From positions 186,001 to 250,000 of the forward strand of contig NZ_AUDH01000003.1 of the NCBI RefSeq assembly GCF_000425365.1: a stretch of 64,000 nucleotides of DNA, given 5' to 3'. The stretch is from Rubritepida flocculans DSM 14296 (GTDB taxonomy: Bacteria > Pseudomonadota > Alphaproteobacteria > Acetobacterales > Acetobacteraceae). Of the stretch, positions 1-64,000 are shown piece after piece. Within the stretch, counting starts at the first letter, position 1, and each line of letters starts with the position of its first letter. The notes under the pieces were generated by a model. That model saw nothing but the letters and a program-made list of their open reading frames with translations, did no database searches and was not told the DNA's origin. The translations under genes and the position numbers were made by a program.

Positions 1-2
1 GG

Positions 3-342
3 CGCGACATCGCGGTGCTGCGCACCATCGGCGCCACGCGGGGGGCGGTGATGCGCATCTTCCTGATGTGCGGGGCGCTGATCGGCGTGGTGGGCACCGC
101 GCTCGGCTGCCTGGCGGGGGTGCTGTTCTGCCTGAACATCGAGAGCATCCGCCAGTTCGTGCAGCGCCTCTCGGGCACGGAGCTGTTCAGCCCGGAGGTG
201 TATTTCCTGACCCAGCTTCCCGCCGTGCTGAACTGGGGCGAGGTGGCGCAGGTGGTGGCGCTGGCGCTCGGCCTCTCGCTGCTCGCCACCCTCTATCCCT
301 CCTGGCGCGCGGCGCGCACCGATCCGGTGGAGATGCTGCGCC

Positions 343-350
<8 letters not shown>
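3..350 (+). CDS. lolC: Lipoprotein-releasing ABC permease LolC/LolE, C-terminal part (5' end outside window)
   Basis: This is the last ~115 residues of an inner-membrane permease; the open frame enters from the left edge, so the start is not in the window. Two hydrophobic segments (about residues 20-45 and 80-100 of the visible part) flank a short periplasmic stretch, and the end reads [18 protein letters not shown]. That C-terminus, and the opening [12 protein letters not shown], are typical of the FtsX-like domain of LolC/LolE. The protein would extract lipoproteins from the inner membrane for transfer to LolA, powered by LolD. Its stop codon lies 8 bases inside lolD, so the two are an operon. 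LolC versus LolE cannot be decided from the tail; alphaproteobacteria often have one such gene. Confidence 0.88.
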
Positions 351-1023
<673 letters not shown>

Positions 1024-1072
1024 TGCGGTCGGCGGCTTCGCCGGACGTCTCGCGCAGGCCGGGTTGCCACCA

Positions 1073-1096
1073 CCCAACGCGGCAGGCCGCGTTGGG
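1073..1096. terminator. Perfect 10-bp hairpin between convergent lolD and xthA
   Basis: CCCAACGCGG (1073-1082) and its exact reverse complement CCGCGTTGGG (1087-1096) enclose a 4-base loop, CAGG. It lies midway in the 113-bp gap between two convergent genes, so it could end transcription from both sides. No clear U-tract follows on either strand, so termination is inferred from position and stem strength. Confidence 0.55.
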
Positions 1097-1136
1097 GCCC
1101 GGTGGGGCGGCGGCACCCTCTGCCGCCCGAAGCCGC

Positions 1137-1907
1137 CTAATCGGACAGCTCGATCCAGACCGGGGCGTGGTCGCTCGGGTTCTCCTCGGCGCGGGCGGCG
1201 AGGTCCACCTCCGCCCGCACCAGCCGCTCGGCCAGCTCCGCGCTCAGCAGCGCGTGGTCGATCCTGAGGCCGCGGTTCTGCTCGAAGGCCGCGCCATAGT
1301 CCCAGTAGGTGAAGGGCGGATGCTCCGGGTGCAGGGCGAGCAGCGCATCCGTCAGCCCCAGATGCGTCAGCGCCCGGAAGCGCGCGCGGCTTTCCGGGTG
1401 CACCAGCGCATCGGTCGGCGCCAGCGCGCCGGGGGCGAGATCGGCCTCGGTGGGGCAGACGTTGAAGTCGCCGAGCAGCGCGAGCGGCCGGAACGCGTCG
1501 AGCTGCGCCGCCGCCCAGAGGCGCAGCCGCTCCATCCAGCGCCACTTGTAGGCCAGCCCCTCCTCGCCGCCCGAATTGCCGTTGGGCAGGTAGAGGCCCG
1601 CCACCGTCAGCCCGCGCCAGGCCAGGGCGAGGAAGCGGGCCTGCGCGTCCCCCTCCTCGCCGGGCAGGGCTTCGGCCAGCAGCGCGAACTCGCCGCGCGC
1701 CAGCACCGCCACCCCGTTGCGCCCGCCCCCCTGGCCCAGCGCATGCAGCGTGTAGCCGCTGGCGGAGAGCTCCATGGCCGGGAACTCCTCGCTGCGGCAC
1801 TTGAGCTCCTGCAGCACCACGAGGTCGGGGGCGCAGCGCTCGAGGAAGCGCAGCAGGTGCGGCACCCGCCGGCGGATGGAGTTCACGTTGAAGGTGGCGA
1901 GGCGCAT
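1137..1907 (-). CDS. xthA: Exodeoxyribonuclease III
   Basis: This is a 256-aa endonuclease/exonuclease/phosphatase-fold protein of the ExoIII family, which cuts at abasic sites and trims 3' blocks in base-excision repair. The start MRLATFNVNSIRRR is the usual family N-terminus; the frame stays open 12 codons upstream but those residues match nothing. The metal-binding Glu is in LQELK, the Asp/Asn pair in LLGDFNVCPTEADL, and the C-terminal catalytic His in SDHAPVW. Length is normal for the XthA family. The gene is convergent with lolD. Upstream, 48 bp separate it from erpA on the same strand, so it may be cotranscribed with erpA. Confidence 0.95.
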   Translation of the reverse strand: MRLATFNVNSIRRRVPHLLRFLERCAPDLVVLQELKCRSEEFPAMELSASGYTLHALGQGGGRNGVAVLARGEFALLAEALPGEEGDAQARFLALAWRGLTVAGLYLPNGNSGGEEGLAYKWRWMERLRLWAAAQLDAFRPLALLGDFNVCPTEADLAPGALAPTDALVHPESRARFRALTHLGLTDALLALHPEHPPFTYWDYGAAFEQNRGLRIDHALLSAELAERLVRAEVDLAARAEENPSDHAPVWIELSD

Positions 1908-1955
1908 GGCCGCCACTGAGCCCCGCCGCGCGCCCCGGCGCAAGCCCCGCCCGTC

Positions 1956-2306
1956 TCAGCCCACGGCGAAGGATGCGCCGCAGCCGCAGCCGCTCACCGC
2001 CTGCGGGTTGCGCACCACGAAATGCGATCCGATCAGCGCCTCGTGCCAGTCGAGCTCCGCGCCGCCGAGGAAGTCGAGCGAGACGCCGTCCACATAGACG
2101 CGCACGCCGCCGACCTCCACCACCAGGTCGTCCTCGCCCGCGCTCTCCTCCAGCGCGAAGCCGTATTGCAGCCCCGAGCAGCCGCCGGCCGAGACGCTGA
2201 CGCGCAGCCCCGCCCCGGGCCGGCCCTCGCGCGCGGCGATGGCGGCGATCTCCTCCGCGGCGCGGGGCGTCACATGGAAGCTGCGAGGGTTGGCCACATC
2301 CGGCAT
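1956..2306 (-). CDS. erpA: Iron-sulfur cluster insertion protein ErpA
   Basis: This is a 116-aa A-type Fe-S carrier that accepts clusters from the assembly machinery and delivers them to apoproteins. The three conserved cysteines are present: one in GGCSGLQYGF and a CxC pair near the end in SGCGCGASF. The start at MPDVANPRSF was chosen because an AAGGAG ribosome site precedes it at good spacing and the 27 upstream in-frame codons look non-coding. ErpA is favoured over IscA because no isc/suf genes are nearby and ErpA next to dgt is a recurrent alphaproteobacterial arrangement. It is divergent from dgt. Confidence 0.92.
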   Translation of the reverse strand: MPDVANPRSFHVTPRAAEEIAAIAAREGRPGAGLRVSVSAGGCSGLQYGFALEESAGEDDLVVEVGGVRVYVDGVSLDFLGGAELDWHEALIGSHFVVRNPQAVSGCGCGASFAVG

Positions 2307-2416
2307 GAGGGACTCCTTCGGTCCGGAATGTAGAGGCCCGCGCGACGGATTTCCACGCCCGCGCCGCAGCGCCGCGATCCATGGCAAGCGGCCGCGGGTA
2401 TGATAGGCCAGGGCGC

Positions 2417-3574
2417 ATGCACGCGACGCGCGAATCGAAGGCCCCCTACGCCGTGCAGTCCTCGCGCGGCCGCCTGCACGCCGAGCCGGAGGATCCCACC
2501 CGCACGCCCTGGCAGCGCGACCGCGACCGCATCATCCACTCCCGCGCCTTTCGCCGGCTGCAATACAAGACGCAGGTCTTCGTCTTCCACGAGGGCGATC
2601 ATTTCCGCACCCGGCTGACCCATTCCATCGAGGTGGCGCAGATCGCGCGCAGCCTGGCCCGCCGCCTGCGGCTCGACGAGGATCTGGCCGAGGCGCTGGC
2701 GCTGGCCCATGACCTCGGCCACCCCCCCTTCGGCCATGCGGGCGAGGAGGCGCTGGATGGGGTGATGCGCCCCTGGGGCGGCTTCGACCACAACGCGCAG
2801 AGCCTCAAGCACGTCACGCTGCTCGAGCGCCGCTACGCCGGCTTCGACGGGCTGAACCTCTCCTGGGAGACGCTGGAGGGCCTGGCCAAGCACAACGGCC
2901 CGGTGCGCCGGCCCGCCCCCTATCTGCTGCGCTACAACGCGACGCATGACCTGGAGCTGGCGAGCCACGCCAGCGCCGAGGCGCAGGTGGCCGCCATCGC
3001 CGACGACATCGCCTACAACAACCACGACCTGGAGGACGGCATCCGCGCCCGCCTCTTCACCCTCGAGGAGGTGGCGGAACTCCCGCTCCCGGGCCGCGCG
3101 CTGGAGGCGGTGCGCGCCGCCCATCCGGAGGCGCCCGCGGGCCGCGCCGCGCCCGAGATGGTCCGCCGGGTGATCTCCGCCATGATCCAGGACGTGGCGG
3201 AGGAGACGGAGCGCCGCCTGGCCGCGCTCAAGCCGGCGAGCGTGGAGGAGATCCGCGCCGCCCCCGCCCCGGTGGTGGCCTTCAGCCCGCCCATGGCGGC
3301 CGCGAACGCCGAGGTGCGCGCCTTCCTCTTCGATCGGATGTATCGGCATTTCCGGGTGAACCGCAGCACGCAGAAGTCGAAGCGGGTGGTGCAGATGCTG
3401 TTCAGCCTGCTGCACGGCGGCCCGCAGATGCTGCCCGAGGAGTGGCGCGCGCGCGCCGGCGAGCCTGGCTCCGCCGCCACGGCCGAGCTGGTGGGCGACT
3501 ACATCGCGGGCATGACCGACCGCTTCGCCCTCGAGGAATACCGCCGCCTGACGGACCCGCATGTGGGGGGCTGA
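2417..3574 (+). CDS. dgt: dNTP triphosphohydrolase, dGTPase family
   Basis: This 385-aa HD-superfamily enzyme hydrolyses deoxynucleoside triphosphates to nucleoside and tripolyphosphate, limiting dNTP pools. The family N-terminal RDRIIHSRAFRRLQYKTQVF block is followed by THSIEV and the metal-binding HD in LAHDLGHPPFGHAG. The helical C-terminal region ends with EEYRRLTDP. The shorter deoxyguanosinetriphosphate triphosphohydrolase-like type common in alphaproteobacteria fits better than E. coli Dgt (about 500 aa). The start MHATRESK was chosen over an in-frame ATG 36 bases upstream; a TATGAT hexamer at 2399-2404 would then give a very short leader. argS follows after 48 bp. Confidence 0.92.
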   Translation: MHATRESKAPYAVQSSRGRLHAEPEDPTRTPWQRDRDRIIHSRAFRRLQYKTQVFVFHEGDHFRTRLTHSIEVAQIARSLARRLRLDEDLAEALALAHDLGHPPFGHAGEEALDGVMRPWGGFDHNAQSLKHVTLLERRYAGFDGLNLSWETLEGLAKHNGPVRRPAPYLLRYNATHDLELASHASAEAQVAAIADDIAYNNHDLEDGIRARLFTLEEVAELPLPGRALEAVRAAHPEAPAGRAAPEMVRRVISAMIQDVAEETERRLAALKPASVEEIRAAPAPVVAFSPPMAAANAEVRAFLFDRMYRHFRVNRSTQKSKRVVQMLFSLLHGGPQMLPEEWRARAGEPGSAATAELVGDYIAGMTDRFALEEYRRLTDPHVGG

Positions 3575-3622
3575 GCGCGGCCCCTTGCCGAAACCGCGCC
3601 GCCCGCCGCACAAGCCCGCCCC

Positions 3623-5401
3623 ATGACGCACGACATCTTCGCCCATCTGCGCGCCCGCGTGGTGGAGGCCCTCTCGGCCCTGCTGCCCGACCTGCCCGCC
3701 GAGGCCTTCGCCCGCGTGACGGTGGAGCCCCCGCGCGAGGCCGCGCATGGCGACATGGCCACCAACGCCGCGCTGGTGGTGGGCAAGGCGGCGAAGCTGC
3801 CCCCGCCGAAGCTGGCGGCGGAACTCGCCCAGCGCCTCGCCACCCTGCCCGAGGTGGCGGAGGCCGCGCCGGCTGGTCCGGGCTTCGTGAACCTCCGGCT
3901 GAAGGAGGGCTACCTCCGCGCGCAGCTCCCGGTGATCCTCAACGCGGGCGAGGCCTATGGCGATGGCGCGCCCAAGCCGGGGCGGGTGAACGTGGAATAC
4001 GTCTCGGCCAACCCCACCGGCCCCATGCATGTGGGCCATTGCCGCGGCGCGGTGGTGGGGGATGCGCTGGCCAGCCTGCTCGCCAAGGCGGGGCACGATG
4101 TCACGCGCGAATACTACATCAACGACGCGGGGGCGCAGGTGCAGGCGCTCGCCTACGCCGCCTACTGGCGCTACCTCCAGGCGCTCGGCACGACGATGAC
4201 CGAGGAGGAATACGCGCAGCTCATCCCCGGCGGGCTGCAGTACCGCGGCGACTACCTCATCCCCGTGGGCGAGGCGCTGAAGCACCGCCACGGCGACGCG
4301 CTGGCCGAGCCCGACACCCCCCACGGCCCCGGCATGGCCGGCCCCGACCGCTGGTTCGCCGAGGTGCGCGAGACCACCGTGGCCATGATGATGGAGGCGA
4401 TCCGCGAGGATCTCGCCGCCCTCGGCGTGCGCCACGACGTCTTCGTCAGCGAGGCCGCGCTGGTGGCCGAGGGGATGCTGGAGCGCGCCGAGGCGCAGCT
4501 TTCCGCGCAGGATCTGATCTACCGCGGCGTGCTGGAGCCGCCCAAGGGCAAGACGCCCGAGGACTGGGAGCCGCGCGAGCAGACGCTGTTCCGCGCCACC
4601 GCCTTCGGCGACGAGGTGGACCGGCCGCTGCGCAAGTCCGACGGATCGGGCACCTATTTCGCCAACGACATCGCCAACCACCTGGGCAAGCTCGCGCGCG
4701 GCTTCGACGCGCTGATCCATGTCTGGGGCGCGGACCATGGCGGCTATGTGAAGCGCATGCAGGCGGCGGTGGCGGCGCTCTCCGGCGGGCGCGTGCCGCT
4801 CGAGGTGGTGCTGACGCAGATCGTCCATGTTCTGAAGGACGGCCAGCCCGTGCGCATGTCCAAGCGCGCGGGCAGCTACATCACCCTGCGCGACCTGATC
4901 GAGGAGGTGGGGCGCGACGCGGTGCGCTTCACCATGCTGACGCGCAAGGCCGACGCGCAGATGGAGTTCGACCTCGACCTCGTGCTGCGCCAGACGCGCG
5001 ACAACCCGGTGTTCTACGTGCAGTACGCCCATGCGCGCTGCCGCTCCGTGCTGCGCAAGGCGGGCGAGCCGGCGCCACAGGACCTCGCCCTCGCGCCCCT
5101 CGATGCGCTGGATGACCCGGCGGAGCTCGCGCTCATCCGCCGCCTCTGCGCCTGGCCGCGCGTGGTGGAGACGGCCGCCGCGGCGCGCGAGCCGCACCGT
5201 GTGGCGTTTTTTCTGAATGACCTCGCGGCGGATTTTCACCTATTGTGGAACCGCGGGGCGGAGGATTCGACCCTCCGCTTCATCCAGGAGGCCGACCCGG
5301 AGGGGACACGGGCACGGCTGGCGTTGGTGGCTGCCACCGCCCTGGTGATCCGTTCCGGGCTTGGCGTGATGGGGGTCACGCCGGTCGAGGAGTTGAGATG
5401 A
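3623..5401 (+). CDS. argS: Arginyl-tRNA synthetase
   Basis: This is a 592-aa class I aminoacyl-tRNA synthetase that charges tRNA-Arg. The N-terminal additional domain occupies about residues 1-100. The HIGH-type motif is HVGH at 136-139 within [15 protein letters not shown], and the KMSKS-type loop is MSKR at 412-415. The DALR anticodon-binding domain at the C-terminus begins near [10 protein letters not shown]. Length and order are normal for ArgS. The stop overlaps the start of the SPOR gene in ATGA, so the two are translationally coupled, as in many Rhodospirillales. Confidence 0.97.
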
Positions 5402-6132
5402 GCGACACGACGCTGCCCTCCTGGCGGGTTCGCCCGCCGGAGAGGGCGCGGGCGGGATGGGGGATCCCGCCCAAGCTCTGGATGATTCTGGGCGGGCTGG
5501 CGGGCTCTGTGGCGCTGGCGGCCCTGATCATCTGGGCGATGGGGCAGATGGGGCCGCGCGGCGTGCCCCTGATCGAGGCTGATTCCAGGCCCTTCCGGGT
5601 GCGGCCCGAGGGCGCGCCCGCCGCGCCGAGTCCGCCGCCCGAGATGATCCTCGACCGCCACGCGCGGCCCGAACGGGTGGGGGAGGCGCGCCTCGCCCCC
5701 GGGCCGGAACAGCCGCGGCCCGAGGCGATGCGCGCCCCGCCCGCACCCGCCGCCCCGGCGCAACGCCCGGCTGCGCCCGCGGCGGGGCAGCCGGCGCCCG
5801 CGCAACCCGCCCCGGCCCAGCCCGCCGGGGGCCAGGCGCGCCCGGCCGCGCCCGCCGCCCAGGCGCAGCGGCCCGCCGCGCCCCAGGGCCGCGCCATGAT
5901 CCAGCTCGGCGCGCTGCGCAGCGAGGAGGCGGCCCGGCAGGAATGGGAGCGGCTGCGCGCCCGCGTGCCGGAACTCGCCGGCCGCAGCCCCGTGATCAGC
6001 CGCTTCGAGCGCGAGGGCCAGCCCCCGCTGTGGCGCCTGCGCGTCGGCGGCCTGGCCGACCGCGAGGCGGCGCGCGCCCTGTGCGAGCAGGTGCGCGCCC
6101 GCGGCGGCGCCTGCGTGGTGCCGCCCGGTTAG
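5398..6132 (+). CDS. SPOR-domain membrane protein
   Basis: This 244-aa protein has a short cytoplasmic N-terminus, one membrane helix near residues 24-45 ([19 protein letters not shown]), a long Ala/Pro-rich periplasmic linker (about 65-160), and a C-terminal SPOR domain (about 163-244) starting at [17 protein letters not shown] domains bind denuded septal peptidoglycan, so a role in cell division or cell-wall remodelling is likely. The start was chosen at the ATG overlapping the argS stop; the longer open frame upstream is only argS read out of frame. nagZ follows after 4 bp. Confidence 0.88.
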
Positions 6133-6136
6133 CGCC

Positions 6137-7066
6137 GTGCGCGCGGCCATCATCGGCCTCTCCGGCCCCGCCCTGACGGCGGAGGAGGCGGCGCTGTTCG
6201 CCCGCCACCGCCCGCTCGGCGTCATCCTGTTCCGGCGCAACATCGAGGCGCCGGCGCAGCTTCGCGCCCTCATCGCCTCGGTGCGCGAGGTTCTGGGCGA
6301 GGAGGCCGCCGTCCTGGTGGACCAGGAGGGCGGCCGGGTGGCGCGGCTGCGCCCCCCCCACTGGCCCGAGTTCCCCCCCCCCGCGCGCTTCGAGCGCGGC
6401 CCCGCCGAGGCCGCCCGCGCCAACGCCGAGGCCCTCGCCCGGCTCTGCGCCGCCGAGGGCTTCGACGTGGTCTGCGCCCCCTGCCTGGATCTGCGCCTGC
6501 CTGGCGCGCACGAGGTGATCGGCGACCGCGCCTTCTCCGCCGACCCGGCCGAGGTGGCGCGGCTCGGCGCCGCCTGGGTGGAGGGGCTGCGCGCGGGCGG
6601 GGTGATCCCGGTGCTCAAGCACATCCCCGGCCATGGCCGCGCGCGGCAGGACAGCCACGAGGCGCTGCCCGTGGTGGCGGAGGAGGCCGCCGTGCTGGCG
6701 GCCGACCTCGCGCCCTTCCGCGCCCTGGCCGCACCCGATCTCTGGGCGATGACGGCGCACATCCTCTACCCCGCCTGGGACGAGGCGCGCTGCGCCACCC
6801 TCTCGCCGCGCGTGATCGGGGGGGTGATCCGCGGCGAGATCGGCTTCCAGGGCTTCCTGATCTCGGACGACCTCGCCATGCGCGCCCTCTCGGGCGGGCT
6901 CGGGGCGCTGACCGAGGCGGCGCTGGCGGCGGGCTGCGACGCGGTGCTGCATTGCTCGGGCGTGGCGGCGGAGACGGCCGAGGTGCTGGCCGCGGCCCCT
7001 CCGCTCCCGCCCGCGGGGCAGGTGCGGCTCGCCGCCGCCCGCGCGAGGCTGCCCGCCCATGCCTGA
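6137..7066 (+). CDS. nagZ: Beta-N-acetylhexosaminidase NagZ
   Basis: This 309-aa GH3 enzyme removes N-acetylglucosamine from cytoplasmic anhydromuropeptides during peptidoglycan recycling. The family motif KHIPGHGR lies at residues 161-168, and the active-site loop with the catalytic Asp is near ISDDLAMRAL. No signal peptide is visible, fitting a cytoplasmic enzyme. The start is GTG, 4 bp after the SPOR gene stop. Its stop overlaps the following protease gene by 8 bases, so SPOR-nagZ-protease-scpA-scpB look like one transcript. Confidence 0.95.
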   Translation: MRAAIIGLSGPALTAEEAALFARHRPLGVILFRRNIEAPAQLRALIASVREVLGEEAAVLVDQEGGRVARLRPPHWPEFPPPARFERGPAEAARANAEALARLCAAEGFDVVCAPCLDLRLPGAHEVIGDRAFSADPAEVARLGAAWVEGLRAGGVIPVLKHIPGHGRARQDSHEALPVVAEEAAVLAADLAPFRALAAPDLWAMTAHILYPAWDEARCATLSPRVIGGVIRGEIGFQGFLISDDLAMRALSGGLGALTEAALAAGCDAVLHCSGVAAETAEVLAAAPPLPPAGQVRLAAARARLPAHA

Positions 7067-7763
7067 GTGGCTGCCCGAGGCGGCGGCGGCGGTGCTGGCC
7101 GCCGTCATCGCCATCACCTTCCACGAAGCGGCGCACGGCTACGCCGCCCGCGCCCTGGGCGACCCCACGGCGGCGCTGCTCGGCCGCGTCTCGCTCAACC
7201 CGCTGCGCCATGTGGACCCCTTCGGCACGGTGCTGCTGCCGGCCATCCTGCTGGGGTCGCAGCTTCTCGCCACGGGGCGGGTGGATTTCCTCTTCGGCTG
7301 GGCCAAGCCCGTGCCGGTGGATGTGCGCCACTTCGCCAACCCGCGCGCGGGCATGATGTGGGTGGCGGCGGCGGGGCCGGCGATGAACGCGCTGCTGGCG
7401 CTGGCCGCGGCCTTCGCGCTGCACCCCGCGATCTGGGCGGAGCCGCTTCTCTCGGCCGACTCGGCGGCCTTCCTCTATCGCTTCCTCGCTCTGTTCATCC
7501 TGGCGAACCTGGTGCTCGGCCTGTTCAACCTCTTTCCCGTCCCGCCGCTGGACGGCGGCCGCATCCTGGTGGGGCTGCTGCCGCTGCGCGCGGCCATGGC
7601 CTGGGCGCGGCTCGAGCCCGTGGGGCTTTTCCTCGTGATCGGGGTGCTGTTCCTGCTGCCCATGGCCGTCCCCGAGTTCCGCCCGATGGACTGGTTCGTG
7701 CGCGAACTGGTGCGCCCGGCCTTCTCCCTCGTGCTGCGCGCCGCGGGGCACGACTTCCCGTGA
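7059..7763 (+). CDS. Site-2 protease family (M50) membrane metalloprotease
   Basis: This 234-aa integral membrane protein has the zinc-binding HExxH near its start (HEAAH, residues 22-26) and the third ligand in a later helix (NLFPVPPLDGGR, Asp165). It has about five or six hydrophobic segments and no PDZ domain. This matches the short, PDZ-less M50 peptidases often found next to scpA, rather than RseP. The substrate is unknown. It overlaps nagZ by 8 bases and its TGA overlaps the GTG of scpA. Confidence 0.9.
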   Translation: MPEWLPEAAAAVLAAVIAITFHEAAHGYAARALGDPTAALLGRVSLNPLRHVDPFGTVLLPAILLGSQLLATGRVDFLFGWAKPVPVDVRHFANPRAGMMWVAAAGPAMNALLALAAAFALHPAIWAEPLLSADSAAFLYRFLALFILANLVLGLFNLFPVPPLDGGRILVGLLPLRAAMAWARLEPVGLFLVIGVLFLLPMAVPEFRPMDWFVRELVRPAFSLVLRAAGHDFP

Positions 7764-8530
7764 GCGCCGCCGCGGCCGATGCGCTGCTGCTGGAGCTGGA
7801 GGGCTTCCAGGGCCCGCTCGACGTGCTGCTGGAACTCGCCCGCGCGCAGAAGGTGGACATCCGGCAGATCAGCATCCTCGCGCTGGTGGACCAGTATCTC
7901 GCGGTGATCGAGGGCGCGCGGCGCGTGCGCATCGAGCTGGCGGCCGACTGGCTGGTGATGGCCGCCTGGCTCGCCTGGCTGAAGTCCCGCCTGCTGGTGC
8001 CGGAGGAGGAGCGCGGGCCGGAGGAGGAGGACCCCCTGCTGGCCGCGCAGCGCCTGACGGAGCGGCTGGCCGAGCTCGACCGCATGCGCGCGGCGGCCGA
8101 ATGGCTCGCGCGCCGCGCCCAGCTCGGGCGCGAGACCTTCGCCCGCGGCGCCCCCGAATCCCTGACGCTGGAGGACCGTTCGGGCCTGGTGGCCGATCTG
8201 GCGGGGCTGCTGCGCGCCTATGCCGAGGCGCGGCGGCGGGCGGTGGCGCACCGCCCCTTCACGCCCAAGCCGCGCAAGCTGTGGTCGGTCGCCGAGGCGC
8301 TGGCGCGGCTGCGCGCGCTGATCGGCCAGGCGGGGCCGGGCTGGTCCACCCTCTCGGCCTTCCTGCCCGAGGATCTGCGCAGCCCGCTCGACCGGCGCGC
8401 GGCGCTGGCCAGCACCCTCGTCGCCGCGCTGGAGGCGGCGCGGGGAGGGGGCATCGAACTCAAGCAGGAGGCGCCCTTCGCGCCGATCTTCGTCAAGCCG
8501 GGAATGGGGGAGCTGCCGCATGTCGCCTGA
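7760..8530 (+). CDS. scpA: Segregation and condensation protein A
   Basis: This 256-aa kleisin subunit of the SMC-ScpAB complex organises chromosomes. The N-terminal Smc-binding block is visible (FQGPLDVLLELARAQKVDI, then ISILALVDQYL), as is the WLVMAAWLAWLKSRLLVP helix typical of ScpA. The GTG start overlaps the protease stop (GTGA). The longer open frame further upstream only covers the protease gene in another frame. The end overlaps scpB by 11 bases. Confidence 0.94.
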   Translation: MSAAAADALLLELEGFQGPLDVLLELARAQKVDIRQISILALVDQYLAVIEGARRVRIELAADWLVMAAWLAWLKSRLLVPEEERGPEEEDPLLAAQRLTERLAELDRMRAAAEWLARRAQLGRETFARGAPESLTLEDRSGLVADLAGLLRAYAEARRRAVAHRPFTPKPRKLWSVAEALARLRALIGQAGPGWSTLSAFLPEDLRSPLDRRAALASTLVAALEAARGGGIELKQEAPFAPIFVKPGMGELPHVA

Positions 8531-9122
8531 GGAGAACCCGGATTTCGCCCGCGCCCTGCGCATCGCCGAGGCGCTGATCTTCGCCTCCGACCGGCCGGTG
8601 CCGGCCGCGCGGGTGCAAATGGCCTTGCCCGCAGGGGTGGACGCCCAGGCAGTGCTGACCGCGCTCGCCGCCCAGAGCGCGGGGCGCGCGGTGGAGCTGG
8701 TGGAGGTGGCGGGCGGTTTCGCCTTCCGCACCGCGCTCGACCTCGCCCCCGCCATCACCCGCGTGGTCGAGGCGCCGCGCCGGCTGCCCAAGGCGGCGAT
8801 GGAGGCGCTCTCCATCATCGCCTACCACCAGCCCGTCACCCGCGCGGAGATCGAGGAAATCCGCGGCGCGAGCCTCGCCCAGACCACGCTCGAGGCGCTG
8901 CTGGAGGCCGGGCTCATCGCCCCCCGCGGCCGGCGCGAATCCCCGGGCCGGCCCACGCTCTGGGGCACCACGGCGAAGTTCCTCGACCAGTTCGGCCTGA
9001 AATCCCTGAACGACCTGCCGCGCAAGGAGGAACTGGTCTCGAGCGACCTCGCCGCCACCCCCCTCGGCGGAGAGCGCGACGGCGCCCCGCCCGTGATCCC
9101 GGACGGCGCCCGGGCGGCCTGA
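8520..9122 (+). CDS. scpB: Segregation and condensation protein B
   Basis: This 200-aa partner of ScpA is made of two winged-helix domains. Family features are the opening ALRIAEALIFASDRPV, the ALSIIAYHQPVTRAEIEEIRG block, and RRESPGRPTLWGTT. It would dimerise and bind the ScpA kleisin. Its start is inside the scpA end. In related bacteria tatA usually follows scpB; here a repeat element and an ABC ATPase gene follow instead. Confidence 0.94.
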   Translation: MSPEENPDFARALRIAEALIFASDRPVPAARVQMALPAGVDAQAVLTALAAQSAGRAVELVEVAGGFAFRTALDLAPAITRVVEAPRRLPKAAMEALSIIAYHQPVTRAEIEEIRGASLAQTTLEALLEAGLIAPRGRRESPGRPTLWGTTAKFLDQFGLKSLNDLPRKEELVSSDLAATPLGGERDGAPPVIPDGARAA

Positions 9123-9161
9123 GACCCCCATGGCCCGAGCACGCGCGGCGCGGGGTGGGCG

Positions 9162-9376
9162 CCGGAGAGGGGCGCCGCCCCTCTCCGGACCTCTCCCCGC
9201 CAAAGGCCATCGGCCTTTGGAAACCGCCTCGTTTGTGGGGAGGCGGAGGGAGGGGCATGGTGCGCCCGTGACGATGCGTGTTCCCCTGACGCCCCTCCCT
9301 CCGCCTCCCCACAGATGGGTTCCAAGGGCCCACTGGCCCTTGGCGGGTGGGGTGCGGGGAGGGCGGCGCCCTCCCC
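9162..9376. repeat. Inverted pair of ~90-bp hairpin-rich repeat units (REP/BIME-like composite)
   Basis: The 315-bp gap 9123-9437 is filled by this element. In order it holds: an 11-bp hairpin (9162-9172/9178-9188); a 9-bp hairpin (9200-9208/9212-9220); a 23-bp arm (9234-9256); a 34-base spacer; the exact reverse complement of that arm (9291-9313); a 9-bp hairpin (9322-9330/9335-9343); and a 9-bp hairpin (9356-9364/9368-9376). The right half read backwards is a diverged copy of the left half, so this is one unit present twice, head to head. Short open frames through it look like translated repeat, not protein. It separates scpB from the ABC ATPase and could fold into a large cruciform or RNA structure. 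Confidence 0.85.
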
Positions 9377-9437
9377 GTCGCCATTCCGGCGCTGCGCCCG
9401 CGCCACGGGCGTTCCCTGCCTGCCCCGGGCGCCGGCC

Positions 9438-10499
9438 GTGAGTCTGGTGCTGCGCGACATCCGTCACCGCTATGGCGCGCGCGAGGTGCTGCGCGGCGTC
9501 TCGCTCGAGGTGGCGGCGGGCGAGATCGTCTGTCTGCTCGGCCCCTCGGGGGATGGGAAGACCACCTTGCTGCGCCTCGTGGCCGGGCTCGAGCGGCTGC
9601 AGCAGGGCGAGATTTCGCTGGGCGGGCGCGTGCTGGCGGGGCCGGGCGTGGAGGTGCCGCCCGAGGGGCGCAATGTGGGGTTCGTCTTCCAGGACTATGC
9701 GCTGTTCCCGCACCTGACGGTGGAGGACAATGTGGCCTTCGGCCTGCGCCGCGTGCCGCGCGGGGACCGCGCCTGGCGCGTGGCCGAGGCGCTGGCGCGG
9801 GTGGGGCTCGAGGCCTACGCGAACGCCTGGCCGCACCAGCTCTCGGGCGGGCAGCAGCAGCGCGTGGCGCTCGCGCGCGCGCTCGCCCCGCGCCCCGACG
9901 TGCTGCTGCTCGACGAGGCCTTCGCCAGCCTCGATGCGCGGCTGCGCGAACAGGTGCGCGACGACACGCTGCATGTGCTCCAGCAGGCCGGGATCCCCGC
10001 CCTCATCGTCACCCATGACGCGGAGGAGGCGATGTTCATGGCCGACCGCATCGCGCTGATGCGCGAGGGGCGGATCGTGCAGCTCGGCACGCCGGAGGAG
10101 CTCTACCTCAACCCCGCCACCCCCTTCGTCGCCACCTTCCTCGGCGAGGTGAACCGGCTGCCCGCGCGCATCCGCGGCGGCGAGGCCAGGACGGTGATCG
10201 GCGCCGCCCCGGGCCGGGGCCTGCCCGAGGGCAGCGCGGCCGAGCTGCTGCTGCGCCCCGAGGGGCTGCGCGTGCTGCCCGAGGGCGCGCCCGGCGCCAC
10301 CCCGGCCGAGGTGGAGGCCTGCCGGCTGCTCGGCGCCACCACCCTCGTGCACATGGCGGTGGAGGACGGGGAGGGGGGCGTGCTGCACCTGCACGCCCGG
10401 CTGCCGCCCGGCGCGGCGCTGGTGCGCGGGCAGCGCGTGGGGGTCGTGCTCGATCCGGCGCGCGCCTTCGCCTTCCCCGCCGGCGAGGCCGAGGGGTGA
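9438..10499 (+). CDS. ABC transporter ATPase, Fe3+/spermidine/putrescine type, orphan
   Basis: This 353-aa ABC ATPase has Walker A GPSGDGKTT at about residues 35-43 (Asp where Cys or Ser is usual), signature LSGGQQQR, Walker B LLLDEAFASLD and H-loop IVTHDAEEAM. A C-terminal extension (about 235-353) starts at TFLGEVNRL and fits a TOBE domain. This architecture is that of FbpC/PotA importers, but no permease or binding-protein gene adjoins it, so the substrate is open. The GTG start follows the repeat element; in-frame codons upstream read into the repeat and were excluded. The gene sits between scpB and tatB, where tatA is normally found. Confidence 0.85.
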   Translation: MSLVLRDIRHRYGAREVLRGVSLEVAAGEIVCLLGPSGDGKTTLLRLVAGLERLQQGEISLGGRVLAGPGVEVPPEGRNVGFVFQDYALFPHLTVEDNVAFGLRRVPRGDRAWRVAEALARVGLEAYANAWPHQLSGGQQQRVALARALAPRPDVLLLDEAFASLDARLREQVRDDTLHVLQQAGIPALIVTHDAEEAMFMADRIALMREGRIVQLGTPEELYLNPATPFVATFLGEVNRLPARIRGGEARTVIGAAPGRGLPEGSAAELLLRPEGLRVLPEGAPGATPAEVEACRLLGATTLVHMAVEDGEGGVLHLHARLPPGAALVRGQRVGVVLDPARAFAFPAGEAEG

Positions 10500-10530
10500 C
10501 TCGCGCGGCCTCGCGCACCAAGTAACGGTT

Positions 10531-10576
10531 CCGCCGCATTGGCGCGGCGGCCCTCCCCTGGTATCGGAGGGGGAGG
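10531..10576 (+). terminator. Two consecutive GC hairpins before tatB
   Basis: CCGCCGC/GCGGCGG (10531-10537/10544-10550, 6-base loop) and CCTCCCC/GGGGAGG (10552-10558/10570-10576) stand back to back in the 97-bp gap between the ABC ATPase and tatB. They may end or attenuate the upstream transcript. No U-run follows. The second lies 20 bases before the tatB start codon, so a leader role is also possible. Confidence 0.4.
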
Positions 10577-10596
10577 TTATCCGCTCCGGGGATGGA

Positions 10597-11205
10597 ATGC
10601 TCGATCTCGCCTGGTCAGAGATCCTGCTGATCATCGTGGTGGCGCTGGTGGTGATCGGGCCCAAGGATCTGCCCGGCGCCATCCGCGGCATCGCGGACAT
10701 GATCAAGAAGGGCAAGCAGCAGCTGGCGCAGTTCCAGCAGCAGGCGGACGAGCTCGTCCGCGAGGCGAAGCTCGACGAGGTGCGCAACCAGATCGCCGAG
10801 GTGAAGGGCGCGATCAACGAAATCCGCAGCTTCGACCTCAAGGGCGAAATCCAGAGGACGGTGGACTCGGACGGCGCGCTGACCAAGGCCTTCGCCGATG
10901 ATCCGCTGAAGGATCTGGGCGGCGCGGCGAGCCCCCCCGCCTGGACGCCCCCGCCTACCGCCCGCGATGTCCCCGACGCGCCGGCGATGATCCCGCCGCA
11001 GACCATGGCGCCCTACAAGGCGCCGGAGCCGCCGCCGCCCCCGCCGCCCGTGCCCGCGCCCGCCTTCGTGCCGCCCTCCACCCCCGCGCCGGCCGGCCTC
11101 GCGGCGGAGCCCGCGCCGCCCCCGCCGGCCAGCCCCGTCGCGGCCGGGCAGGCGCCGCCGCCCGCCGCCCCCGCGCCCGCCCCCGCGCCGGCCAAGACCG
11201 CCTGA
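10597..11205 (+). CDS. tatB: Sec-independent translocase subunit TatB
   Basis: This 202-aa twin-arginine translocation component, with TatC, binds the signal peptides of folded exported proteins. It has one N-terminal membrane helix (about residues 6-21), the hinge GPKDLP, and an amphipathic helix (about 25-60). The C-terminal half (about 115-202) is Pro/Ala-rich and low-complexity, longer than in E. coli TatB. tatC follows after 9 bp. No tatA-like frame lies between scpB and this gene. At least one Tat client is encoded here, the PhoX-like protein at 60938. Confidence 0.93.
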   Translation: MLDLAWSEILLIIVVALVVIGPKDLPGAIRGIADMIKKGKQQLAQFQQQADELVREAKLDEVRNQIAEVKGAINEIRSFDLKGEIQRTVDSDGALTKAFADDPLKDLGGAASPPAWTPPPTARDVPDAPAMIPPQTMAPYKAPEPPPPPPPVPAPAFVPPSTPAPAGLAAEPAPPPPASPVAAGQAPPPAAPAPAPAPAKTA

Positions 11206-11214
11206 GGCCCCACC

Positions 11215-12012
11215 GTGTCCAACACCGCGCGCGACGACGACCCGATCAACGACAAGCCCATGCCGCTGATCGAGCACCTGATGGAGCTGCGCCAGCGGCT
11301 GCTGTGGTCGGTCGGCACCTTCGTGGTGATGTTCGGCGTCTGCTACTATTTCTCGGCGCAGATCTACGGCTTCCTCGCCGCCCCTCTGGCGGACATCCTG
11401 ATGTCCCAGGGCGGGGGCGACCGGCGGATGATCTTCACCGCGCTCTACGAGGCCTTCTTCACCTACCTCAAGGTGGCCTTCTTCGGCGCGGTGTTCTTCA
11501 GCTTCCCGATGTGGGCCACCCAGGCCTGGCTGTTCATCGCGCCCGGGCTGTATCGCAGCGAGAAGCGCGCGATCATGCCCTTCCTGCTCGCCTCGCCGGT
11601 GCTGTTCCTGTTCGGCGCGGCGCTCGCCTACTACTTCATCTTCCCGCTGGCCTGGCACTTCTTCATCAGCTTCGAGACGCCCGCGGGCGGCGGCACCGTG
11701 CCCATCCAGCTCGAGGCGAAGGTGAGCGAGTATCTCTCGCTGGTCATGCACATGATCCTCGCCTTCGGCCTGGCCTTCCAGATGCCGGTGGCGCTGGTGC
11801 TGCTCTGCCGCGTCGGCATCCTGAGCGTGGAGACGCTGAAGAAGGGCCGGCGCTACGCCATCGTGGGCATGTTCGTGCTGGCCGCCATCATCACCCCGCC
11901 CGACGTGATCAGCCAGGTGGGCCTCGCTTTGCCGCTGATCCTGCTCTACGAGATTTCGATCTGGTTCGCGTCCTGGATCACGCCGAAGCCGCCCCGGCCG
12001 GACAAGGCCTGA
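11215..12012 (+). CDS. tatC: Sec-independent translocase subunit TatC
   Basis: This 265-aa polytopic inner-membrane protein with six predicted helices is the receptor for twin-arginine signal peptides. The N-terminal PLIEHLMELRQRLLWS block is the conserved TatC signature, and the Glu in the TQAWLFIAPGLYRSEKR loop is the usual first periplasmic/cytoplasmic loop landmark. The start is GTG, 9 bp after tatB. serS lies 29 bp downstream, a conserved neighbour in alphaproteobacteria. Confidence 0.95.
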   Translation: MSNTARDDDPINDKPMPLIEHLMELRQRLLWSVGTFVVMFGVCYYFSAQIYGFLAAPLADILMSQGGGDRRMIFTALYEAFFTYLKVAFFGAVFFSFPMWATQAWLFIAPGLYRSEKRAIMPFLLASPVLFLFGAALAYYFIFPLAWHFFISFETPAGGGTVPIQLEAKVSEYLSLVMHMILAFGLAFQMPVALVLLCRVGILSVETLKKGRRYAIVGMFVLAAIITPPDVISQVGLALPLILLYEISIWFASWITPKPPRPDKA

Positions 12013-12041
12013 CCCTCCGCGCCCTCCTGGTGGACTGAGCC

Positions 12042-13307
12042 ATGCACGACATCCGCAAGGTGCGGGAGAACCCCGAGGCCTTCGACGCGGCCCTGGCGCG
12101 GCGCGGCCTGCCGCCCCAGGCGGCGGCGCTGCTCGCCCTCGACGAGGCGCGGCGCGAGGCCATCGCCGCCACCGAGGCCGCGCTCGCCCGGCGCAACGCG
12201 CTCTCGAAGGAGATCGGGGCCGCGATGAAGCGCGGCGATGCCGCCGAGGCCGAGCGCCTCAAGGCCGAGGTCGCCGCCGCCATGGAGGCCGCCGCCCGGC
12301 TCGACCCCGCCGCGCGGACCGCCGCGCTCGACGATGCGCTCTCCCGCCTGCCCAACACCCTCGACGCCGAGGTGCCCGAGGGCGCGGACGAGACCGCCAA
12401 TGTGGTGCTCCACACCCATGGCGCGCCGCGCGAGATCGAGGGCGCGAAGCAGCATTTCGAACTCGGCGAGGCGCTCGGGCTGATGGATTTCGAGCGCGCG
12501 GCGAAGCTCTCGGGCAGCCGCTTCGTGGTGCTGAAGGGGGCGCTGGCGCGGCTCGAGCGCGCGCTCGGGCAGTGGATGCTCTCCGTCCACACCGAGGAGA
12601 ACGGCTACACCGAGGTCAGCCCGCCGCTGCTGGTGAACGCGCAGACGCTGTATGGCACCGGCCAGCTTCCGAAATTCGGCGAGGACCTGTTCCAGGCTGG
12701 CGCGCACTACCTCATCCCCACCGCCGAGGTCCCGCTGACCAACCTCGTCGCGGACAGCATCATCCCCGAGCCGGCCGAGCCGCTGCGCTACACCGCCCTC
12801 ACCCCCTGCTTCCGCAGCGAGGCGGGGGCGGCGGGGCGCGACACGCGGGGCATGCTGCGCCAGCACCAGTTCCAGAAGGTGGAGCTCGTCTCGATCTGCA
12901 CGCCCGAGCAGAGCGAGGCCGAGCACGAGCGCATGACGCGCTGCGCCGAGGGCATCCTCACCGCGCTCGGCCTCGCCTGGCGGCGGGTCTTCCTCTGCGC
13001 GGGGGATACGGGCTTCGGCGCGGCGCGCACCTATGACCTCGAGGTGTGGCTGCCCGGCCAGCGCGCGTGGCGCGAGATTTCCTCCTGCTCCAACTGCCGG
13101 GACTTCCAGGCGCGGCGGATGAAGGCGCGGTTCAGGCGCGGCAAGGAGAACCTCCTCCTGCACACGCTGAACGGCTCGGGCGTCGCGGTCGGGCGGGCGC
13201 TGATCGCGGTGATGGAGACCTGGCAGCAGGAGGACGGCGCCATCGCCATCCCCGAGGTGCTGCGCCCCTGGATGGGCGGGCTGGAGCGGATCACGCCGGC
13301 AGCCTGA
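12042..13307 (+). CDS. serS: Seryl-tRNA synthetase
   Basis: This 421-aa class II aminoacyl-tRNA synthetase charges tRNA-Ser (and tRNA-Sec). The N-terminal coiled-coil arm occupies about residues 1-105, rich in Ala/Glu/Arg. Class II motif 2 is seen in [21 protein letters not shown] and motif 3 in [18 protein letters not shown]. Length is standard. Its last 17 bases overlap the end of the sensor kinase gene on the opposite strand (13291-13307), so the two transcripts converge. Confidence 0.97.
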
Positions 13308-14637
13308 GCCGGGCGCGCAGCCCGCCCATCGGGCTCTGCTCCAGCAGCAGCTCGCCGCCATGGGCGCGCAGGATGTCGTGCGCGATGGCGAGGCCGAGCC
13401 CCGTGCCGCTGGGCGAGCCGGTGTGGAAGGGCTTCAGCGCCTCGGCGCGTTCGGCCTCCGGGATGCCGGGCCCGTCATCGTCCACCACCACCTCGGCGAA
13501 GCCGGGGGTCTCGCCGCCGGGCGGGCGCACCGAAACCGTGATGCGCCCCGCATGGCGGCGGGCGTTGTCGAGCAGATTGGCCAGCGCCCGGCCGAGCGCA
13601 TCGGCGCGCAGGCGCAGCGGCAGGGTCTCGGGCGCCTCCACCTCCACCGCCGCGCCGGCGCGGCGGGCCTTGGCGGCGGCCTCGCGCACCAGGGCGGCAA
13701 GGTCGGCCTCGCGCGCGGCCTCCACCCCCTCGCCGCGGGCGAAGGCGAGGTAGGCGTCTATCAGCCGCTCCATCTCCTCCACATCCTGGGTGAGGGCGGC
13801 GATGTCCGCCTCCGTCCCCGGCGTGCGGGGCAGCATGGCGAGGCCGAGGCGCAGCCGCGTGAGCGGCGTGCGCAGATCGTGGCTCACGCCCGCCAGCATG
13901 GTGGTGCGCTGGGCGACGAAGCGCGTGATGCGCTCGCGCATGGCGTTGAAGGCGAGCGCGGCCTGGCGCACCTCGCGCGCGCCCTCGGGCTTGATGGGCC
14001 CCGCGTCGCGGCCCAGCCCGAAGGCCTCGCTGGCGGCGGCGAGGCGGCGGATGGCGCGGACCTGGTTCTTCATGAACAGCGCCGCGACGAGGGCGAGCAG
14101 CAGCGCCGCGCCGACCAGCCAGACCACGAACACATAGAGCGTGCTGGTGATGAGCCGCCGCCGCGGGGCCTCCACATGCAGCACCCCGCCCGGCAACTGC
14201 ACGCGGATGACGATGGAGGCCGGATCGCTCAGCCAGTCCGCGTCGAAGGGCAGGGCCAGGCGCTCGCGCAGCGCGGCCTGCAGGTCGTCCTCCAGCGGCA
14301 ACAGGGGGGACCAGGCGGGGCGCTCGGGCACGGGTCCGAGCTGGCCGCCCTCCTCGTAGCTGAGGGCGAGGCCGAGCCGCCACTGCCCCTCGCGCATCAT
14401 GCGCGCGCGCTGTTCGGGCGTGACCTCCTCGATGAAGCTCGCGACGAAGCCGATGTCGCCGGCCAGCGCGCCGGTCAGCCGGCGCGAGATCACGTCGAGC
14501 TGCCCGCCGTAGAAGAGCTGCAGCGCCACCGCCTGCAGCACCACCATGGGCACGAGCAGGATGATCAGCGTGCGCGCGAGCAGCCCGCGCGGCAGCAGCG
14601 CGGAGATGCGGCGGGCGAGGGATTTGTCCGGGCGCAT
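13291..14637 (-). CDS. EnvZ-type sensor histidine kinase
   Basis: This 448-aa inner-membrane kinase has TM1 near residues 23-42, a periplasmic sensor region (about 45-160), TM2 near 166-189 and a HAMP linker. The HisKA block is [20 protein letters not shown] (phospho-His at 253), and the HATPase has N-box [12 protein letters not shown]1 DDGPGIP and G2 GTGLGLAIA. It lies downstream of, and is oriented with, the PetR-like regulator gene, so they form a two-component pair. The ATG was taken as start; a GTG directly before it is in frame. The gap to the regulator (201 bp) contains a tandem repeat and a palindrome, so cotranscription is likely but not certain. The ligand is unknown. Confidence 0.9.
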
Positions 14638-14738
14638 CACCCGGCCCCGGGGCGCGGGGCGCGCAAGGCCCCCCGGCGCTCAGAGCAGCGGCCGCTGATG
14701 TCGACTCCCGAGGGGCCGGTGCGGCCGCTGGTATGCCT

Positions 14739-14810
14739 GTGCTTCGGCGCGCAGCCGCCACACCAACCCTGCGCGTGCTTCGGCGCGCAGTCGCCACGCC
14801 AACCCTGCGC
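14739..14810. repeat. Tandem direct repeat, two 36-bp units
   Basis: Two adjacent 36-bp copies (14739-14774 and 14775-14810) differ at two positions (C/T at unit position 17, A/G at 24). Each contains GTGCTTCGGCGCGCAG and CCAACCCTGCGC. They lie in the 201-bp gap between the regulator and kinase genes. Nearby, GCGGCCGCTG occurs twice (14688-14697 and 14721-14730). No coding potential was seen in this gap. Confidence 0.85.
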
Positions 14811-14817
14811 GCGAGAG

Positions 14818-14838
14818 GGTCGGCATGTCATGCCGACC
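14818..14838. repeat. 21-bp palindrome after the response regulator gene
   Basis: GGTCGGCAT (14818-14826) and ATGCCGACC (14830-14838) form a 9-bp stem with a 3-base loop, ending 3 bp after the stop of the regulator gene on the minus strand. It may act as a partial terminator or transcript-stabilising stem ahead of the kinase gene. A close relative (18 of 21 bases) occurs at 62357-62377, so it may be a dispersed short repeat. Confidence 0.6.
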
Positions 14839-14841
14839 GTA

Positions 14842-15543
14842 TCAGGGCCCGGGGCGCAGCACATAGCCCCGGTGCCGGATGGTGTGCAGGAAGCGCGGCT
14901 CGCGCGGGTCGGCCTCGATCTTGCGGCGCAGCCGCGTCACCTGCACGTCCACGCTGCGCTCGCCGGCCTCGGGCGTGCCGAGTGCCGCGGCGATCTCCTC
15001 GCGCGAGAGCACCTCGCCCGCGCGGCGGGCCAGCGCGGTCAGCAGCGCGGCCTCGCCGCCCGTCAGGCGCTGCACGCCCTCGGGTCCGCGCAGCTCGTTG
15101 CGCTCGGGGTCGTACCAGCGCTCGCCGAGCTGGATGGGGCCGAGCGGGACAGCGGCCGCGGCCGCCGGCTGGGCGCGGCGCAGGATGGTGCGGATGCGCA
15201 GCGCGAGCTCGCGCGGGTCGAAGGGCTTGGCGAGGTAGTCGTCCGCGCCGTGCTCGAAGCCGGCCACGCGGTCGTCGGGGTCGCCGCGGGCGGTGAGCAT
15301 GAGCACGGGCGTCTCGTCGCCCGCGCGGCGGAGGGATTCCACGAGTTCGAGCCCGCTCTCGCCCGGCATCATCACGTCCACCACCATCAGGTCGAAGGCC
15401 ATGGCGGCCAGCGCGGCGCGGGCCGAGGGCGCGTCGGCGGCGACGGCGACGCGGTGCCCCTGCTCGGAGAGGAAGCGCTGCAGCAGGCCGCGCAGCCGCG
15501 CGTCGTCGTCCACCACCAGGATGTCGGCCGCGGTCTCGGGCAT
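14842..15543 (-). CDS. petR: OmpR/PetR-family response regulator
   Basis: This 233-aa regulator has a receiver domain (acidic pocket VDDD at residues 11-14, phospho-Asp56 in DLMVVDVMMPG, Lys in LAKPFDP near 106) and a C-terminal winged-helix DNA-binding domain (about 135-230, RSVDVQVTRLRRKIE). The start MPETAADILVVDDD is 2 bp after the MarR-type gene stop; the frame open further upstream is only that gene out of phase. The neighbouring MarR protein resembles PetP, so this is the PetR partner known from Rhodobacter near the cytochrome bc1 operon. The symbol rests on that pairing. No bc1 genes are in the window. Confidence 0.88.
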   Translation of the reverse strand: MPETAADILVVDDDARLRGLLQRFLSEQGHRVAVAADAPSARAALAAMAFDLMVVDVMMPGESGLELVESLRRAGDETPVLMLTARGDPDDRVAGFEHGADDYLAKPFDPRELALRIRTILRRAQPAAAAAVPLGPIQLGERWYDPERNELRGPEGVQRLTGGEAALLTALARRAGEVLSREEIAAALGTPEAGERSVDVQVTRLRRKIEADPREPRFLHTIRHRGYVLRPGP

Positions 15544-15545
15544 GG

Positions 15546-16157
15546 TCAGGCGGATTTCCTCTCGATCGGGCGGGGGCTGAAGGCCGGGGTGGTGCGCCCC
15601 GGGGCGGCCTGGCGCTCCAGCGCCTCGAATTGGGCGCGCGCCTCCTCGCCCATCAGCCCGCGCATGACGCGGCGGAAGCCCTCCACCGCCTCGGGGCCGG
15701 CCTCGCGATAGGCGCGCAGCACCCATTCGCGCTGCGCCTCGAAGAGGCGGCGTTCCAGCGCCTCGCCCTTCTCGGTCAGGCGCAGCAGGCGCTGGCGCTT
15801 GTCCTTCAGCCCGGGATCCTGGCGCACATAGCCCTGCTCGATCATCGGCTGCAGCACGCGGCCCAGGGATTGCTTGGTGATGCCGAGGATGGCGAGCAGC
15901 TCGCCCACCTTCATCCCCGGCGCGCGGCCCACGAAATGCAGCACGCGGTGATGCGCCCGGCCCATGCCGAGGTCGGCGAGGATGCGGTCCGCCCCCGCGG
16001 TGAAGTCGCGATAGCCGAAGTAGAGCAGATCCTGCGCGAGGCGCAGCTCCTCCTCCCGCAGGAAGAGAAGGCTGCGCGCGGGGCCGCTCTCGCGCGGGCG
16101 CTCGGGTTCCGGCCGTTGCGGCATGGCTGCCATGCTCCGATTTTCGGTCAGCTTCAT
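15546..16157 (-). CDS. petP: MarR-family regulator, PetP-like
   Basis: This ~203-aa winged-helix regulator has a recognition region KVGELLAILGITKQSLGRVLQPMI and wing residues DKRQRLLRLTEKG. The block LLYFGYRDFTAGADRILADLG followed by GRAHHRVLHFVGR matches the PetP subfamily that precedes petR in many alphaproteobacteria. The start is uncertain: MKLTENR at 16157 was chosen, but ATGs at 16133 and 16124 are possible and the first family-like residues come after them. It is divergent from ilvE, whose -35 box touches this start codon. Only 2 bp separate it from petR. Confidence 0.85.
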   Translation of the reverse strand: MKLTENRSMAAMPQRPEPERPRESGPARSLLFLREEELRLAQDLLYFGYRDFTAGADRILADLGMGRAHHRVLHFVGRAPGMKVGELLAILGITKQSLGRVLQPMIEQGYVRQDPGLKDKRQRLLRLTEKGEALERRLFEAQREWVLRAYREAGPEAVEGFRRVMRGLMGEEARAQFEALERQAAPGRTTPAFSPRPIERKSA

Positions 16158-16186
16158 TGACACAATTTTCCCGGCCCTTCTAGAAC
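16157..16186 (+). promoter_or_regulatory. Sigma70-type promoter for ilvE
   Basis: TTGACA (16157-16162, perfect -35) and TAGAAC (16181-16186, -10, four of six matches) are separated by 18 bp in a locally A/T-richer stretch between the divergent MarR-type gene and ilvE. Transcription would begin near 16193, giving a ~100-base leader. The -35 overlaps the proposed start codon of the PetP-like gene, so the opposite-strand promoter must lie to its right, within the ilvE leader region. Confidence 0.65.
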
Positions 16187-16293
16187 GCCCTGGCGAACGC
16201 AAGGATCATGCGTCGGGCGAACCACCCGCGTTCCAAACGGAACGCCGCCGCGGGTGCGGACGCAAGCCTGTGATCCAACCTGGAGGAATGGCT

Positions 16294-17184
16294 GTGGCCC
16301 TGGTTCCCTTCGACGACCGCGACGGCTTCATCTGGTGGAATGGCGCCTTCCGCCCCTGGCGCGAGGCGAATCTGCATGTCCTCTCCCACGGGCTGCATTA
16401 TGCCAGCGCGGTGTTCGAGGGCGAGCGCGCCTACAACGGCCGCATCTTCAAGCTGCGCGAGCACAGCGAGCGGCTGATCGCCTCGGGCCGCATCCTCGGC
16501 TTCGAGATTCCCTTCACGGCCGAGCAGATCGACGCCGCCTGCAACGAGACTCTCGCGAAGAACGGGCTCTCCGACGCCTATGTGCGCCCGATCGCCTGGC
16601 GCGGCGCGGAGGAGATGGGGGTCGCGGCGAAGAACACGCGCATCCACCTCGCCATCGCCGTCTGGGAATGGGGCGCCTATTTCGGCGTGGAACAGCGCAT
16701 GAAGGGCGTGCACCTCGCCATGGCGAAGTGGCGCCGCCCGCACCCCGAGACGGCGCCCACCGCCTCCAAGGCCGCGGGGCTCTACATGATCGGCACCCTC
16801 GCCAAGCACGCGGCGATGGACGAGGGCGCGGACGACGCCATGATGCTCGACTGGAAGGGCGATGTGGCCGAGGCCACCGGCGCCAACGCCTTCTTCGTCT
16901 TCGACGGCGAGCTGCACACGCCGACGCCGAGCTGCTTCCTCGACGGCATCACGCGCCGCACGGTGATGGAACTCGCCCGCAAGCGGCAGATGAAGGTGGT
17001 GGAGCGCGTCATCAAGCCCGAGGAGATGCCGCGCGCCTCCGAGGTGTTCCTCGCCGGCACGGCCGCGGAGGTGACGCCCGTGCGCCGCATCGGCGACCAC
17101 CATTTCACCCCCGGGGCCATCACCGAGACCCTGATGCGCGACTACGAGGCGCTGGTGAACGGGCGCGCCCCCGCCGCCGCTTGA
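16294..17184 (+). CDS. ilvE: Branched-chain amino acid aminotransferase
   Basis: This 296-aa class IV PLP aminotransferase interconverts leucine, isoleucine and valine with their 2-oxo acids. Features are LSHGLHYASAVFEGERAYNG near 30-49, the PLP lysine K159 in APTASKAAGLY, and EATGANAFFVFDGELHTP. GTG at 16294 was chosen because the GGAGG at 16282-16286 is 7 bases before it. An in-frame ATG at 16288 is only 1 base after that site and would add two residues. The gene has its own promoter and is followed by a hairpin. Confidence 0.93.
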   Translation: MALVPFDDRDGFIWWNGAFRPWREANLHVLSHGLHYASAVFEGERAYNGRIFKLREHSERLIASGRILGFEIPFTAEQIDAACNETLAKNGLSDAYVRPIAWRGAEEMGVAAKNTRIHLAIAVWEWGAYFGVEQRMKGVHLAMAKWRRPHPETAPTASKAAGLYMIGTLAKHAAMDEGADDAMMLDWKGDVAEATGANAFFVFDGELHTPTPSCFLDGITRRTVMELARKRQMKVVERVIKPEEMPRASEVFLAGTAAEVTPVRRIGDHHFTPGAITETLMRDYEALVNGRAPAAA

Positions 17185-17208
17185 CGCGCCGCCGCGCGGC
17201 CTCGAAAC

Positions 17209-17239
17209 CATGCGGCGGGGCCTTGCGCCCCGCGGCATG
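17209..17239 (+). terminator. Hairpin downstream of ilvE
   Basis: Arms 17209-17221 and 17227-17239 pair over 13 bp with one mismatch around a 5-base loop, 25 bp after the ilvE stop. No U-tract follows. It separates ilvE from the glycosyltransferase genes. Confidence 0.5.
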
Positions 17240-17289
17240 AGGGTGTGGCGCATGCGGAAGCGGCGGATGGTGCTGGCCGATCGGGCGCG

Positions 17290-20154
17290 ATGATCGCCGC
17301 CCTGCTGCGCCGCTTCCGGCGCGCCCCCCCGAGCCCGCGCCTGCTCGGCGACCGCGCGCGCGACGCGCGGCGCTGGGAGGAGGCGGCCGCCCATTACCGC
17401 CGCCACCTCGCGGCGCATCCGGCCGATGCGGCGATCTGGGTCCAGCTCGGCCACGCCGAGAAGGAGGCCGGGCGGCCCGACGCGGCCGAGGCCGCCTATC
17501 GCGAGGCCATGGCCCTCGCCCCGCGCGACCACGACCCGCCGCTGCATCTGGGCCATGTGCTGAAGCTGCTCGGCCGGATGGAGGAGGCGATCCGCGCCTA
17601 CCAGCTCTCGGCCGAGCTCGCGCCCGTGAACCATGCGGCCGAGGAGCTGCGCGCCCTGCTGCCCGCGGGGGCGGCGCCGGCCGCCTATGTCCCCGCCGCG
17701 CGCCCCGCCGGCCCCGCCCCGGAAACCCCCGAGCGCGCCGCCCTGCGCGCTGCCGCCGAGGCGAACCCCGGGGATGCCGCCGCCTGGCGCGCCCTGGCCG
17801 AGGCGCTGCTCGCCGCGCATGACCGCGCGGGCGCGCGCGCCGCCGCGGAGCGCGCCTTCACCAGCGCGCCCGACCGCCGCCACTGGCAGCTTCTGCGCCG
17901 CATCGCCGGCGCGGCGCCGGAGGAGGGCACCCCCGGCGGCCCCGACCTCTACGACGTGACGGACCTGCTGAACCTGCTGCAGGAGACGGGGCGCGCCACG
18001 GGCATCCAGCGCGTGCAGCTCGGTCTCGTCGAGGGCATCCTGAACGACGCCGAGGCCGCCGCGCGCGCGCGCTTCGTCTTCCTCGCCGAGCGCATGGGCC
18101 CGCTCTGGACCATCGCGCCGGCCGATCTGCGCGCCCTCCTCGCCTACTGCCTGGCCGAGCGGCATGACCTGGAGCGCGCGCGCCAGCTCGTCGCCCAGGC
18201 GATGGACCGCGCCCGGCCCACCCATCTCGCCTCCGCCCGGCGCTTCCTCATCCTCGGCGCCTTCTGGTTCTGGGCGGGGGCGCCGGCGGCCCTCGCCCGG
18301 CTGCGCGCGGCGGGCGTGCGCATCGGGGTGCTGGTCTATGACCTGATCCCCGTCACCCATCCCGAATACACCAGCGAGGGCACGGTGCGGGCCTATCGCC
18401 AGGGCCTCGCCGAGGGCGCGCGCCTGTGGGATTTCGCGCTGACCATCAGCGCCTGGACGGCGCGGGAGCTGGAGGGCGCGCTGGCCGGGCTCGGCGCGCC
18501 CGCCCTGCCGATCCGGCCCGTGCCGCTCGCGCACCGGATGAATGTCGGCGCCCCGCCGGGGCCGGAGGACTGGCCCGCGCCCCTCGCCGACCTGCGCGGG
18601 GGGGAGTTCGTGCTCTGCGTGGGCACCATCGAGGCGCGCAAGAACCACCTGGCCCTGTTCCAGGCCTGGCGGCTGCTGCTGCGCGAGGGCTTCGCGCCGC
18701 CGCCGCTGGTGCTGGTGGGCCGCCCCGGCTGGCGGGTGGAGGATTTGATGGCCCAGCTCGAGGCCACGCGCTTCCTGGACGGGCGCATCCGCCTCGTGCA
18801 CGGCGTCTCGGACCCGGAGCTGGAGGCGCTCTACCGCGCCTGCCTCTTCACCGTCTTTCCCTCCTTCACCGAGGGCTGGGGGCTGCCGGTGGGCGAGGCG
18901 CTGGCGCTGGGCAAGGTGGTGCTGGCCAGCGGCGAGGGCGCGACGCCCGAGGCCGGGGCGGGCTTCGCCCTGCCCATCGACGCCTACAACCCCCGCGGCA
19001 TCGCGGCCGAGGTGCGCCGCCTCTGCACCGACCGCGCCGCGCTGGCGGCGGCGGAGGCGCGCATCCGCGAGGGGTTTCGCCCGCGCGGCTGGCCCGAGGT
19101 GGCGGCGGATTTCCTGGCGAAGGTGGCGGAGCTCTCCGCCCTGCCGCCCATGCAGCACGAGCCCGCCACCCCGCCCGAACTCGCCCCCGGCGGGCGCATC
19201 GGCCTGGAGGCGGAGGAGGATTGGGCGGCGGCCGCGCTGCTGGGCGCGGGCTTCGAGGCGCCGGGGCCGGGCGGGGCGGCGCTGGTCGGCCCCGCCGGGG
19301 CGCTCGCGCTGCGCCTCGCCGCGCCGGGGACGGTGCTGCTGCGCCTCGCCGCGCGCCCCTGGGCGGAGATGAACCGGGTGGGGCTCTTCGCCGGGCAGGC
19401 GCCGCCGCGCTGGTTCGGGCTGATGCCGGGGCAGGAGGTGCTGGCCGCCATCGCCCTGCCCGCGGGGGAGACGCGGCTCGGCCTGGTCGTGGAGGGGCCG
19501 CTCGCGCCCCCGAAGGAGGAGGACCCGCGCCCCATTCGCGTGGCGCTGAAGGAGGTGGCGCTGGCGCCCCCGCCGGGCGGGGCGGTCGCGCCGCGCCTGC
19601 CGGTGGTGTTCGGCGCGCGGGCCGAGGGGCCGGGCTGGGCCGGGCTGCTCGCCGAGGGCTGGGACCTCGCGGCCGACAGCGCGGGGGTGGAGCCCCTCGC
19701 GCCCGCCCCGGTGATCCGCTTCCGCGCCGAGGGGCTGGGCCCGGGCGAGGCGCTGCGCGTCGTGCTGCACCTCGCCCCGCGGCCCGGCGCGGCGGGGCGG
19801 CTGCGCCACCCGGGCGGCGAGACGCCGCTGCCCGCCGCCCCGCGCCCCTTCGCCCTGCCGCTGGCGCTGACGACCGGGGAGGGCGGGGTGGTGGAGATCG
19901 GCCTCGCCATGGCCGGAGGCGGCGTGCCGCCGCTGCGCCTCGCGGCCCTGCAATGGGCGGCGGAGGGCGATCTGCCCGGCCGGCTCGCGCTGCTCGAGGG
20001 CATCGCCGGGGTGGAGCCGACGGGAGGGGCGGAGGCCGGAGGTCTTGCGGCGCTGGAGGCGCGGCTGACCGCGCTCGCCGCCGCAGCGGGGCCGCCGCCC
20101 GGGGGCGAGACGGGCCAGGCGCTGCGCCTGCTCTCCGCCCTGCGCCGGGGCTGA
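17290..20154 (+). CDS. TPR-containing family 4 glycosyltransferase
   Basis: This is a 954-aa protein. Residues ~15-115 form about three TPR units (EEAAAHYRRHLAAHPADAAI is one). A linker is followed by YDVTDLLNLLQETGRATGIQRV near 220 and a GT-B catalytic module, with VGTIEARKNH near 442 and the nucleotide-sugar motif FPSFTEGWGLPVGEAL near 523. The last ~330 residues (from about 625) match nothing I recognise. No signal peptide or membrane span is evident, so it acts in the cytoplasm, probably on a surface polysaccharide or O-glycan. The start at MIAALLRRF was chosen because the 15 codons upstream look non-coding. A second large glycosyltransferase follows after 10 bp, so the two form an operon. 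Donor and acceptor are unknown. Confidence 0.85.
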   Translation: MIAALLRRFRRAPPSPRLLGDRARDARRWEEAAAHYRRHLAAHPADAAIWVQLGHAEKEAGRPDAAEAAYREAMALAPRDHDPPLHLGHVLKLLGRMEEAIRAYQLSAELAPVNHAAEELRALLPAGAAPAAYVPAARPAGPAPETPERAALRAAAEANPGDAAAWRALAEALLAAHDRAGARAAAERAFTSAPDRRHWQLLRRIAGAAPEEGTPGGPDLYDVTDLLNLLQETGRATGIQRVQLGLVEGILNDAEAAARARFVFLAERMGPLWTIAPADLRALLAYCLAERHDLERARQLVAQAMDRARPTHLASARRFLILGAFWFWAGAPAALARLRAAGVRIGVLVYDLIPVTHPEYTSEGTVRAYRQGLAEGARLWDFALTISAWTARELEGALAGLGAPALPIRPVPLAHRMNVGAPPGPEDWPAPLADLRGGEFVLCVGTIEARKNHLALFQAWRLLLREGFAPPPLVLVGRPGWRVEDLMAQLEATRFLDGRIRLVHGVSDPELEALYRACLFTVFPSFTEGWGLPVGEALALGKVVLASGEGATPEAGAGFALPIDAYNPRGIAAEVRRLCTDRAALAAAEARIREGFRPRGWPEVAADFLAKVAELSALPPMQHEPATPPELAPGGRIGLEAEEDWAAAALLGAGFEAPGPGGAALVGPAGALALRLAAPGTVLLRLAARPWAEMNRVGLFAGQAPPRWFGLMPGQEVLAAIALPAGETRLGLVVEGPLAPPKEEDPRPIRVALKEVALAPPPGGAVAPRLPVVFGARAEGPGWAGLLAEGWDLAADSAGVEPLAPAPVIRFRAEGLGPGEALRVVLHLAPRPGAAGRLRHPGGETPLPAAPRPFALPLALTTGEGGVVEIGLAMAGGGVPPLRLAALQWAAEGDLPGRLALLEGIAGVEPTGGAEAGGLAALEARLTALAAAAGPPPGGETGQALRLLSALRRG

Positions 20155-20164
20155 CCGCGCGCCG

Positions 20165-23002
20165 ATGCGCGTTCTGCTCGACATGCAGGGGGCGCAGGGC
20201 GCCTCGGCCCGGGCCGGGGTGGGGCGCTATGTGCTCGACTTCGCCCGCGCCATGGCTCGCGCGCGCGGCGGGCATGAGCTGCTGCTGCTGCTCAACGCCA
20301 CCCTGGCCGGGACGGCGGGCGCCATCGCCGACGAGTTCGCCCCCCTGCTGGGCGAGGGCGCGATCCGCCGCTTTGCCGCGCCGGAGGGGGCGGTGGCGGG
20401 GCGCGCGCCCCTCTCGCCCCTGCGCCGCGCGGCCGAGCTGATCCGCGCCGAGGCGGTGTGCGAGGCGCGGGTGGACCTGCTGCTGCTCGGCTCCGCCTTC
20501 GAGGGCTGGCGCGACGAGGCGGTGGTCACCTGGCCCGAGGAATACGAGCGCGTGGCCACCGCCGCCGTGCTGCATGACCTCATCCCGCTCTCGCTGCGCG
20601 GGCTCTACCTGGATGGCGCCTGGGGCGAGGGCGGGCTGCTGCCCTGGTACATGCGCGGCCTCGACGAGGTGGCGGCGGCGGGGCTTCTGCTGTGCAACTC
20701 CGAGGCGACGCGCGAGGAGGCGCTGCGCCACCTCGCCACCCCGCGCGAGCGGCTGGCGGTGATCGGCGCGGGGGTGAACCCGGATTTCGCCCCGCCCGCG
20801 CGGCCGGACCCCGCGCTGCCCGCGCGCTACGGCCTCGCGCCCGGCTTCCTGCTGGCGCTGGGCATGGGGGATCTGCGCAAGAACGAGGCCGTGCTGCTGG
20901 ATGCCTACGCCGCGCTGCCCGCGGCGCTGCGCGCGCGCCACCCGCTCGCCATCGGCCATGTGAACCCGCCCGCGCTCGCCGCCGCCATCGCCGCGCGCGG
21001 GCTTTCGGAGCGCGAGGTGCGGCTGCTGCCGCATGTGCCCGAGGCCGATCTGCCCGGGCTCTACGCCGCCTGCGCGCTCTTCGTCTTCCCCTCCCTCGCC
21101 GAGGGGTTCGGCCTGCCCGCGGCGGAGGCCATGGCCTGCGGCGCGCCGGTGATCGCGAGCGACCGGCCCGCCCTGCCCGAGGTGATCGGCCGGCCCGATG
21201 CGCTCTTCGACCCCGAGGACGCGCCCGCCCTCGCCCGGCTGATCGAGGCCGTGCTGACCGACCCCGCCCGCCGGGCGGACCTCGCGGCCTATGGGCTGCG
21301 CCGCGCGCGCGACTTCTCCTGGGACGGGGTGGCGGCCCGCGCCTGGCGGGCGCTGGAGGAGCGCGCGCCCCAGGGCGTGCCCTGGCGGCCCCGGCCGCGC
21401 CCGCGCCTCGCCCTGGTCTCGCCCCTGCCGCCCGCGCCCACGGGGGTGGCGGACTACGCGGCCGAGCTCGCGCTCGCGCTGCGGCCGCACTACGCCATCA
21501 CCCTCGTCTCCGCCGCGCCGCCGGAGGGCGCGCTCGCGGGCCGCCTGCCCTGGATGGAGGAGGCGGCCTTCGCGCGCGAGGGCGGGCGTTTCGAGCGGGT
21601 GCTCTACCAGATCGGCAACAACCCCGTTCATGCGGCGGCGCTGACGCGGCTGCTGCCCCGCCAGCCCGGGGTGGTGACGCTGCACGACCCGGCGCTGACC
21701 GATCTCCGCAACTGGCTGCTGACCGACCGCGCGGCGCGCGAGCGCGCCCTGCCCGAGCGGGTGGAGGAGGAGGGCTACCCCGCCGCGCTTGCGGGGCGGA
21801 TGGGCATGGGCAGCGCCGGGGTTCTGGCCGAGGCGGCCATGGTGATCGTCCATTCCGAGCATGCGCGGGCGCGGCTCGAGGCCGAATACGGCGCGGCGGC
21901 CACCGCCCATGTGCGGGTGGTGCCGCATCTGCGCGCCCCCCTTGTCCTGCCCGGGCGCGCGGCGGCGCGCGCCGGGCTCGGCCTGCCGCCCGAGGCGGAC
22001 ATCATCGCCGCCTTCGGCCTCGTCACCCCGCGCAAGGCGCCGCTCGCCCTGCTCGCCGCCTTCGCCGAGATCGCGCCGCAGCGCCCCGCCGCGCGGCTGG
22101 TCTATGCCGGGGGCGCGGTGGACGGGCTGGAGCGCGCCATCGCCGCCGAGGCGGAGCGGCTCGGCCTCGCCGAGCGCGTGCGCGTGACGGGCCGGCTGCC
22201 CCTCGAGACCTACCGGCGCTGGCTGGCGGCGAGCGACCTCGCGGTGCAGCTCCGCACCGACAGCACGGGCGAGACCTCGGGCGCGGTGAAGGATGCGCTG
22301 GCCGCGGGGCTTCCCACCCTGGTCAACGCCCATGGCGCCATGGCCGAGCTGCCGGAGGGGATCTGCGAACGCCTGCCGGACGCCTTCACCCCCCGCGAGC
22401 TCGCCGCCGCGCTGGGCGCGCTGCTGGCCGAGGCGCCGCGCCGGGCCGCGCTCGGGGCGGCGGCCGCCGCCTGGGCCCGCGAGGCGCTGGCGCCCGAGGC
22501 CATCGCGGCGCGGGTGCGCCATGTCATCGAGGAGGGCTATGGCACCGGGCCGCTTTCCGGGGCGCTCTCCCTCGCGCGGCGGGCGGCGCTGCTGCCGCTG
22601 GAGGCGGAGGAGGAGGCGCGGCTCGGCGCGGCCATCGCCGCCACCTGGCCGCGCCCGCGCGGGCCGAGGCTCTGGCTGGACACGGCCGCACCCGGCCTCG
22701 CCGCCGGAATCGAGGAGATGCTGCGCCAGGGCGTGCCGGGTTTCCGGCCCGAGCCGGCGCGGATCGAGGGCGGCGTGCTGTTCACGCACCATGGCTGGGC
22801 CTGGGCGCGGCTCGGCCTGCCCGGCGCGCCGCCCGGCGAGGGCCGGGTGGCGCTGCTGCCCGGCGATGCGCTGCTCAGCGCCGCGCCGGAGGCGCAGGCG
22901 CTGGCCCGGGGGCGGGGGGCGCGCTGGCTGCCCCCGCCCGAGGCGGCGGGCGGGGCCGCCCAGCGCGCCCGGGTGATCGCGCGGCTCGCCTTCGGCGGGT
23001 GA
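20165..23002 (+). CDS. Tandem glycosyltransferase with two GT-B modules
   Basis: This is a 945-aa protein. Module 1 (about residues 1-400) opens with MRVLLDMQGAQ, has LALGMGDLRKNEAVL near 230 and FPSLAEGFGLPAAEAMACG near 307. Module 2 (about 415-770) opens with LALVSPLPPAPTGVADYA, has FGLVTPRKAPLALLAAF near 615 and a weaker donor site, RTDSTGETSGAVKDALAAG. A C-terminal tail (about 790-945) is unassigned. Fused GT4 pairs often add two successive linkages of a repeat unit, which is the likely role. It lies 10 bp after the TPR-GT gene and ends 12 bp from the convergent alpha-2-macroglobulin gene. No flippase, polymerase or export genes adjoin it. Confidence 0.86.
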   Translation: MRVLLDMQGAQGASARAGVGRYVLDFARAMARARGGHELLLLLNATLAGTAGAIADEFAPLLGEGAIRRFAAPEGAVAGRAPLSPLRRAAELIRAEAVCEARVDLLLLGSAFEGWRDEAVVTWPEEYERVATAAVLHDLIPLSLRGLYLDGAWGEGGLLPWYMRGLDEVAAAGLLLCNSEATREEALRHLATPRERLAVIGAGVNPDFAPPARPDPALPARYGLAPGFLLALGMGDLRKNEAVLLDAYAALPAALRARHPLAIGHVNPPALAAAIAARGLSEREVRLLPHVPEADLPGLYAACALFVFPSLAEGFGLPAAEAMACGAPVIASDRPALPEVIGRPDALFDPEDAPALARLIEAVLTDPARRADLAAYGLRRARDFSWDGVAARAWRALEERAPQGVPWRPRPRPRLALVSPLPPAPTGVADYAAELALALRPHYAITLVSAAPPEGALAGRLPWMEEAAFAREGGRFERVLYQIGNNPVHAAALTRLLPRQPGVVTLHDPALTDLRNWLLTDRAARERALPERVEEEGYPAALAGRMGMGSAGVLAEAAMVIVHSEHARARLEAEYGAAATAHVRVVPHLRAPLVLPGRAAARAGLGLPPEADIIAAFGLVTPRKAPLALLAAFAEIAPQRPAARLVYAGGAVDGLERAIAAEAERLGLAERVRVTGRLPLETYRRWLAASDLAVQLRTDSTGETSGAVKDALAAGLPTLVNAHGAMAELPEGICERLPDAFTPRELAAALGALLAEAPRRAALGAAAAAWAREALAPEAIAARVRHVIEEGYGTGPLSGALSLARRAALLPLEAEEEARLGAAIAATWPRPRGPRLWLDTAAPGLAAGIEEMLRQGVPGFRPEPARIEGGVLFTHHGWAWARLGLPGAPPGEGRVALLPGDALLSAAPEAQALARGRGARWLPPPEAAGGAAQRARVIARLAFGG

Positions 23003-23014
23003 TCCACCGGCGCA

Positions 23015-26000
23015 TCAGGGCGCGCCCTGGATGGTGATGCGCCCCGCCGCCTGCCGCGCGAAGAAGGCGGGGCGGTACATGTCCTGCACCTCCGCGCCCG
23101 GGAGTTCGAAACGCCCGGCGGTCACCACCCGGATGCGCACGGCGAGGCGGGCTTCGCGCCGCCCCTCAGCGAAGGTGACGGCGGCGGCGAAGCGGTCGTC
23201 CAGCGCGGGCTGGGCATCGGCCTCGGAGAGTTCGCCGAGGCCCGGGAAGCCCGGCACGGGCCCGGCCGGGTAGCGCGCCACGATCTCCCAGCCCGCGGGC
23301 AGGCCCTGGCTGAGCATGGCCATGTGCTCCTGCCCGCTTTCCGCCCGGGCATCGAGCACCAGCAGGAATTGCTGGCCCACGCGCAGCGTGTCGAGGTTCA
23401 GCGCCATGCCGTTCAGGTCCACGAAGCGACGGCGGATGCTCATCTGCTGCCGGGCGGCCGGCGCGGCCTCGCGCGGGATGCCCTGGAGGGCGATCTGCAT
23501 CGGCAGCGGCGCATCGCCGAGGTTGCGCAGCACGCCGCCGCCCGTCACCTCGACGCTGCGCCCGGCAAGCGGCCGGCCATCCAGCGCGGCGCGCACCGGA
23601 CGCCCATCGCGCCCCAGCGTGGCGGCGGCGAGCACCGCCCAGGCCTGTTCCTGGGTGGAGGCCAGGGCGGGGGTGAACTCCGGCCCCGGCAGGCGCTCCA
23701 GCGCCGTCTGCTGCTGCGCGGCCGGCAGCCCGGCCTCGCGCGCCAGCACCAGCAGGGCCAGCGCGTCGCGCGCCGCGCTGCCGTGATCGGCCAGCCAGTC
23801 GCGCCGGGCGGGATCGGCCAGGGCGGCGGCGAAGGCGCGCTCGGCCCGCTCCATGTCCCCGGCGCGGGCGAAGCTGGCCGCGAGCTGGGCGCGGGCGAGG
23901 GGGGTGGGCAGCCGCTCGAGCCGCTCCAGCAGCCGGCGCGCCGCGCCCAGCCGGTGCCGCCCGGCCAGCGAGAGGGCATGCAGCCGCGCGGCCTGGGCGG
24001 CGAACTCCTCGGGCCGGCTCGGCGAGCCCTCCTCCAGCGCCTCGGCGAGATGGGCGAGCGCGGACTCCAGCGCGGCCTCCGGCACGGCGGCCCCGGCGGC
24101 GCGGGCGCGCCAGAGCGCCTCCACGGCATAGGCGGAGGCCCAGGGCTCCGCCTCGCCCTGGGCGGACCAGAGGCCGAAGCCGCCGTCGAAGCGCTGCTTG
24201 GCCAGCACCGCCTCCACCGCCCGCTGCAGCCGCGCGCGCTCGGCCACGGGGCTGCCCTCGTTCAGCGCCGCCGCGAGGGCCAGCGCCTGCGAGGCGCTCT
24301 GCTCCACGCAGCCGAAGGGGAAGGCGAGCAGCGCCGCCAGCATCCCCTCCGCGTCGTAGCGCACGGGCGGGCCGAGCCGCGCCACCGCCCGCCAGCCGGG
24401 CAGGAAGCCCGCCCCGTCGGGTGCGAGCCGCGCCTCGCCCCCGGGCGGGATGTCGATGAGGCTCAGCGCGGTGGCCAGCCCCCGGGCGGGGCGCACGGCG
24501 AGGCGCGCCTCGCGGCTGGCGCTGAAGCCCTCGGGGCCGGTGACGGAGAGGCGCAGCACCCCCTCGCCCGGCCCGGTGGCGATGAGGCCGATGCGCGGCT
24601 CCGCGCGCTGACCGGTGGCGAGCCGCGCCGCGATCCGCGCCGGGCCGGCGAGGCGGATCGCGCCCTCCGCCGAGAGGCTGACGGCCACCTCGCCCGCGGG
24701 GAGTTCGAGATTGTGCAGCAGCAGCCCCGCCTGCGCCTCGTCGCCGGGCGCGAGGAAGCGCGGCAGCAGCGGCTCGGCCAGCACCGGGTCGCGCACGGTC
24801 AGCGCGCGCGCGGCGGCCCCCGTCCGCTCGCCGGTCCAGGCCACGGCCATCAGGCGCAGCTCGCCCGCGAAATCGGGCAGATCGAGCGGGACGAGGGCGC
24901 GCCCATCCGCATCCGTCTCCACCACGCCCGAGAACAGCGCGACAACGCGCTGGGGCGGGGCCAGCGCCGCCAGCCCGTCCATCTCGTCGCCGCCCTGGCG
25001 CAGCACGGCGGCCGCCCCCTCGGGCGGGGCGATCAGCCGGCCGTAATCGTCTCGGATGTCCACCCCGAGACGACGCCGCCCGCTGTAATGCGCGACGGGA
25101 TCGGGGCTGGCGAAGCGGGTGAGGCGCAGGATGCCCTCGTCCACCGCGGCGAGGGTCAGGCGCACGGGGCCCCCGGCCCCCTGCACCGCGACCGGGATGT
25201 CGACGCGCGAGTTGGGCCGGGCGCGTTCCGGCCCGCCCAGGGTGAGGGCGAGGCGGCGCGCCGCCGGGTCCATCTGCACCCAGGCGAGGCCGAGCGCCCG
25301 GCCGGGCATGCTGGCCGCCTCGCCGGGCCGGAACACGGTGACCGCCACATAGGCCCCGGCCCCCCAGGCGGGGTCCGCGGGCAGCTCCACCTCGGCCCCG
25401 GACTCGGGCAGTTCCAGCTCGCGCAGCGCGATCAGCCGGTCGGTGAGGATGGCGAGCGCGGCCCGGCCGGCGAAGGGGGGCGTGATGCGCAGCCGCACCG
25501 TCTCGCCCGGGGCATAGGCGCGGCGGTCGGCGGCCACATCCACCTTGTCGGGGGTCTCGGCGCTCTCGCTCGCCACCCAGCCCGCGCGCAGCCGCACCGA
25601 GGCGAGGGCCATGCCGCCCTGCTGCTGCGCCTCGAAGCGGTAGCGGCCGAAGGGCAGGGTGCGGGCGAGGCGGGCGGGGCCGGCGCCCAGGGTCAGGGTG
25701 CCGGAATCCACCGGCTCATCGGTCCAGATCGTCTCGTAGCGGGGGGCGCCGCCGCGCACCACCACGCGCCAGTCCGGCCGCTCGCGCAGCAGGCGCCAGG
25801 CGATCTCGCCGGGCTGCGGCCGCCCCTCGGCGTCGGTCATCACGATCTCGAAGCCGGCCTCGCCCCCCGCATCCACCGCCTCCGGCGCGCGGATGCCGAT
25901 GAGGCGCGGCTGCGCCGTCACGGCGATGTCGAGGCTGGCGCGCGAGGCGCGGCCGCCCGGCTCCTCCACCAGCACGGTGAGCTCGCCGCGCAGCGGGCGC

Positions 26001-28096
26001 GTGGTGTCGGGCGCGCGTGGCAGGGCGAGGGAGAGGGTGCTGCGCCCATCCGCATCGGTCTCGGGCAGATCGAGGGTGATGAGATCGGGCGCGAAGCCCT
26101 CCTCCTCCAGCCCGAAGCGGAAGCCGGCCAGCTCGGGGAAGGGGGAGCGGACGGTGACGAGGCGCAGCTCCGCGCTGCCCTGGAGCTGCGCCCCCGGCGC
26201 GCCGTAGAGGAAGCGCGCGGTGACGGGGATGGCGAGCGGCCGGCCGGGCGTGAGCGGCCCCGGCGCGGGGCCGGCCTCCACCGCCAGCCGCTCGGGCAGG
26301 AAGGCGTCCACCCGGAAGCTGATCTCGCCCACCGGGGGTGCGGCGGGGTCGGCCAGCGCCTCGATGCGCCAGGCCCCGGCGGGGGCGGAGGGCGGCAGCG
26401 CGATGGGCCAGTGGCCGCCGTCGCGCAGCACATGCTCGGCCGCCACCTGGCCGTTGGGCCGGCGCAGCCGCAGCCGCAGCGGCAGGGGGGAGGGCGCGCC
26501 GCCGCCATCGCGCAGCAGCGCCATGGCCTGCACCGTCTCGCCCGGGCGATAGATGCCGCGGTCGAGCCAGAGGAAGGCGTCGAGCGGGCCAGGGTGCGGC
26601 CTGCCCTCCGCGCCGCGGTCGGAGAGGTCGAAGGCCGCGGCCTCCAGATCAAGGGCGACGAGGTCGCTCTCCGTCATCGCGTGCAGGGCGACGGGCTGCA
26701 TCGGCCCCTCGCCGCGCAGAAGGGGCGCGGGGAAGCGCACAAGCCCATCGGGGCCGGAGGCGGCTTCGGCCAGGATGTCGTTGTTGCGCGCCATCAGCGC
26801 CACCCGCACCCCTTCGGCCGGGCGCGCGTCGGAGAGGCGGCGCGCCTGCACCGCGAGCCCGCCCTCCCCGCGCCAGGCGGTGAGCCCGAGATCGGTGAGG
26901 ATGAGCGGCTGCGCGGTGACGGTGCGGTGCTGGCCCGGCGCGCCGTCGGCGGCGCGCGCGACCATGACGTAGAGCCCCGGCCCCGCGGCGCGCACCGCCT
27001 CGGGCACGGGGACGGAGAGGCGCTGGAAGCGGTTTGCCTCGCCCGGCGGCACCTCCAGGCTGCCCTGCCAGACCACGCGGCCCCAGGTTTCGTGGAACTC
27101 GTCGGCCATCCAGAAATCGAGCGCCTCGCCCAGCCGCCAGTCGCGCGAGAGCGGCACGAGGTTGCGCTCGGTGATGCGCACGATGCGCAGGGCCACCGCG
27201 CTCACGTTCATCAGCGCGAGCGGCACGCGCGCCTCGGCGCGGGTGGCGGGCATGAGGAAGGCGCGCGAGTCGAAGACCAGCCGCGGCGCGCGGTCCGGCA
27301 TGGCGATGGTCAGCGCCGTGTCGCGATGCAGGCGCAGCCCCTCCTCGCCGGGCAGCCCGGCGCGCAGCAGGATGCGGGTGCTGCGCCCGTGCGGCAGCCC
27401 GGCGATGCACAGGAAGTCCCGCTCGCGCGTCACGGCGAGGCCGGGGAGGGGCGGGTCGGCGCGGACCCAGTCCGCGGGGTTCCAGTCCTGCCGCCGGGCG
27501 GGGGGCACGGTGAAGCCGAGGCAGGCGCGGGCCGGCTCGGCCTCCGGCTCGGTGGTGAGGCGCGCCACCAGCAGCCCCGCGGCGCGGCGCGCCTCGGCGA
27601 GCTGCCGCTGGAAGCGCGGCTCGGCAGGGTTGCGCTGCACCACCGCCTCCAGCGCGGCGATCTGCTGCTGGGGGCGATCCAGCCGGCCCAGCGCCTCGGC
27701 GATGACGAGCAGAGAGGGGATTTCGGGCGGGCCGGCGGGCACCATCATGAAGGCCTGCCAGGCGGCGGAGAGGGCGCGCTGCGCCTCGGGCGGGCTGCGG
27801 CGGAGCTGGGCGCGGGCCAGGGCGAGCCATTGCGCGGCGCTCGCCTCGCCCATGCCGGCGCGCTCCTCCCAGGCCTGGGCGGCGGCGGGCCAGTTGTTCG
27901 CCCGCTCGGCCTGCTGCGCGCGGGCCTCGGCCTGCTGGCGCTGCTGCGCCGTCCCGCCCGCGGGGAAGCGCCGCTCGAGCGCGGCGCGGTAGTTCTGGGA
28001 ATCGGCGGCGAGGCCGGGGAGGTCGAAGGCCCCCGCGGGAGGGGCCGCGATCAGGGCCGCAAGCAGCAGCAGCGGAGCGAGCCAGCGCCGGAACAT
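23015..28096 (-). CDS. Alpha-2-macroglobulin family protein with thioester
   Basis: This is a 1693-aa exported protein. The signal peptide (about residues 1-23, cleavage after PAGA) has no lipobox cysteine, unlike lipoprotein YfhM/ECAM. A helical, TPR-like N-terminal region (about 30-190) precedes the macroglobulin domains: MG2-like LDRGIYRPGETVQAMALLRD near 505 and A2M_N_2-like PGETVRLRITPPF near 857. The A2M block LPDFAGELRLMAVAWTGER follows near 1075. The reactive thioester motif is CVEQ at 1263-1266 (FPFGCVEQSASQAL), followed by an alpha/alpha-toroid. Such proteins trap attacking proteases in the periplasm. The usual partner pbpC is not adjacent; a P450 gene lies upstream on the same strand. 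Confidence 0.93.
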   Translation of the reverse strand: MFRRWLAPLLLLAALIAAPPAGAFDLPGLAADSQNYRAALERRFPAGGTAQQRQQAEARAQQAERANNWPAAAQAWEERAGMGEASAAQWLALARAQLRRSPPEAQRALSAAWQAFMMVPAGPPEIPSLLVIAEALGRLDRPQQQIAALEAVVQRNPAEPRFQRQLAEARRAAGLLVARLTTEPEAEPARACLGFTVPPARRQDWNPADWVRADPPLPGLAVTRERDFLCIAGLPHGRSTRILLRAGLPGEEGLRLHRDTALTIAMPDRAPRLVFDSRAFLMPATRAEARVPLALMNVSAVALRIVRITERNLVPLSRDWRLGEALDFWMADEFHETWGRVVWQGSLEVPPGEANRFQRLSVPVPEAVRAAGPGLYVMVARAADGAPGQHRTVTAQPLILTDLGLTAWRGEGGLAVQARRLSDARPAEGVRVALMARNNDILAEAASGPDGLVRFPAPLLRGEGPMQPVALHAMTESDLVALDLEAAAFDLSDRGAEGRPHPGPLDAFLWLDRGIYRPGETVQAMALLRDGGGAPSPLPLRLRLRRPNGQVAAEHVLRDGGHWPIALPPSAPAGAWRIEALADPAAPPVGEISFRVDAFLPERLAVEAGPAPGPLTPGRPLAIPVTARFLYGAPGAQLQGSAELRLVTVRSPFPELAGFRFGLEEEGFAPDLITLDLPETDADGRSTLSLALPRAPDTTRPLRGELTVLVEEPGGRASRASLDIAVTAQPRLIGIRAPEAVDAGGEAGFEIVMTDAEGRPQPGEIAWRLLRERPDWRVVVRGGAPRYETIWTDEPVDSGTLTLGAGPARLARTLPFGRYRFEAQQQGGMALASVRLRAGWVASESAETPDKVDVAADRRAYAPGETVRLRITPPFAGRAALAILTDRLIALRELELPESGAEVELPADPAWGAGAYVAVTVFRPGEAASMPGRALGLAWVQMDPAARRLALTLGGPERARPNSRVDIPVAVQGAGGPVRLTLAAVDEGILRLTRFASPDPVAHYSGRRRLGVDIRDDYGRLIAPPEGAAAVLRQGGDEMDGLAALAPPQRVVALFSGVVETDADGRALVPLDLPDFAGELRLMAVAWTGERTGAAARALTVRDPVLAEPLLPRFLAPGDEAQAGLLLHNLELPAGEVAVSLSAEGAIRLAGPARIAARLATGQRAEPRIGLIATGPGEGVLRLSVTGPEGFSASREARLAVRPARGLATALSLIDIPPGGEARLAPDGAGFLPGWRAVARLGPPVRYDAEGMLAALLAFPFGCVEQSASQALALAAALNEGSPVAERARLQRAVEAVLAKQRFDGGFGLWSAQGEAEPWASAYAVEALWRARAAGAAVPEAALESALAHLAEALEEGSPSRPEEFAAQAARLHALSLAGRHRLGAARRLLERLERLPTPLARAQLAASFARAGDMERAERAFAAALADPARRDWLADHGSAARDALALLVLAREAGLPAAQQQTALERLPGPEFTPALASTQEQAWAVLAAATLGRDGRPVRAALDGRPLAGRSVEVTGGGVLRNLGDAPLPMQIALQGIPREAAPAARQQMSIRRRFVDLNGMALNLDTLRVGQQFLLVLDARAESGQEHMAMLSQGLPAGWEIVARYPAGPVPGFPGLGELSEADAQPALDDRFAAAVTFAEGRREARLAVRIRVVTAGRFELPGAEVQDMYRPAFFARQAAGRITIQGAP

Positions 28097-28207
28097 GCCG
28101 TGTGTCCTTCCTCGATGCCGGGCTTGATGCCGGGAAGGATGGCACGGGCGGGGCGGGGCGCGCAGCCTCGCGCCGCGCCACCTTGCCGGAGTTTCATGTG
28201 CCCTGTT

Positions 28208-29563
28208 TCACCCGCCGCGCGGCGTCGCCTCCAGCACCATGCCGCCGCGCGGGCGGGTGGTCAGGCGCGCGCGCGGCATGGGCTCGGCCCCGGCCGGCGC
28301 GGCGAAGTCGAGCCGCTGCAGCAGCACGGCGAGGAAGACCGTCATCTCCGCCTGGGCGAAGGCCGCCCCGGCGCAGACGCGCGGGCCGATGGAGAAGGGG
28401 ATGTAGCCCATGCGCGGCGGCTTGCGCGGCGCATCGGGCAGGAAGCGCTCGGGGCGGAAGGCGTGCGGCGCCTCCCAGAGCTGCTCGTGGCGGTGCAGCA
28501 GCCAGGGCAGGGCCATCACCGTATCGCCCGGATGCAGCGTGACCTGGCCCACGCGCAGGCTCGCCGCGGCCTCGCGCGAGAGGTAGGGCACGGGCGGGTA
28601 GAGTCGCATCGCCTCCTGCGTCACCGCCTTGGTGAATGGCAGGTCGGCGAGATCGCCGAAGCCGGGCGCACGGCCGCCCAGCACCCGCGCGTGCTCGGCG
28701 CGCAGCGCGGCCAGCGTGGGCGGATGGCGCGCGACGAGATAGAGCGCCCAGGTCAGCGCATTGGCCGAGGTCTCGCTGCCCGCGAGCAGCAGCATCGCCA
28801 CCTCGTTGAGAAGCTGCTCCGCGTCGAGCAGAGGCCTGCCGGCCGAGTCGAAGGCGGCCTTGAGCTCGGCGAAGAGCCCGCCCTCATCGGGCTCGGCGCG
28901 GGCGATGGCCGCGGCGCACAGCGCGCGGATTTCGCGCGCGTGGCGGCGCGCGGCGCGCATCTGCCAGCCCGAGAGCCGCTCGGGCAGGCCGAGCAGATGC
29001 GCGAAATCCACCGCCAGCACCCGGCTCTCATAGGCGGTGAAGGCGGCGGCGAGCGCCGCCGCATCGGCCTCGCGGGCGGTGCGGGGGAACAGCGCGCGCA
29101 TCACCGCGAGCGCGGTGGCGGCCGCGAGTTCGCGCGCCACATCCACCCGGCCGCGCCAGCGCGCCGCCAGCGCCTCCGCCCCCTCGACGAAGAGCGGGTG
29201 GAACATCGCGGTGCGCGAGGGGTGGATCAGCCGCGCGATCACCGCCCGCCGCTCGGCCCAGACGCGGCCCGAGTTGAGGAACATGGAATCGCCGATCACG
29301 GGCGCCAGCGCCTGGCGGAAATGCGGGCTCTTCGCCTCGTGCTCGGCGGCGTGCAGCACGAAGACCTGGCGCACCAGCTCCGGATCGTTCACCACGACGA
29401 GGCGCCGGCGCAGGGTGCGCATCGGGATCAGCCGGTGGCGGAATCCCGTCTCGGGGAAGAAGCGCAGCATGTCTTCGGCCGAGGTGCGCAGCAGCGCGAG
29501 CGTGCCGCCGAAGCGCGCGGGCAGGGCGGGGCGCGGCGGGATCAGGTCGGCGTGCTCCAGCAT
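28208..29563 (-). CDS. Cytochrome P450
   Basis: This 451-aa haem-thiolate monooxygenase has the I-helix oxygen-activation motif LLLAGSETSANAL, K-helix ExxR in QEAMRLYPPVPYL, and the haem-ligand loop FSIGPRVCAGAAFA with Cys397. The N-terminus MLEHADLIPPRPALP has no membrane anchor, so it is probably soluble. The PERF-type segment FRPERFLPD is also present. It has class E-like features resembling fatty-acid or hydrocarbon oxidising P450s; the substrate is not deducible. The start ATG at 29563 was chosen because the frame upstream reads through the MFS gene out of phase. It follows the MFS exporter by 98 bp on the same strand. No ferredoxin or reductase gene is adjacent. Confidence 0.92.
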   Translation of the reverse strand: MLEHADLIPPRPALPARFGGTLALLRTSAEDMLRFFPETGFRHRLIPMRTLRRRLVVVNDPELVRQVFVLHAAEHEAKSPHFRQALAPVIGDSMFLNSGRVWAERRAVIARLIHPSRTAMFHPLFVEGAEALAARWRGRVDVARELAAATALAVMRALFPRTAREADAAALAAAFTAYESRVLAVDFAHLLGLPERLSGWQMRAARRHAREIRALCAAAIARAEPDEGGLFAELKAAFDSAGRPLLDAEQLLNEVAMLLLAGSETSANALTWALYLVARHPPTLAALRAEHARVLGGRAPGFGDLADLPFTKAVTQEAMRLYPPVPYLSREAAASLRVGQVTLHPGDTVMALPWLLHRHEQLWEAPHAFRPERFLPDAPRKPPRMGYIPFSIGPRVCAGAAFAQAEMTVFLAVLLQRLDFAAPAGAEPMPRARLTTRPRGGMVLEATPRGG

Positions 29564-29661
29564 GGCGGTCGCGGTTACGCCCTCGGGCCGGGCGCGTCCA
29601 GCGGCCGGCGGCGCGCGGCAGGGCTGCGGCGCCGGGAGCGGCGGCCATGCGGCCGGCCGCA

Positions 29662-31044
29662 TCAGCCCCGGCCGCTGATCTCCGCCCCCGCATCGCGCGG
29701 CAGGCGCAGCGCCAGCGGCGCGGCGATCAGCGCGACCAGCGCGGCGGCGAGGAAGGCGCACTGGACATCGCCGATCGCCAGCGCCTCGCGCCCCGCCAGG
29801 TGGCGGGCGGCCTCCATCACGCCGGTGGCCATCACCACCCCGATGGCGGGGGGAAGCTGCTGCGCGGTGCCGTAGAAGGAGGTGGCGGCCGAGAGCCGCT
29901 CGCGCGGGATGTCGGCGAAGGCCAGCGTGTTCATCGCGGTGAACTGCAGCGAACGGAACAGCCCGCCCAGCGCGAGGGCGGCGAACATCGCCGCCGCCGG
30001 CCAATGCGGCCCGAACAGCGCGGCCAGCCCGATGCCCGCCGCGGCCAGCACCCCGTTCGCCGCCAGCACGCTGCGGAAGCCCCAGCGCCGCAGGATGGGG
30101 CGCGCCAGCGGCTTCATGGCGAAGGCGCCGAGCGCGGTGGCGAAGGCGAGGAAGCCCGCCTCGGTCGCGCTCCAGCCGAAGCCCGCCTGGAGCATGAGCG
30201 GCACCAGGAAGGGCACCGCCCCCGCCCCCGCGCGGAACAGGCTGCCCGCCACCGTCGCCGCGTGGAAGGAGGGGAAGCGCAGCAGCGCGAGGTCGAGCGC
30301 GGGGTTCGCCGCGCGCCGGCAATGCCGCCAGGCGAGCGCGCCGAGCCCGAGCCCGCCGGCCAGCAGCGCCTCCGGCCAGGGGTGCGGCAGCACGCCGCGC
30401 CCGATGGTCTCGAGCCCCGCCATGGAGAGCGCGAGCGCACCCCCCACGAGGCCAAGGCCCCGCAGATCGGGCGGGCCGGGTGCGGCGGGGGGCAGGGGCG
30501 CGATCTTCCACGCCACCGCCACCAGCCCCGCCGCGGCCACGGGCAGGTTGATCCAGAACACGCTGCGCCAGCCGAAGCTGTCCGTCAGCAGCCCGCCGAG
30601 CGGCGGGCCGGTGATGGGCCCGAGCATGGCGGGCATGGTGAGCCAGGCCATGGCCGTCAGCATCTCCTGCCTGGGCGTGGCCGAGAGCAGCAGGAGCCGC
30701 CCCACCGGCACCATCATCGCCCCGGCCATGCCCTGCGCCACGCGCGCCGCCACCAGCCCGCCGATTCCCTGCGCCAGCCCGCAGGCGGCCGAGGCGGTGC
30801 CGAACAGCGCGATGGCGAGCAGGAAGACGCGCCGCGCGCCGAAACGGTCGGCGATCCAGCCGCTGAGAGGGATGAAGACGGTCAGCGCCACCAGATAGGA
30901 GGTGACGGCGACCCCCAGCCGCTCGGGCGATTCGCCGAAATCGCGCGCCATGGCGGGCAGGGCGGTGGCCACCGCCGCGCTGTCCAGATTCTGCATGAAC
31001 AGCGCGGAGGCGACGATGACGGCGGTGGTGCGCGTGCCGGCCAT
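29662..31044 (-). CDS. MFS transporter, DHA2 (EmrB/QacA-like) family
   Basis: This 460-aa polytopic protein has about 13-14 hydrophobic segments. The N-terminal motif QNLDSAAVATALPAMARDFG is the motif D1 region of DHA2 drug:proton antiporters, and WIADRFGARRVFL is motif A between helices 2 and 3. Motif C-like glycine/proline residues are in PAMLGPITGPPLGGLL. The likely role is export of hydrophobic compounds. It lies 98 bp ahead of the P450 gene on the same strand, suggesting the two may act on the same compound. No EmrA-type adaptor gene is present. Confidence 0.9.
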   Translation of the reverse strand: MAGTRTTAVIVASALFMQNLDSAAVATALPAMARDFGESPERLGVAVTSYLVALTVFIPLSGWIADRFGARRVFLLAIALFGTASAACGLAQGIGGLVAARVAQGMAGAMMVPVGRLLLLSATPRQEMLTAMAWLTMPAMLGPITGPPLGGLLTDSFGWRSVFWINLPVAAAGLVAVAWKIAPLPPAAPGPPDLRGLGLVGGALALSMAGLETIGRGVLPHPWPEALLAGGLGLGALAWRHCRRAANPALDLALLRFPSFHAATVAGSLFRAGAGAVPFLVPLMLQAGFGWSATEAGFLAFATALGAFAMKPLARPILRRWGFRSVLAANGVLAAAGIGLAALFGPHWPAAAMFAALALGGLFRSLQFTAMNTLAFADIPRERLSAATSFYGTAQQLPPAIGVVMATGVMEAARHLAGREALAIGDVQCAFLAAALVALIAAPLALRLPRDAGAEISGRG

Positions 31045-31100
31045 GCGCCCAGCCTAGTGGGCGCATCGCCGCTGTCGATGCCCGCGGCCGGGGCGGGCTG

Positions 31101-31127
31101 GCGCGGGGGCGAGGCCCGCCCCCGCGC
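31101..31127 (-). terminator. GC-rich hairpin after ompW
   Basis: GCGCGGGGGCG (31101-31111) pairs perfectly with 31117-31127 over 11 bp with a 5-base loop. It starts 9 bp after the ompW stop on the minus strand and lies in the gap before the MFS gene, where it would insulate the two. No U-tract is present. Confidence 0.55.
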
Positions 31128-31135
31128 GGCGTCGT

Positions 31136-31777
31136 TCAGAAGCGGTAGCGCAGCGTCGCGCCCAGCACGAAGGGGTTGATGTCCGCCCGCGCGCGGATCG
31201 CGCCGCTGTTCACGCTCACGTCCGGCTGCATCAGGATCCACTTCAGGTCGAGGTTCGCGACCCAGTTGGGCGCGATCTCGTAGTTGAAGCCGACGGAGGG
31301 CGCGACGCCCACGGTGGGGTCGAGCCGCACGCGGTTCACCACCCCCGGCGCGCCCCCGCCATTGCCGTAGAACCAGGTGACGTTGAGGCCGAGGCCCACA
31401 TAGGGGCTGAAGCGGGCCGTGGGCATCGGGTGATACTGCAGCGTCAGCGTGGGAGGCAGCGCCCAGACATGGCCGAGGCTCACATTGCCGAGCGCGGAGT
31501 TGCGCACGCGCACATTGTGGTGCGTGGTGGCCGCGATCAGGTTGGCTGAGAAGTTCGGCGTGAAGAAATAGGTGAAGTCGAGCAGCGGGCTCGCGCTGTT
31601 GCTCGCCTCCGGCGTGCCGCCGATCACGCCCACGCGGCCGCCGTTGGTCGGCAGCACGCCCACCGCGCCGAAGCCCACCATCAGGTCGCCCGCCCGCAGC
31701 CCGCGCACCTCCTGCGCGGAGGCGAGGCCGGTGCTGGCCAGCAGCGCGGCCCCGGCCAGGATCCCCAGTGTACGCAT
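31136..31777 (-). CDS. ompW: OmpW-family outer-membrane protein
   Basis: This 213-aa protein has a signal peptide ending at LASA (about residue 21). Alternating beta-strands fit an eight-stranded barrel, with FFTPNFSANLIAATTHH, FSPYVGLGLNVTWFY and a C-terminal LGATLRYRF ending in the outer-membrane Phe signal. OmpW forms a narrow hydrophobic channel for small apolar molecules and is oxygen-regulated by FNR in enterobacteria. An FNR-like box lies 68-81 bp upstream of the start. A GGGAG ribosome site precedes the ATG. It stands alone between two hairpin/regulatory regions. Confidence 0.92.
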   Translation of the reverse strand: MRTLGILAGAALLASTGLASAQEVRGLRAGDLMVGFGAVGVLPTNGGRVGVIGGTPEASNSASPLLDFTYFFTPNFSANLIAATTHHNVRVRNSALGNVSLGHVWALPPTLTLQYHPMPTARFSPYVGLGLNVTWFYGNGGGAPGVVNRVRLDPTVGVAPSVGFNYEIAPNWVANLDLKWILMQPDVSVNSGAIRARADINPFVLGATLRYRF

Positions 31778-31844
31778 CTCGAAACTCCCTCACGCGGCGT
31801 CGCGCCGCTCCTCGTCCCCTACGCGCGGAGGAGGGCGCCCGACT

Positions 31845-31858
31845 TTGACATGAATCAA
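31845..31858 (-). promoter_or_regulatory. FNR/FnrL-type binding site upstream of ompW
   Basis: TTGACATGAATCAA matches the FNR palindrome TTGAT-N4-ATCAA at nine of ten defined positions. Its centre is 74 bp before the ompW start codon. A GTAGGG hexamer on the minus strand (31822-31817) is placed where a -10 box would be if the site were centred at -41.5, the class II activator position. The function is inferred from the motif and the known oxygen control of ompW in other bacteria. Confidence 0.6.
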
Positions 31859-31901
31859 GGGTTTGGACGCTTCGCGCGGCCCTGTGGCGCGCGCGCCGCG
31901 C

Positions 31902-32882
31902 CTATTCCGCCCGGATGTTCGCCGCGCGCACCACCTCGCGCCAGCGCGCCACCTCCGCCTCCTGGAAGCGCCGGTATTCCGCCGCGCTGGAGGCCACCAC
32001 GTCGAAGCCGATGGCCGAGAGGCGCTGCACGCTCTCGGGGTGGCGCAGCGCCTCGCGGCAGACGCTCTCCAGCCGCGCGAGGATGGGCGCGGGCACGGCC
32101 GCGGGCGCCATCACCGCCTGCCAGGAGGTGACGACGAAATCCGCGAGCCCCGCCTGGATGGCGGTGGGCACCTCGGGGATCAGCGGGTGGCGCTCGGCGC
32201 TCGTCACCATGATGGCGCGCAGCCGGCCCGCGGCGATGTGCGGGGCGACCGTGCCGAGATTCTGGAAGCTGAGCTGCACATCGCCCGCGATCAGCGCCGT
32301 CGCGGCCGCGGCGCCCCCCTGGTAGGGCACATGCGTCGCCTCCGTGCCGGTGCGCAGCTTGAACAGCTCCATCGTCAGGTGATCGGAGGAGCCGACGCCG
32401 GAGGTCGAATAGCTTGCCCGCGCGCCGTTCTCGCGCAGCCAGGCCAGCGTGCCCGGCGCGTCGGTGGCGGGCATGCGCTGGGGGTTCGCCACCAGCACAT
32501 TGGGCGTCGTCACGGCGAGGGTGACGGGCGCGAAGTCGCGCAGCGCGTCGTAGCCGAGGTTGGGCCGCAGCGCCTGGTTGATGGCGAAGACGCCGATGGA
32601 GCCCGTCATCAGCGTGTGCCCGTCGGGGGCGGCGCGGGCCAGCGCCTGGGCGGCCACCGCGCCATTCGCCCCGGGCCGGTTCTCGGCCACCATGGGCTGG
32701 CCGAGCGCGGCCCCGGCGCGCGCCGCGATCAGCCGCCCCGTGATGTCCGAGGGGCCGCCCGCGACGAAGGGGATCAGCATGGTCACGGGCCGCGTCGGCC
32801 AGTCCTGGGACTGGGCGCGGGCGAGGCGCGGGGCGAGCAGCAGGGCAGGGGCGGCCAGCAGGGCGCGGCGCGGTGCGGTCAT
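31902..32882 (-). CDS. TctC/Bug-family tripartite tricarboxylate transporter solute-binding protein
   Basis: This 326-aa periplasmic binding protein has a signal peptide (about residues 1-24, ending ARA-QSQ). Bug-family landmarks are WPTRPVTMLIPFVAGGPSDITGR, VENRPGANGAVAAQALARA and YSTSGVGSSDHLTMELFK. It binds small carboxylates; the ligand cannot be read from sequence. No TctA/TctB membrane genes adjoin it, which is common for this expanded family. Its start codon overlaps the stop of the P-type ATPase gene (ATGA), an unusual partner. Confidence 0.93.
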   Translation of the reverse strand: MTAPRRALLAAPALLLAPRLARAQSQDWPTRPVTMLIPFVAGGPSDITGRLIAARAGAALGQPMVAENRPGANGAVAAQALARAAPDGHTLMTGSIGVFAINQALRPNLGYDALRDFAPVTLAVTTPNVLVANPQRMPATDAPGTLAWLRENGARASYSTSGVGSSDHLTMELFKLRTGTEATHVPYQGGAAAATALIAGDVQLSFQNLGTVAPHIAAGRLRAIMVTSAERHPLIPEVPTAIQAGLADFVVTSWQAVMAPAAVPAPILARLESVCREALRHPESVQRLSAIGFDVVASSAAEYRRFQEAEVARWREVVRAANIRAE

Positions 32883-35584
32883 GGACGTTCTCCTCCGTTC
32901 TCCCCGCCCATGCTGGACCGGCCGGGCCGCGGCGCGAAGCGCCATCTTCCGCCCAGCGCCTTCACCGCCTCCATCGCCGCCCAGAACCCGCCCATGGCGC
33001 CGAGCGCCATCGCCCAGTCCAGCAGGCCCATGGGCGCGGTGCGGAACAGCGCCTGGAAGGGGGGCGCGTAGGTGAAGGCGAGCTGCAGCAGCACCACGAG
33101 CCCCACCCCCGCCCAGACCGCGGGCGTGCCGGCGAGGGGGGCGGGGCTGAAGGCGGGCTCCTCGGCCCCGCGCACGGTGAAGAGGTAGGCGATCTCCAGC
33201 CCCACGATCAGGTTCACGGCCATGGTGCGCGCCTGCTCCACCGGCTCGCCGGCCGCAAGCGCCGCCTCGAAGCCCGCGAAGGCGATGGCGGCGATCAGCA
33301 CGCCCACCAGCAGCATCCGCCGCACCGTGGCGGCGGGCAGGATGGGCGCGTCGGGCCGCTGCGGCGGGCGGGCCATCACCCCGCGCCCCGCCGGCTCGAA
33401 GGCGAGGGTGAGGCCGAGCGCCACGGCCGTGACGGTGTTGATCCACAGAAGCTGCGCCGCGCTGACCGGCAGCGAGAGGCCGAGCAGCACCGCCCCCACC
33501 ACGCAGAGCGCCTCGCCGATGTTGGTGGGCAGCGTCCAGGCGATGACCTTGGCGATGTTGTCGCCCACCGTCCGCCCCTCGCGCACGGCGGCGACGATGG
33601 AGGCGAAGTTGTCGTCGGTCAGCACCATGGCGGCGGCCTGGCGCGCGGCCTCGGTGCCGCCGCGGCCCATGGCCACCCCCACATCGGCGCGCTTGAGGGC
33701 GGGCGCGTCGTTCACGCCATCGCCCGTCATGGCGACGATCTCGCCCCGCGCCTGCAGCGCGGCGACGAGGCGGATCTTGTCCTCCGGCGCGGCGCGGGCG
33801 AAGACCGCGACCTCGGGTGCCGCCGCGGCCAGCCCCGCCTCGTCCAGCGCCGCCACCTCGGCCCCCGTCATCACCCGCTCCGCCCCGGGGATGCCGAGGC
33901 GCCGGGCGATGGCCGCGGCGGTGGCCGGGTGGTCGCCGGTGATCATCTTCACGCGGATGCCCGCCGCACGGCATTCCGCCACCGCCGCCTCCGCCTCGGC
34001 GCGCGGCGGATCGAGCAGCGCGACGAGGCCGAGGAAGCGCAGCCCCGCCGCGAGCGCGGCGGGCAGGGCGGCGGGCTCGGCCGGGGCCTCAGCCTCGGCG
34101 AAGGCGAGCACGCGCAGGCCCTCGCCGGAGAGCCGGGCCACCTCCGCCTCCCAGCGCGCCCGGTCGGCCCCGGGGCAGAGGGGCAGCACCGCCTCGGGCG
34201 CGCCCTTGACGCAGAGCAGCCCGCCCCCGCCGGGTGCGGCGTGCAGCGTCGCCATGCGGCGGGTGGCGGCGTCGAAGGGCTCGGCGGCGAGGCGCGGGTG
34301 CCGCGCGGCCTCCGCCTCGCCGAGCCCCGCGCGCGCGGCGAAGGCGAGCAGCGCGGCCTCCATCGGGTCGCCCTCCGCGCGCCAGCCATCGGGGCCGGGG
34401 CGCAGCGCCGCGTCGTTGCAGAGCAGCGCGGCGCGGGCGAGGGCGGCGAGCGCGGCCGGATCGGCGCCGGGCGCGCGCGGCGCGACGCGGCCCTCGGGCG
34501 CATAGCCCTCGCCCTCGGCGGCCCAGGCGCCGGCGGGCGTGACGGCCTCCAGCGCGCTCATCTCGCCGCGCGTCAGCGTGCCCGTCTTGTCCGAGCAGAT
34601 GACGGTGACGGCGCCCAGCGCCTCCACCGCCGGCAGGCGGCGCGTCAGCGCGCGCCGCTCGGCCATGCGCCGCACGCCGAGCGCGAGGGTGATGGTGATG
34701 ACGGCCGGCAGCCCCTCGGGGATGGCCGCGACCGAAAGGCCGATGACGGCGAGGAAGGCCTCGCCCGCCGCCCAGCCGCGCAGCGCCCAGGCGAGGAGGA
34801 ACACCACCGCCGCGGCGCCGAGGATGGCGAGGGTCAGCCGCGTGCCGAAGGCGTCGAGCCGGCGCAGCAGCGGCGTCTTCGTCTCCGCCACCCCGGCCAC
34901 CAGCGCGCCGATGCGCCCGAGCTCCGTCCCCGCGCCGGTGGCCACCACCACGCCCCGCCCCGCCCCCGCGGCGGCCAGGGTGCCGGCATAGGCCAGGCCC
35001 GGGCGGGCGGCCAGCGGCGCGTCGGGCGGCGCGGCCTCGGCGGTCTTGGAGACGGGCACGCTCTCGCCCGTCAGCGCCGCCTCGTCCACCCGCAGCCCCG
35101 GCGCGTCGAGCAGGCGCAGATCGGCCGGCACACGGTCTCCCGCCTCGAGGAGCACGATGTCGCCGGGCACGAGTTCGGCCGCGTCCAGGCTGATCCGCCT
35201 CCCCTCGCGCAGCACGGCGGCGCGCGGCGCGAGCAGCCCCTGGATGGCGGCCAGCGCGCGCTCGGCCCGCCCTTCCTGCACGAAGCCGATCCCCGCATTG
35301 GCGAGCACGACGAGCAGGATCACCACGGCATCCAGCGGGTGCCCGAGCAGCAGCGCCACCGCCGCCGCGGCCAGCAGCACCTGCACGAGCAGGCTGCCGA
35401 ACTGCGCGGCGAAGCGGCGCAGGGGCCCCGGGCGCGGCGGCTCGGGCAGGCGGTTCGGGCCGTGGCGCGCCAGACGCTCGGCGGCCTCGGCCGCGCTCAG
35501 CCCCTCGGGGCGCGCGGCGAGGCGGGCCAGCGCCTCCGCGCCGCTCAGGGCGTGCCAGGCGGGGGGTGATGCGTGCTCGCTCAT
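32879..35584 (-). CDS. P2-type cation-transporting ATPase
   Basis: This 901-aa inner-membrane pump has an N-terminal cation-ATPase domain (about residues 10-70) and the actuator motif [10 protein letters not shown]4 carries the ion-site motif [15 protein letters not shown], the phosphorylation site is SDKTGTLT with Asp332, and the hinge is [20 protein letters not shown]-terminal six-helix cation-ATPase domain completes it. The PEGLPA form places it with P2 ATPases (SERCA/PMR1-like Ca2+ or Na+/K+-like), not heavy-metal P1B pumps; no CxxC metal domain is seen. The start MSEHASPP was chosen because upstream codons run into the divergent fhs leader. The stop overlaps the TctC gene start. Confidence 0.92.
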
Positions 35585-35672
35585 GTTGCGGGGCAGGACA
35601 ACAGAGCCCCCCGCCCTTGTCCATCGCCGCGCGGGGTGCCATGCCGCGCGCGGAACGGGAGCCGGAGGGGAC

Positions 35673-37346
35673 ATGTCCATCGACCTCGAGATCGCGCGCG
35701 CCGCCACGCTGCGGCCCATCCGGGAGATCGCCCAGCGCGCGGGCATCCCCGAGGAGGCGCTGGAGCCCTACGGCAAGTTCAAGGCGAAGGTCGGCCTCGA
35801 CTTCGCGGCGCGGGTGGCGCGCGAGCGCCCGCGCGGCAGGCTCGTGCTGGTGACGGGCATCAACCCCACCCCGGCGGGCGAGGGCAAGAGCACCACCACG
35901 GTGGGCCTCGGCGACGCGCTGAACCGCATCGGCGTGCGCGCCATGATCGCGCTGCGCGAGCCGTCGCTCGGCCCCTGCTTCGGCGTGAAGGGCGGGGCGA
36001 CGGGCGGCGGGCATGCCCAGGTGGTGCCGATGGAGGACATCAACCTCCACTTCACCGGGGATTTCCACGCCATCACCGCGGCCAACAATCTGCTGGCCGC
36101 GATGCTCGACAACCACATCCACTGGGGCAACGCGCTTGGCATCGACGCGCGGCGCATCTCCTGGCGGCGCGCCATCGACATGAACGACCGCGCGCTGCGC
36201 CATGTGGTGCAGTCGCTGGGCGGGACGGGCAACGGCTTCCCGCGCGAGGACGGTTTCGACATCGTGGTGGCGAGCGAGGTGATGGCCGCCTTCTGCCTCG
36301 CCGAGGACCTCGCGGACCTGCAGGCGCGGCTGGGGCGCATCATCGTGGCCGAAACGCGCGAGCGCAGACCCGTCACGGCGGCCGATCTCAAGGCCGATGG
36401 CGCGATGGCGGTGCTGCTGCGCGACGCGCTGGCGCCCAACCTGGTGCAGACCCTGGCGGGGACGCCCGCGCTGGTGCATGGCGGGCCCTTCGCCAACATC
36501 GCGCATGGCTGCAACAGCGTGATGGCGACGAAGCTCGCCCTGCACCTCTCGGACGTGGTGGTGACGGAGGCGGGCTTCGGCGCGGATCTGGGGGCGGAGA
36601 AGTTCCTCGACATCAAGTGCCGCCTCGCCGGCCTCGCGCCCGACGCCTGCGTGATCGTCGCGACCATCCGAGCTCTGAAGATGCACGGCGGCGTGGCGAA
36701 GGCCGATCTGGGGCGCGAGGATGTGCCGGCGCTGCGGCGCGGCGTGGCGAACCTCGCGCGCCATGTGGAGAACATGCGCAAGTTCGGCCTGCCCCCGGTG
36801 GTCGCGCTCAACCGCTTCACCTCCGACACGGAGGCCGAGATCGCCGCCCTGCGCGAGGCAATGGCGGAACTGGGCACGGAGGCCATCCTCTGCACCCATT
36901 GGGCGGATGGCGCAGAGGGCGCGGTGGGGCTCGCCGAGGCGGTGATGCGCCGCATCGCGGCGGGCGAGGCGCGCTTCGCCCCCCTCTATCCGGACGCGAT
37001 GCCGCTCGCGGAGAAGATCGCGACCATCGCGCGCGAGATCTACCGCGCGGAGGGTGTCGCGATCCCCGAGGCGGTGGCGGCGAAGCTCGCGCGCTTCGAG
37101 GCGATGGGCTTCGGCCATGCGCCCGTCTGCATCGCCAAGACGCAGTATTCCTTCAGCGCCGACCCCGCGAAGCTCGGCGCGCCGACGGGCCACACCCTGC
37201 CCGTGCGCGAGGTGCGGCTCTCGGCCGGGGCGGGCTTCGTGGTGGCGATCTGCGGCGAGGTGATGACCATGCCCGGCCTGCCGCGCGTGCCGGCGGCGGA
37301 GAACATCCGCCTCGACGCCGAGGGGCGCATCGAGGGGCTGTTCTGA
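35673..37346 (+). CDS. fhs: Formate-tetrahydrofolate ligase
   Basis: This 557-aa enzyme makes 10-formyl-THF from formate, THF and ATP. The P-loop is [13 protein letters not shown] near 66-78, followed by [19 protein letters not shown] and [19 protein letters not shown], all family hallmarks. The length is normal for Fhs. The start ATG has a GGAGGGG ribosome site 3-9 bases upstream; the longer open frame before it is antisense to the P-type ATPase. It is divergent from that ATPase with an 88-bp gap. No methylotrophy or serine-cycle genes adjoin it. Confidence 0.97.
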
Positions 37347-37454
37347 CCCGCGCCCGCCGATTGGCGCGACTCCGCGCCGCGTGCTGCAAGGAATGCTATG
37401 CGATAAGCTGAAGGGCGACGTCGGGCCGGCGCAGCGCGGGGGATCGAAGCGAGG

Positions 37455-38126
37455 GTGGAGCGGGAGATCGGCAATGTGGCGGCGGATATCGGCCTGCGGG
37501 CCTTCCGCTACCTGAGCTTCCCGCCGCTCTCCTACGAGGGGCGCGCGGCCCCGGTGGCGCCGGAGCCGCCCGCGGCCGATCCCGCCGACCCGCCCCCCAC
37601 CCAGGAGGCCGCCGCGCCCGGCCCGGCCGCCGGGCCCGCCTCGGTCGCCGCGCCCGCCCCGGTCGCCGCGCCGGCTTCGCCTGCCCCGGCCGCTCCGGCC
37701 CCCGCGGCGGCGCTGCCCGCGACGCCGGCCTTCACCCTGCCCGCACCCGCGGCCCCCGCCGCCCCGGCCCCCTTCGCGCCGGATCCGGAGGCGCCGGCCT
37801 TCATCATCCTCGCCCCGCCAGGGCCGCCGCCGCCCCTGGCCGGCCCGGCCGCCGCGCCGCCGGAACCCGCCTTCCGCATCGCCCCGCCGCCCCCGCCCGC
37901 GGCCTGGGCGCCCGAGCCCGCGCCCGCCGCGCCGCCTGCGCCCGCCGCGCCGCGCCGCCTGCGCCGGCTTGCCGAGCTGCAGGGCAAGACGCTCGCGCCC
38001 CCGCCGCGGCCCGCGCGCCCGCTCGACCCCTTCCGGCGCTATGCGCGGCTCGAGGAGCTGGCGGCCGAGCTCGCCCCGCGCGGCGCGCGCCCGCGCGGGG
38101 CGCGGCGGCGCGAATGGCCGGGCTGA
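37455..38126 (+). CDS. Proline/alanine-rich protein at head of cellulose operon
   Basis: This 223-aa protein starts with GTG. Only the ends look folded: residues 1-32 (ADIGLRAFRYLSFPPLSYEG) and about 165-223 (RRLRRLAELQGKTLAPP, then LDPFRRYARLEELAAELAP). The middle (about 33-160) is almost entirely Pro and Ala. It overlaps bcsQ by 13 bases, so it is the first gene of the bcs operon. The N-terminal pattern resembles short BcsR/BcsP-type partners of BcsQ in spacing of hydrophobic and Tyr residues, but this is a weak visual match. It may be a scaffold at the synthase. I do not recognise a family. Confidence 0.7.
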   Translation: MEREIGNVAADIGLRAFRYLSFPPLSYEGRAAPVAPEPPAADPADPPPTQEAAAPGPAAGPASVAAPAPVAAPASPAPAAPAPAAALPATPAFTLPAPAAPAAPAPFAPDPEAPAFIILAPPGPPPPLAGPAAAPPEPAFRIAPPPPPAAWAPEPAPAAPPAPAAPRRLRRLAELQGKTLAPPPRPARPLDPFRRYARLEELAAELAPRGARPRGARRREWPG

Positions 38127-38950
38127 GCGCCGTGCCGCTCATCGCCTTCGCCTCTCCCAAGGGCGGGGTGGGCAAGACCACCCTGGCGGCGCATGCCGCC
38201 GCGCTGCTCGCGCGCGCGGGCCACCGGGTGGTGGCGCTCGATCTCGATCCGCAGAACGCGCTGCGCCTGCACCTCGGCCTCGACCTCGACGCGCCGGGCG
38301 CCTTCGGCGCGCGCCTGCCCGAGCGCCCCGCCTGGCGCGAGGCGCTGGTCGAGACGCCCTGCGGCGCGCGGCTGCTGCCCTTCGGCGCGGTGGACCCGGC
38401 CAGGGCCATGGAACTCGCCCAGGCGCTGTGGCGCGAGCCCGCCCTGCTCGCCGAGCCGCTGCGCGAGATGCTGGCCGTGCCGGGCCTCGTGCTGGTGGCC
38501 GATACGCCGCCCGGCCCCGGCCCGGCGCTGGCCGCGCTGCAGCCGCTGGCCGACCTCCAGGTGCTGGTGCTGCTGGCCGATGCGGGAAGTGCCGCCATGC
38601 TGCCGCAGATCGCGCAGAATCGCCAGCTCGGCCGTGGCACACTGGCCGCCCGCGCGGCGGAGCGCGCGGCGGTGGTGCTCAACCAGGTGGAGAACGGGGT
38701 GACGCTGAGCGAGGCGGTGCTGGAGATGGCGGAACAGGCGCTGGGCCCGCGGCTGCTCGGCGTGGTCTGCCGCGACGAGGCGCTGGCCGAGGCGCTGGCC
38801 GACCGGCGCATGCTGATCGAGGGCGAGCCGGGCGCGGGCGAGGATCTGCAGCTTCTGGCCGAGGCCCTGGCGAAGCGGCTGCGCCTTCCCGGCGCGGGCG
38901 GGCGCGCGCGCGTCGAGCCGCCCGGCCTGTTCGACTGGGGGCGGATGTGA
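38114..38950 (+). CDS. bcsQ: Cellulose biosynthesis ATPase BcsQ
   Basis: This 278-aa MinD/ParA-like ATPase has the deviant Walker A SPKGGVGKTT (residues 14-23) and a following switch ALDLDPQNALRLHLG. BcsQ is needed for cellulose secretion and places or assembles the synthase at the membrane together with small partners. Its position directly ahead of bcsA, with a GTGA overlap, fixes the assignment; ParA proteins of chromosome partition would pair with parB instead. The start overlaps the proline-rich gene by 13 bases. Confidence 0.9.
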   Translation: MAGLSAVPLIAFASPKGGVGKTTLAAHAAALLARAGHRVVALDLDPQNALRLHLGLDLDAPGAFGARLPERPAWREALVETPCGARLLPFGAVDPARAMELAQALWREPALLAEPLREMLAVPGLVLVADTPPGPGPALAALQPLADLQVLVLLADAGSAAMLPQIAQNRQLGRGTLAARAAERAAVVLNQVENGVTLSEAVLEMAEQALGPRLLGVVCRDEALAEALADRRMLIEGEPGAGEDLQLLAEALAKRLRLPGAGGRARVEPPGLFDWGRM

Positions 38951-41900
38951 GCGGCCCCCCGGCGGAGGATTCGCGCCTCGTCCGGCCCGCCAGCGTGCAG
39001 GCGCGCTGGCTGCGCGGCGCCTCGGTCGCGCTCGGCCTGCTCGCGGCGCTGGTCTTCGTCACCCTGCCCATGGAGGCGGAGGGGCAGGTCTGGCTCACCC
39101 TCGCGGGCATCGCGGTCTTCCTGCTGGCGAACCGCAGCCGCTCGCCGAAGGCGGGGCTGTTCCTCGCCGTGCTCTCGGTCGCCATCACCACGCGCTACCT
39201 GTTCTGGCGCGCCACCGAGACGCTGGGCTTCGAGACCACGCTGCAGGCGCTGCTCGGCAGCCTGCTCTTCTCCGCCGAGCTCTTCGCCGGCGTGCTGATG
39301 GCGCTCTCCTACATCCAGACGAGCTACCCGCTGCACCGCAAGCCCGTGCCGCTGCCGAAGGATCCCGCCCTGTGGCCGACGGTGGACGTGTACATTCCGA
39401 CCTACAACGAGAGCCTGGAGGTGGTGCGGCCCACGGTGCTGGCCGCGATGGACATGGACTACCCGCGCGAGAAGCTGAACGTCTGGATCCTGGACGACGG
39501 CCGCCGCCCGGAGTTCCGCGCCTTCGCCGAGCAGGTGGGCTGCGGCTACATCATCCGCCCCGACAACAAGGGCGCGAAGGCGGGCAACCTCAACCACGCG
39601 ATGAAGCACACCACGGGCGAGTACATCGCGATCTTCGACTGCGACCACGCGCCCACGCGCGCCTTCCTCCAGCTCACGCTGGGCTGGCTGGTGCGCGACA
39701 AGAAGCTCGCCATGGTGCAGACGCCGCACCATTTCTATTCGCCCGATCCCTTCGAGCGGAACCTCGCGCGCAAGCGGCCCGTGCCCAACGAGGGGCTGCT
39801 GTTCTACGGGCTGATCCAGCCCGGCAACGACCTCTGGAACGCGGCCTTCTTCTGCGGCTCCTGCGCGGTGATCCGGCGCACCGCGCTCGAGGAGGTGGGC
39901 GGCGTGGCGCACGAGACGGTGACGGAGGACGCGCACACCGCCTTCCGCATGCAGCAGAAGGGCTGGCACACGGCCTATATCCGCATCCCGCTCGCGGCGG
40001 GGCTGGCCACCGAGCGCCTCGCGCTGCACATCGGCCAGCGCGCGCGCTGGGCGCGCGGCATGATCCAGATCATGCGGCAGGAGAACACGCTCTTCGCGCC
40101 TGGCCTCACGATGATGCAGCGCATCTGCTATTTCATCGCGCAGTTCGGCTTCCTCTTCGCCATCCCGCGCATCGTCTTCCTCTCCTCGCCGCTCGCCTTC
40201 CTGCTGCTGGGCGAGAGCGTGATCGCGGCCTCGCCGCTCGCCATCATCGCCTATGCGGGCGGGCACCTGTTCCACGCGGTGGCCACCACGGCGCGGCTCA
40301 ACGGGAAATACCGGCACAGCTTCTGGTCGGAGATCTACGAGGCCTCGCTCGCCGCCGCGCTGCTGCCGGTGACCATCCTCACGCTCTGGGATCCCAGGAA
40401 GGGCAAGTTCAACGTGACCGAGAAGGGCGGAATCCTGGAGGAGGGCTACCTCGACTTCCAGGCGGTGCGGCTGAACCTGATCCTGCTCGTGCTGGTCGGG
40501 CTCGGCTTCCTCATCGGCATCTGGGGCGTGGCCACCAGCGAGTGGGGCAGCCTGCAGTCCAACGCCTATCTGCTGAACATGATCTGGGCGGGGCTCTGCC
40601 TCGTGCCGCTCTCGGCCAGCGTGGCGGTGGGGCGCGAGCAGCCGCAGGCCCGGGTGCGCGCGCGCGTGGCCGCGAAAGTGCCGGGCCGCATCATCCTGCC
40701 CGACGGCACGGCGGTGCCCGGCGAGACGGCCGATCTCTCGCTCTCCGGCGCGCGGGTGGTGCTCGAACGCCCGCTCGGCGTCGCGGACGGGGACCGGGTG
40801 ACACTCGTCCTCTCCTCCGCCGGCGAGGAGATTCCGCTGCCCTGCGAGGTGGTGCGCTGGGAGGGCAACGACGCCTATCTGCAGTTCGCGGTGGAGAGTC
40901 TGCAGGACGAGGCGAATGTGGTGCGCGCCTTCTTCGGCCGCCCCGACGCCTGGCTCTACTGGGACAAATGGCCGGAGGACCGCCCCTTGCGCTCGCTCGC
41001 CAATGTGGTGGCCGCGACCGCCGACGTGGTCTTCAAGAAATACCGTTTCGGCAAGGTGCGCGCGGCGCAGAAGCCGGCCGCGGCCGCGCCAGAGGCGGCG
41101 CGCGTCTCCAATGTGCTGCCGCCGCGCCGGCCCGCGGCCCCGGCGGCGGCAGCACCCCGCCAGGTGGCGGCCGGCCTCGCGCTCGCGCTGCTGCTGGGGG
41201 CGGGGCCCGCCCTCGCCCAGCCCTTCGCGGCGGGCGCGGCCGCCCCCTCCGCGCCGCCGGCCGCCGAGCCGCTGCCGCCCGGCGCACGCCTCGAGACGCG
41301 CACGCTGCGCGAACTCGGCCTCTCCGGTCCCATGCAGCTTCGCGGGATCAACGATCTGCAGGGCGTGCTCTTCGGCCTGCGCGCCGACGAGGTGGTGACC
41401 GAGGCGCGGCTCACCGTCACCGGCGCGGCCTCGCCCGCGCTCATCCCCTCGCTCAGCCAGATCGCGGTGACGCTGAACGAGCAGCCGGTGGGCGTGATCG
41501 GGCTCGACCCCGCGCGCGGCAGTTTCGGCCCGCTGGAGTTCCCGCTCGACCCGCTCTTCTTCGCCGAGGTGAACCGGCTGAACTTCCGCTTCGCCGGCCG
41601 CTACACCACCGAGTGCAACGACCCGCTCTCCGGCCTGCTCTGGGCCACGGTCTCCGACCTCTCGACGCTGCGGCTGCGCATCGAGCGCATTCCGCCGGTG
41701 CGCGACCTCGCCCGGCTGCCCGAGCCGCTTTTCGACCGCCGCCGGCTGCGCGAGGCGCTGAGCCTGCCCGTGGTGATCCCCGAAGGCGCGGGGCCCGCGG
41801 CGCTGCGCGCGGCGGCCATCGCCGCCTCCTGGTTCGCGGTGCAGGCGGATTACCGGGGGGCGCATTTCCCCGTCTCGCGCGGCCTGCCCGAGCGCGGCGA

Positions 41901-43431
41901 CGCGCTGGTGCTCGCCGCCGGGCCCGATGCGGTGCCGGGGCTCGCCCTGCCGCGCATGGACGGGCCGACGCTGGCGCTGATCGCCCATCCCGAGGATCCC
42001 TTCGGCACGGTGCTCGTGCTCGGCGGGCGGACGGAGGCGGAGCTCGCCTCCGCCGCCCTCGCCCTGGCGGCGGGGCGCGGCACCCTGGCCGGCGAGCTGG
42101 CGCGGGTGGCGGCGCCCGTCATCCCGCCGCGCCAGCCCTATGACGCGCCGCGCTGGATCCGCACCGACGGGCCCGTGGCGCTCGGCAGCCTCGTGGACCG
42201 CGAGGCGCTGCAATCCTCCGGCTATGCGCCGGGCCCGGTGCGCGTGCCGCTGCGCACCTCGCCCGACATCGTGACCTTCCGGGGCTGGGGCTTTCCGCTG
42301 GATCTGCGCTTCCGCGCGCCGGAGGGGCCGATCGTGGACGTCTCGGCCTCGCGCCTCGATGTCGCGGTCTCGGGGGCCTATCTGCGCTCCTTCCGCCTCG
42401 CCGACCCCGAGGGCTGGATCCCCACGCGCTGGCTGACCGACCGGATCTGGGCCTTCTTCGGCGCCGACCCCGCGGTGCGGCACGGCCGGGCGGTGATCCC
42501 GCCCTGGACGCTGCTGGGCGAGAACGAGCTGCAGTTGCGCTTCGACATGCGCCCGCTCAACCGCGGCGACTGCGTGGACGTGCCGGCCGACCCGCGCGCC
42601 TCGATAGACCCGGACAGCACGGTGGATCTCTCCCGCCTCGTCCGCTACGCGCGCATGCCGAGCCTCGGCTTCTTCGCCAGCGCCGGCTTTCCCTTCACCC
42701 GCATGGCCGATCTCTCGGGCACGGCCGCCGTGATGGCGGAACGCGCGAGCCCGCTGGAGCAGGGCGCGCTGCTCGACCTGGTGGGCCAGCTCGCCGCCGT
42801 CACCGGCGTCGCGGCGACGGGGCTGCAGGTGGTGGCGCCCACGCAGCTCCAGAGCGTGGCGGGGCGCGACCTGCTGGTGGTGGGGGCGCTGGGGCGCAAC
42901 CCCGCGCTGGGCGCGCTGCTGCGCGAGGCGGCGGTGCGCGTGGAGGGCGAGCGCCTCACCCTCGCCCTGCCCGACGCCTTCCAGGAGGCGCGGGCGGTGC
43001 TGCTGGATGCGCCCTCGCGGGCCGAGCGCACGCGCGCCAGCGCGGCGCTGGGCACGCTGGGCGAGGGGTTCGGCGCGCTGCTGGGCGCGCCCAGCCCGCT
43101 GCAATCGGGCCGCTCCGTCGTCGCGCTGACCGGGGCGACGCCGGCCGCGCTGGCGCAGATGGCGGCCGCGCTGCGCGACCCCGCGCTGCAGCCGCTCATC
43201 CAGGGCGATACGGCCCTGCTCGCGCAGGGGCGGGTGCAGTCCTTCCGCACCCAGGCGCCCTATGGGGTGGGGGACCCGCCCTGGTGGCTCTGGCCCCAGC
43301 TCTGGGCCGGGCAGCACTGGGAGCGCGCGCTGCTGTTCCTGCTGGCCGCGGGCGCGCTGCTCGCGCTGCCGATCTACTGGATCCTGCGCCGGCGCGCGGT
43401 TTCGAGGTTGCGAAGCAGGACTCACTCGTGA
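38947..43431 (+). CDS. bcsAB: Fused cellulose synthase BcsA-BcsB
   Basis: This is a 1494-aa single-frame fusion. The BcsA part (about 1-725) has N-terminal membrane helices and a GT2 domain with VYIPTYNE, LDDGRRPE, DCDHAP near 231, TVTEDAHT near 325 and GQRARW near 363. Further helices are followed by a PilZ domain (about 575-670) with RVRAR and DLSLSG, the RxxxR and DxSxxG c-di-GMP contacts. A signal-peptide-like segment (about 739-760, LALALLLGAGPALAQ) marks the junction. The BcsB part has carbohydrate-binding/flavodoxin-like repeats and a final membrane helix (about 1463-1485). The enzyme polymerises UDP-glucose into cellulose and guides it through the periplasm. The fusion is the form known in Komagataeibacter acsAB. 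The GTG start overlaps the bcsQ stop. Confidence 0.95.
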   Translation: MSGPPAEDSRLVRPASVQARWLRGASVALGLLAALVFVTLPMEAEGQVWLTLAGIAVFLLANRSRSPKAGLFLAVLSVAITTRYLFWRATETLGFETTLQALLGSLLFSAELFAGVLMALSYIQTSYPLHRKPVPLPKDPALWPTVDVYIPTYNESLEVVRPTVLAAMDMDYPREKLNVWILDDGRRPEFRAFAEQVGCGYIIRPDNKGAKAGNLNHAMKHTTGEYIAIFDCDHAPTRAFLQLTLGWLVRDKKLAMVQTPHHFYSPDPFERNLARKRPVPNEGLLFYGLIQPGNDLWNAAFFCGSCAVIRRTALEEVGGVAHETVTEDAHTAFRMQQKGWHTAYIRIPLAAGLATERLALHIGQRARWARGMIQIMRQENTLFAPGLTMMQRICYFIAQFGFLFAIPRIVFLSSPLAFLLLGESVIAASPLAIIAYAGGHLFHAVATTARLNGKYRHSFWSEIYEASLAAALLPVTILTLWDPRKGKFNVTEKGGILEEGYLDFQAVRLNLILLVLVGLGFLIGIWGVATSEWGSLQSNAYLLNMIWAGLCLVPLSASVAVGREQPQARVRARVAAKVPGRIILPDGTAVPGETADLSLSGARVVLERPLGVADGDRVTLVLSSAGEEIPLPCEVVRWEGNDAYLQFAVESLQDEANVVRAFFGRPDAWLYWDKWPEDRPLRSLANVVAATADVVFKKYRFGKVRAAQKPAAAAPEAARVSNVLPPRRPAAPAAAAPRQVAAGLALALLLGAGPALAQPFAAGAAAPSAPPAAEPLPPGARLETRTLRELGLSGPMQLRGINDLQGVLFGLRADEVVTEARLTVTGAASPALIPSLSQIAVTLNEQPVGVIGLDPARGSFGPLEFPLDPLFFAEVNRLNFRFAGRYTTECNDPLSGLLWATVSDLSTLRLRIERIPPVRDLARLPEPLFDRRRLREALSLPVVIPEGAGPAALRAAAIAASWFAVQADYRGAHFPVSRGLPERGDALVLAAGPDAVPGLALPRMDGPTLALIAHPEDPFGTVLVLGGRTEAELASAALALAAGRGTLAGELARVAAPVIPPRQPYDAPRWIRTDGPVALGSLVDREALQSSGYAPGPVRVPLRTSPDIVTFRGWGFPLDLRFRAPEGPIVDVSASRLDVAVSGAYLRSFRLADPEGWIPTRWLTDRIWAFFGADPAVRHGRAVIPPWTLLGENELQLRFDMRPLNRGDCVDVPADPRASIDPDSTVDLSRLVRYARMPSLGFFASAGFPFTRMADLSGTAAVMAERASPLEQGALLDLVGQLAAVTGVAATGLQVVAPTQLQSVAGRDLLVVGALGRNPALGALLREAAVRVEGERLTLALPDAFQEARAVLLDAPSRAERTRASAALGTLGEGFGALLGAPSPLQSGRSVVALTGATPAALAQMAAALRDPALQPLIQGDTALLAQGRVQSFRTQAPYGVGDPPWWLWPQLWAGQHWERALLFLLAAGALLALPIYWILRRRAVSRLRSRTHS

Positions 43432-43452
43432 GATTCTGTTCACGGTGACGGG

Positions 43453-43478
43453 CCGCCGCCCCGGTTTCGGGGCGGCGG
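43453..43478 (+). terminator. Strong hairpin between bcsAB and bcsC
   Basis: An 11-bp perfect GC stem (43453-43463/43468-43478) with loop GTTT begins 22 bp after the bcsAB stop in the 155-bp gap before bcsC. It could attenuate or process the operon transcript, lowering bcsC relative to bcsAB. No U-tract follows. Confidence 0.5.
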
Positions 43479-43586
43479 GTCGGCGCCGAGTGCAGTCACG
43501 CCGCCTCGCGCGGCGAAGCCGGCGGTGCGACGCCAGCACGGGGCTCGGGGGGGCCTCGGTGTCGCGGCGCCGGTCGGGGGAAGACG

Positions 43587-46500
43587 ATGCGAAAGGTGCC
43601 CGCGGCCCTGCTGCCGCCCCTGCTGCTCGGCGGGGGTCTGGCGGCGGCGCCCTCGACCCTTCACGCGCAGGCGCCGGCGGCCGAGGCCCCGGCCGCCGCG
43701 CCCATGGCCGCCTCCGCCTCGGGGCGCGCCGTGGAGGTGCTGATCCGCCAGGCCGAGCGCTGGCTCGCGCAGGACAGGCCCGACCTCGCGGCCTCCTCCA
43801 TCGAGCGCGCCCTGCAGGCCGAGCCGCGCAACGCCGAGGCGCTGGCGCTCGCCGCGCGCATCGAGGCGCAGCGCGGCAACCGCACCGCCGCCGCCGCCGC
43901 CCTGCAGCGCCTGCGCGAGGCCGGCGCCACCGAGGCCCAGCGCGCCGCGGCCGAACAGGCCATCCGCGCCGCGACCATCGACCGCGCGGCGGTGGAGGAG
44001 GCGCGCCGCCTCTCGCGCGAGGGCCGCGCCGAGGAGGCCGCCGCCCGCTGGCGCGCCATCTTCGGCGCGCAGGGGCCCACGCCCGAATACGCCACCGAGT
44101 ATTTCCAGGCGCTGGCCGCCGCCCGCGCCACCGCCGAGGAGGGCCGCCGCGGCCTCGAGCGCCTGGCCGATCGTCCCGACGCCACGCCGCGCGCGCGGCT
44201 GGCCGCCGCGCAGACGCTCACCTTCCAGCCCGCCACCCGCGCCGAGGGCATCCGTCGCCTGCAGGCGCTGGCCAATGACCCGGAGGTGGGGGCGGAGGCG
44301 CGGGCCGCCTGGCGGCAGGCGCTGCTCTGGTCGGCCGGGGATCCGGCCTTCGCCGCCTCCACCCGCGCCTTTCTCCAGCGCTTCCCGGGCGATGCGGAAC
44401 TCTCCCGCGCGTTGGAGGCGCTGCCCCGCCCCGACCCCGCGGCCGAGGCCCGCCAGCAGGCCTTCGAGCGGCTGGAGCGCAACGGCGTGGCCGGCGCGCG
44501 CGAGGCGGCGCAGCGCTTCGAGGAGATCCTGCGCGCCAACCCGCGCGACGCCGATGCGCTGGGGGGGCTGGGGATCGTGCGGCTGCGCGAGGGGCGCGCG
44601 GCCGAGGCGCGCCGCCTGCTCGAACAGGCCCAGGCGGCCGACCCCGCCCGCGCCGCCCAGTGGCAGGCCGCGCTGGACGGCGCGGCCTATGGGCTCGAAC
44701 TCGCCGAGGCGCGCGCCGCGCTGCGCGCGGGGCGTCTCGACCAGGCCGACGAGATCGCGCGCAGCGCCGCCCGCCGCCAGGTGCAGGACGCGACGGATGT
44801 GGAGGTGCTGCTGGGCGAGATCGCACTCCGCCGGGGCGATGCGGCCGCGGCCGAGCAGCGTTTCCGCACCGCGCTCGCGCGCCGGCCGGGCTTCGGCCCG
44901 GCGGTCGCGGGGCTCAACCAGGCGCTGCGCGCGCAGGGCCGGGTGGCGGAGCCCGCCCCACGCCTGCCGCGCGGCGCGCGCGAGGGCGAGTTCGCCGAGT
45001 CCGCCCCCCAGGGCACGCCGGGCGAGGCGGGGCGGCTGCGCGCCGAGGCCGCGCGCAGCGCCGATCCGGCCATCGCCGCCGCGCTGCTGCGCGCCGCCAT
45101 GGCCCAGGCGCCGAACGACCCCTGGCTGCGCCTCGACCTCGCCCGCGCCCTGGCGCGCAGCGGCGCGGGGCGCGAGGGCAGGGCGCTGGTCGAGGAACTC
45201 GCCCTGCGCGAGGGCGGCGCGGATGCGCTCTTCGCCGCCGCCCTCTTCGCCGAGGAGCAGGGCCGCTTCGCCGACGCCGAGGCCTTCCTCGGCCGCATCC
45301 CGCCGCAGCGCCGCAGCGCGGACATGTCGCGCCTCGCCGGCCGGATCCGCGCCCGCGCCGATGTGCAGCGCGCCGCCCAGCTTCTGGCGCGCAGCCCCAA
45401 CGAGGGGCGGGTGCAGCTCCTCACCCTCGCCGCCCGGCCCGATCCGAGCGGGGCGACGGCGGCCGCGGTGATCCGCGCCTTCGCCGACGCCAATGACCGT
45501 TTCGGCGCGGCCGAGGCGGCGCGGGTGGCCGAGGCGGCGAACCGCGCCGGCGGCGCGCAGCCGCGCATCGCCATCGCCGGCGCGCTGCTGGGGGCCGGGC
45601 TGGACGCCGAGGCCCTGGCGCTGGCCGACCAGATCGAGATCGGCCCCCTCACCGCCGAGCAGCGGCGCGACCTCGCCTCGCTGCGCGCGGGCGCGGCCAT
45701 CCGCGCCTCCGACCGGCTGAACACGGAAGGGGACCAGGCCCGCGCCTTCGAGGCGCTGCGCCCCGTGCTGCAGCGCGACCCGGCCAACCCCGAGGGGCAG
45801 CTCGCCCTCGCCCGGCTCTACCAGGGCGCGCGCGAGCCGGCCGAGGCGCTGCGCATCGCCGAGGCGGTGCTCAGCCGCAGCCCGCGCAACCTCGACGCCC
45901 GCGCGGGCGCGCTGGATGCGGCCATCGCGCTGCGGGACTTCGCGCGCGCCGAGGCGCTGATCACCGAGGGGCTGCGCTTCCACCCGCGCGAGGCGCGGAT
46001 GTTCCTGCTGGAGGCCCGCTTCGCCCGCGCCTTCAACGACGACGCGCGGGCGCGCCGCGCCCTCGAGCTCGCCGCCCAGGCGCGCCGGGCGGAGCTGGGC
46101 GAGACGGGCTTCGCCGCCGCCGCGCCGGCGGGGCTGCCGCCTGCGGCGCTGCCCAACCCCTTCGCCCGCGGCCCCGCCGGGCCCATCGCCGTGGCCGAGG
46201 CCGCCGCGCCGGGCGATCGCCTCGCGCGCGAGATCGCCGAGGAGCTGGCGGCGCTGGAGCGCGCCAACGCGCCCAGCATTCGCGTGGCCGGCGGCGTGGC
46301 GCAGCGTTCGGGCACCCAGGGTCTGGATCGGATGCTCACCGTCACCGCGCCGGTGGAGGCCGAGGTCACGCCGCCGGGCATCGGCGGGCGGCTCACCGCG
46401 CGGGCGGTGGGCGTCTCGCTCGAATCGGGCAGCCTCGCGGCCGACGCCAACACCCAGGCGCGTTTCGGCGCGGGGGCGCTGGCGCCGGGCTTCCGGCAAT

Positions 46501-47348
46501 CCTCGCGCAGCAGCGCCGCGGGTGTGACGCTCGGGGCGGAATACAGGCTGGGGGACTGGCTGCGCCTCGATGTGGCCTCCTCGCCCATCGGCTTCCCGCG
46601 CACCACGGTGCTGGGCGGGCTCGAGCTCGCGCCGCAGATCGGCGGCGTGCGGCTGCGCCTGCTGGGCGAGCGCCGTTCGGTCACCGACAGCCTGCTCTCC
46701 TACGCCGGCCAGCGCGACCGGGTGACGGGCCAGTCCTGGGGCATGGTGGTGCGCACGGGCGGGCGCGGGCAGGTGGAGGTGCCGGTGGGCCGCGGCTTCG
46801 TCTATGCCGGCGGCGGCTACTCGGTCTTCGAGGGCGAGGGTGTGGCCGACAACGCGCGCATCGAGGCGGGGGCGGGCATCTCCTACCCCGTGGCGCGCAT
46901 GGCGGGCGGCGAGCTGACGGTGGGGGCGGACCTCGTCTATTTCGGCTATGACCGCAACCTGCGCTTCTTCACGCTGGGCCATGGCGGCTACTACAGCCCG
47001 CAGAGCTTCCTTGCGGGCAACATCCCGGTGGATTTCCGCGCGCGCCAGGGCAACCTCAGCTACCGGCTCGGCGGCACGCTGGGCTACGCGGTCTGGCGCG
47101 AGGACAGCAGCCCCGTCTTCCCGCATAACCGCGCCCTGCAGGCGCAGCTCGAGGCGCGCGCGGCCACGGATGCGACGGTGGTGACGCGCTATGCGGGGCA
47201 GAACCGGCAGAACTTCATCGGCCAGCTCCGCGCCGATCTCGACTATGCGCTCACGCCGCGGGTGAATCTCGGCGCGGGCTTCACCTACGACCAGTCGGCC
47301 AACTGGAACGAGATGCGCGGGGTTCTGCGGCTGCAGGGGCGGTTCTGA
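43587..47348 (+). CDS. bcsC: Cellulose export outer-membrane protein BcsC
   Basis: This 1253-aa protein has a signal peptide ending near LHA-QAP (residue 28). A long periplasmic superhelix of TPR repeats (about 45-830) includes AEEAAARWRAIFGAQGPTPE and AEALRIAEAVLSRSPRNLDA. The C-terminal BCSC beta-barrel domain (about 890-1253) ends RLQGRF with an outer-membrane Phe. It exports the glucan across the outer membrane. Size and layout match BcsC/AcsC. It is the last bcs gene; its stop lies 25 bp from the convergent pyrG stop, so bcsZ and bcsD are not in this cluster. Confidence 0.94.
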   Translation: MRKVPAALLPPLLLGGGLAAAPSTLHAQAPAAEAPAAAPMAASASGRAVEVLIRQAERWLAQDRPDLAASSIERALQAEPRNAEALALAARIEAQRGNRTAAAAALQRLREAGATEAQRAAAEQAIRAATIDRAAVEEARRLSREGRAEEAAARWRAIFGAQGPTPEYATEYFQALAAARATAEEGRRGLERLADRPDATPRARLAAAQTLTFQPATRAEGIRRLQALANDPEVGAEARAAWRQALLWSAGDPAFAASTRAFLQRFPGDAELSRALEALPRPDPAAEARQQAFERLERNGVAGAREAAQRFEEILRANPRDADALGGLGIVRLREGRAAEARRLLEQAQAADPARAAQWQAALDGAAYGLELAEARAALRAGRLDQADEIARSAARRQVQDATDVEVLLGEIALRRGDAAAAEQRFRTALARRPGFGPAVAGLNQALRAQGRVAEPAPRLPRGAREGEFAESAPQGTPGEAGRLRAEAARSADPAIAAALLRAAMAQAPNDPWLRLDLARALARSGAGREGRALVEELALREGGADALFAAALFAEEQGRFADAEAFLGRIPPQRRSADMSRLAGRIRARADVQRAAQLLARSPNEGRVQLLTLAARPDPSGATAAAVIRAFADANDRFGAAEAARVAEAANRAGGAQPRIAIAGALLGAGLDAEALALADQIEIGPLTAEQRRDLASLRAGAAIRASDRLNTEGDQARAFEALRPVLQRDPANPEGQLALARLYQGAREPAEALRIAEAVLSRSPRNLDARAGALDAAIALRDFARAEALITEGLRFHPREARMFLLEARFARAFNDDARARRALELAAQARRAELGETGFAAAAPAGLPPAALPNPFARGPAGPIAVAEAAAPGDRLAREIAEELAALERANAPSIRVAGGVAQRSGTQGLDRMLTVTAPVEAEVTPPGIGGRLTARAVGVSLESGSLAADANTQARFGAGALAPGFRQSSRSSAAGVTLGAEYRLGDWLRLDVASSPIGFPRTTVLGGLELAPQIGGVRLRLLGERRSVTDSLLSYAGQRDRVTGQSWGMVVRTGGRGQVEVPVGRGFVYAGGGYSVFEGEGVADNARIEAGAGISYPVARMAGGELTVGADLVYFGYDRNLRFFTLGHGGYYSPQSFLAGNIPVDFRARQGNLSYRLGGTLGYAVWREDSSPVFPHNRALQAQLEARAATDATVVTRYAGQNRQNFIGQLRADLDYALTPRVNLGAGFTYDQSANWNEMRGVLRLQGRF

Positions 47349-47373
47349 TGCGGGCGGCCAGCCCGCCGAAACA

Positions 47374-49426
<2,053 letters not shown>

Positions 49427-49540
49427 GGACGCGCATCTAGCCCCTTCGGCCCCGCCGCGCCAGAGCGCACCCCGCCCCGGGGGGCGCTTCGCAGCCCCCC
49501 GCGCCGCGCCTATCCTCGCCGCCGAAACGGAGGAACGCGC

Positions 49541-50986
49541 ATGAGCACCTATCCCGAGCTCCACCTGCACATCGCCGGCGAATGGCTCGACGCCCGGGGC
49601 CGCAACAGCGAGCCGGTGCTGAACCCCGTCACCGGCCAGCCCATCGGCACGCTGCCCCACGCCACGAAGGCCGATCTCGACCGCGCGCTGGCCGCCGCGG
49701 CCGAGGCGCTGCCCAAATGGGCCGCCACCCCGGCCTATGAGCGCGCGCGCATCATCCGCCGCGCCGCCGACGTGATGCGCGAGCGCGCGGACGCCATCGC
49801 CACCATGCTCACCATGGAGGAGGGCAAGCCCCAGCCCGAGGCGAAGATCGAGGTGCTCGCCGCCGCCGACGTGTTCGAGTGGATGGCCGAGGAGGGCAAG
49901 CGCGCCTATGGCCGCATCGTGCCCTCGCGCGCCGCGGGCACGCGGCACCTGGTGCTGAAGCAGCCGGTGGGCGTCACCGCCGCCTTCGCGCCCTGGAACT
50001 TCCCCGCCATCACCCCCGCGCGGAAGATGTCGGCGAGCCTCGCCGCCGGTTGCCCCTGCATCATCAAGCCCTCGGAGGAGACTCCGGCCACCGCGCTCGT
50101 GATGGCGCGCATCCTCGTCGAGGCGGGGCTGCCGCCCGGCGTGCTGCAGGTGGTCTTCGGCATCCCGGGCGAGGTCAGCACCCACCTCATGGGCAGCGAC
50201 ATCATCCGCAAGGTGAGCTTCACGGGCAGCACGGCGGTGGGCAAGCAGCTCATGAAACTCGCGGCCGAGCGCGCCCAGCGCACGACCATGGAGCTGGGCG
50301 GCCACGCGCCCGTGCTGGTGTTCGACGACATCGACGCCGAGAAGGCCGCCGCCGCGGCGGTGGCGGGCAAGTTCCGCAACGCGGGGCAGGTCTGCGTCTC
50401 GCCCACGCGCTTCCTGGTGCATGAGCGCGTGCACGAGACCTTCGTGAAGAGCTTCACCCGCGCGGCCGAGGCGCTGAAGGTGGGCGACGGGCTCCAGCCG
50501 GGCGTGCAGATGGGCCCGCTCGCCAACCCCCGCCGGGTGGACGCGATGACGGCCCTGATCGGCGACGCCGTGGCGAAGGGGGCGAAGCTGCACACGGGCG
50601 GCGAGCGGATCGGCAACGAGGGCTTCTTCTTCAAGCCGACCGTGCTCTCGGACGTGCCGCTCTCGGCGCGCATGATGACGGAGGAGCCCTTCGGCCCCGT
50701 CGCCCTCATCAACCGCTTCTCGAGCGAGGAGGAGGCGATCGCGGAGGCGAACCGCCTGCCCTACGGGCTCGCCGCCTACGCCCTGACGCGCGACGCCGAC
50801 CGCGCCGTGCGGCTGCAGGAGCGGCTGGAGAGCGGGCTGCTCGGCCTCAACACCTTCGCCATCTCGCTCGCCGAAACCCCCTTCGGCGGGGTGAAGGAGA
50901 GCGGGCACGGCAGCGAGGGCTCGATCGAGGGGCTGGAAGCCTACCTCACCACCAAGTTCGTGGCCCACGCGCCCGCGCCGCTGTGA
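49541..50986 (+). CDS. NAD(P)-dependent aldehyde dehydrogenase, succinate-semialdehyde type
   Basis: This 481-aa ALDH-superfamily enzyme has FAPWNFPAITPARKMSASL and the cofactor loop FTGSTAVGK. The catalytic Glu251 is in TMELGGHAP and the nucleophile Cys285 in NAGQVCVSPTRF. Similarity is highest to the GabD-type group, but alpha-ketoglutaric semialdehyde and related dehydrogenases share these motifs. The start has a GGAGG site 8 bases upstream. Its stop overlaps the amidohydrolase GTG start (GTGA), so the two enzymes likely serve one pathway, perhaps breakdown of an N-containing ring or amide giving an aldehyde. No other pathway gene is obvious. Confidence 0.9.
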   Translation: MSTYPELHLHIAGEWLDARGRNSEPVLNPVTGQPIGTLPHATKADLDRALAAAAEALPKWAATPAYERARIIRRAADVMRERADAIATMLTMEEGKPQPEAKIEVLAAADVFEWMAEEGKRAYGRIVPSRAAGTRHLVLKQPVGVTAAFAPWNFPAITPARKMSASLAAGCPCIIKPSEETPATALVMARILVEAGLPPGVLQVVFGIPGEVSTHLMGSDIIRKVSFTGSTAVGKQLMKLAAERAQRTTMELGGHAPVLVFDDIDAEKAAAAAVAGKFRNAGQVCVSPTRFLVHERVHETFVKSFTRAAEALKVGDGLQPGVQMGPLANPRRVDAMTALIGDAVAKGAKLHTGGERIGNEGFFFKPTVLSDVPLSARMMTEEPFGPVALINRFSSEEEAIAEANRLPYGLAAYALTRDADRAVRLQERLESGLLGLNTFAISLAETPFGGVKESGHGSEGSIEGLEAYLTTKFVAHAPAPL

Positions 50987-52140
50987 TCCTCGAACACGTC
51001 CGCCCGCTCGGCGCCGCGCCGGTGGACGTGCATGTGGAGGAGGGGCGCATCGCGCGCCTCCTCCCTTCCGCGCGCCCCGGCCCGGCCGCGCTCCTGCTTC
51101 CCGGCCTCGTCGAGGGCCATTGCCACCTGGACAAGACGCTCTGGGGCCTGCCCTGGTGGGTGAACGAGGTCGGCCCCACGCGGATGGACCGCATCGAGAA
51201 CGAGAAGCGCGTGCGTCGGCGGATCGGCATGGACGCGGCGCGCGAGGGGCGGGCGCTGGCCGAGGCGCATCTCGCCGCCGGCACCACGCGGCTGCGCAGC
51301 CATGTGGATGTGGACGAGGAGAGCCGCCTCTCCCATGTCGAGAAGCTGCTCGGCCTGCGCGAGGCCATGGCGGGGCGGATGGAGATCCAGCTCGTCGCCT
51401 TTCCGCAATCGGGCATCCTGCGCACGCCGGGCGTTCGGGAGTGGCTCGACGAGGCGCTGCGCCTGGGCTGCGACGCGGTGGGCGGGATAGATCCCTCGCT
51501 GATCGACCGCGACCCGGTGCGCCATCTCGATGCGGTGTTCGGCCTCGCGCAGAAGCACGCGAGGCCGGTGGACATCCACCTGCACGAGCCGGGCGAGCTC
51601 GGCGCCTTCGCGCTGGAGCTGATCGCCGAGCGCACGCGCGCGCTCGGCATGGGCGGGCGGGTGGTGGTCAGCCATGGCTTCGCGCTGGGCGACCTCGCGG
51701 GGCCGCGCGCCGATGCGCTGATGGCGCTGCTGGCGGAGGCGGGGGTGGCGCTGTGCACCTCCGCACCGCCCTCGCGCGCGGTGCCGCCGCTGAAGCGCGC
51801 GCGGGAGCTCGGCCTCATCGTCTTCGCCGGCAACGACAACATCCGCGACACCTGGAACCCCGCCAACGCGCCCGACATGCTGGCGCGCGCCGAGATGGTG
51901 GCGCTCAAATACGACCTGCGCCGCGACGCGGATCTCGCACTCGCCTTCGAGACGGTGAGCGGCGCCGGCGCGCTGGGCTGCGGCTTCGCCGAATACGGGC
52001 TCGCGCCCGGCTGCCGGGCCGATCTCGTGCTGGTGGAGGCCTCCTGCCTGGCCGAGGCGGTGGTCACGCGCCGCCCGCCGAAGCTTGTCGTCTCCGGCGG
52101 GCGGGTGGTGGCGCGGGACGGCGCGCTCGCGCGCGGGTGA
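50983..52140 (+). CDS. Cytosine deaminase-like amidohydrolase
   Basis: This 385-aa metal-dependent hydrolase of the CodA/AtzC-like group has the metal motif GHCHLDKTLWG (His46, His48). The first-barrel segment is LRSHVDVD, a later metal His is in IHLHEPGELG, another is in VVSHGFALGD, and the catalytic Asp region is FAGNDNIRDTW. The C-terminus returns to the small beta-domain (ADLVLVEA, VVSGGRVV). It likely deaminates or hydrolyses a cyclic N-containing substrate; the exact one is unknown. The GTG start is coupled to the aldehyde dehydrogenase stop. It is convergent with the BadR-like regulator gene, 58 bp away. Confidence 0.87.
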   Translation: MILEHVRPLGAAPVDVHVEEGRIARLLPSARPGPAALLLPGLVEGHCHLDKTLWGLPWWVNEVGPTRMDRIENEKRVRRRIGMDAAREGRALAEAHLAAGTTRLRSHVDVDEESRLSHVEKLLGLREAMAGRMEIQLVAFPQSGILRTPGVREWLDEALRLGCDAVGGIDPSLIDRDPVRHLDAVFGLAQKHARPVDIHLHEPGELGAFALELIAERTRALGMGGRVVVSHGFALGDLAGPRADALMALLAEAGVALCTSAPPSRAVPPLKRARELGLIVFAGNDNIRDTWNPANAPDMLARAEMVALKYDLRRDADLALAFETVSGAGALGCGFAEYGLAPGCRADLVLVEASCLAEAVVTRRPPKLVVSGGRVVARDGALARG

Positions 52141-52198
52141 TCATGCCAGCGGCCGCTTGTTTCGCCTCCTGATACGTCCGGCGCGGCCGCCGGCCGGA

Positions 52199-52690
52199 TC
52201 ACTCCCCCTCGGGCTCGGCCATGGCGGCGAGGCTGCCGCGCAGACGGTCGAGCAGGCGGAACAGCGTCACGCATTCCTCCGTCGTGAAGCCCTGCAGCGC
52301 CTGCGCGTAATAGGCGCGGATGGCGAGGAGCATCGCCTCCCACACGCGCTCGCCCGCGGGGGTGAGGCGCACATGGCGCAGCCGCCCGTCCCCGGGCGCA
52401 CGCGCGCGCGCGATGTGGCCCGCGGCCTCCAGCCGGTCCAGCACCGCCGTCAGGTTCTGGCGGCTGACCATGAGGAAGGCCGCGAGCTCCTTCACCGTCA
52501 TGCCCTGCGCGCGCGCGGCGGGGCGCGAGAGCGCGCCCAGCACCGCCCATTGCTGGGTGGTGGCGCCGAAGCCCGCCACGGCGCGGGTGCCCGTGCGGTG
52601 CATGAGGTTCGAGGCCTGATACAGCCGCAGGAACAGGCGGTTGGCGATGTCGAACCGGGCGCTGGCCTCGGCGGGCGGGGGCTGATCCAT
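52199..52690 (-). CDS. badR: MarR-family regulator, BadR-like
   Basis: This 163-aa winged-helix protein has helix-turn-helix MTVKELAAFLMVSRQNLTAVLDRLE and wing DGRLRHVRLTPAGERVW. It is divergent from badH with ~86 bp between. In Rhodopseudomonas palustris the MarR-type repressor BadR controls badHI-aliAB and responds to 2-ketocyclohexane-1-carboxyl-CoA; synteny is the basis for the name. The start is taken at MDQPPPAE. An ATG 33 bases upstream (52723) with an AAGGG site is an alternative that would extend the gene over one of two ATCCATCAA repeats. Confidence 0.8.
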   Translation of the reverse strand: MDQPPPAEASARFDIANRLFLRLYQASNLMHRTGTRAVAGFGATTQQWAVLGALSRPAARAQGMTVKELAAFLMVSRQNLTAVLDRLEAAGHIARARAPGDGRLRHVRLTPAGERVWEAMLLAIRAYYAQALQGFTTEECVTLFRLLDRLRGSLAAMAEPEGE

Positions 52691-52713
52691 CAAGGTCTTG
52701 CCATATCCATCAA
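52685..52713. promoter_or_regulatory. Candidate operator: 9-bp direct repeat with 20-bp period
   Basis: ATCCATCAA occurs at 52685-52693 and again at 52705-52713, start to start 20 bp, about two helical turns. The stretch 52700-52740 is the most A/T-rich in the window (AAATATAG, CATATAG), as expected of a promoter. It lies between the divergent MarR-type gene and badH and is the natural place for repressor binding. One copy overlaps the proposed regulator start codon. Confidence 0.5.
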
Positions 52714-52776
52714 AATATAGCATACCCTTGTCATATAGGCGGCGCCAGACCGCGCGAGCGAGGAGGAAACCGGACC

Positions 52777-53544
52777 ATGCGCGGCCTTCAGGGCAAGACC
52801 GTGATCGTCACCGGCGGCGGCGGGGGCATCGGCGGCGCCACCTGCCGCCGCTTCGCCGAGGCCGGCGCCCATGTCGCCGTGCTGGACCGCGACGGCGAGG
52901 CCGCCGCGCGGGTGGCTCAGGCCATCGCCGCCGGCGGCGGCCGGGCGCTCGCCCTTGCCTGCGACATCACCGACCGCGCCTCGGTGGATGCGGCGCTGGC
53001 CTCGGCCGAGGCGGTGCTCGGCCCCGTCGCGGTGCTGGTGAACAATGCGGGCTGGGACGTGTTCCGCCCCTTCGTCGAGACCAGACCCGAGGAATGGGAG
53101 CGCCTCATCGCCATCAACATCGTGGGCGCGCTGCACATGCACCACGCGGTGCTGCCCGGGATGGTGGCGCGGCGCGCGGGTGCGATCGTGAATATCGCCT
53201 CGGACGCGGCGCGCGTGGGCTCCTCGGGCGAGGCGGTCTATGCCGCCTGCAAGGGCGGGCTCGTCGCGCTCTCCAAGACGCTCGCGCGCGAGCATGCGCG
53301 CCATGGCATCCGCGTGAACGTGGTCTGCCCCGGGCCCACCGCCACCGCGCTCTTCGAGGGCTACAAGCAGGGCGCGGGCAATCCCGAGAAGCTGGAGGAG
53401 GCCTTCCGCCGCGCCGTGCCCATGGGCCGCATCGGCGCGCCTGAGGATCTGCCCGGCGCCATCCTCTTCTTCGCCAGCGACGACGCGGCCTACGTCACCG
53501 GCCAGGTGCTGAGCGTCTCGGGCGGTCTGACCATGGTGGGCTGA
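52777..53544 (+). CDS. badH: 2-hydroxycyclohexanecarboxyl-CoA dehydrogenase (BadH-like SDR)
   Basis: This 255-aa short-chain dehydrogenase has the NAD site TGGGGGIGGA (residues 12-21), NNAG, and the catalytic Tyr155 and Lys159 in VYAACKGG with a Ser in NIASDAA. It would oxidise 2-hydroxycyclohexane-1-carboxyl-CoA to the 2-keto compound. The specific name rests on its place directly before badI, with aliB and aliA following; SDR motifs alone would not give a substrate. It is the first gene of the operon, divergent from the BadR-like regulator, with a 12-bp gap to badI. Confidence 0.82.
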   Translation: MRGLQGKTVIVTGGGGGIGGATCRRFAEAGAHVAVLDRDGEAAARVAQAIAAGGGRALALACDITDRASVDAALASAEAVLGPVAVLVNNAGWDVFRPFVETRPEEWERLIAINIVGALHMHHAVLPGMVARRAGAIVNIASDAARVGSSGEAVYAACKGGLVALSKTLAREHARHGIRVNVVCPGPTATALFEGYKQGAGNPEKLEEAFRRAVPMGRIGAPEDLPGAILFFASDDAAYVTGQVLSVSGGLTMVG

Positions 53545-53556
53545 GGGAGCACGCGC

Positions 53557-54339
53557 ATGAGCTACGAGGACATCGTCTTCACCGCCGAAGGGGGCGTGGC
53601 GACCATCGCCATCAACCGGCCCAAGGTGATGAACGCCTTCCGCGGCCGCACCTGCGAGGAACTGATCCACGCCTTCCACAAGGCCGGCTGGGACAGGTCC
53701 ATCGGCGTGATCGTGCTGACCGGCACGGGCGATCGCGCCTTCTGCACGGGCGGCGACCAGTCCGCCCATGACGGCAACTACGACGGGCGCGGGCTGATCG
53801 GCCTGCCGGTGGAGGAGCTGCACTCCCTCATCCGCGAGGTGCCCAAGCCCGTGATCGCGCGGGTGCAGGGCTACGCCATCGGCGGGGGGAATGTGCTGGC
53901 GACGCTGTGCGACCTCACCATCGCCTCCGAGCGCGCGCAATTCGGCCAGGTGGGGCCCAAGGTGGGCTCGGTGGATCCGGGCTTCGGCACCGCCTATCTC
54001 GCGCGCATCGTGGGCGAGAAGAAGGCGCGCGAGATGTGGTATCTCTGCCGCCGCTACAGCGCCGCGGAGGCGCTGGCCATGGGCCTCGTCAACGCCGTGG
54101 TGCCGCACGAGGAGCTGGACGCGGAGGTGGCGCGCTGGTGCGCCGAAATCCTGGAGCGCAGCCCCACCGCCATCGCCATCGCCAAGCGCAGCTTCAACGC
54201 CGACAGCGACAACATCCGCGGCATCGGTGGGCTCGGGATGCAGGCGCTCGCGCTCTACTACCAGACAGAGGAATCGAAGGAGGGCGTGCGCGCCTTCAAC
54301 GAGAAGCGCAAGCCCGATTTCCGCCGGCACGCAAGGTAG
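53557..54339 (+). CDS. badI: 2-ketocyclohexanecarboxyl-CoA hydrolase BadI
   Basis: This 260-aa crotonase-fold enzyme opens the ring of 2-ketocyclohexane-1-carboxyl-CoA to pimeloyl-CoA. The segments AFCTGGDQSAHDGNYDGRG, VIARVQGYAIGGGNVLA, VGPKVGSVDPGFGTA and the C-terminal EGVRAFNEKRKPDFR agree closely with R. palustris BadI from memory, and MenB-like features are shared. This is the best-supported member of the cluster and fixes the pathway. A GAGGGAG site precedes the ATG. aliB starts 5 bp after the stop. Confidence 0.92.
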   Translation: MSYEDIVFTAEGGVATIAINRPKVMNAFRGRTCEELIHAFHKAGWDRSIGVIVLTGTGDRAFCTGGDQSAHDGNYDGRGLIGLPVEELHSLIREVPKPVIARVQGYAIGGGNVLATLCDLTIASERAQFGQVGPKVGSVDPGFGTAYLARIVGEKKAREMWYLCRRYSAAEALAMGLVNAVVPHEELDAEVARWCAEILERSPTAIAIAKRSFNADSDNIRGIGGLGMQALALYYQTEESKEGVRAFNEKRKPDFRRHAR

Positions 54340-54344
54340 CGGCC

Positions 54345-55502
54345 ATGCTCGACGAGGCGGAACGCGAGTTCGCCGAGGCCGCGCGCCGCTTCGCCCGCGC
54401 GCGCATCGCCCCGGGCTACATGGCGCGCGAGAGCACGGCGCGAGTGGAGCGGGAGCTGGTGCGCGAGATGGGCGCGCTCGGCCTCATCGGCGCCGATCTG
54501 CCCGAGGCGCTGGGCGGCCACGGCCAGCCCAGCGTGATGGCGGGCATCGCCATCGAGGCGGTGGCCGAGGCCGACATCAACATGGCCTATGTGCCGCTGC
54601 TCGCCTCGCTCAACGGGCAGATCATCGCGCGCCATGCCGAACCGGGCCTCGCGCGGGAATGGATCTCCCGGCTCGTCGCCGGCGAGGCGCTGGCCTGCAT
54701 CGCGCTGACCGAGCCGCGCGGCGGCTCGGACGCGGCGAACCTCGCCCTCGCCGCGCGGCGCGAGGGCGCGGAGTATGTTCTGCACGGCGAGAAATCCTCG
54801 ATCAGCATGGCCGACCAGGCCGATGTCGCCGTGGTCTTCGCGCGCACGGGCGGGGCGGGCTCGGGCGCGCGCGGCGTCAGCGCCTTCCTCGTGCCCATGG
54901 ACCTGCCGGGCATCGCGGTGACGCGCTTCCGCGACCTCGGCAGCCACGCCATCGGGCGCGGCTCCATCTTCTTCGACGGGGTGCGCGTGCCCGCCGCGCA
55001 CCGGCTGGGCGAGGAGGGGGCGGGTTTCGTGCAGGTGATGCAGGGCTTCGACTACAGCCGCGCGCTGATCGGCCTGCAATGCTGCGGCGCGGCGCAGGCC
55101 TCGCTCGACGAGAGCTGGGCCTACATCCGCGAGCGCGAGGCCTTCGGCGCGCCGCTCGCGCAATACCAGGGCGTGAGCTTCCCGCTGGCGGAGGGCGAGG
55201 GGATGATCGCGGCGATCCGGCAGCTCTGCTACCACACGCTGCGGCTGCGCGATGCGGGGCTGCCGCACACGGCCGAGGCCGCCATGTGCAAGTGGCTCGG
55301 CCCCAAGACGGCGGTGGAGGTGATCCACCAATGCCTGCTCACCCACGGCCATTACGGCTGGTCGCTCGACCTGCCGCACCAGCAGCGCCTGCGCGACGTG
55401 ATGGGGCTCGAGATCGGCGACGGCACGGCGCAGATCATGAAGCTGATCGTGGCGCGCGAGCGCGCGGGCCGCGACGCCGTGCAGCACGCGCGCAAGACGT
55501 GA
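54345..55502 (+). CDS. aliB: Acyl-CoA dehydrogenase, cyclohexanecarboxyl-CoA dehydrogenase (AliB-like)
   Basis: This 385-aa FAD acyl-CoA dehydrogenase has the FAD/substrate-binding block CIALTEPRGGSDAANL, the mid-domain SHAIGRGSIFFDGVRVP and C-terminal helices with REAFGAPLAQYQGVSF. In the cyclohexanecarboxylate route it would make cyclohex-1-ene-1-carboxyl-CoA. The name comes from its position between badI and aliA; ACADs are hard to assign by motif. The ATG at 54345 lies 5 bp after badI. aliA follows after 22 bp. Confidence 0.8.
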   Translation: MLDEAEREFAEAARRFARARIAPGYMARESTARVERELVREMGALGLIGADLPEALGGHGQPSVMAGIAIEAVAEADINMAYVPLLASLNGQIIARHAEPGLAREWISRLVAGEALACIALTEPRGGSDAANLALAARREGAEYVLHGEKSSISMADQADVAVVFARTGGAGSGARGVSAFLVPMDLPGIAVTRFRDLGSHAIGRGSIFFDGVRVPAAHRLGEEGAGFVQVMQGFDYSRALIGLQCCGAAQASLDESWAYIREREAFGAPLAQYQGVSFPLAEGEGMIAAIRQLCYHTLRLRDAGLPHTAEAAMCKWLGPKTAVEVIHQCLLTHGHYGWSLDLPHQQRLRDVMGLEIGDGTAQIMKLIVARERAGRDAVQHARKT

Positions 55503-55524
55503 TGCGGCGAAGGGGAGGAGAACC

Positions 55525-57144
<1,620 letters not shown>

Positions 57145-57154
57145 AGCCGGCGCG

Positions 57155-58546
57155 TCAGACCGCAGCGATCGCCTCGCGCCGCAGCTCCACCGCCAGCGCA
57201 TCGAGCGCGCGGCCGAAGCGTTCCAGCATCTCCTCGATCTCCGCCTCGGTGATGACCAGCGGCGGCGAGAAGGCGATGCTGTCATTGGGCAGGCTGCGCA
57301 GGATCAGCCCCTGCGCCTCGCCGTGCTTGACGAGGCGCGGCGCGATCTTCAGCGCGGGGTCGAAGTTGCGGCGCGCGGCCTTGTCGGCCACCAGCTCCAC
57401 CGCGCCGATCAGGCCGAGGCCTCGCACCTCGCCCACCAGCGGGTGGTCGGCGAAGCGGCGCAGCCCCTGCTGCATCGCGGGGGCCACGCGCCGCACATGG
57501 CCCACGAGGTCGATCTCGTCGTAGATCTTCAGCGTCTCGACCGCGACGGCGGCCGGCACCGGGTGGCCCGAATAGGTGAAGCCATGCCCGAAGGTGCCGA
57601 TGCCCGCCGAGCCATCGGCCAGCCCCTCGAAGACGCGCTCGTTCACCATCACCGCCGAGATGGGCAGGTAGGAGGAGGAGAGCGCCTTGGCGCAGGTCAG
57701 GATGTCGGGCCGCAGGCCCAGCGTCTGGCTGCCCCAGTAGCTGCCCGTGCGGCCGAAGCCGCAGATCACCTCGTCGGCCACCAGCAGCACGTCGTGCTTC
57801 GCGAGCACCGCCTGGATCTTCTCGAAATAGGTGGCGGGCGGGACGATGACGCCGCCCGCGCCCATGATGGGCTCGGCGAAGAAGGCGGCGACGGTGTCGG
57901 GCCCCTCGGCCTCGATCAGCGCGTCGAGCTCGGCGGCGAGGCGGCTTGCGAACGCCTCCTCGCTCTCGCCCGGATGGGCGTTGTGGTAGTGGTGCGGGCA
58001 GCCGGCGTGCAGGATGCCCGCGATGGGCAGGTCGAAGAACTTGTGATTGTAGGGCAGCCCGGTGAGCGAGGCGGCGGCGACGGTGACGCCGTGATAGCCC
58101 TTGAGCCGGCTGATGATCTTCTTCTTCCGCGGCCGGCCGAGCGCGTTGTTGAAGTACCAGATCATCTTCACCGCGCTGTCGTTCGCCTCGGAGCCGGAGT
58201 TGGCGAAGAACACCTTGCTCATCGGCACCGGCGCGCGCTCCAGCAGCATCTCCGCGAGCTCGACCTGCGGCTCATGGGTGCGGCCGGTGAAGCCGTGGTA
58301 GAAGGGAAGCTGGCGCATCTGCCGCGCCGCCGCCTCCACCAGCCGCTCGTTGTGGAAGCCGAGCGCGGCGCACCACAGCCCGGCCACGGTCTCGATGTAG
58401 CCCTTGCCCTGCTCGTCGAAGACGCGCACGCCCTCGCCGCGGGTGATGACGAGGGGGCCGTTCTTCTGGTGCGCGCGCGCATCCGTGTAGGGATGCAGCA
58501 CCGAGGCGACGTCACGGACGGCGGTGGAGTTGCGGGGCGGCGTCAT
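57155..58546 (-). CDS. Class III PLP aminotransferase (omega-amino acid/pyruvate type)
   Basis: This 463-aa fold type I aminotransferase has the N-terminal GYIETVAGLWCAALGFHN block, FANSGSEANDSAVKM for phosphate binding, VADEVICGFGRTG, and the PLP lysine in TCAKALSSSYLPISAVM. This set fits the beta-alanine/taurine/putrescine:pyruvate transaminase group, sometimes called aspartate aminotransferase family proteins. The substrate is open. The start MTPPRNSTAV has a GAGGA site upstream; codons further out are antisense to the BisC gene leader. It is divergent from the molybdoenzyme gene and convergent with aliA. Confidence 0.9.
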   Translation of the reverse strand: MTPPRNSTAVRDVASVLHPYTDARAHQKNGPLVITRGEGVRVFDEQGKGYIETVAGLWCAALGFHNERLVEAAARQMRQLPFYHGFTGRTHEPQVELAEMLLERAPVPMSKVFFANSGSEANDSAVKMIWYFNNALGRPRKKKIISRLKGYHGVTVAAASLTGLPYNHKFFDLPIAGILHAGCPHHYHNAHPGESEEAFASRLAAELDALIEAEGPDTVAAFFAEPIMGAGGVIVPPATYFEKIQAVLAKHDVLLVADEVICGFGRTGSYWGSQTLGLRPDILTCAKALSSSYLPISAVMVNERVFEGLADGSAGIGTFGHGFTYSGHPVPAAVAVETLKIYDEIDLVGHVRRVAPAMQQGLRRFADHPLVGEVRGLGLIGAVELVADKAARRNFDPALKIAPRLVKHGEAQGLILRSLPNDSIAFSPPLVITEAEIEEMLERFGRALDALAVELRREAIAAV

Positions 58547-58652
58547 CGGCGTGTCCTCGTTCCGGTCATCTCGGGGGCCGAGTGTAGGCGCGCCGCGCGA
58601 TGCCGTCACGACGGCGCTTGACCGCGCGCGCCGCCGGGCTCCAATGCGCCGC

Positions 58653-60941
58653 ATGAGCGAGATCAGGCCGCACGCCGCCCATTGGGGATTCTTCGACGCC
58701 GTCACCGAGAACGGACGCCTCGTCGCGGTGCGGCCCTTCGCGCGCGATCCGGCCCCGCCCGCGCTCATCGCCAGCACCCCGGCCACGGTGCACAGCCCCG
58801 CGCGGATCGACCGCCCCTACATCCGCAAGGGCTGGCTCGAGGGGCGCCGGCGCGGCCATCTGCGCGGGGGCGATCCCTTCGTGCCCGTCTCCTGGGACCG
58901 CGTCACGCGCCTCCTCGCCGAGGAGATCGCCCGCACCCGCGCCGAGCATGGCGACGCCGCGATCTTCGGCGGCAGCTATGGCTGGTCGAGCGCCGGGCGC
59001 TTCCACCACGCCAAGAGCCAGCTCCAGCGCTTCCTCGGCCTGGGCGGGGGCTACACCACCTCCATCAACGCCTACAGCTACGCCACCGCCCAGGCGCTGA
59101 TGCCGCACATCCTCGGCACCAACGAGGTGTTCCTCGGCCGCATGACGGACTGGGCCGCGATCGCGCGCCACGCCCGCCTCATGCTCTGCTTCGGCGGGCT
59201 CGCCGCGAAGAACGGCGAGGTGACCTCGGGCGGCGCCTCCGTCTCCTACGGGCCGAACATGCGCGCCGCCGCGGCGGCCGGCGTGCGGATGGTGAACATC
59301 TCGCCCTATCGCGGCGACGCCGAGGCCGCGCTCGGCGCCGAATGGGTGCCCATCCGCCCGGGCACCGACGCGGCGATGATGCTCGCCATGATGCGGCACA
59401 TCGTGGCGCTGGGGCGCGAGGACCGCGCCTTCCTGGCGACGCATTGCGTGGGCTGGGAGCGGCTGCGCCCCACCCTCGAGGCGCGCACGCCCGAATGGGC
59501 GGAGGGCGTCACCGGCGTGCCGGCCGGCACCATCCGCGCCCTCGCGGAGCGCTGCCTGGACAACCCCACCATGCTCACCGCCGCCTGGTCACTGCAGCGC
59601 GCGGAGTTCGGCGAGCAGCCCTACTGGGCACTGGTGGCGCTGGCCGCCGTGCTGGGCAGCATCGGCAAGCCGGGGCAGGGGGTGGCCTTCGGCTATGGCT
59701 CCTCGGGCGGCATCGGCAATCCGCGGCGCGAGCTGCCGGGGCTCTCCCTGCCGCCCGCGCGCAACCCCGTGCCGCATTTCATCCCCGTGGGCCGCATCGC
59801 GGAGCTGCTGGAGCGCCCGGGCGGCACGCTGTTCTACAACGGGCGCGAGCTGCCGCTGCCCGACATCCGCATGATCTTCTGGGCCGGCGGCAACCCCTTC
59901 CACCACCACCAGGACCTCAACCGCCTGCTGCGCGCCTGGGCGCATCCCGAGACCATCGTGGTCAGCGAGCCCTGGTGGACGGCCGTGGCCCGCCACGCCG
60001 ACATCGTGCTGCCCGCCACCACCACGCTCGAGCGCAACGACATCGCGCACTCCTCGCGCGACCGCTTCCTGCGCGCCATGCACCAGGCCATCCCGCCCCA
60101 GGGCCAGGCGCGCAACGACCACGACGCCTTCGCCGATCTCGCCGATGCGCTGGGCTACCGCGAGCGCTTCACCGAGCAGCGCGACGAGGGGGCCTGGCTG
60201 CGCCACCTCTACGCCAGGTGGCGGGCCGCCTCGGCGAAGTTCGGCTTCGACGCGCCGGATTTCGAGCGCTTCTGGGCCGAGGGCCATGTGGAGATGCCGC
60301 CCATCGCGCCCGGCGAGGAACACACGCAGTTCGCCGAGTTCCGCGCCGACCCCGAGGCGCATCCGCTCGACACGCCCTCGGGCAGGGTGGAGCTGTTCAG
60401 CGAGACCATCGCCGCGATGAAGCTGCCCGACTGCCCGGGCCTGCCCTGCTGGCTGCCGCCGCGCGAATCCCTGCTGCACGCCGCACCGAGGGAGCTGCAT
60501 CTGCTCAGCCAGCAGCCCCCCACGCGGCTGCATTCGCAGCTCGACCCCGGGCCCATCGCCGCGGCCGACAAGATCCAGGGCCGCGAGCCCATCCGCCTCC
60601 ACCCCGAGGATGCGGCCGAGCGCGGCCTCGTCGAGGGCCAGGTGGTGCGCGTGTTCAACGCGCGCGGCGCCTGCCTCGCGGGGGTGCGGCTTGATCCGGG
60701 CCTGATGCGCGGCGTGGCGCTGCTCGCCACCGGCGCCTGGTTCGACCCGCTGGAGCCGGGCGTGCCGGGCGCGCTCTGCGTCCACGGCAACCCCAATGTG
60801 CTGACGCCGGATGTGCCGACCTCGGCGCTCACCCAGGGCGTCTCCGCGCAGTCCTGCCTGGTGCGAGTCGAGCCCTGGGAGGGGCCGCTGCCGCCCGTGC
60901 GCGCCCATGTGCCGCCGCGCATCGAGGAGATCGCCGCATGA
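58653..60941 (+). CDS. Molybdopterin oxidoreductase, biotin/methionine sulfoxide reductase (BisC) type
   Basis: This 762-aa bis-MGD enzyme of the DMSO-reductase family has the Mo-ligand region GGSYGWSSAGRFHHA (Ser ligand), EPWWTAVARHADIVLPATTTLER for cofactor binding, and a C-terminal molydopterin dinucleotide-binding domain with LHLLSQQPPTRLHSQL. No Fe-S binding CxxC motif and no Tat signal are present, so it is a cytoplasmic BisC/TorZ-like reductase rather than periplasmic TorA. The start is uncertain: ATG at 58653 (MSEIRPHAAHWG) or 58644, three codons upstream. The stop overlaps the PhoX-like gene start (ATGA). Confidence 0.88.
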   Translation: MSEIRPHAAHWGFFDAVTENGRLVAVRPFARDPAPPALIASTPATVHSPARIDRPYIRKGWLEGRRRGHLRGGDPFVPVSWDRVTRLLAEEIARTRAEHGDAAIFGGSYGWSSAGRFHHAKSQLQRFLGLGGGYTTSINAYSYATAQALMPHILGTNEVFLGRMTDWAAIARHARLMLCFGGLAAKNGEVTSGGASVSYGPNMRAAAAAGVRMVNISPYRGDAEAALGAEWVPIRPGTDAAMMLAMMRHIVALGREDRAFLATHCVGWERLRPTLEARTPEWAEGVTGVPAGTIRALAERCLDNPTMLTAAWSLQRAEFGEQPYWALVALAAVLGSIGKPGQGVAFGYGSSGGIGNPRRELPGLSLPPARNPVPHFIPVGRIAELLERPGGTLFYNGRELPLPDIRMIFWAGGNPFHHHQDLNRLLRAWAHPETIVVSEPWWTAVARHADIVLPATTTLERNDIAHSSRDRFLRAMHQAIPPQGQARNDHDAFADLADALGYRERFTEQRDEGAWLRHLYARWRAASAKFGFDAPDFERFWAEGHVEMPPIAPGEEHTQFAEFRADPEAHPLDTPSGRVELFSETIAAMKLPDCPGLPCWLPPRESLLHAAPRELHLLSQQPPTRLHSQLDPGPIAAADKIQGREPIRLHPEDAAERGLVEGQVVRVFNARGACLAGVRLDPGLMRGVALLATGAWFDPLEPGVPGALCVHGNPNVLTPDVPTSALTQGVSAQSCLVRVEPWEGPLPPVRAHVPPRIEEIAA

Positions 60942-62335
60942 GTTTCTCCCGCCGCTCCCTGCTCGCCGCGCCCGCGCTGCTCGCCCTGCCTGCGCGCGCG
61001 CAGAGCCTGCCCGCCGTGGCGCAGGACGACGCCGCCGCCCCAGGCTGGCGGCGCACCACGCTGATCCGCTGGGGCGACCGCGTGACCTTCGACGCGCCGC
61101 CCTTCGACCCGCGCATGCTGGACGCCGAGGCCGCCTCCGCCCAATTCGGCTGGGATGCGCGCATCGCGGCGCTGGTGCTGCCGCCGCGCGCCGCCGATGG
61201 CGTGCCGCGCGCGGTGCTCGCGGTGGCCCACCCCACCGTGAACGCCGCCATGGCCTTCCCCGGCGGGCGCGACCGGCCGGAGGCGGCGGCCGAGATGCAG
61301 GGGGCGAGCCTCGTCAATCTCGAGCTGCAGGGCGGGCGCTGGATCATCGTGGATGGCGGCTTCCAGGCGCGGCGGCTGGCGGCGCACACGCTCTGCCGCG
61401 CGGCCGGCCCGCTGGCCGAGGAGCTTGGCGGCGCGCTGCGCGGCGTGCTGGCCGTCTCGGGCGGCGCGGCCACCCCCTGGGGCACCCTGCTGCTGACGGA
61501 GGGCGACCCCGCCCCCTGGGCCGGCCGCCTGCCGGGCTTCGGCCGCGGCCAGGGCTTCGGCTGGCTGGTGGAGCTCGATCCGCTCGATCCGCAATCCATC
61601 CCGGTGAAGCAGACCGCCCTCGGGCGCTATCCCAAGGCCGATGCGGCGGCGACGCTCGCGCGCGACGGCCGGGCCGTGGTGTTCCTGGCCGAGCAGGGGC
61701 AGGCCGGCTACCTGTTCCGCTTCGTCGCCGCCAGGCCCGAGACCGGCCAGGTGCTGGGCGCGGGCGCGCTGTCGGTGGCGCAGCGGCAGGATGGGCGGCT
61801 CGTCTGGCTGCCGTTGCCCGATGGGGCGGCGGGCAACGCGCCCGAGGCCGCGCGCGCCGCGAACGCCACGCCCTTCGCCGGGCCGCAGGGGCTCTCCTGG
61901 GATGGGCGCGGCAACCGCCTGCTTTTCTGCGGGGAGTTCGGCGCGCTCTCGCTCTCGCCCGAGGGCGGGGATGCGGGCGGGCCCTCCATGGGCGTGCTCG
62001 CCCTGCCGGTGCAGGCGCTGGGCCGCATCGGCGCCATCGCCGCCGATGCGCGCGGGCGCGTGCTGCTCGGCACGCTGGGCGAGGGGCGGGTGGGCGCGCG
62101 CGCCCAGGCGCTGCTGGCGCTGGAGGGGGGCGCCTTCTCCACCCTCTACGCCGCCCCGCGCGCGGCGGATCTGGGCGGCGTGGCGGTCAGCCCCGATGGC
62201 GGCACGCTCTTCGCCGGCGTGCGCCGCCCCGGCGCGGAGCAGGGCGCGAGCTTCGAGCGCCCCGCCACGCGCTGGCCCGAGTTCACCCCCGGCCAGCCGC
62301 CGCGCTCGGCCATCGTCTCGCTCGTGCGCGGATGA
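60938..62335 (+). CDS. PhoX-like (DUF839) Tat-exported protein
   Basis: This 465-aa protein has a twin-arginine signal peptide (residues 4-22, SRRSLLAAPALLALPARA). Body features match DUF839/PhoX proteins: GWLVELDPLDPQSIPVKQTALGR, TPWGTLLLTEG, LFRFVAARP and a final SAIVSLVRG. PhoX enzymes are Ca2+/Fe3+ alkaline phosphatases, but here the conserved His-Glu-Gly-Ala after ALGRF is replaced by YPKADA and the Cys/Glu-rich loop reads LTEGDP, so activity may be lost or changed. It is coupled to the BisC-type gene by ATGA. A periplasmic location is expected. Confidence 0.82.
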   Translation: MSFSRRSLLAAPALLALPARAQSLPAVAQDDAAAPGWRRTTLIRWGDRVTFDAPPFDPRMLDAEAASAQFGWDARIAALVLPPRAADGVPRAVLAVAHPTVNAAMAFPGGRDRPEAAAEMQGASLVNLELQGGRWIIVDGGFQARRLAAHTLCRAAGPLAEELGGALRGVLAVSGGAATPWGTLLLTEGDPAPWAGRLPGFGRGQGFGWLVELDPLDPQSIPVKQTALGRYPKADAAATLARDGRAVVFLAEQGQAGYLFRFVAARPETGQVLGAGALSVAQRQDGRLVWLPLPDGAAGNAPEAARAANATPFAGPQGLSWDGRGNRLLFCGEFGALSLSPEGGDAGGPSMGVLALPVQALGRIGAIAADARGRVLLGTLGEGRVGARAQALLALEGGAFSTLYAAPRAADLGGVAVSPDGGTLFAGVRRPGAEQGASFERPATRWPEFTPGQPPRSAIVSLVRG

Positions 62336-62356
62336 TCCTGGCAGCTTGAATCGCAC

Positions 62357-62377
62357 GGTCGGCATGCGATGCCGCCC
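62357..62377. repeat. Short palindrome related to the one at 14818
   Basis: GGTCGGCATGCGATGCCGCCC matches the palindrome at 14818-14838 at 18 of 21 positions. The core CGGCAT/ATGCCG forms a 6-bp stem with a 3-base loop. It lies just after the PhoX-like gene and directly before the TctC remnant. Confidence 0.5.
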
Positions 62378-62537
62378 ACATCAGCCGGGGCTGCGCAGAG
62401 AGGCCCTGCGCCGGCGCCTGGCCGAGCACGCGATCTCGCCCACCCCGCTCGGCCCCGCGGCCTTCGCCGCCTTCCTGGGGCGCGACCTGCGCGGGATCGG
62501 CGGCATGATCCGCGCACTCGGCATCGCCGCGGGCTAG
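62376..62537 (+). pseudogene. C-terminal remnant of a TctC/Bug solute-binding protein gene
   Basis: Read in the frame ending at the TAG 62535-62537, the segment gives REALRRRLAEHAISPTPLG and then FAAFLGRDLRGIGGMIRALGI. This has the layout of the last ~45 residues of Bug proteins (a Leu-Ala helix, a short Pro stretch, FAAFL, and a final helix ending in a Gly-Ile). No upstream coding part exists; the PhoX-like gene ends 40 bp before. It is most likely a deletion remnant. A complete but different TctC gene is at 31902-32882. Its stop shares the CTAG with the opposite-strand gene. It could also be a real short protein, but no ribosome site was seen. Confidence 0.5.
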
Positions 62538-64000
62538 GGCCGCGCCGCCTCGCGCTTCGCGAGCGCCCGCCAGACCTTCTCGGGCGTCAGCGGCATGTCG
62601 AGATGCGCCACCCCCAGCGCGTCGCACACCGCGCCCACCACCGCGGGCGGCGCGCCGCAGGCCCCGCCCTCGCCCGCGCCCTTCACGCCGAGGTCGTTGG
62701 AGGGGCAGGGCACCACGTTGAGGTCCACGGCGAGATCGGGAATGTCGGCCGCGCGCGGCAGGCAGTAGTCCTGGAAGCTCGCGGTGAGGAGCTGGCCGCT
62801 CTCGGCGTCGTAGCGCGCGTGCTCGTAGATCGCCTGGCCGATGCCCGAGACGATGCCGCCATGGCACTGCCCGTGCACGAGCATGGGGTTCAGCGGCACG
62901 CCCACATCGTCCACCGCCGCGTAGCGCACCACCGCCACCTCGCCCGTCTCGGGGTCCACCTCCACCTCCGCGACGTGGCAGCCATTGGGGAAGTTGCACT
63001 CGGTGTTGCGCTTGTAGAGCAGCTCCTCGTCGAGGCCCGGGCTCTCGCCCGGGATTTCGGCGGCGGCGAGCGCGGCCCAGGCGATGCTCCGGTCGGTGCC
63101 GGCGATGCGCAGCCCCTGGGCGCCGGCCTCGAGGTCGGCCTCCGCGCATTCCAGCAGATGCGCGGCGAGCCGCTTCGCCTTGGCGAGCACGAGCTCGCTC
63201 GCGCGCGCCACCGCGACACCGCCCATCTGCGAGGAGCGCGAGCCGCCCGTGCCGCCGCCCTGCGGCACGAGGTCGGAATCGCCCTGCACCAGGCGCACCT
63301 TCTCGAAGGGGATGCCGAGCTTCGCATGCAGCACCTGGGCGAAGGCCGTCTCATGGCCCTGGCCGTGGCTGAAGGTGCCCACATGCACGAGCGCCTCGCC
63401 CTCGGGCGTGATGCGCACCCGCGCCCATTCGGCCGGCTGCCCGCCCGAGGCCTCGATGAAGTAGCCGAGGCCCCGGCCGCGCAGCCGCCCGCGCGCGGCG
63501 CTCTCGGCCCGGCGCGCGGCGAAGCCCTCCCAGTCGTCGAGGGCGAGGGCGAGGCGCTGCGTCTCCTCGAAGCGGCCGCTGTCGATCTCGTTGCCCGCGC
63601 TGTTGACGTAGGGGAGCTGCTCGGGGCGGATGTAGTTGCGCGCGCGGATTTCCTCGCGGCCGATGCCGAAGGCCAGCGCGCCCTGATCGAGCAGCCGTTC
63701 GATCACATAGGCCGCCTCGGGCCGGCCCGCGCCGCGATAGGCGTCGGTCGGCGCGGTGTTGGTGAAGACGCAGCGCACCTGCACGTTCACCGCCTGCATG
63801 TCGTAGACCGTGCCCTGGATGCGCCCGCCCGCGATGGTGGGAATGCGCGGGCCGAAGTCGAACAGGTAGGCGCCCATGGCGGCGATGGTGTCCACGCGCA
63901 TGGCGAGGATGCGCGCGTTCTCGTCGAAGGCCATCTCGGCGCGCGTCACATGGTCGCGCCCGTGCGGGTCGCAGAGGAAGGTCTCGGTGCGGTCGGCGCG
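62534..64000 (-). CDS. Xanthine dehydrogenase-family molybdenum-binding subunit (5' end outside window)
   Basis: This gives the last ~488 residues of a molybdenum hydroxylase large subunit; the frame stays open to the right edge. Visible features are DAYRGAGRPEA, FSHGQGHETAFAQVL and GDSDLVPQGGGTGGSRSS for cofactor binding, and the catalytic Glu region GAGEGGACGAPPAVVGAV near the C-terminus. The active-site loop lacks the Cys of CO dehydrogenase (AYRCSFR type), so an aldehyde or N-heterocycle oxidase is likelier than CODH. Partner FAD and Fe-S subunits would be outside the window. The TAG stop overlaps the stop of the TctC remnant within CTAG (62534-62537). Confidence 0.9.
   Translation of the reverse strand, partial: RADRTETFLCDPHGRDHVTRAEMAFDENARILAMRVDTIAAMGAYLFDFGPRIPTIAGGRIQGTVYDMQAVNVQVRCVFTNTAPTDAYRGAGRPEAAYVIERLLDQGALAFGIGREEIRARNYIRPEQLPYVNSAGNEIDSGRFEETQRLALALDDWEGFAARRAESAARGRLRGRGLGYFIEASGGQPAEWARVRITPEGEALVHVGTFSHGQGHETAFAQVLHAKLGIPFEKVRLVQGDSDLVPQGGGTGGSRSSQMGGVAVARASELVLAKAKRLAAHLLECAEADLEAGAQGLRIAGTDRSIAWAALAAAEIPGESPGLDEELLYKRNTECNFPNGCHVAEVEVDPETGEVAVVRYAAVDDVGVPLNPMLVHGQCHGGIVSGIGQAIYEHARYDAESGQLLTASFQDYCLPRAADIPDLAVDLNVVPCPSNDLGVKGAGEGGACGAPPAVVGAVCDALGVAHLDMPLTPEKVWRALAKREAARP

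Follow-up and report, generated by a model that had tools for sequence, protein, structure and literature searches.

A dispersed inverted-pair DNA repeat of Acetobacteraceae with hairpins that covary with a putative third strand

In the 64,000-nt stretch of Rubritepida flocculans DNA analysed here (the window), a segment of about 215 bp with inverted symmetry lies between scpB (8520–9122, plus strand; PF04079), whose stop codon is approximately 40 nt from the outer hairpin of the segment, and an ABC transporter ATP-binding gene (9438–10499, plus strand; PF00005). What is this segment, what is its structure selected for, and why does it stand at this place? A sequence-only reading had described it as a head-to-head pair of units of about 90 bp that replaces tatA in an operon and resembles a REP/BIME pair mobilised by a RAYT-type enzyme.

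Anatomy and distribution of the repeat

The window copy (9162–9377) consisted of two inverted half-units round a central hairpin, with two hairpins in each half; the halves are inverted copies of one unit, as the head-to-head description implied. From either end inwards, the order was the outer hairpin (H1), a short strand, the inner hairpin (H2), a short strand or linker, and one central arm. In the left half, H1 (9162–9188, plus strand) was a perfect 12-bp hairpin and a member of the family, with a purine strand (9164–9173, plus strand; GGAGAGGGGC), a loop (9174–9176) and a pyrimidine strand (9177–9186). Three nucleotides behind the hairpin core lay CCTCTCCCC (9190–9198, plus strand), which the family statistics mark as the putative third strand of H1. 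It was followed by H2 (9200–9220, plus strand; CCAAAGGCCATCGGCCTTTGG), a perfect 9-bp hairpin, and by AAACC (9221–9225, plus strand), a putative third strand of H2 according to a family rule that is weaker than that for H1. The central stem had a left arm (9234–9256, plus strand), a 34-nt loop (9257–9290, plus strand) and a right arm (9291–9313, plus strand), the two arms being 23 nt long and 100% complementary. The right half, read on the minus strand, contained a putative third strand of its inner hairpin by the same family rule (AACCC, 9317–9321), the perfect inner hairpin itself (H3, 9322–9343), of a type unlike H2 as the heterotype rule described below predicts, the putative third strand of the outer hairpin (CCCCACCC, 9345–9352; triplex code at offset 3) and the perfect outer hairpin (H4, 9355–9377), of a type unlike H1, with the purine strand GGGGAGGGC on either strand of its core (9356–9376). 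The predicted fold of 9140–9400 had a free energy of −210.8 kcal/mol, compared with −142.6 ± 5.1 kcal/mol for shuffled sequences (z = −13.4).

The exact inverted arms and the four side hairpins had all been recognised in the sequence-only reading, which held in addition that the rest of the units had diverged and that the arms looked selected for pairing. The halves do differ, but the hairpins of the half-units are likewise strongly constrained, since they covary with the neighbouring strand and are never of the same type in both halves.

A single copy without relatives had been named as the observation that would speak against a repeat. The search of the genome and its relatives proposed at the same time gave the opposite picture, with 8 places in the window genome (DNA search; 16 matches, most places matching on both strands) and many elsewhere. 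With a covariance model of the half-unit, 17 half-units were found in the window genome at E ≤ 0.001, 16 of them forming 8 pairs and one being a weak single. Within the genus, the model matched in 18 of 21 genomes and gave no match in the other three (G011, G016 and G013), some of the 21 being incomplete (57–100%) and no more than 150 candidates per genome being scored, which makes the half-unit counts per genome lower bounds. Most genomes had few copies; G031 was the richest, with at least 77 half-unit matches. In an order-wide sample, 94 of 299 genomes, from 26 of 65 genera, matched at E ≤ 1e-5. A pattern search of named genomes retrieved 99 stretches, and among the 80 of these that were listed, most came from Roseomonas, Neoroseomonas, Falsiroseomonas, Roseococcus or unclassified Acetobacteraceae. 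One exact pattern match (L243) was on a contig labelled Desulfovibrio sp. UBA6079, a metagenome-assembled genome, and may reflect transfer, mis-binning or chance. The window copy had no plasmid or phage relatives at E 1e-5, and we found no published account of the family in the literature, our coverage of subscription journals being incomplete.

For the analyses below, 101 distinct elements were collected from 15 genus genomes, including some orthologous copies in close species; partner halves were accepted by a laxer pairing rule, because the strict nhmmer cut-off missed many. Likeness between copies of one genome reached 96%; in the 34 within-genome pairs listed, it ended near the edges of H1, mostly at most 20 nt and never more than 37 nt beyond them. 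The repeat comprises inverted pairs of a palindromic unit, lies between genes and occurs in several copies. The window feature is most likely a copy of an Acetobacteraceae DNA repeat, about 215 bp long, that is dispersed and non-autonomous.

Central arms were present in 94 of the 101 elements and were perfect in 67, with one mismatch in 23 and two or three in 4; the 7 elements without detected arms were left out of the arm counts. The arms comprised 69 distinct sequences of at least 17 nt, and the commonest loop length, 34 nt, was shared by 47 of the 94 elements. The mismatches were asymmetric (A-C 15, G-T 3), although orthologous copies may inflate these numbers. Five copies in G031 (L074, L076, L080, L085 and L088) had a central loop of only about 10 nt and perhaps represent a short form that spread recently. 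Of 202 half-unit stretches, 86 contained the tetranucleotide CGTC. It was absent from the foot of H1 and of H2 and spanned the arm/loop junction on one side in 56 of 94 elements. Many central loops also looked near-palindromic, and the loop may descend from a CGTC-tagged repeat, as the recurrence of CGTC at the arm/loop junction would allow.

The strand behind the hairpins

In the family, the strand behind H1 mirrored the pyrimidine strand of that hairpin and was complementary, in parallel orientation, to its purine strand. Such pairs in different copies, with the purine strand given first, were GGAGAGGGG with CCTCTCCCC, GGGGAGAG with CCCCTCTC, GGGAGGGG with CCCTCCCC, GGAGGGAGG with CCTCCCTCC and GAGGGGG with CTCCCCC. 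The purine-motif triplex code, as set out by Holder et al. (2015; PMC4666352), has G on G-C and either A or T on A-T, with the third strand antiparallel, and this is the pattern seen here. The pyrimidine motif does not fit, because T on A-T would be disallowed. In the window, the code fitted CCTCTCCCC against H1 at 9 of 9 positions and CCCCACCC against H4 at 8 of 8, both at offset 3; one of the latter was T on A-T, as the purine motif reads it.

The code was tested on 114 unique half-units with 25 stem sequences, at an offset fixed at 3 nt without fitting and with 39 of the 202 halves excluded for want of a perfect purine H1. On the purine-rich strand, 697 of 729 G-C positions had G opposite them, and 139 of 152 A-T positions had A (101) or T (38). 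At offsets of 1, 2, 4 and 5, the A-T fit was 22, 20, 18 and 19 of 152, respectively. With one half-unit per stem sequence, the counts were 150/155 (G on G-C) and 32/36 (A or T on A-T). The match at offset 3 was complete in 90 of the 114 unique half-units and had at most one miss in 104. When strands were shuffled within genomes (163 halves), the observed 139 full matches compared with a mean of 28.3 and a maximum of 45 in 2000 trials.

The relation was also seen outside this set. In the named genomes, 37 of 67 half-units had been chosen by the search pattern itself and were dropped; the 28 unique half-units that were not so selected gave 157/175 (G-C) and 28/34 (A-T). None of these 28 came from a locus listed as Roseococcus or from G031, 5 of the 30 halves behind them came from loci without a listed record name, and 1 of the 30 lay in an element that recurs in a Roseococcus locus. 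Elements from other genera of the family (28 elements, after 12 of 40 regions had been dropped for lack of a partner half and 12 of 56 halves for lack of a perfect purine H1) gave 235/253 (G-C) and 44/50 (A-T) in 38 unique half-units. The named and other-genera sets share some genomes and are not fully independent of each other.

Two other pairings of the strand were tried and rejected. Whereas the third-strand reading (own H1, parallel, one fixed offset) gave 113 full matches in 132 halves, Watson–Crick pairing with the H1 of the other half gave 16/132 and antiparallel pairing with the own H1 gave 24/132, each at the best of 8 offsets.

H2 and its linker showed a weaker relation of the same kind. 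All 5 positions fitted in 40 of 81 unique half-units, compared with a mean of 11.1 and a maximum of 23 in shuffles; by position, the code was followed at 111 of 130 A-T pairs (A or T) and at 207 of 264 G-C pairs (G), the offset being picked by the first base. The 19 of 202 half-units without a perfect H2 were excluded. In form, the half-units have three consecutive tracts in one strand with a stem of 6–15 nt, as triplex repeats do, and in the classes of PMC4666352, as described there, they belong to class I on the outward strand and to class III on the inward strand.

How could such a match arise? Template copying gives direct or inverted copies, never mirror images. A mutational origin of the match would therefore be unlikely, and the match is most simply read as selection for a three-stranded form. 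In G010, however, two near-identical inverted copies about 1 kb apart (L135 and L190) differed in one outer hairpin and its third strand as a unit, and outer modules can thus be exchanged as a unit. Because modules are swapped whole, independent joint changes are fewer than stem sequences, and because of shared descent and the orthologous copies of three close species, the 25 stem sequences do not stand for 25 independent events. Module exchange spreads concordant triplets without new selection, which counts against the reading as selection for triplexes.

The two halves of an element were never equipped with the same hairpin. The same H1 occurred in both halves in 0 of 66 elements and the same H2 in 0 of 83, where random pairing within genomes gave means of 8.9 and 11.2, respectively; for H1, the counts elsewhere were 0/27 (named genomes) and 0/17 (other genera). 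H2 types formed recurring couples, and the heterotypic H2 is partly explained by the inheritance of these couples. Halves of different type would be unable to pair with each other and would tend to fold locally. Avoidance of a long perfect palindrome is a possible alternative reason.

Gene ends, gain of copies and competing explanations

Elements stood close behind genes. The distance from the flanking stop codon to the hairpin model was 2–58 nt (median 14, n = 141), and in 94 of the 99 elements with enough flank a gene ended towards the element. By gene orientation, crudely derived from codon-position GC and with orthologous copies included (2 elements with short flanks were dropped), these 99 comprised 47 convergent, 43 tandem, 1 divergent and 8 unclear cases. 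Control gene pairs in the named family loci, from mixed genera including Roseococcus, were 50 convergent, 169 tandem and 38 divergent (n = 257), and the elements in those loci were 7 convergent, 14 tandem and 1 divergent. Divergent gaps were poor in elements in both sets; a strong convergent bias was confined to the genus set. Stop codons beside elements were TAG in 54 of 143 cases, compared with 20 of 92 in genes of the Roseococcus scpB and mfd loci, a difference that orthologous copies inflate. The tight position behind stop codons, the third-strand relation and the rule that the two halves differ had all escaped the sequence-only reading.

At the window site, scpB was matched in 18 of 21 genus genomes. 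In 10 of the 18, the ABC gene came next after scpB with no element between them; the gap contained an element in G000 (the window genome) and G018, and the remaining 6 differed or had no visible gap. The empty site in 10 of 18 genomes indicates that the lineage of the window genome acquired an element between these two genes. The suggestion that it replaces tatA was not upheld, the ABC gene filling the gap in relatives without the element. In the window, a tatB-like gene (10597–11205) follows the ABC gene, and then tatC and serS, while a tatA-like gene above the TatA_B_E cut-off lies on another contig, away from tatBC (G000:C17:24543-24674). The elements at the scpB site in G018 (L098) and in the window genome (L001), which are close species, belonged to different subfamilies, and another site shared by the two genomes was nearly unchanged, which suggests recurrent arrival or conversion at the scpB site.

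A gain could also be followed in G010, where a second copy, about 1 kb from its near-twin and inverted, occupied 293 bp in place of a 40-bp gap in G004 and G003. The join was at the TAG stop of the neighbouring gene, and the 40-bp gap was replaced from the stop codon on. No target-site duplication was seen at this junction, the one clean comparison of a filled and an empty site. The mfd gene was matched in 20 of 21 genomes; its far-side gene was not conserved, and no element was found in the 12 other loci with a readable gene end. Different elements, one of them partial, lay at the 3′ end of mfd in two lineages (L321 in G001 and L080 in G031).

The position at gene ends suits the main rival to a DNA that spreads, namely a host-serving transcription insulator whose fold would halt or slow RNA polymerase arriving from either side and which is kept for that reason. 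We regard this as unlikely, though worth weighing. The 94 of 99 elements with a gene ending towards them, the median distance of 14 nt and the 47 convergent cases against 1 divergent in the genus set, where controls had 50 and 38 of 257, are what an insulator would produce, and one copy, conserved almost without change at the same site in two species, would also suit a host function. On the other hand, the convergent bias was weak in the named loci of mixed genera, a position behind stop codons could be mere tolerance, and at the two sites examined most relatives with a readable gap had no element. TTTT occurred within the first 70 nt behind H1 in just 8 of 202 halves; with T-tracts so rare, the repeat is not a standard intrinsic terminator. 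The triplex repeat of E. coli had no terminator activity in earlier work, as reported by Holder et al. (PMC4666352).

A structured RNA, either a 3′ UTR stabiliser or a regulatory RNA with stems conserved in the transcript, is improbable. The very stable predicted fold, the compensatory stems and the position behind stop codons would be expected of it, but so symmetric an arrangement of halves means that a transcript of either strand would serve equally. Moreover, a third strand with A or T on A-T follows the purine motif, and triplexes of that motif cannot form in RNA according to Holder et al. (PMC4666352); this points to single-stranded DNA, not a transcript, as the molecule under selection. 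A search of 8900–9700 against Rfam returned no family at the gathering score; almost all sub-threshold matches were to microRNA families, which is usual for long GC-rich hairpins.

More doubtful still is a G-quadruplex element, in which the G runs rather than the third-strand match would be kept. Four runs of at least 3 G were present in the purine strand of 53 of 114 unique half-units; however, 21 of the 25 stem sequences included half-units without such runs, 42 of the 61 half-units without a quadruplex motif still fitted the triplex code fully, and a quadruplex needs neither mirror symmetry nor the matching of A to A or T.

Mobilisation of a REP/BIME or REPIN by a RAYT transposase is very improbable: the pairs are palindromic, inverted, intergenic and variable in copy number, and REP dimers, too, are mostly heterodimers as described in the REP sections of PMC3733652, but Y1_Tnp (PF01797) was absent at E ≤ 0.001 from all 18 element-bearing genus genomes, G031 included, the GTAG tag occurred in only 27 of 202 half-unit stretches and nearly always in the flank outside H1, and the unit is about 90 nt long with two hairpins, against a palindrome of 20–40 bp in REPs. 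The likeness to REP/BIME therefore held for the dispersed intergenic family of inverted pairs, its differences in copy number and its gained sites, and failed for the RAYT gene that the sequence-only reading had proposed to look for. Among the 21 genus genomes, some of them incomplete, Y1_Tnp was found in G016 only (L167–L169), which itself had no repeat match; the same search was positive in 5 of 14 control genomes. A RAYT partner is ruled out for the genus at the sensitivity of the E ≤ 0.001 search.

Known repeats, the proposed folded form and its meaning

The closest known repeat is the PIT/BoxC/TMECO repeat of E. coli, compared here by its description in PMC4666352. Both are G/C-rich intergenic repeats with a hairpin and a third strand in the same DNA strand, both are present in several copies per genome that vary between strains, and in both the inverted pairs are always heterotypic (all five E. 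coli pairs combine type A with type B; PMC4666352). TMECO is a 37-nt class II repeat of highly uniform sequence, with the third strand 3′ of a Y-loop-R hairpin, whereas the 215-bp repeat has two motifs per half-unit, paired round a central hairpin, and at least 25 stem sequences with matching third strands. The 215-bp repeat also stands tight behind stop codons, unlike TMECO, for which the same passages give no trend to a specific distance (PMC4666352). Membership in the TMECO/BoxC subfamily was rejected, the order here being purine strand, pyrimidine strand and third strand, which is not that of class II.

REP dimers and BIMEs are likewise small intergenic palindromes, often in inverted heterodimer pairs and variable in copy number, and the excess of heterodimers among them "has no obvious explanation" (PMC3733652). 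CGTC repeats, as treated in the same source, resemble the present family in that they too seem to lack a dedicated transposase; Acetobacteraceae are listed there among the families without CGTC repeats (PMC3733652). Unlike REP and CGTC repeats, the 215-bp repeat lacks a tag at the base of H1 and of H2, has no RAYT in the element-bearing genus genomes, is a larger composite unit, and has the third-strand rule and variable central arms.

MITEs and small foldback elements are non-autonomous and dispersed and have an inverted-repeat architecture. The 215-bp repeat shares these traits, its halves being inverted; it differs in showing no target-site duplication at the one junction examined, and the transposase search that can be set beside this comparison covered Y1_Tnp only.

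On the present sequence comparisons, we consider it reasonably probable that the repeat, a dispersed and non-autonomous DNA element, functions in folded single-stranded form, each strand making a long hairpin alongside two purine-motif triplex hairpins. In this fold, the strand that follows H1, and to a looser degree the one that follows H2, would lie back on its hairpin as a class I intrastrand triplex on the outward-reading strand. The active form would be single-stranded DNA, as exposed at the fork during replication, within transcription bubbles or in an intermediate of transfer, and this folded strand is most likely the form that is recognised and copied during spread. Because the hairpins are heterotypic, each would fold by itself instead of pairing with the one in the other half, and the element would settle directly behind stop codons, where it does least harm. 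Spread, rather than a benefit to the host, would be the reason for its persistence.

Such a mechanism supposes triplex formation in living cells, and the double-stranded state of genomic DNA counts against the triplex reading. For the E. coli triplex repeat, no triplex was seen in vivo by DMS footprint and no function is assigned by Holder et al. (PMC4666352).

The broader proposition is that selection in living bacteria maintains DNA triple helices, with up to four intrastrand triplexes per copy, each having a stem sequence of its own and a third strand that co-evolves with it, and with halves orthogonal to each other, which would let the single strand take one defined shape recognised by some factor. 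Judged from the covariation, we hold this to be evenly poised. Intrastrand triplex repeats as such are already known; the 215-bp repeat differs from them in class, composite architecture and position and, most of all, in that its evolution bears witness to the third strand.

Work on triplex DNA in vitro goes back a long way. The many natural variants of the family amount to an evolutionary test, in which the hairpin changes and the third strand follows the purine-motif rule, including its freedom of A or T. The family thereby supplies, in environmental bacteria, ready-made compensatory variants for tests of how small repeats with no known transposase move, and of triplex formation, replication arrest and transcription.
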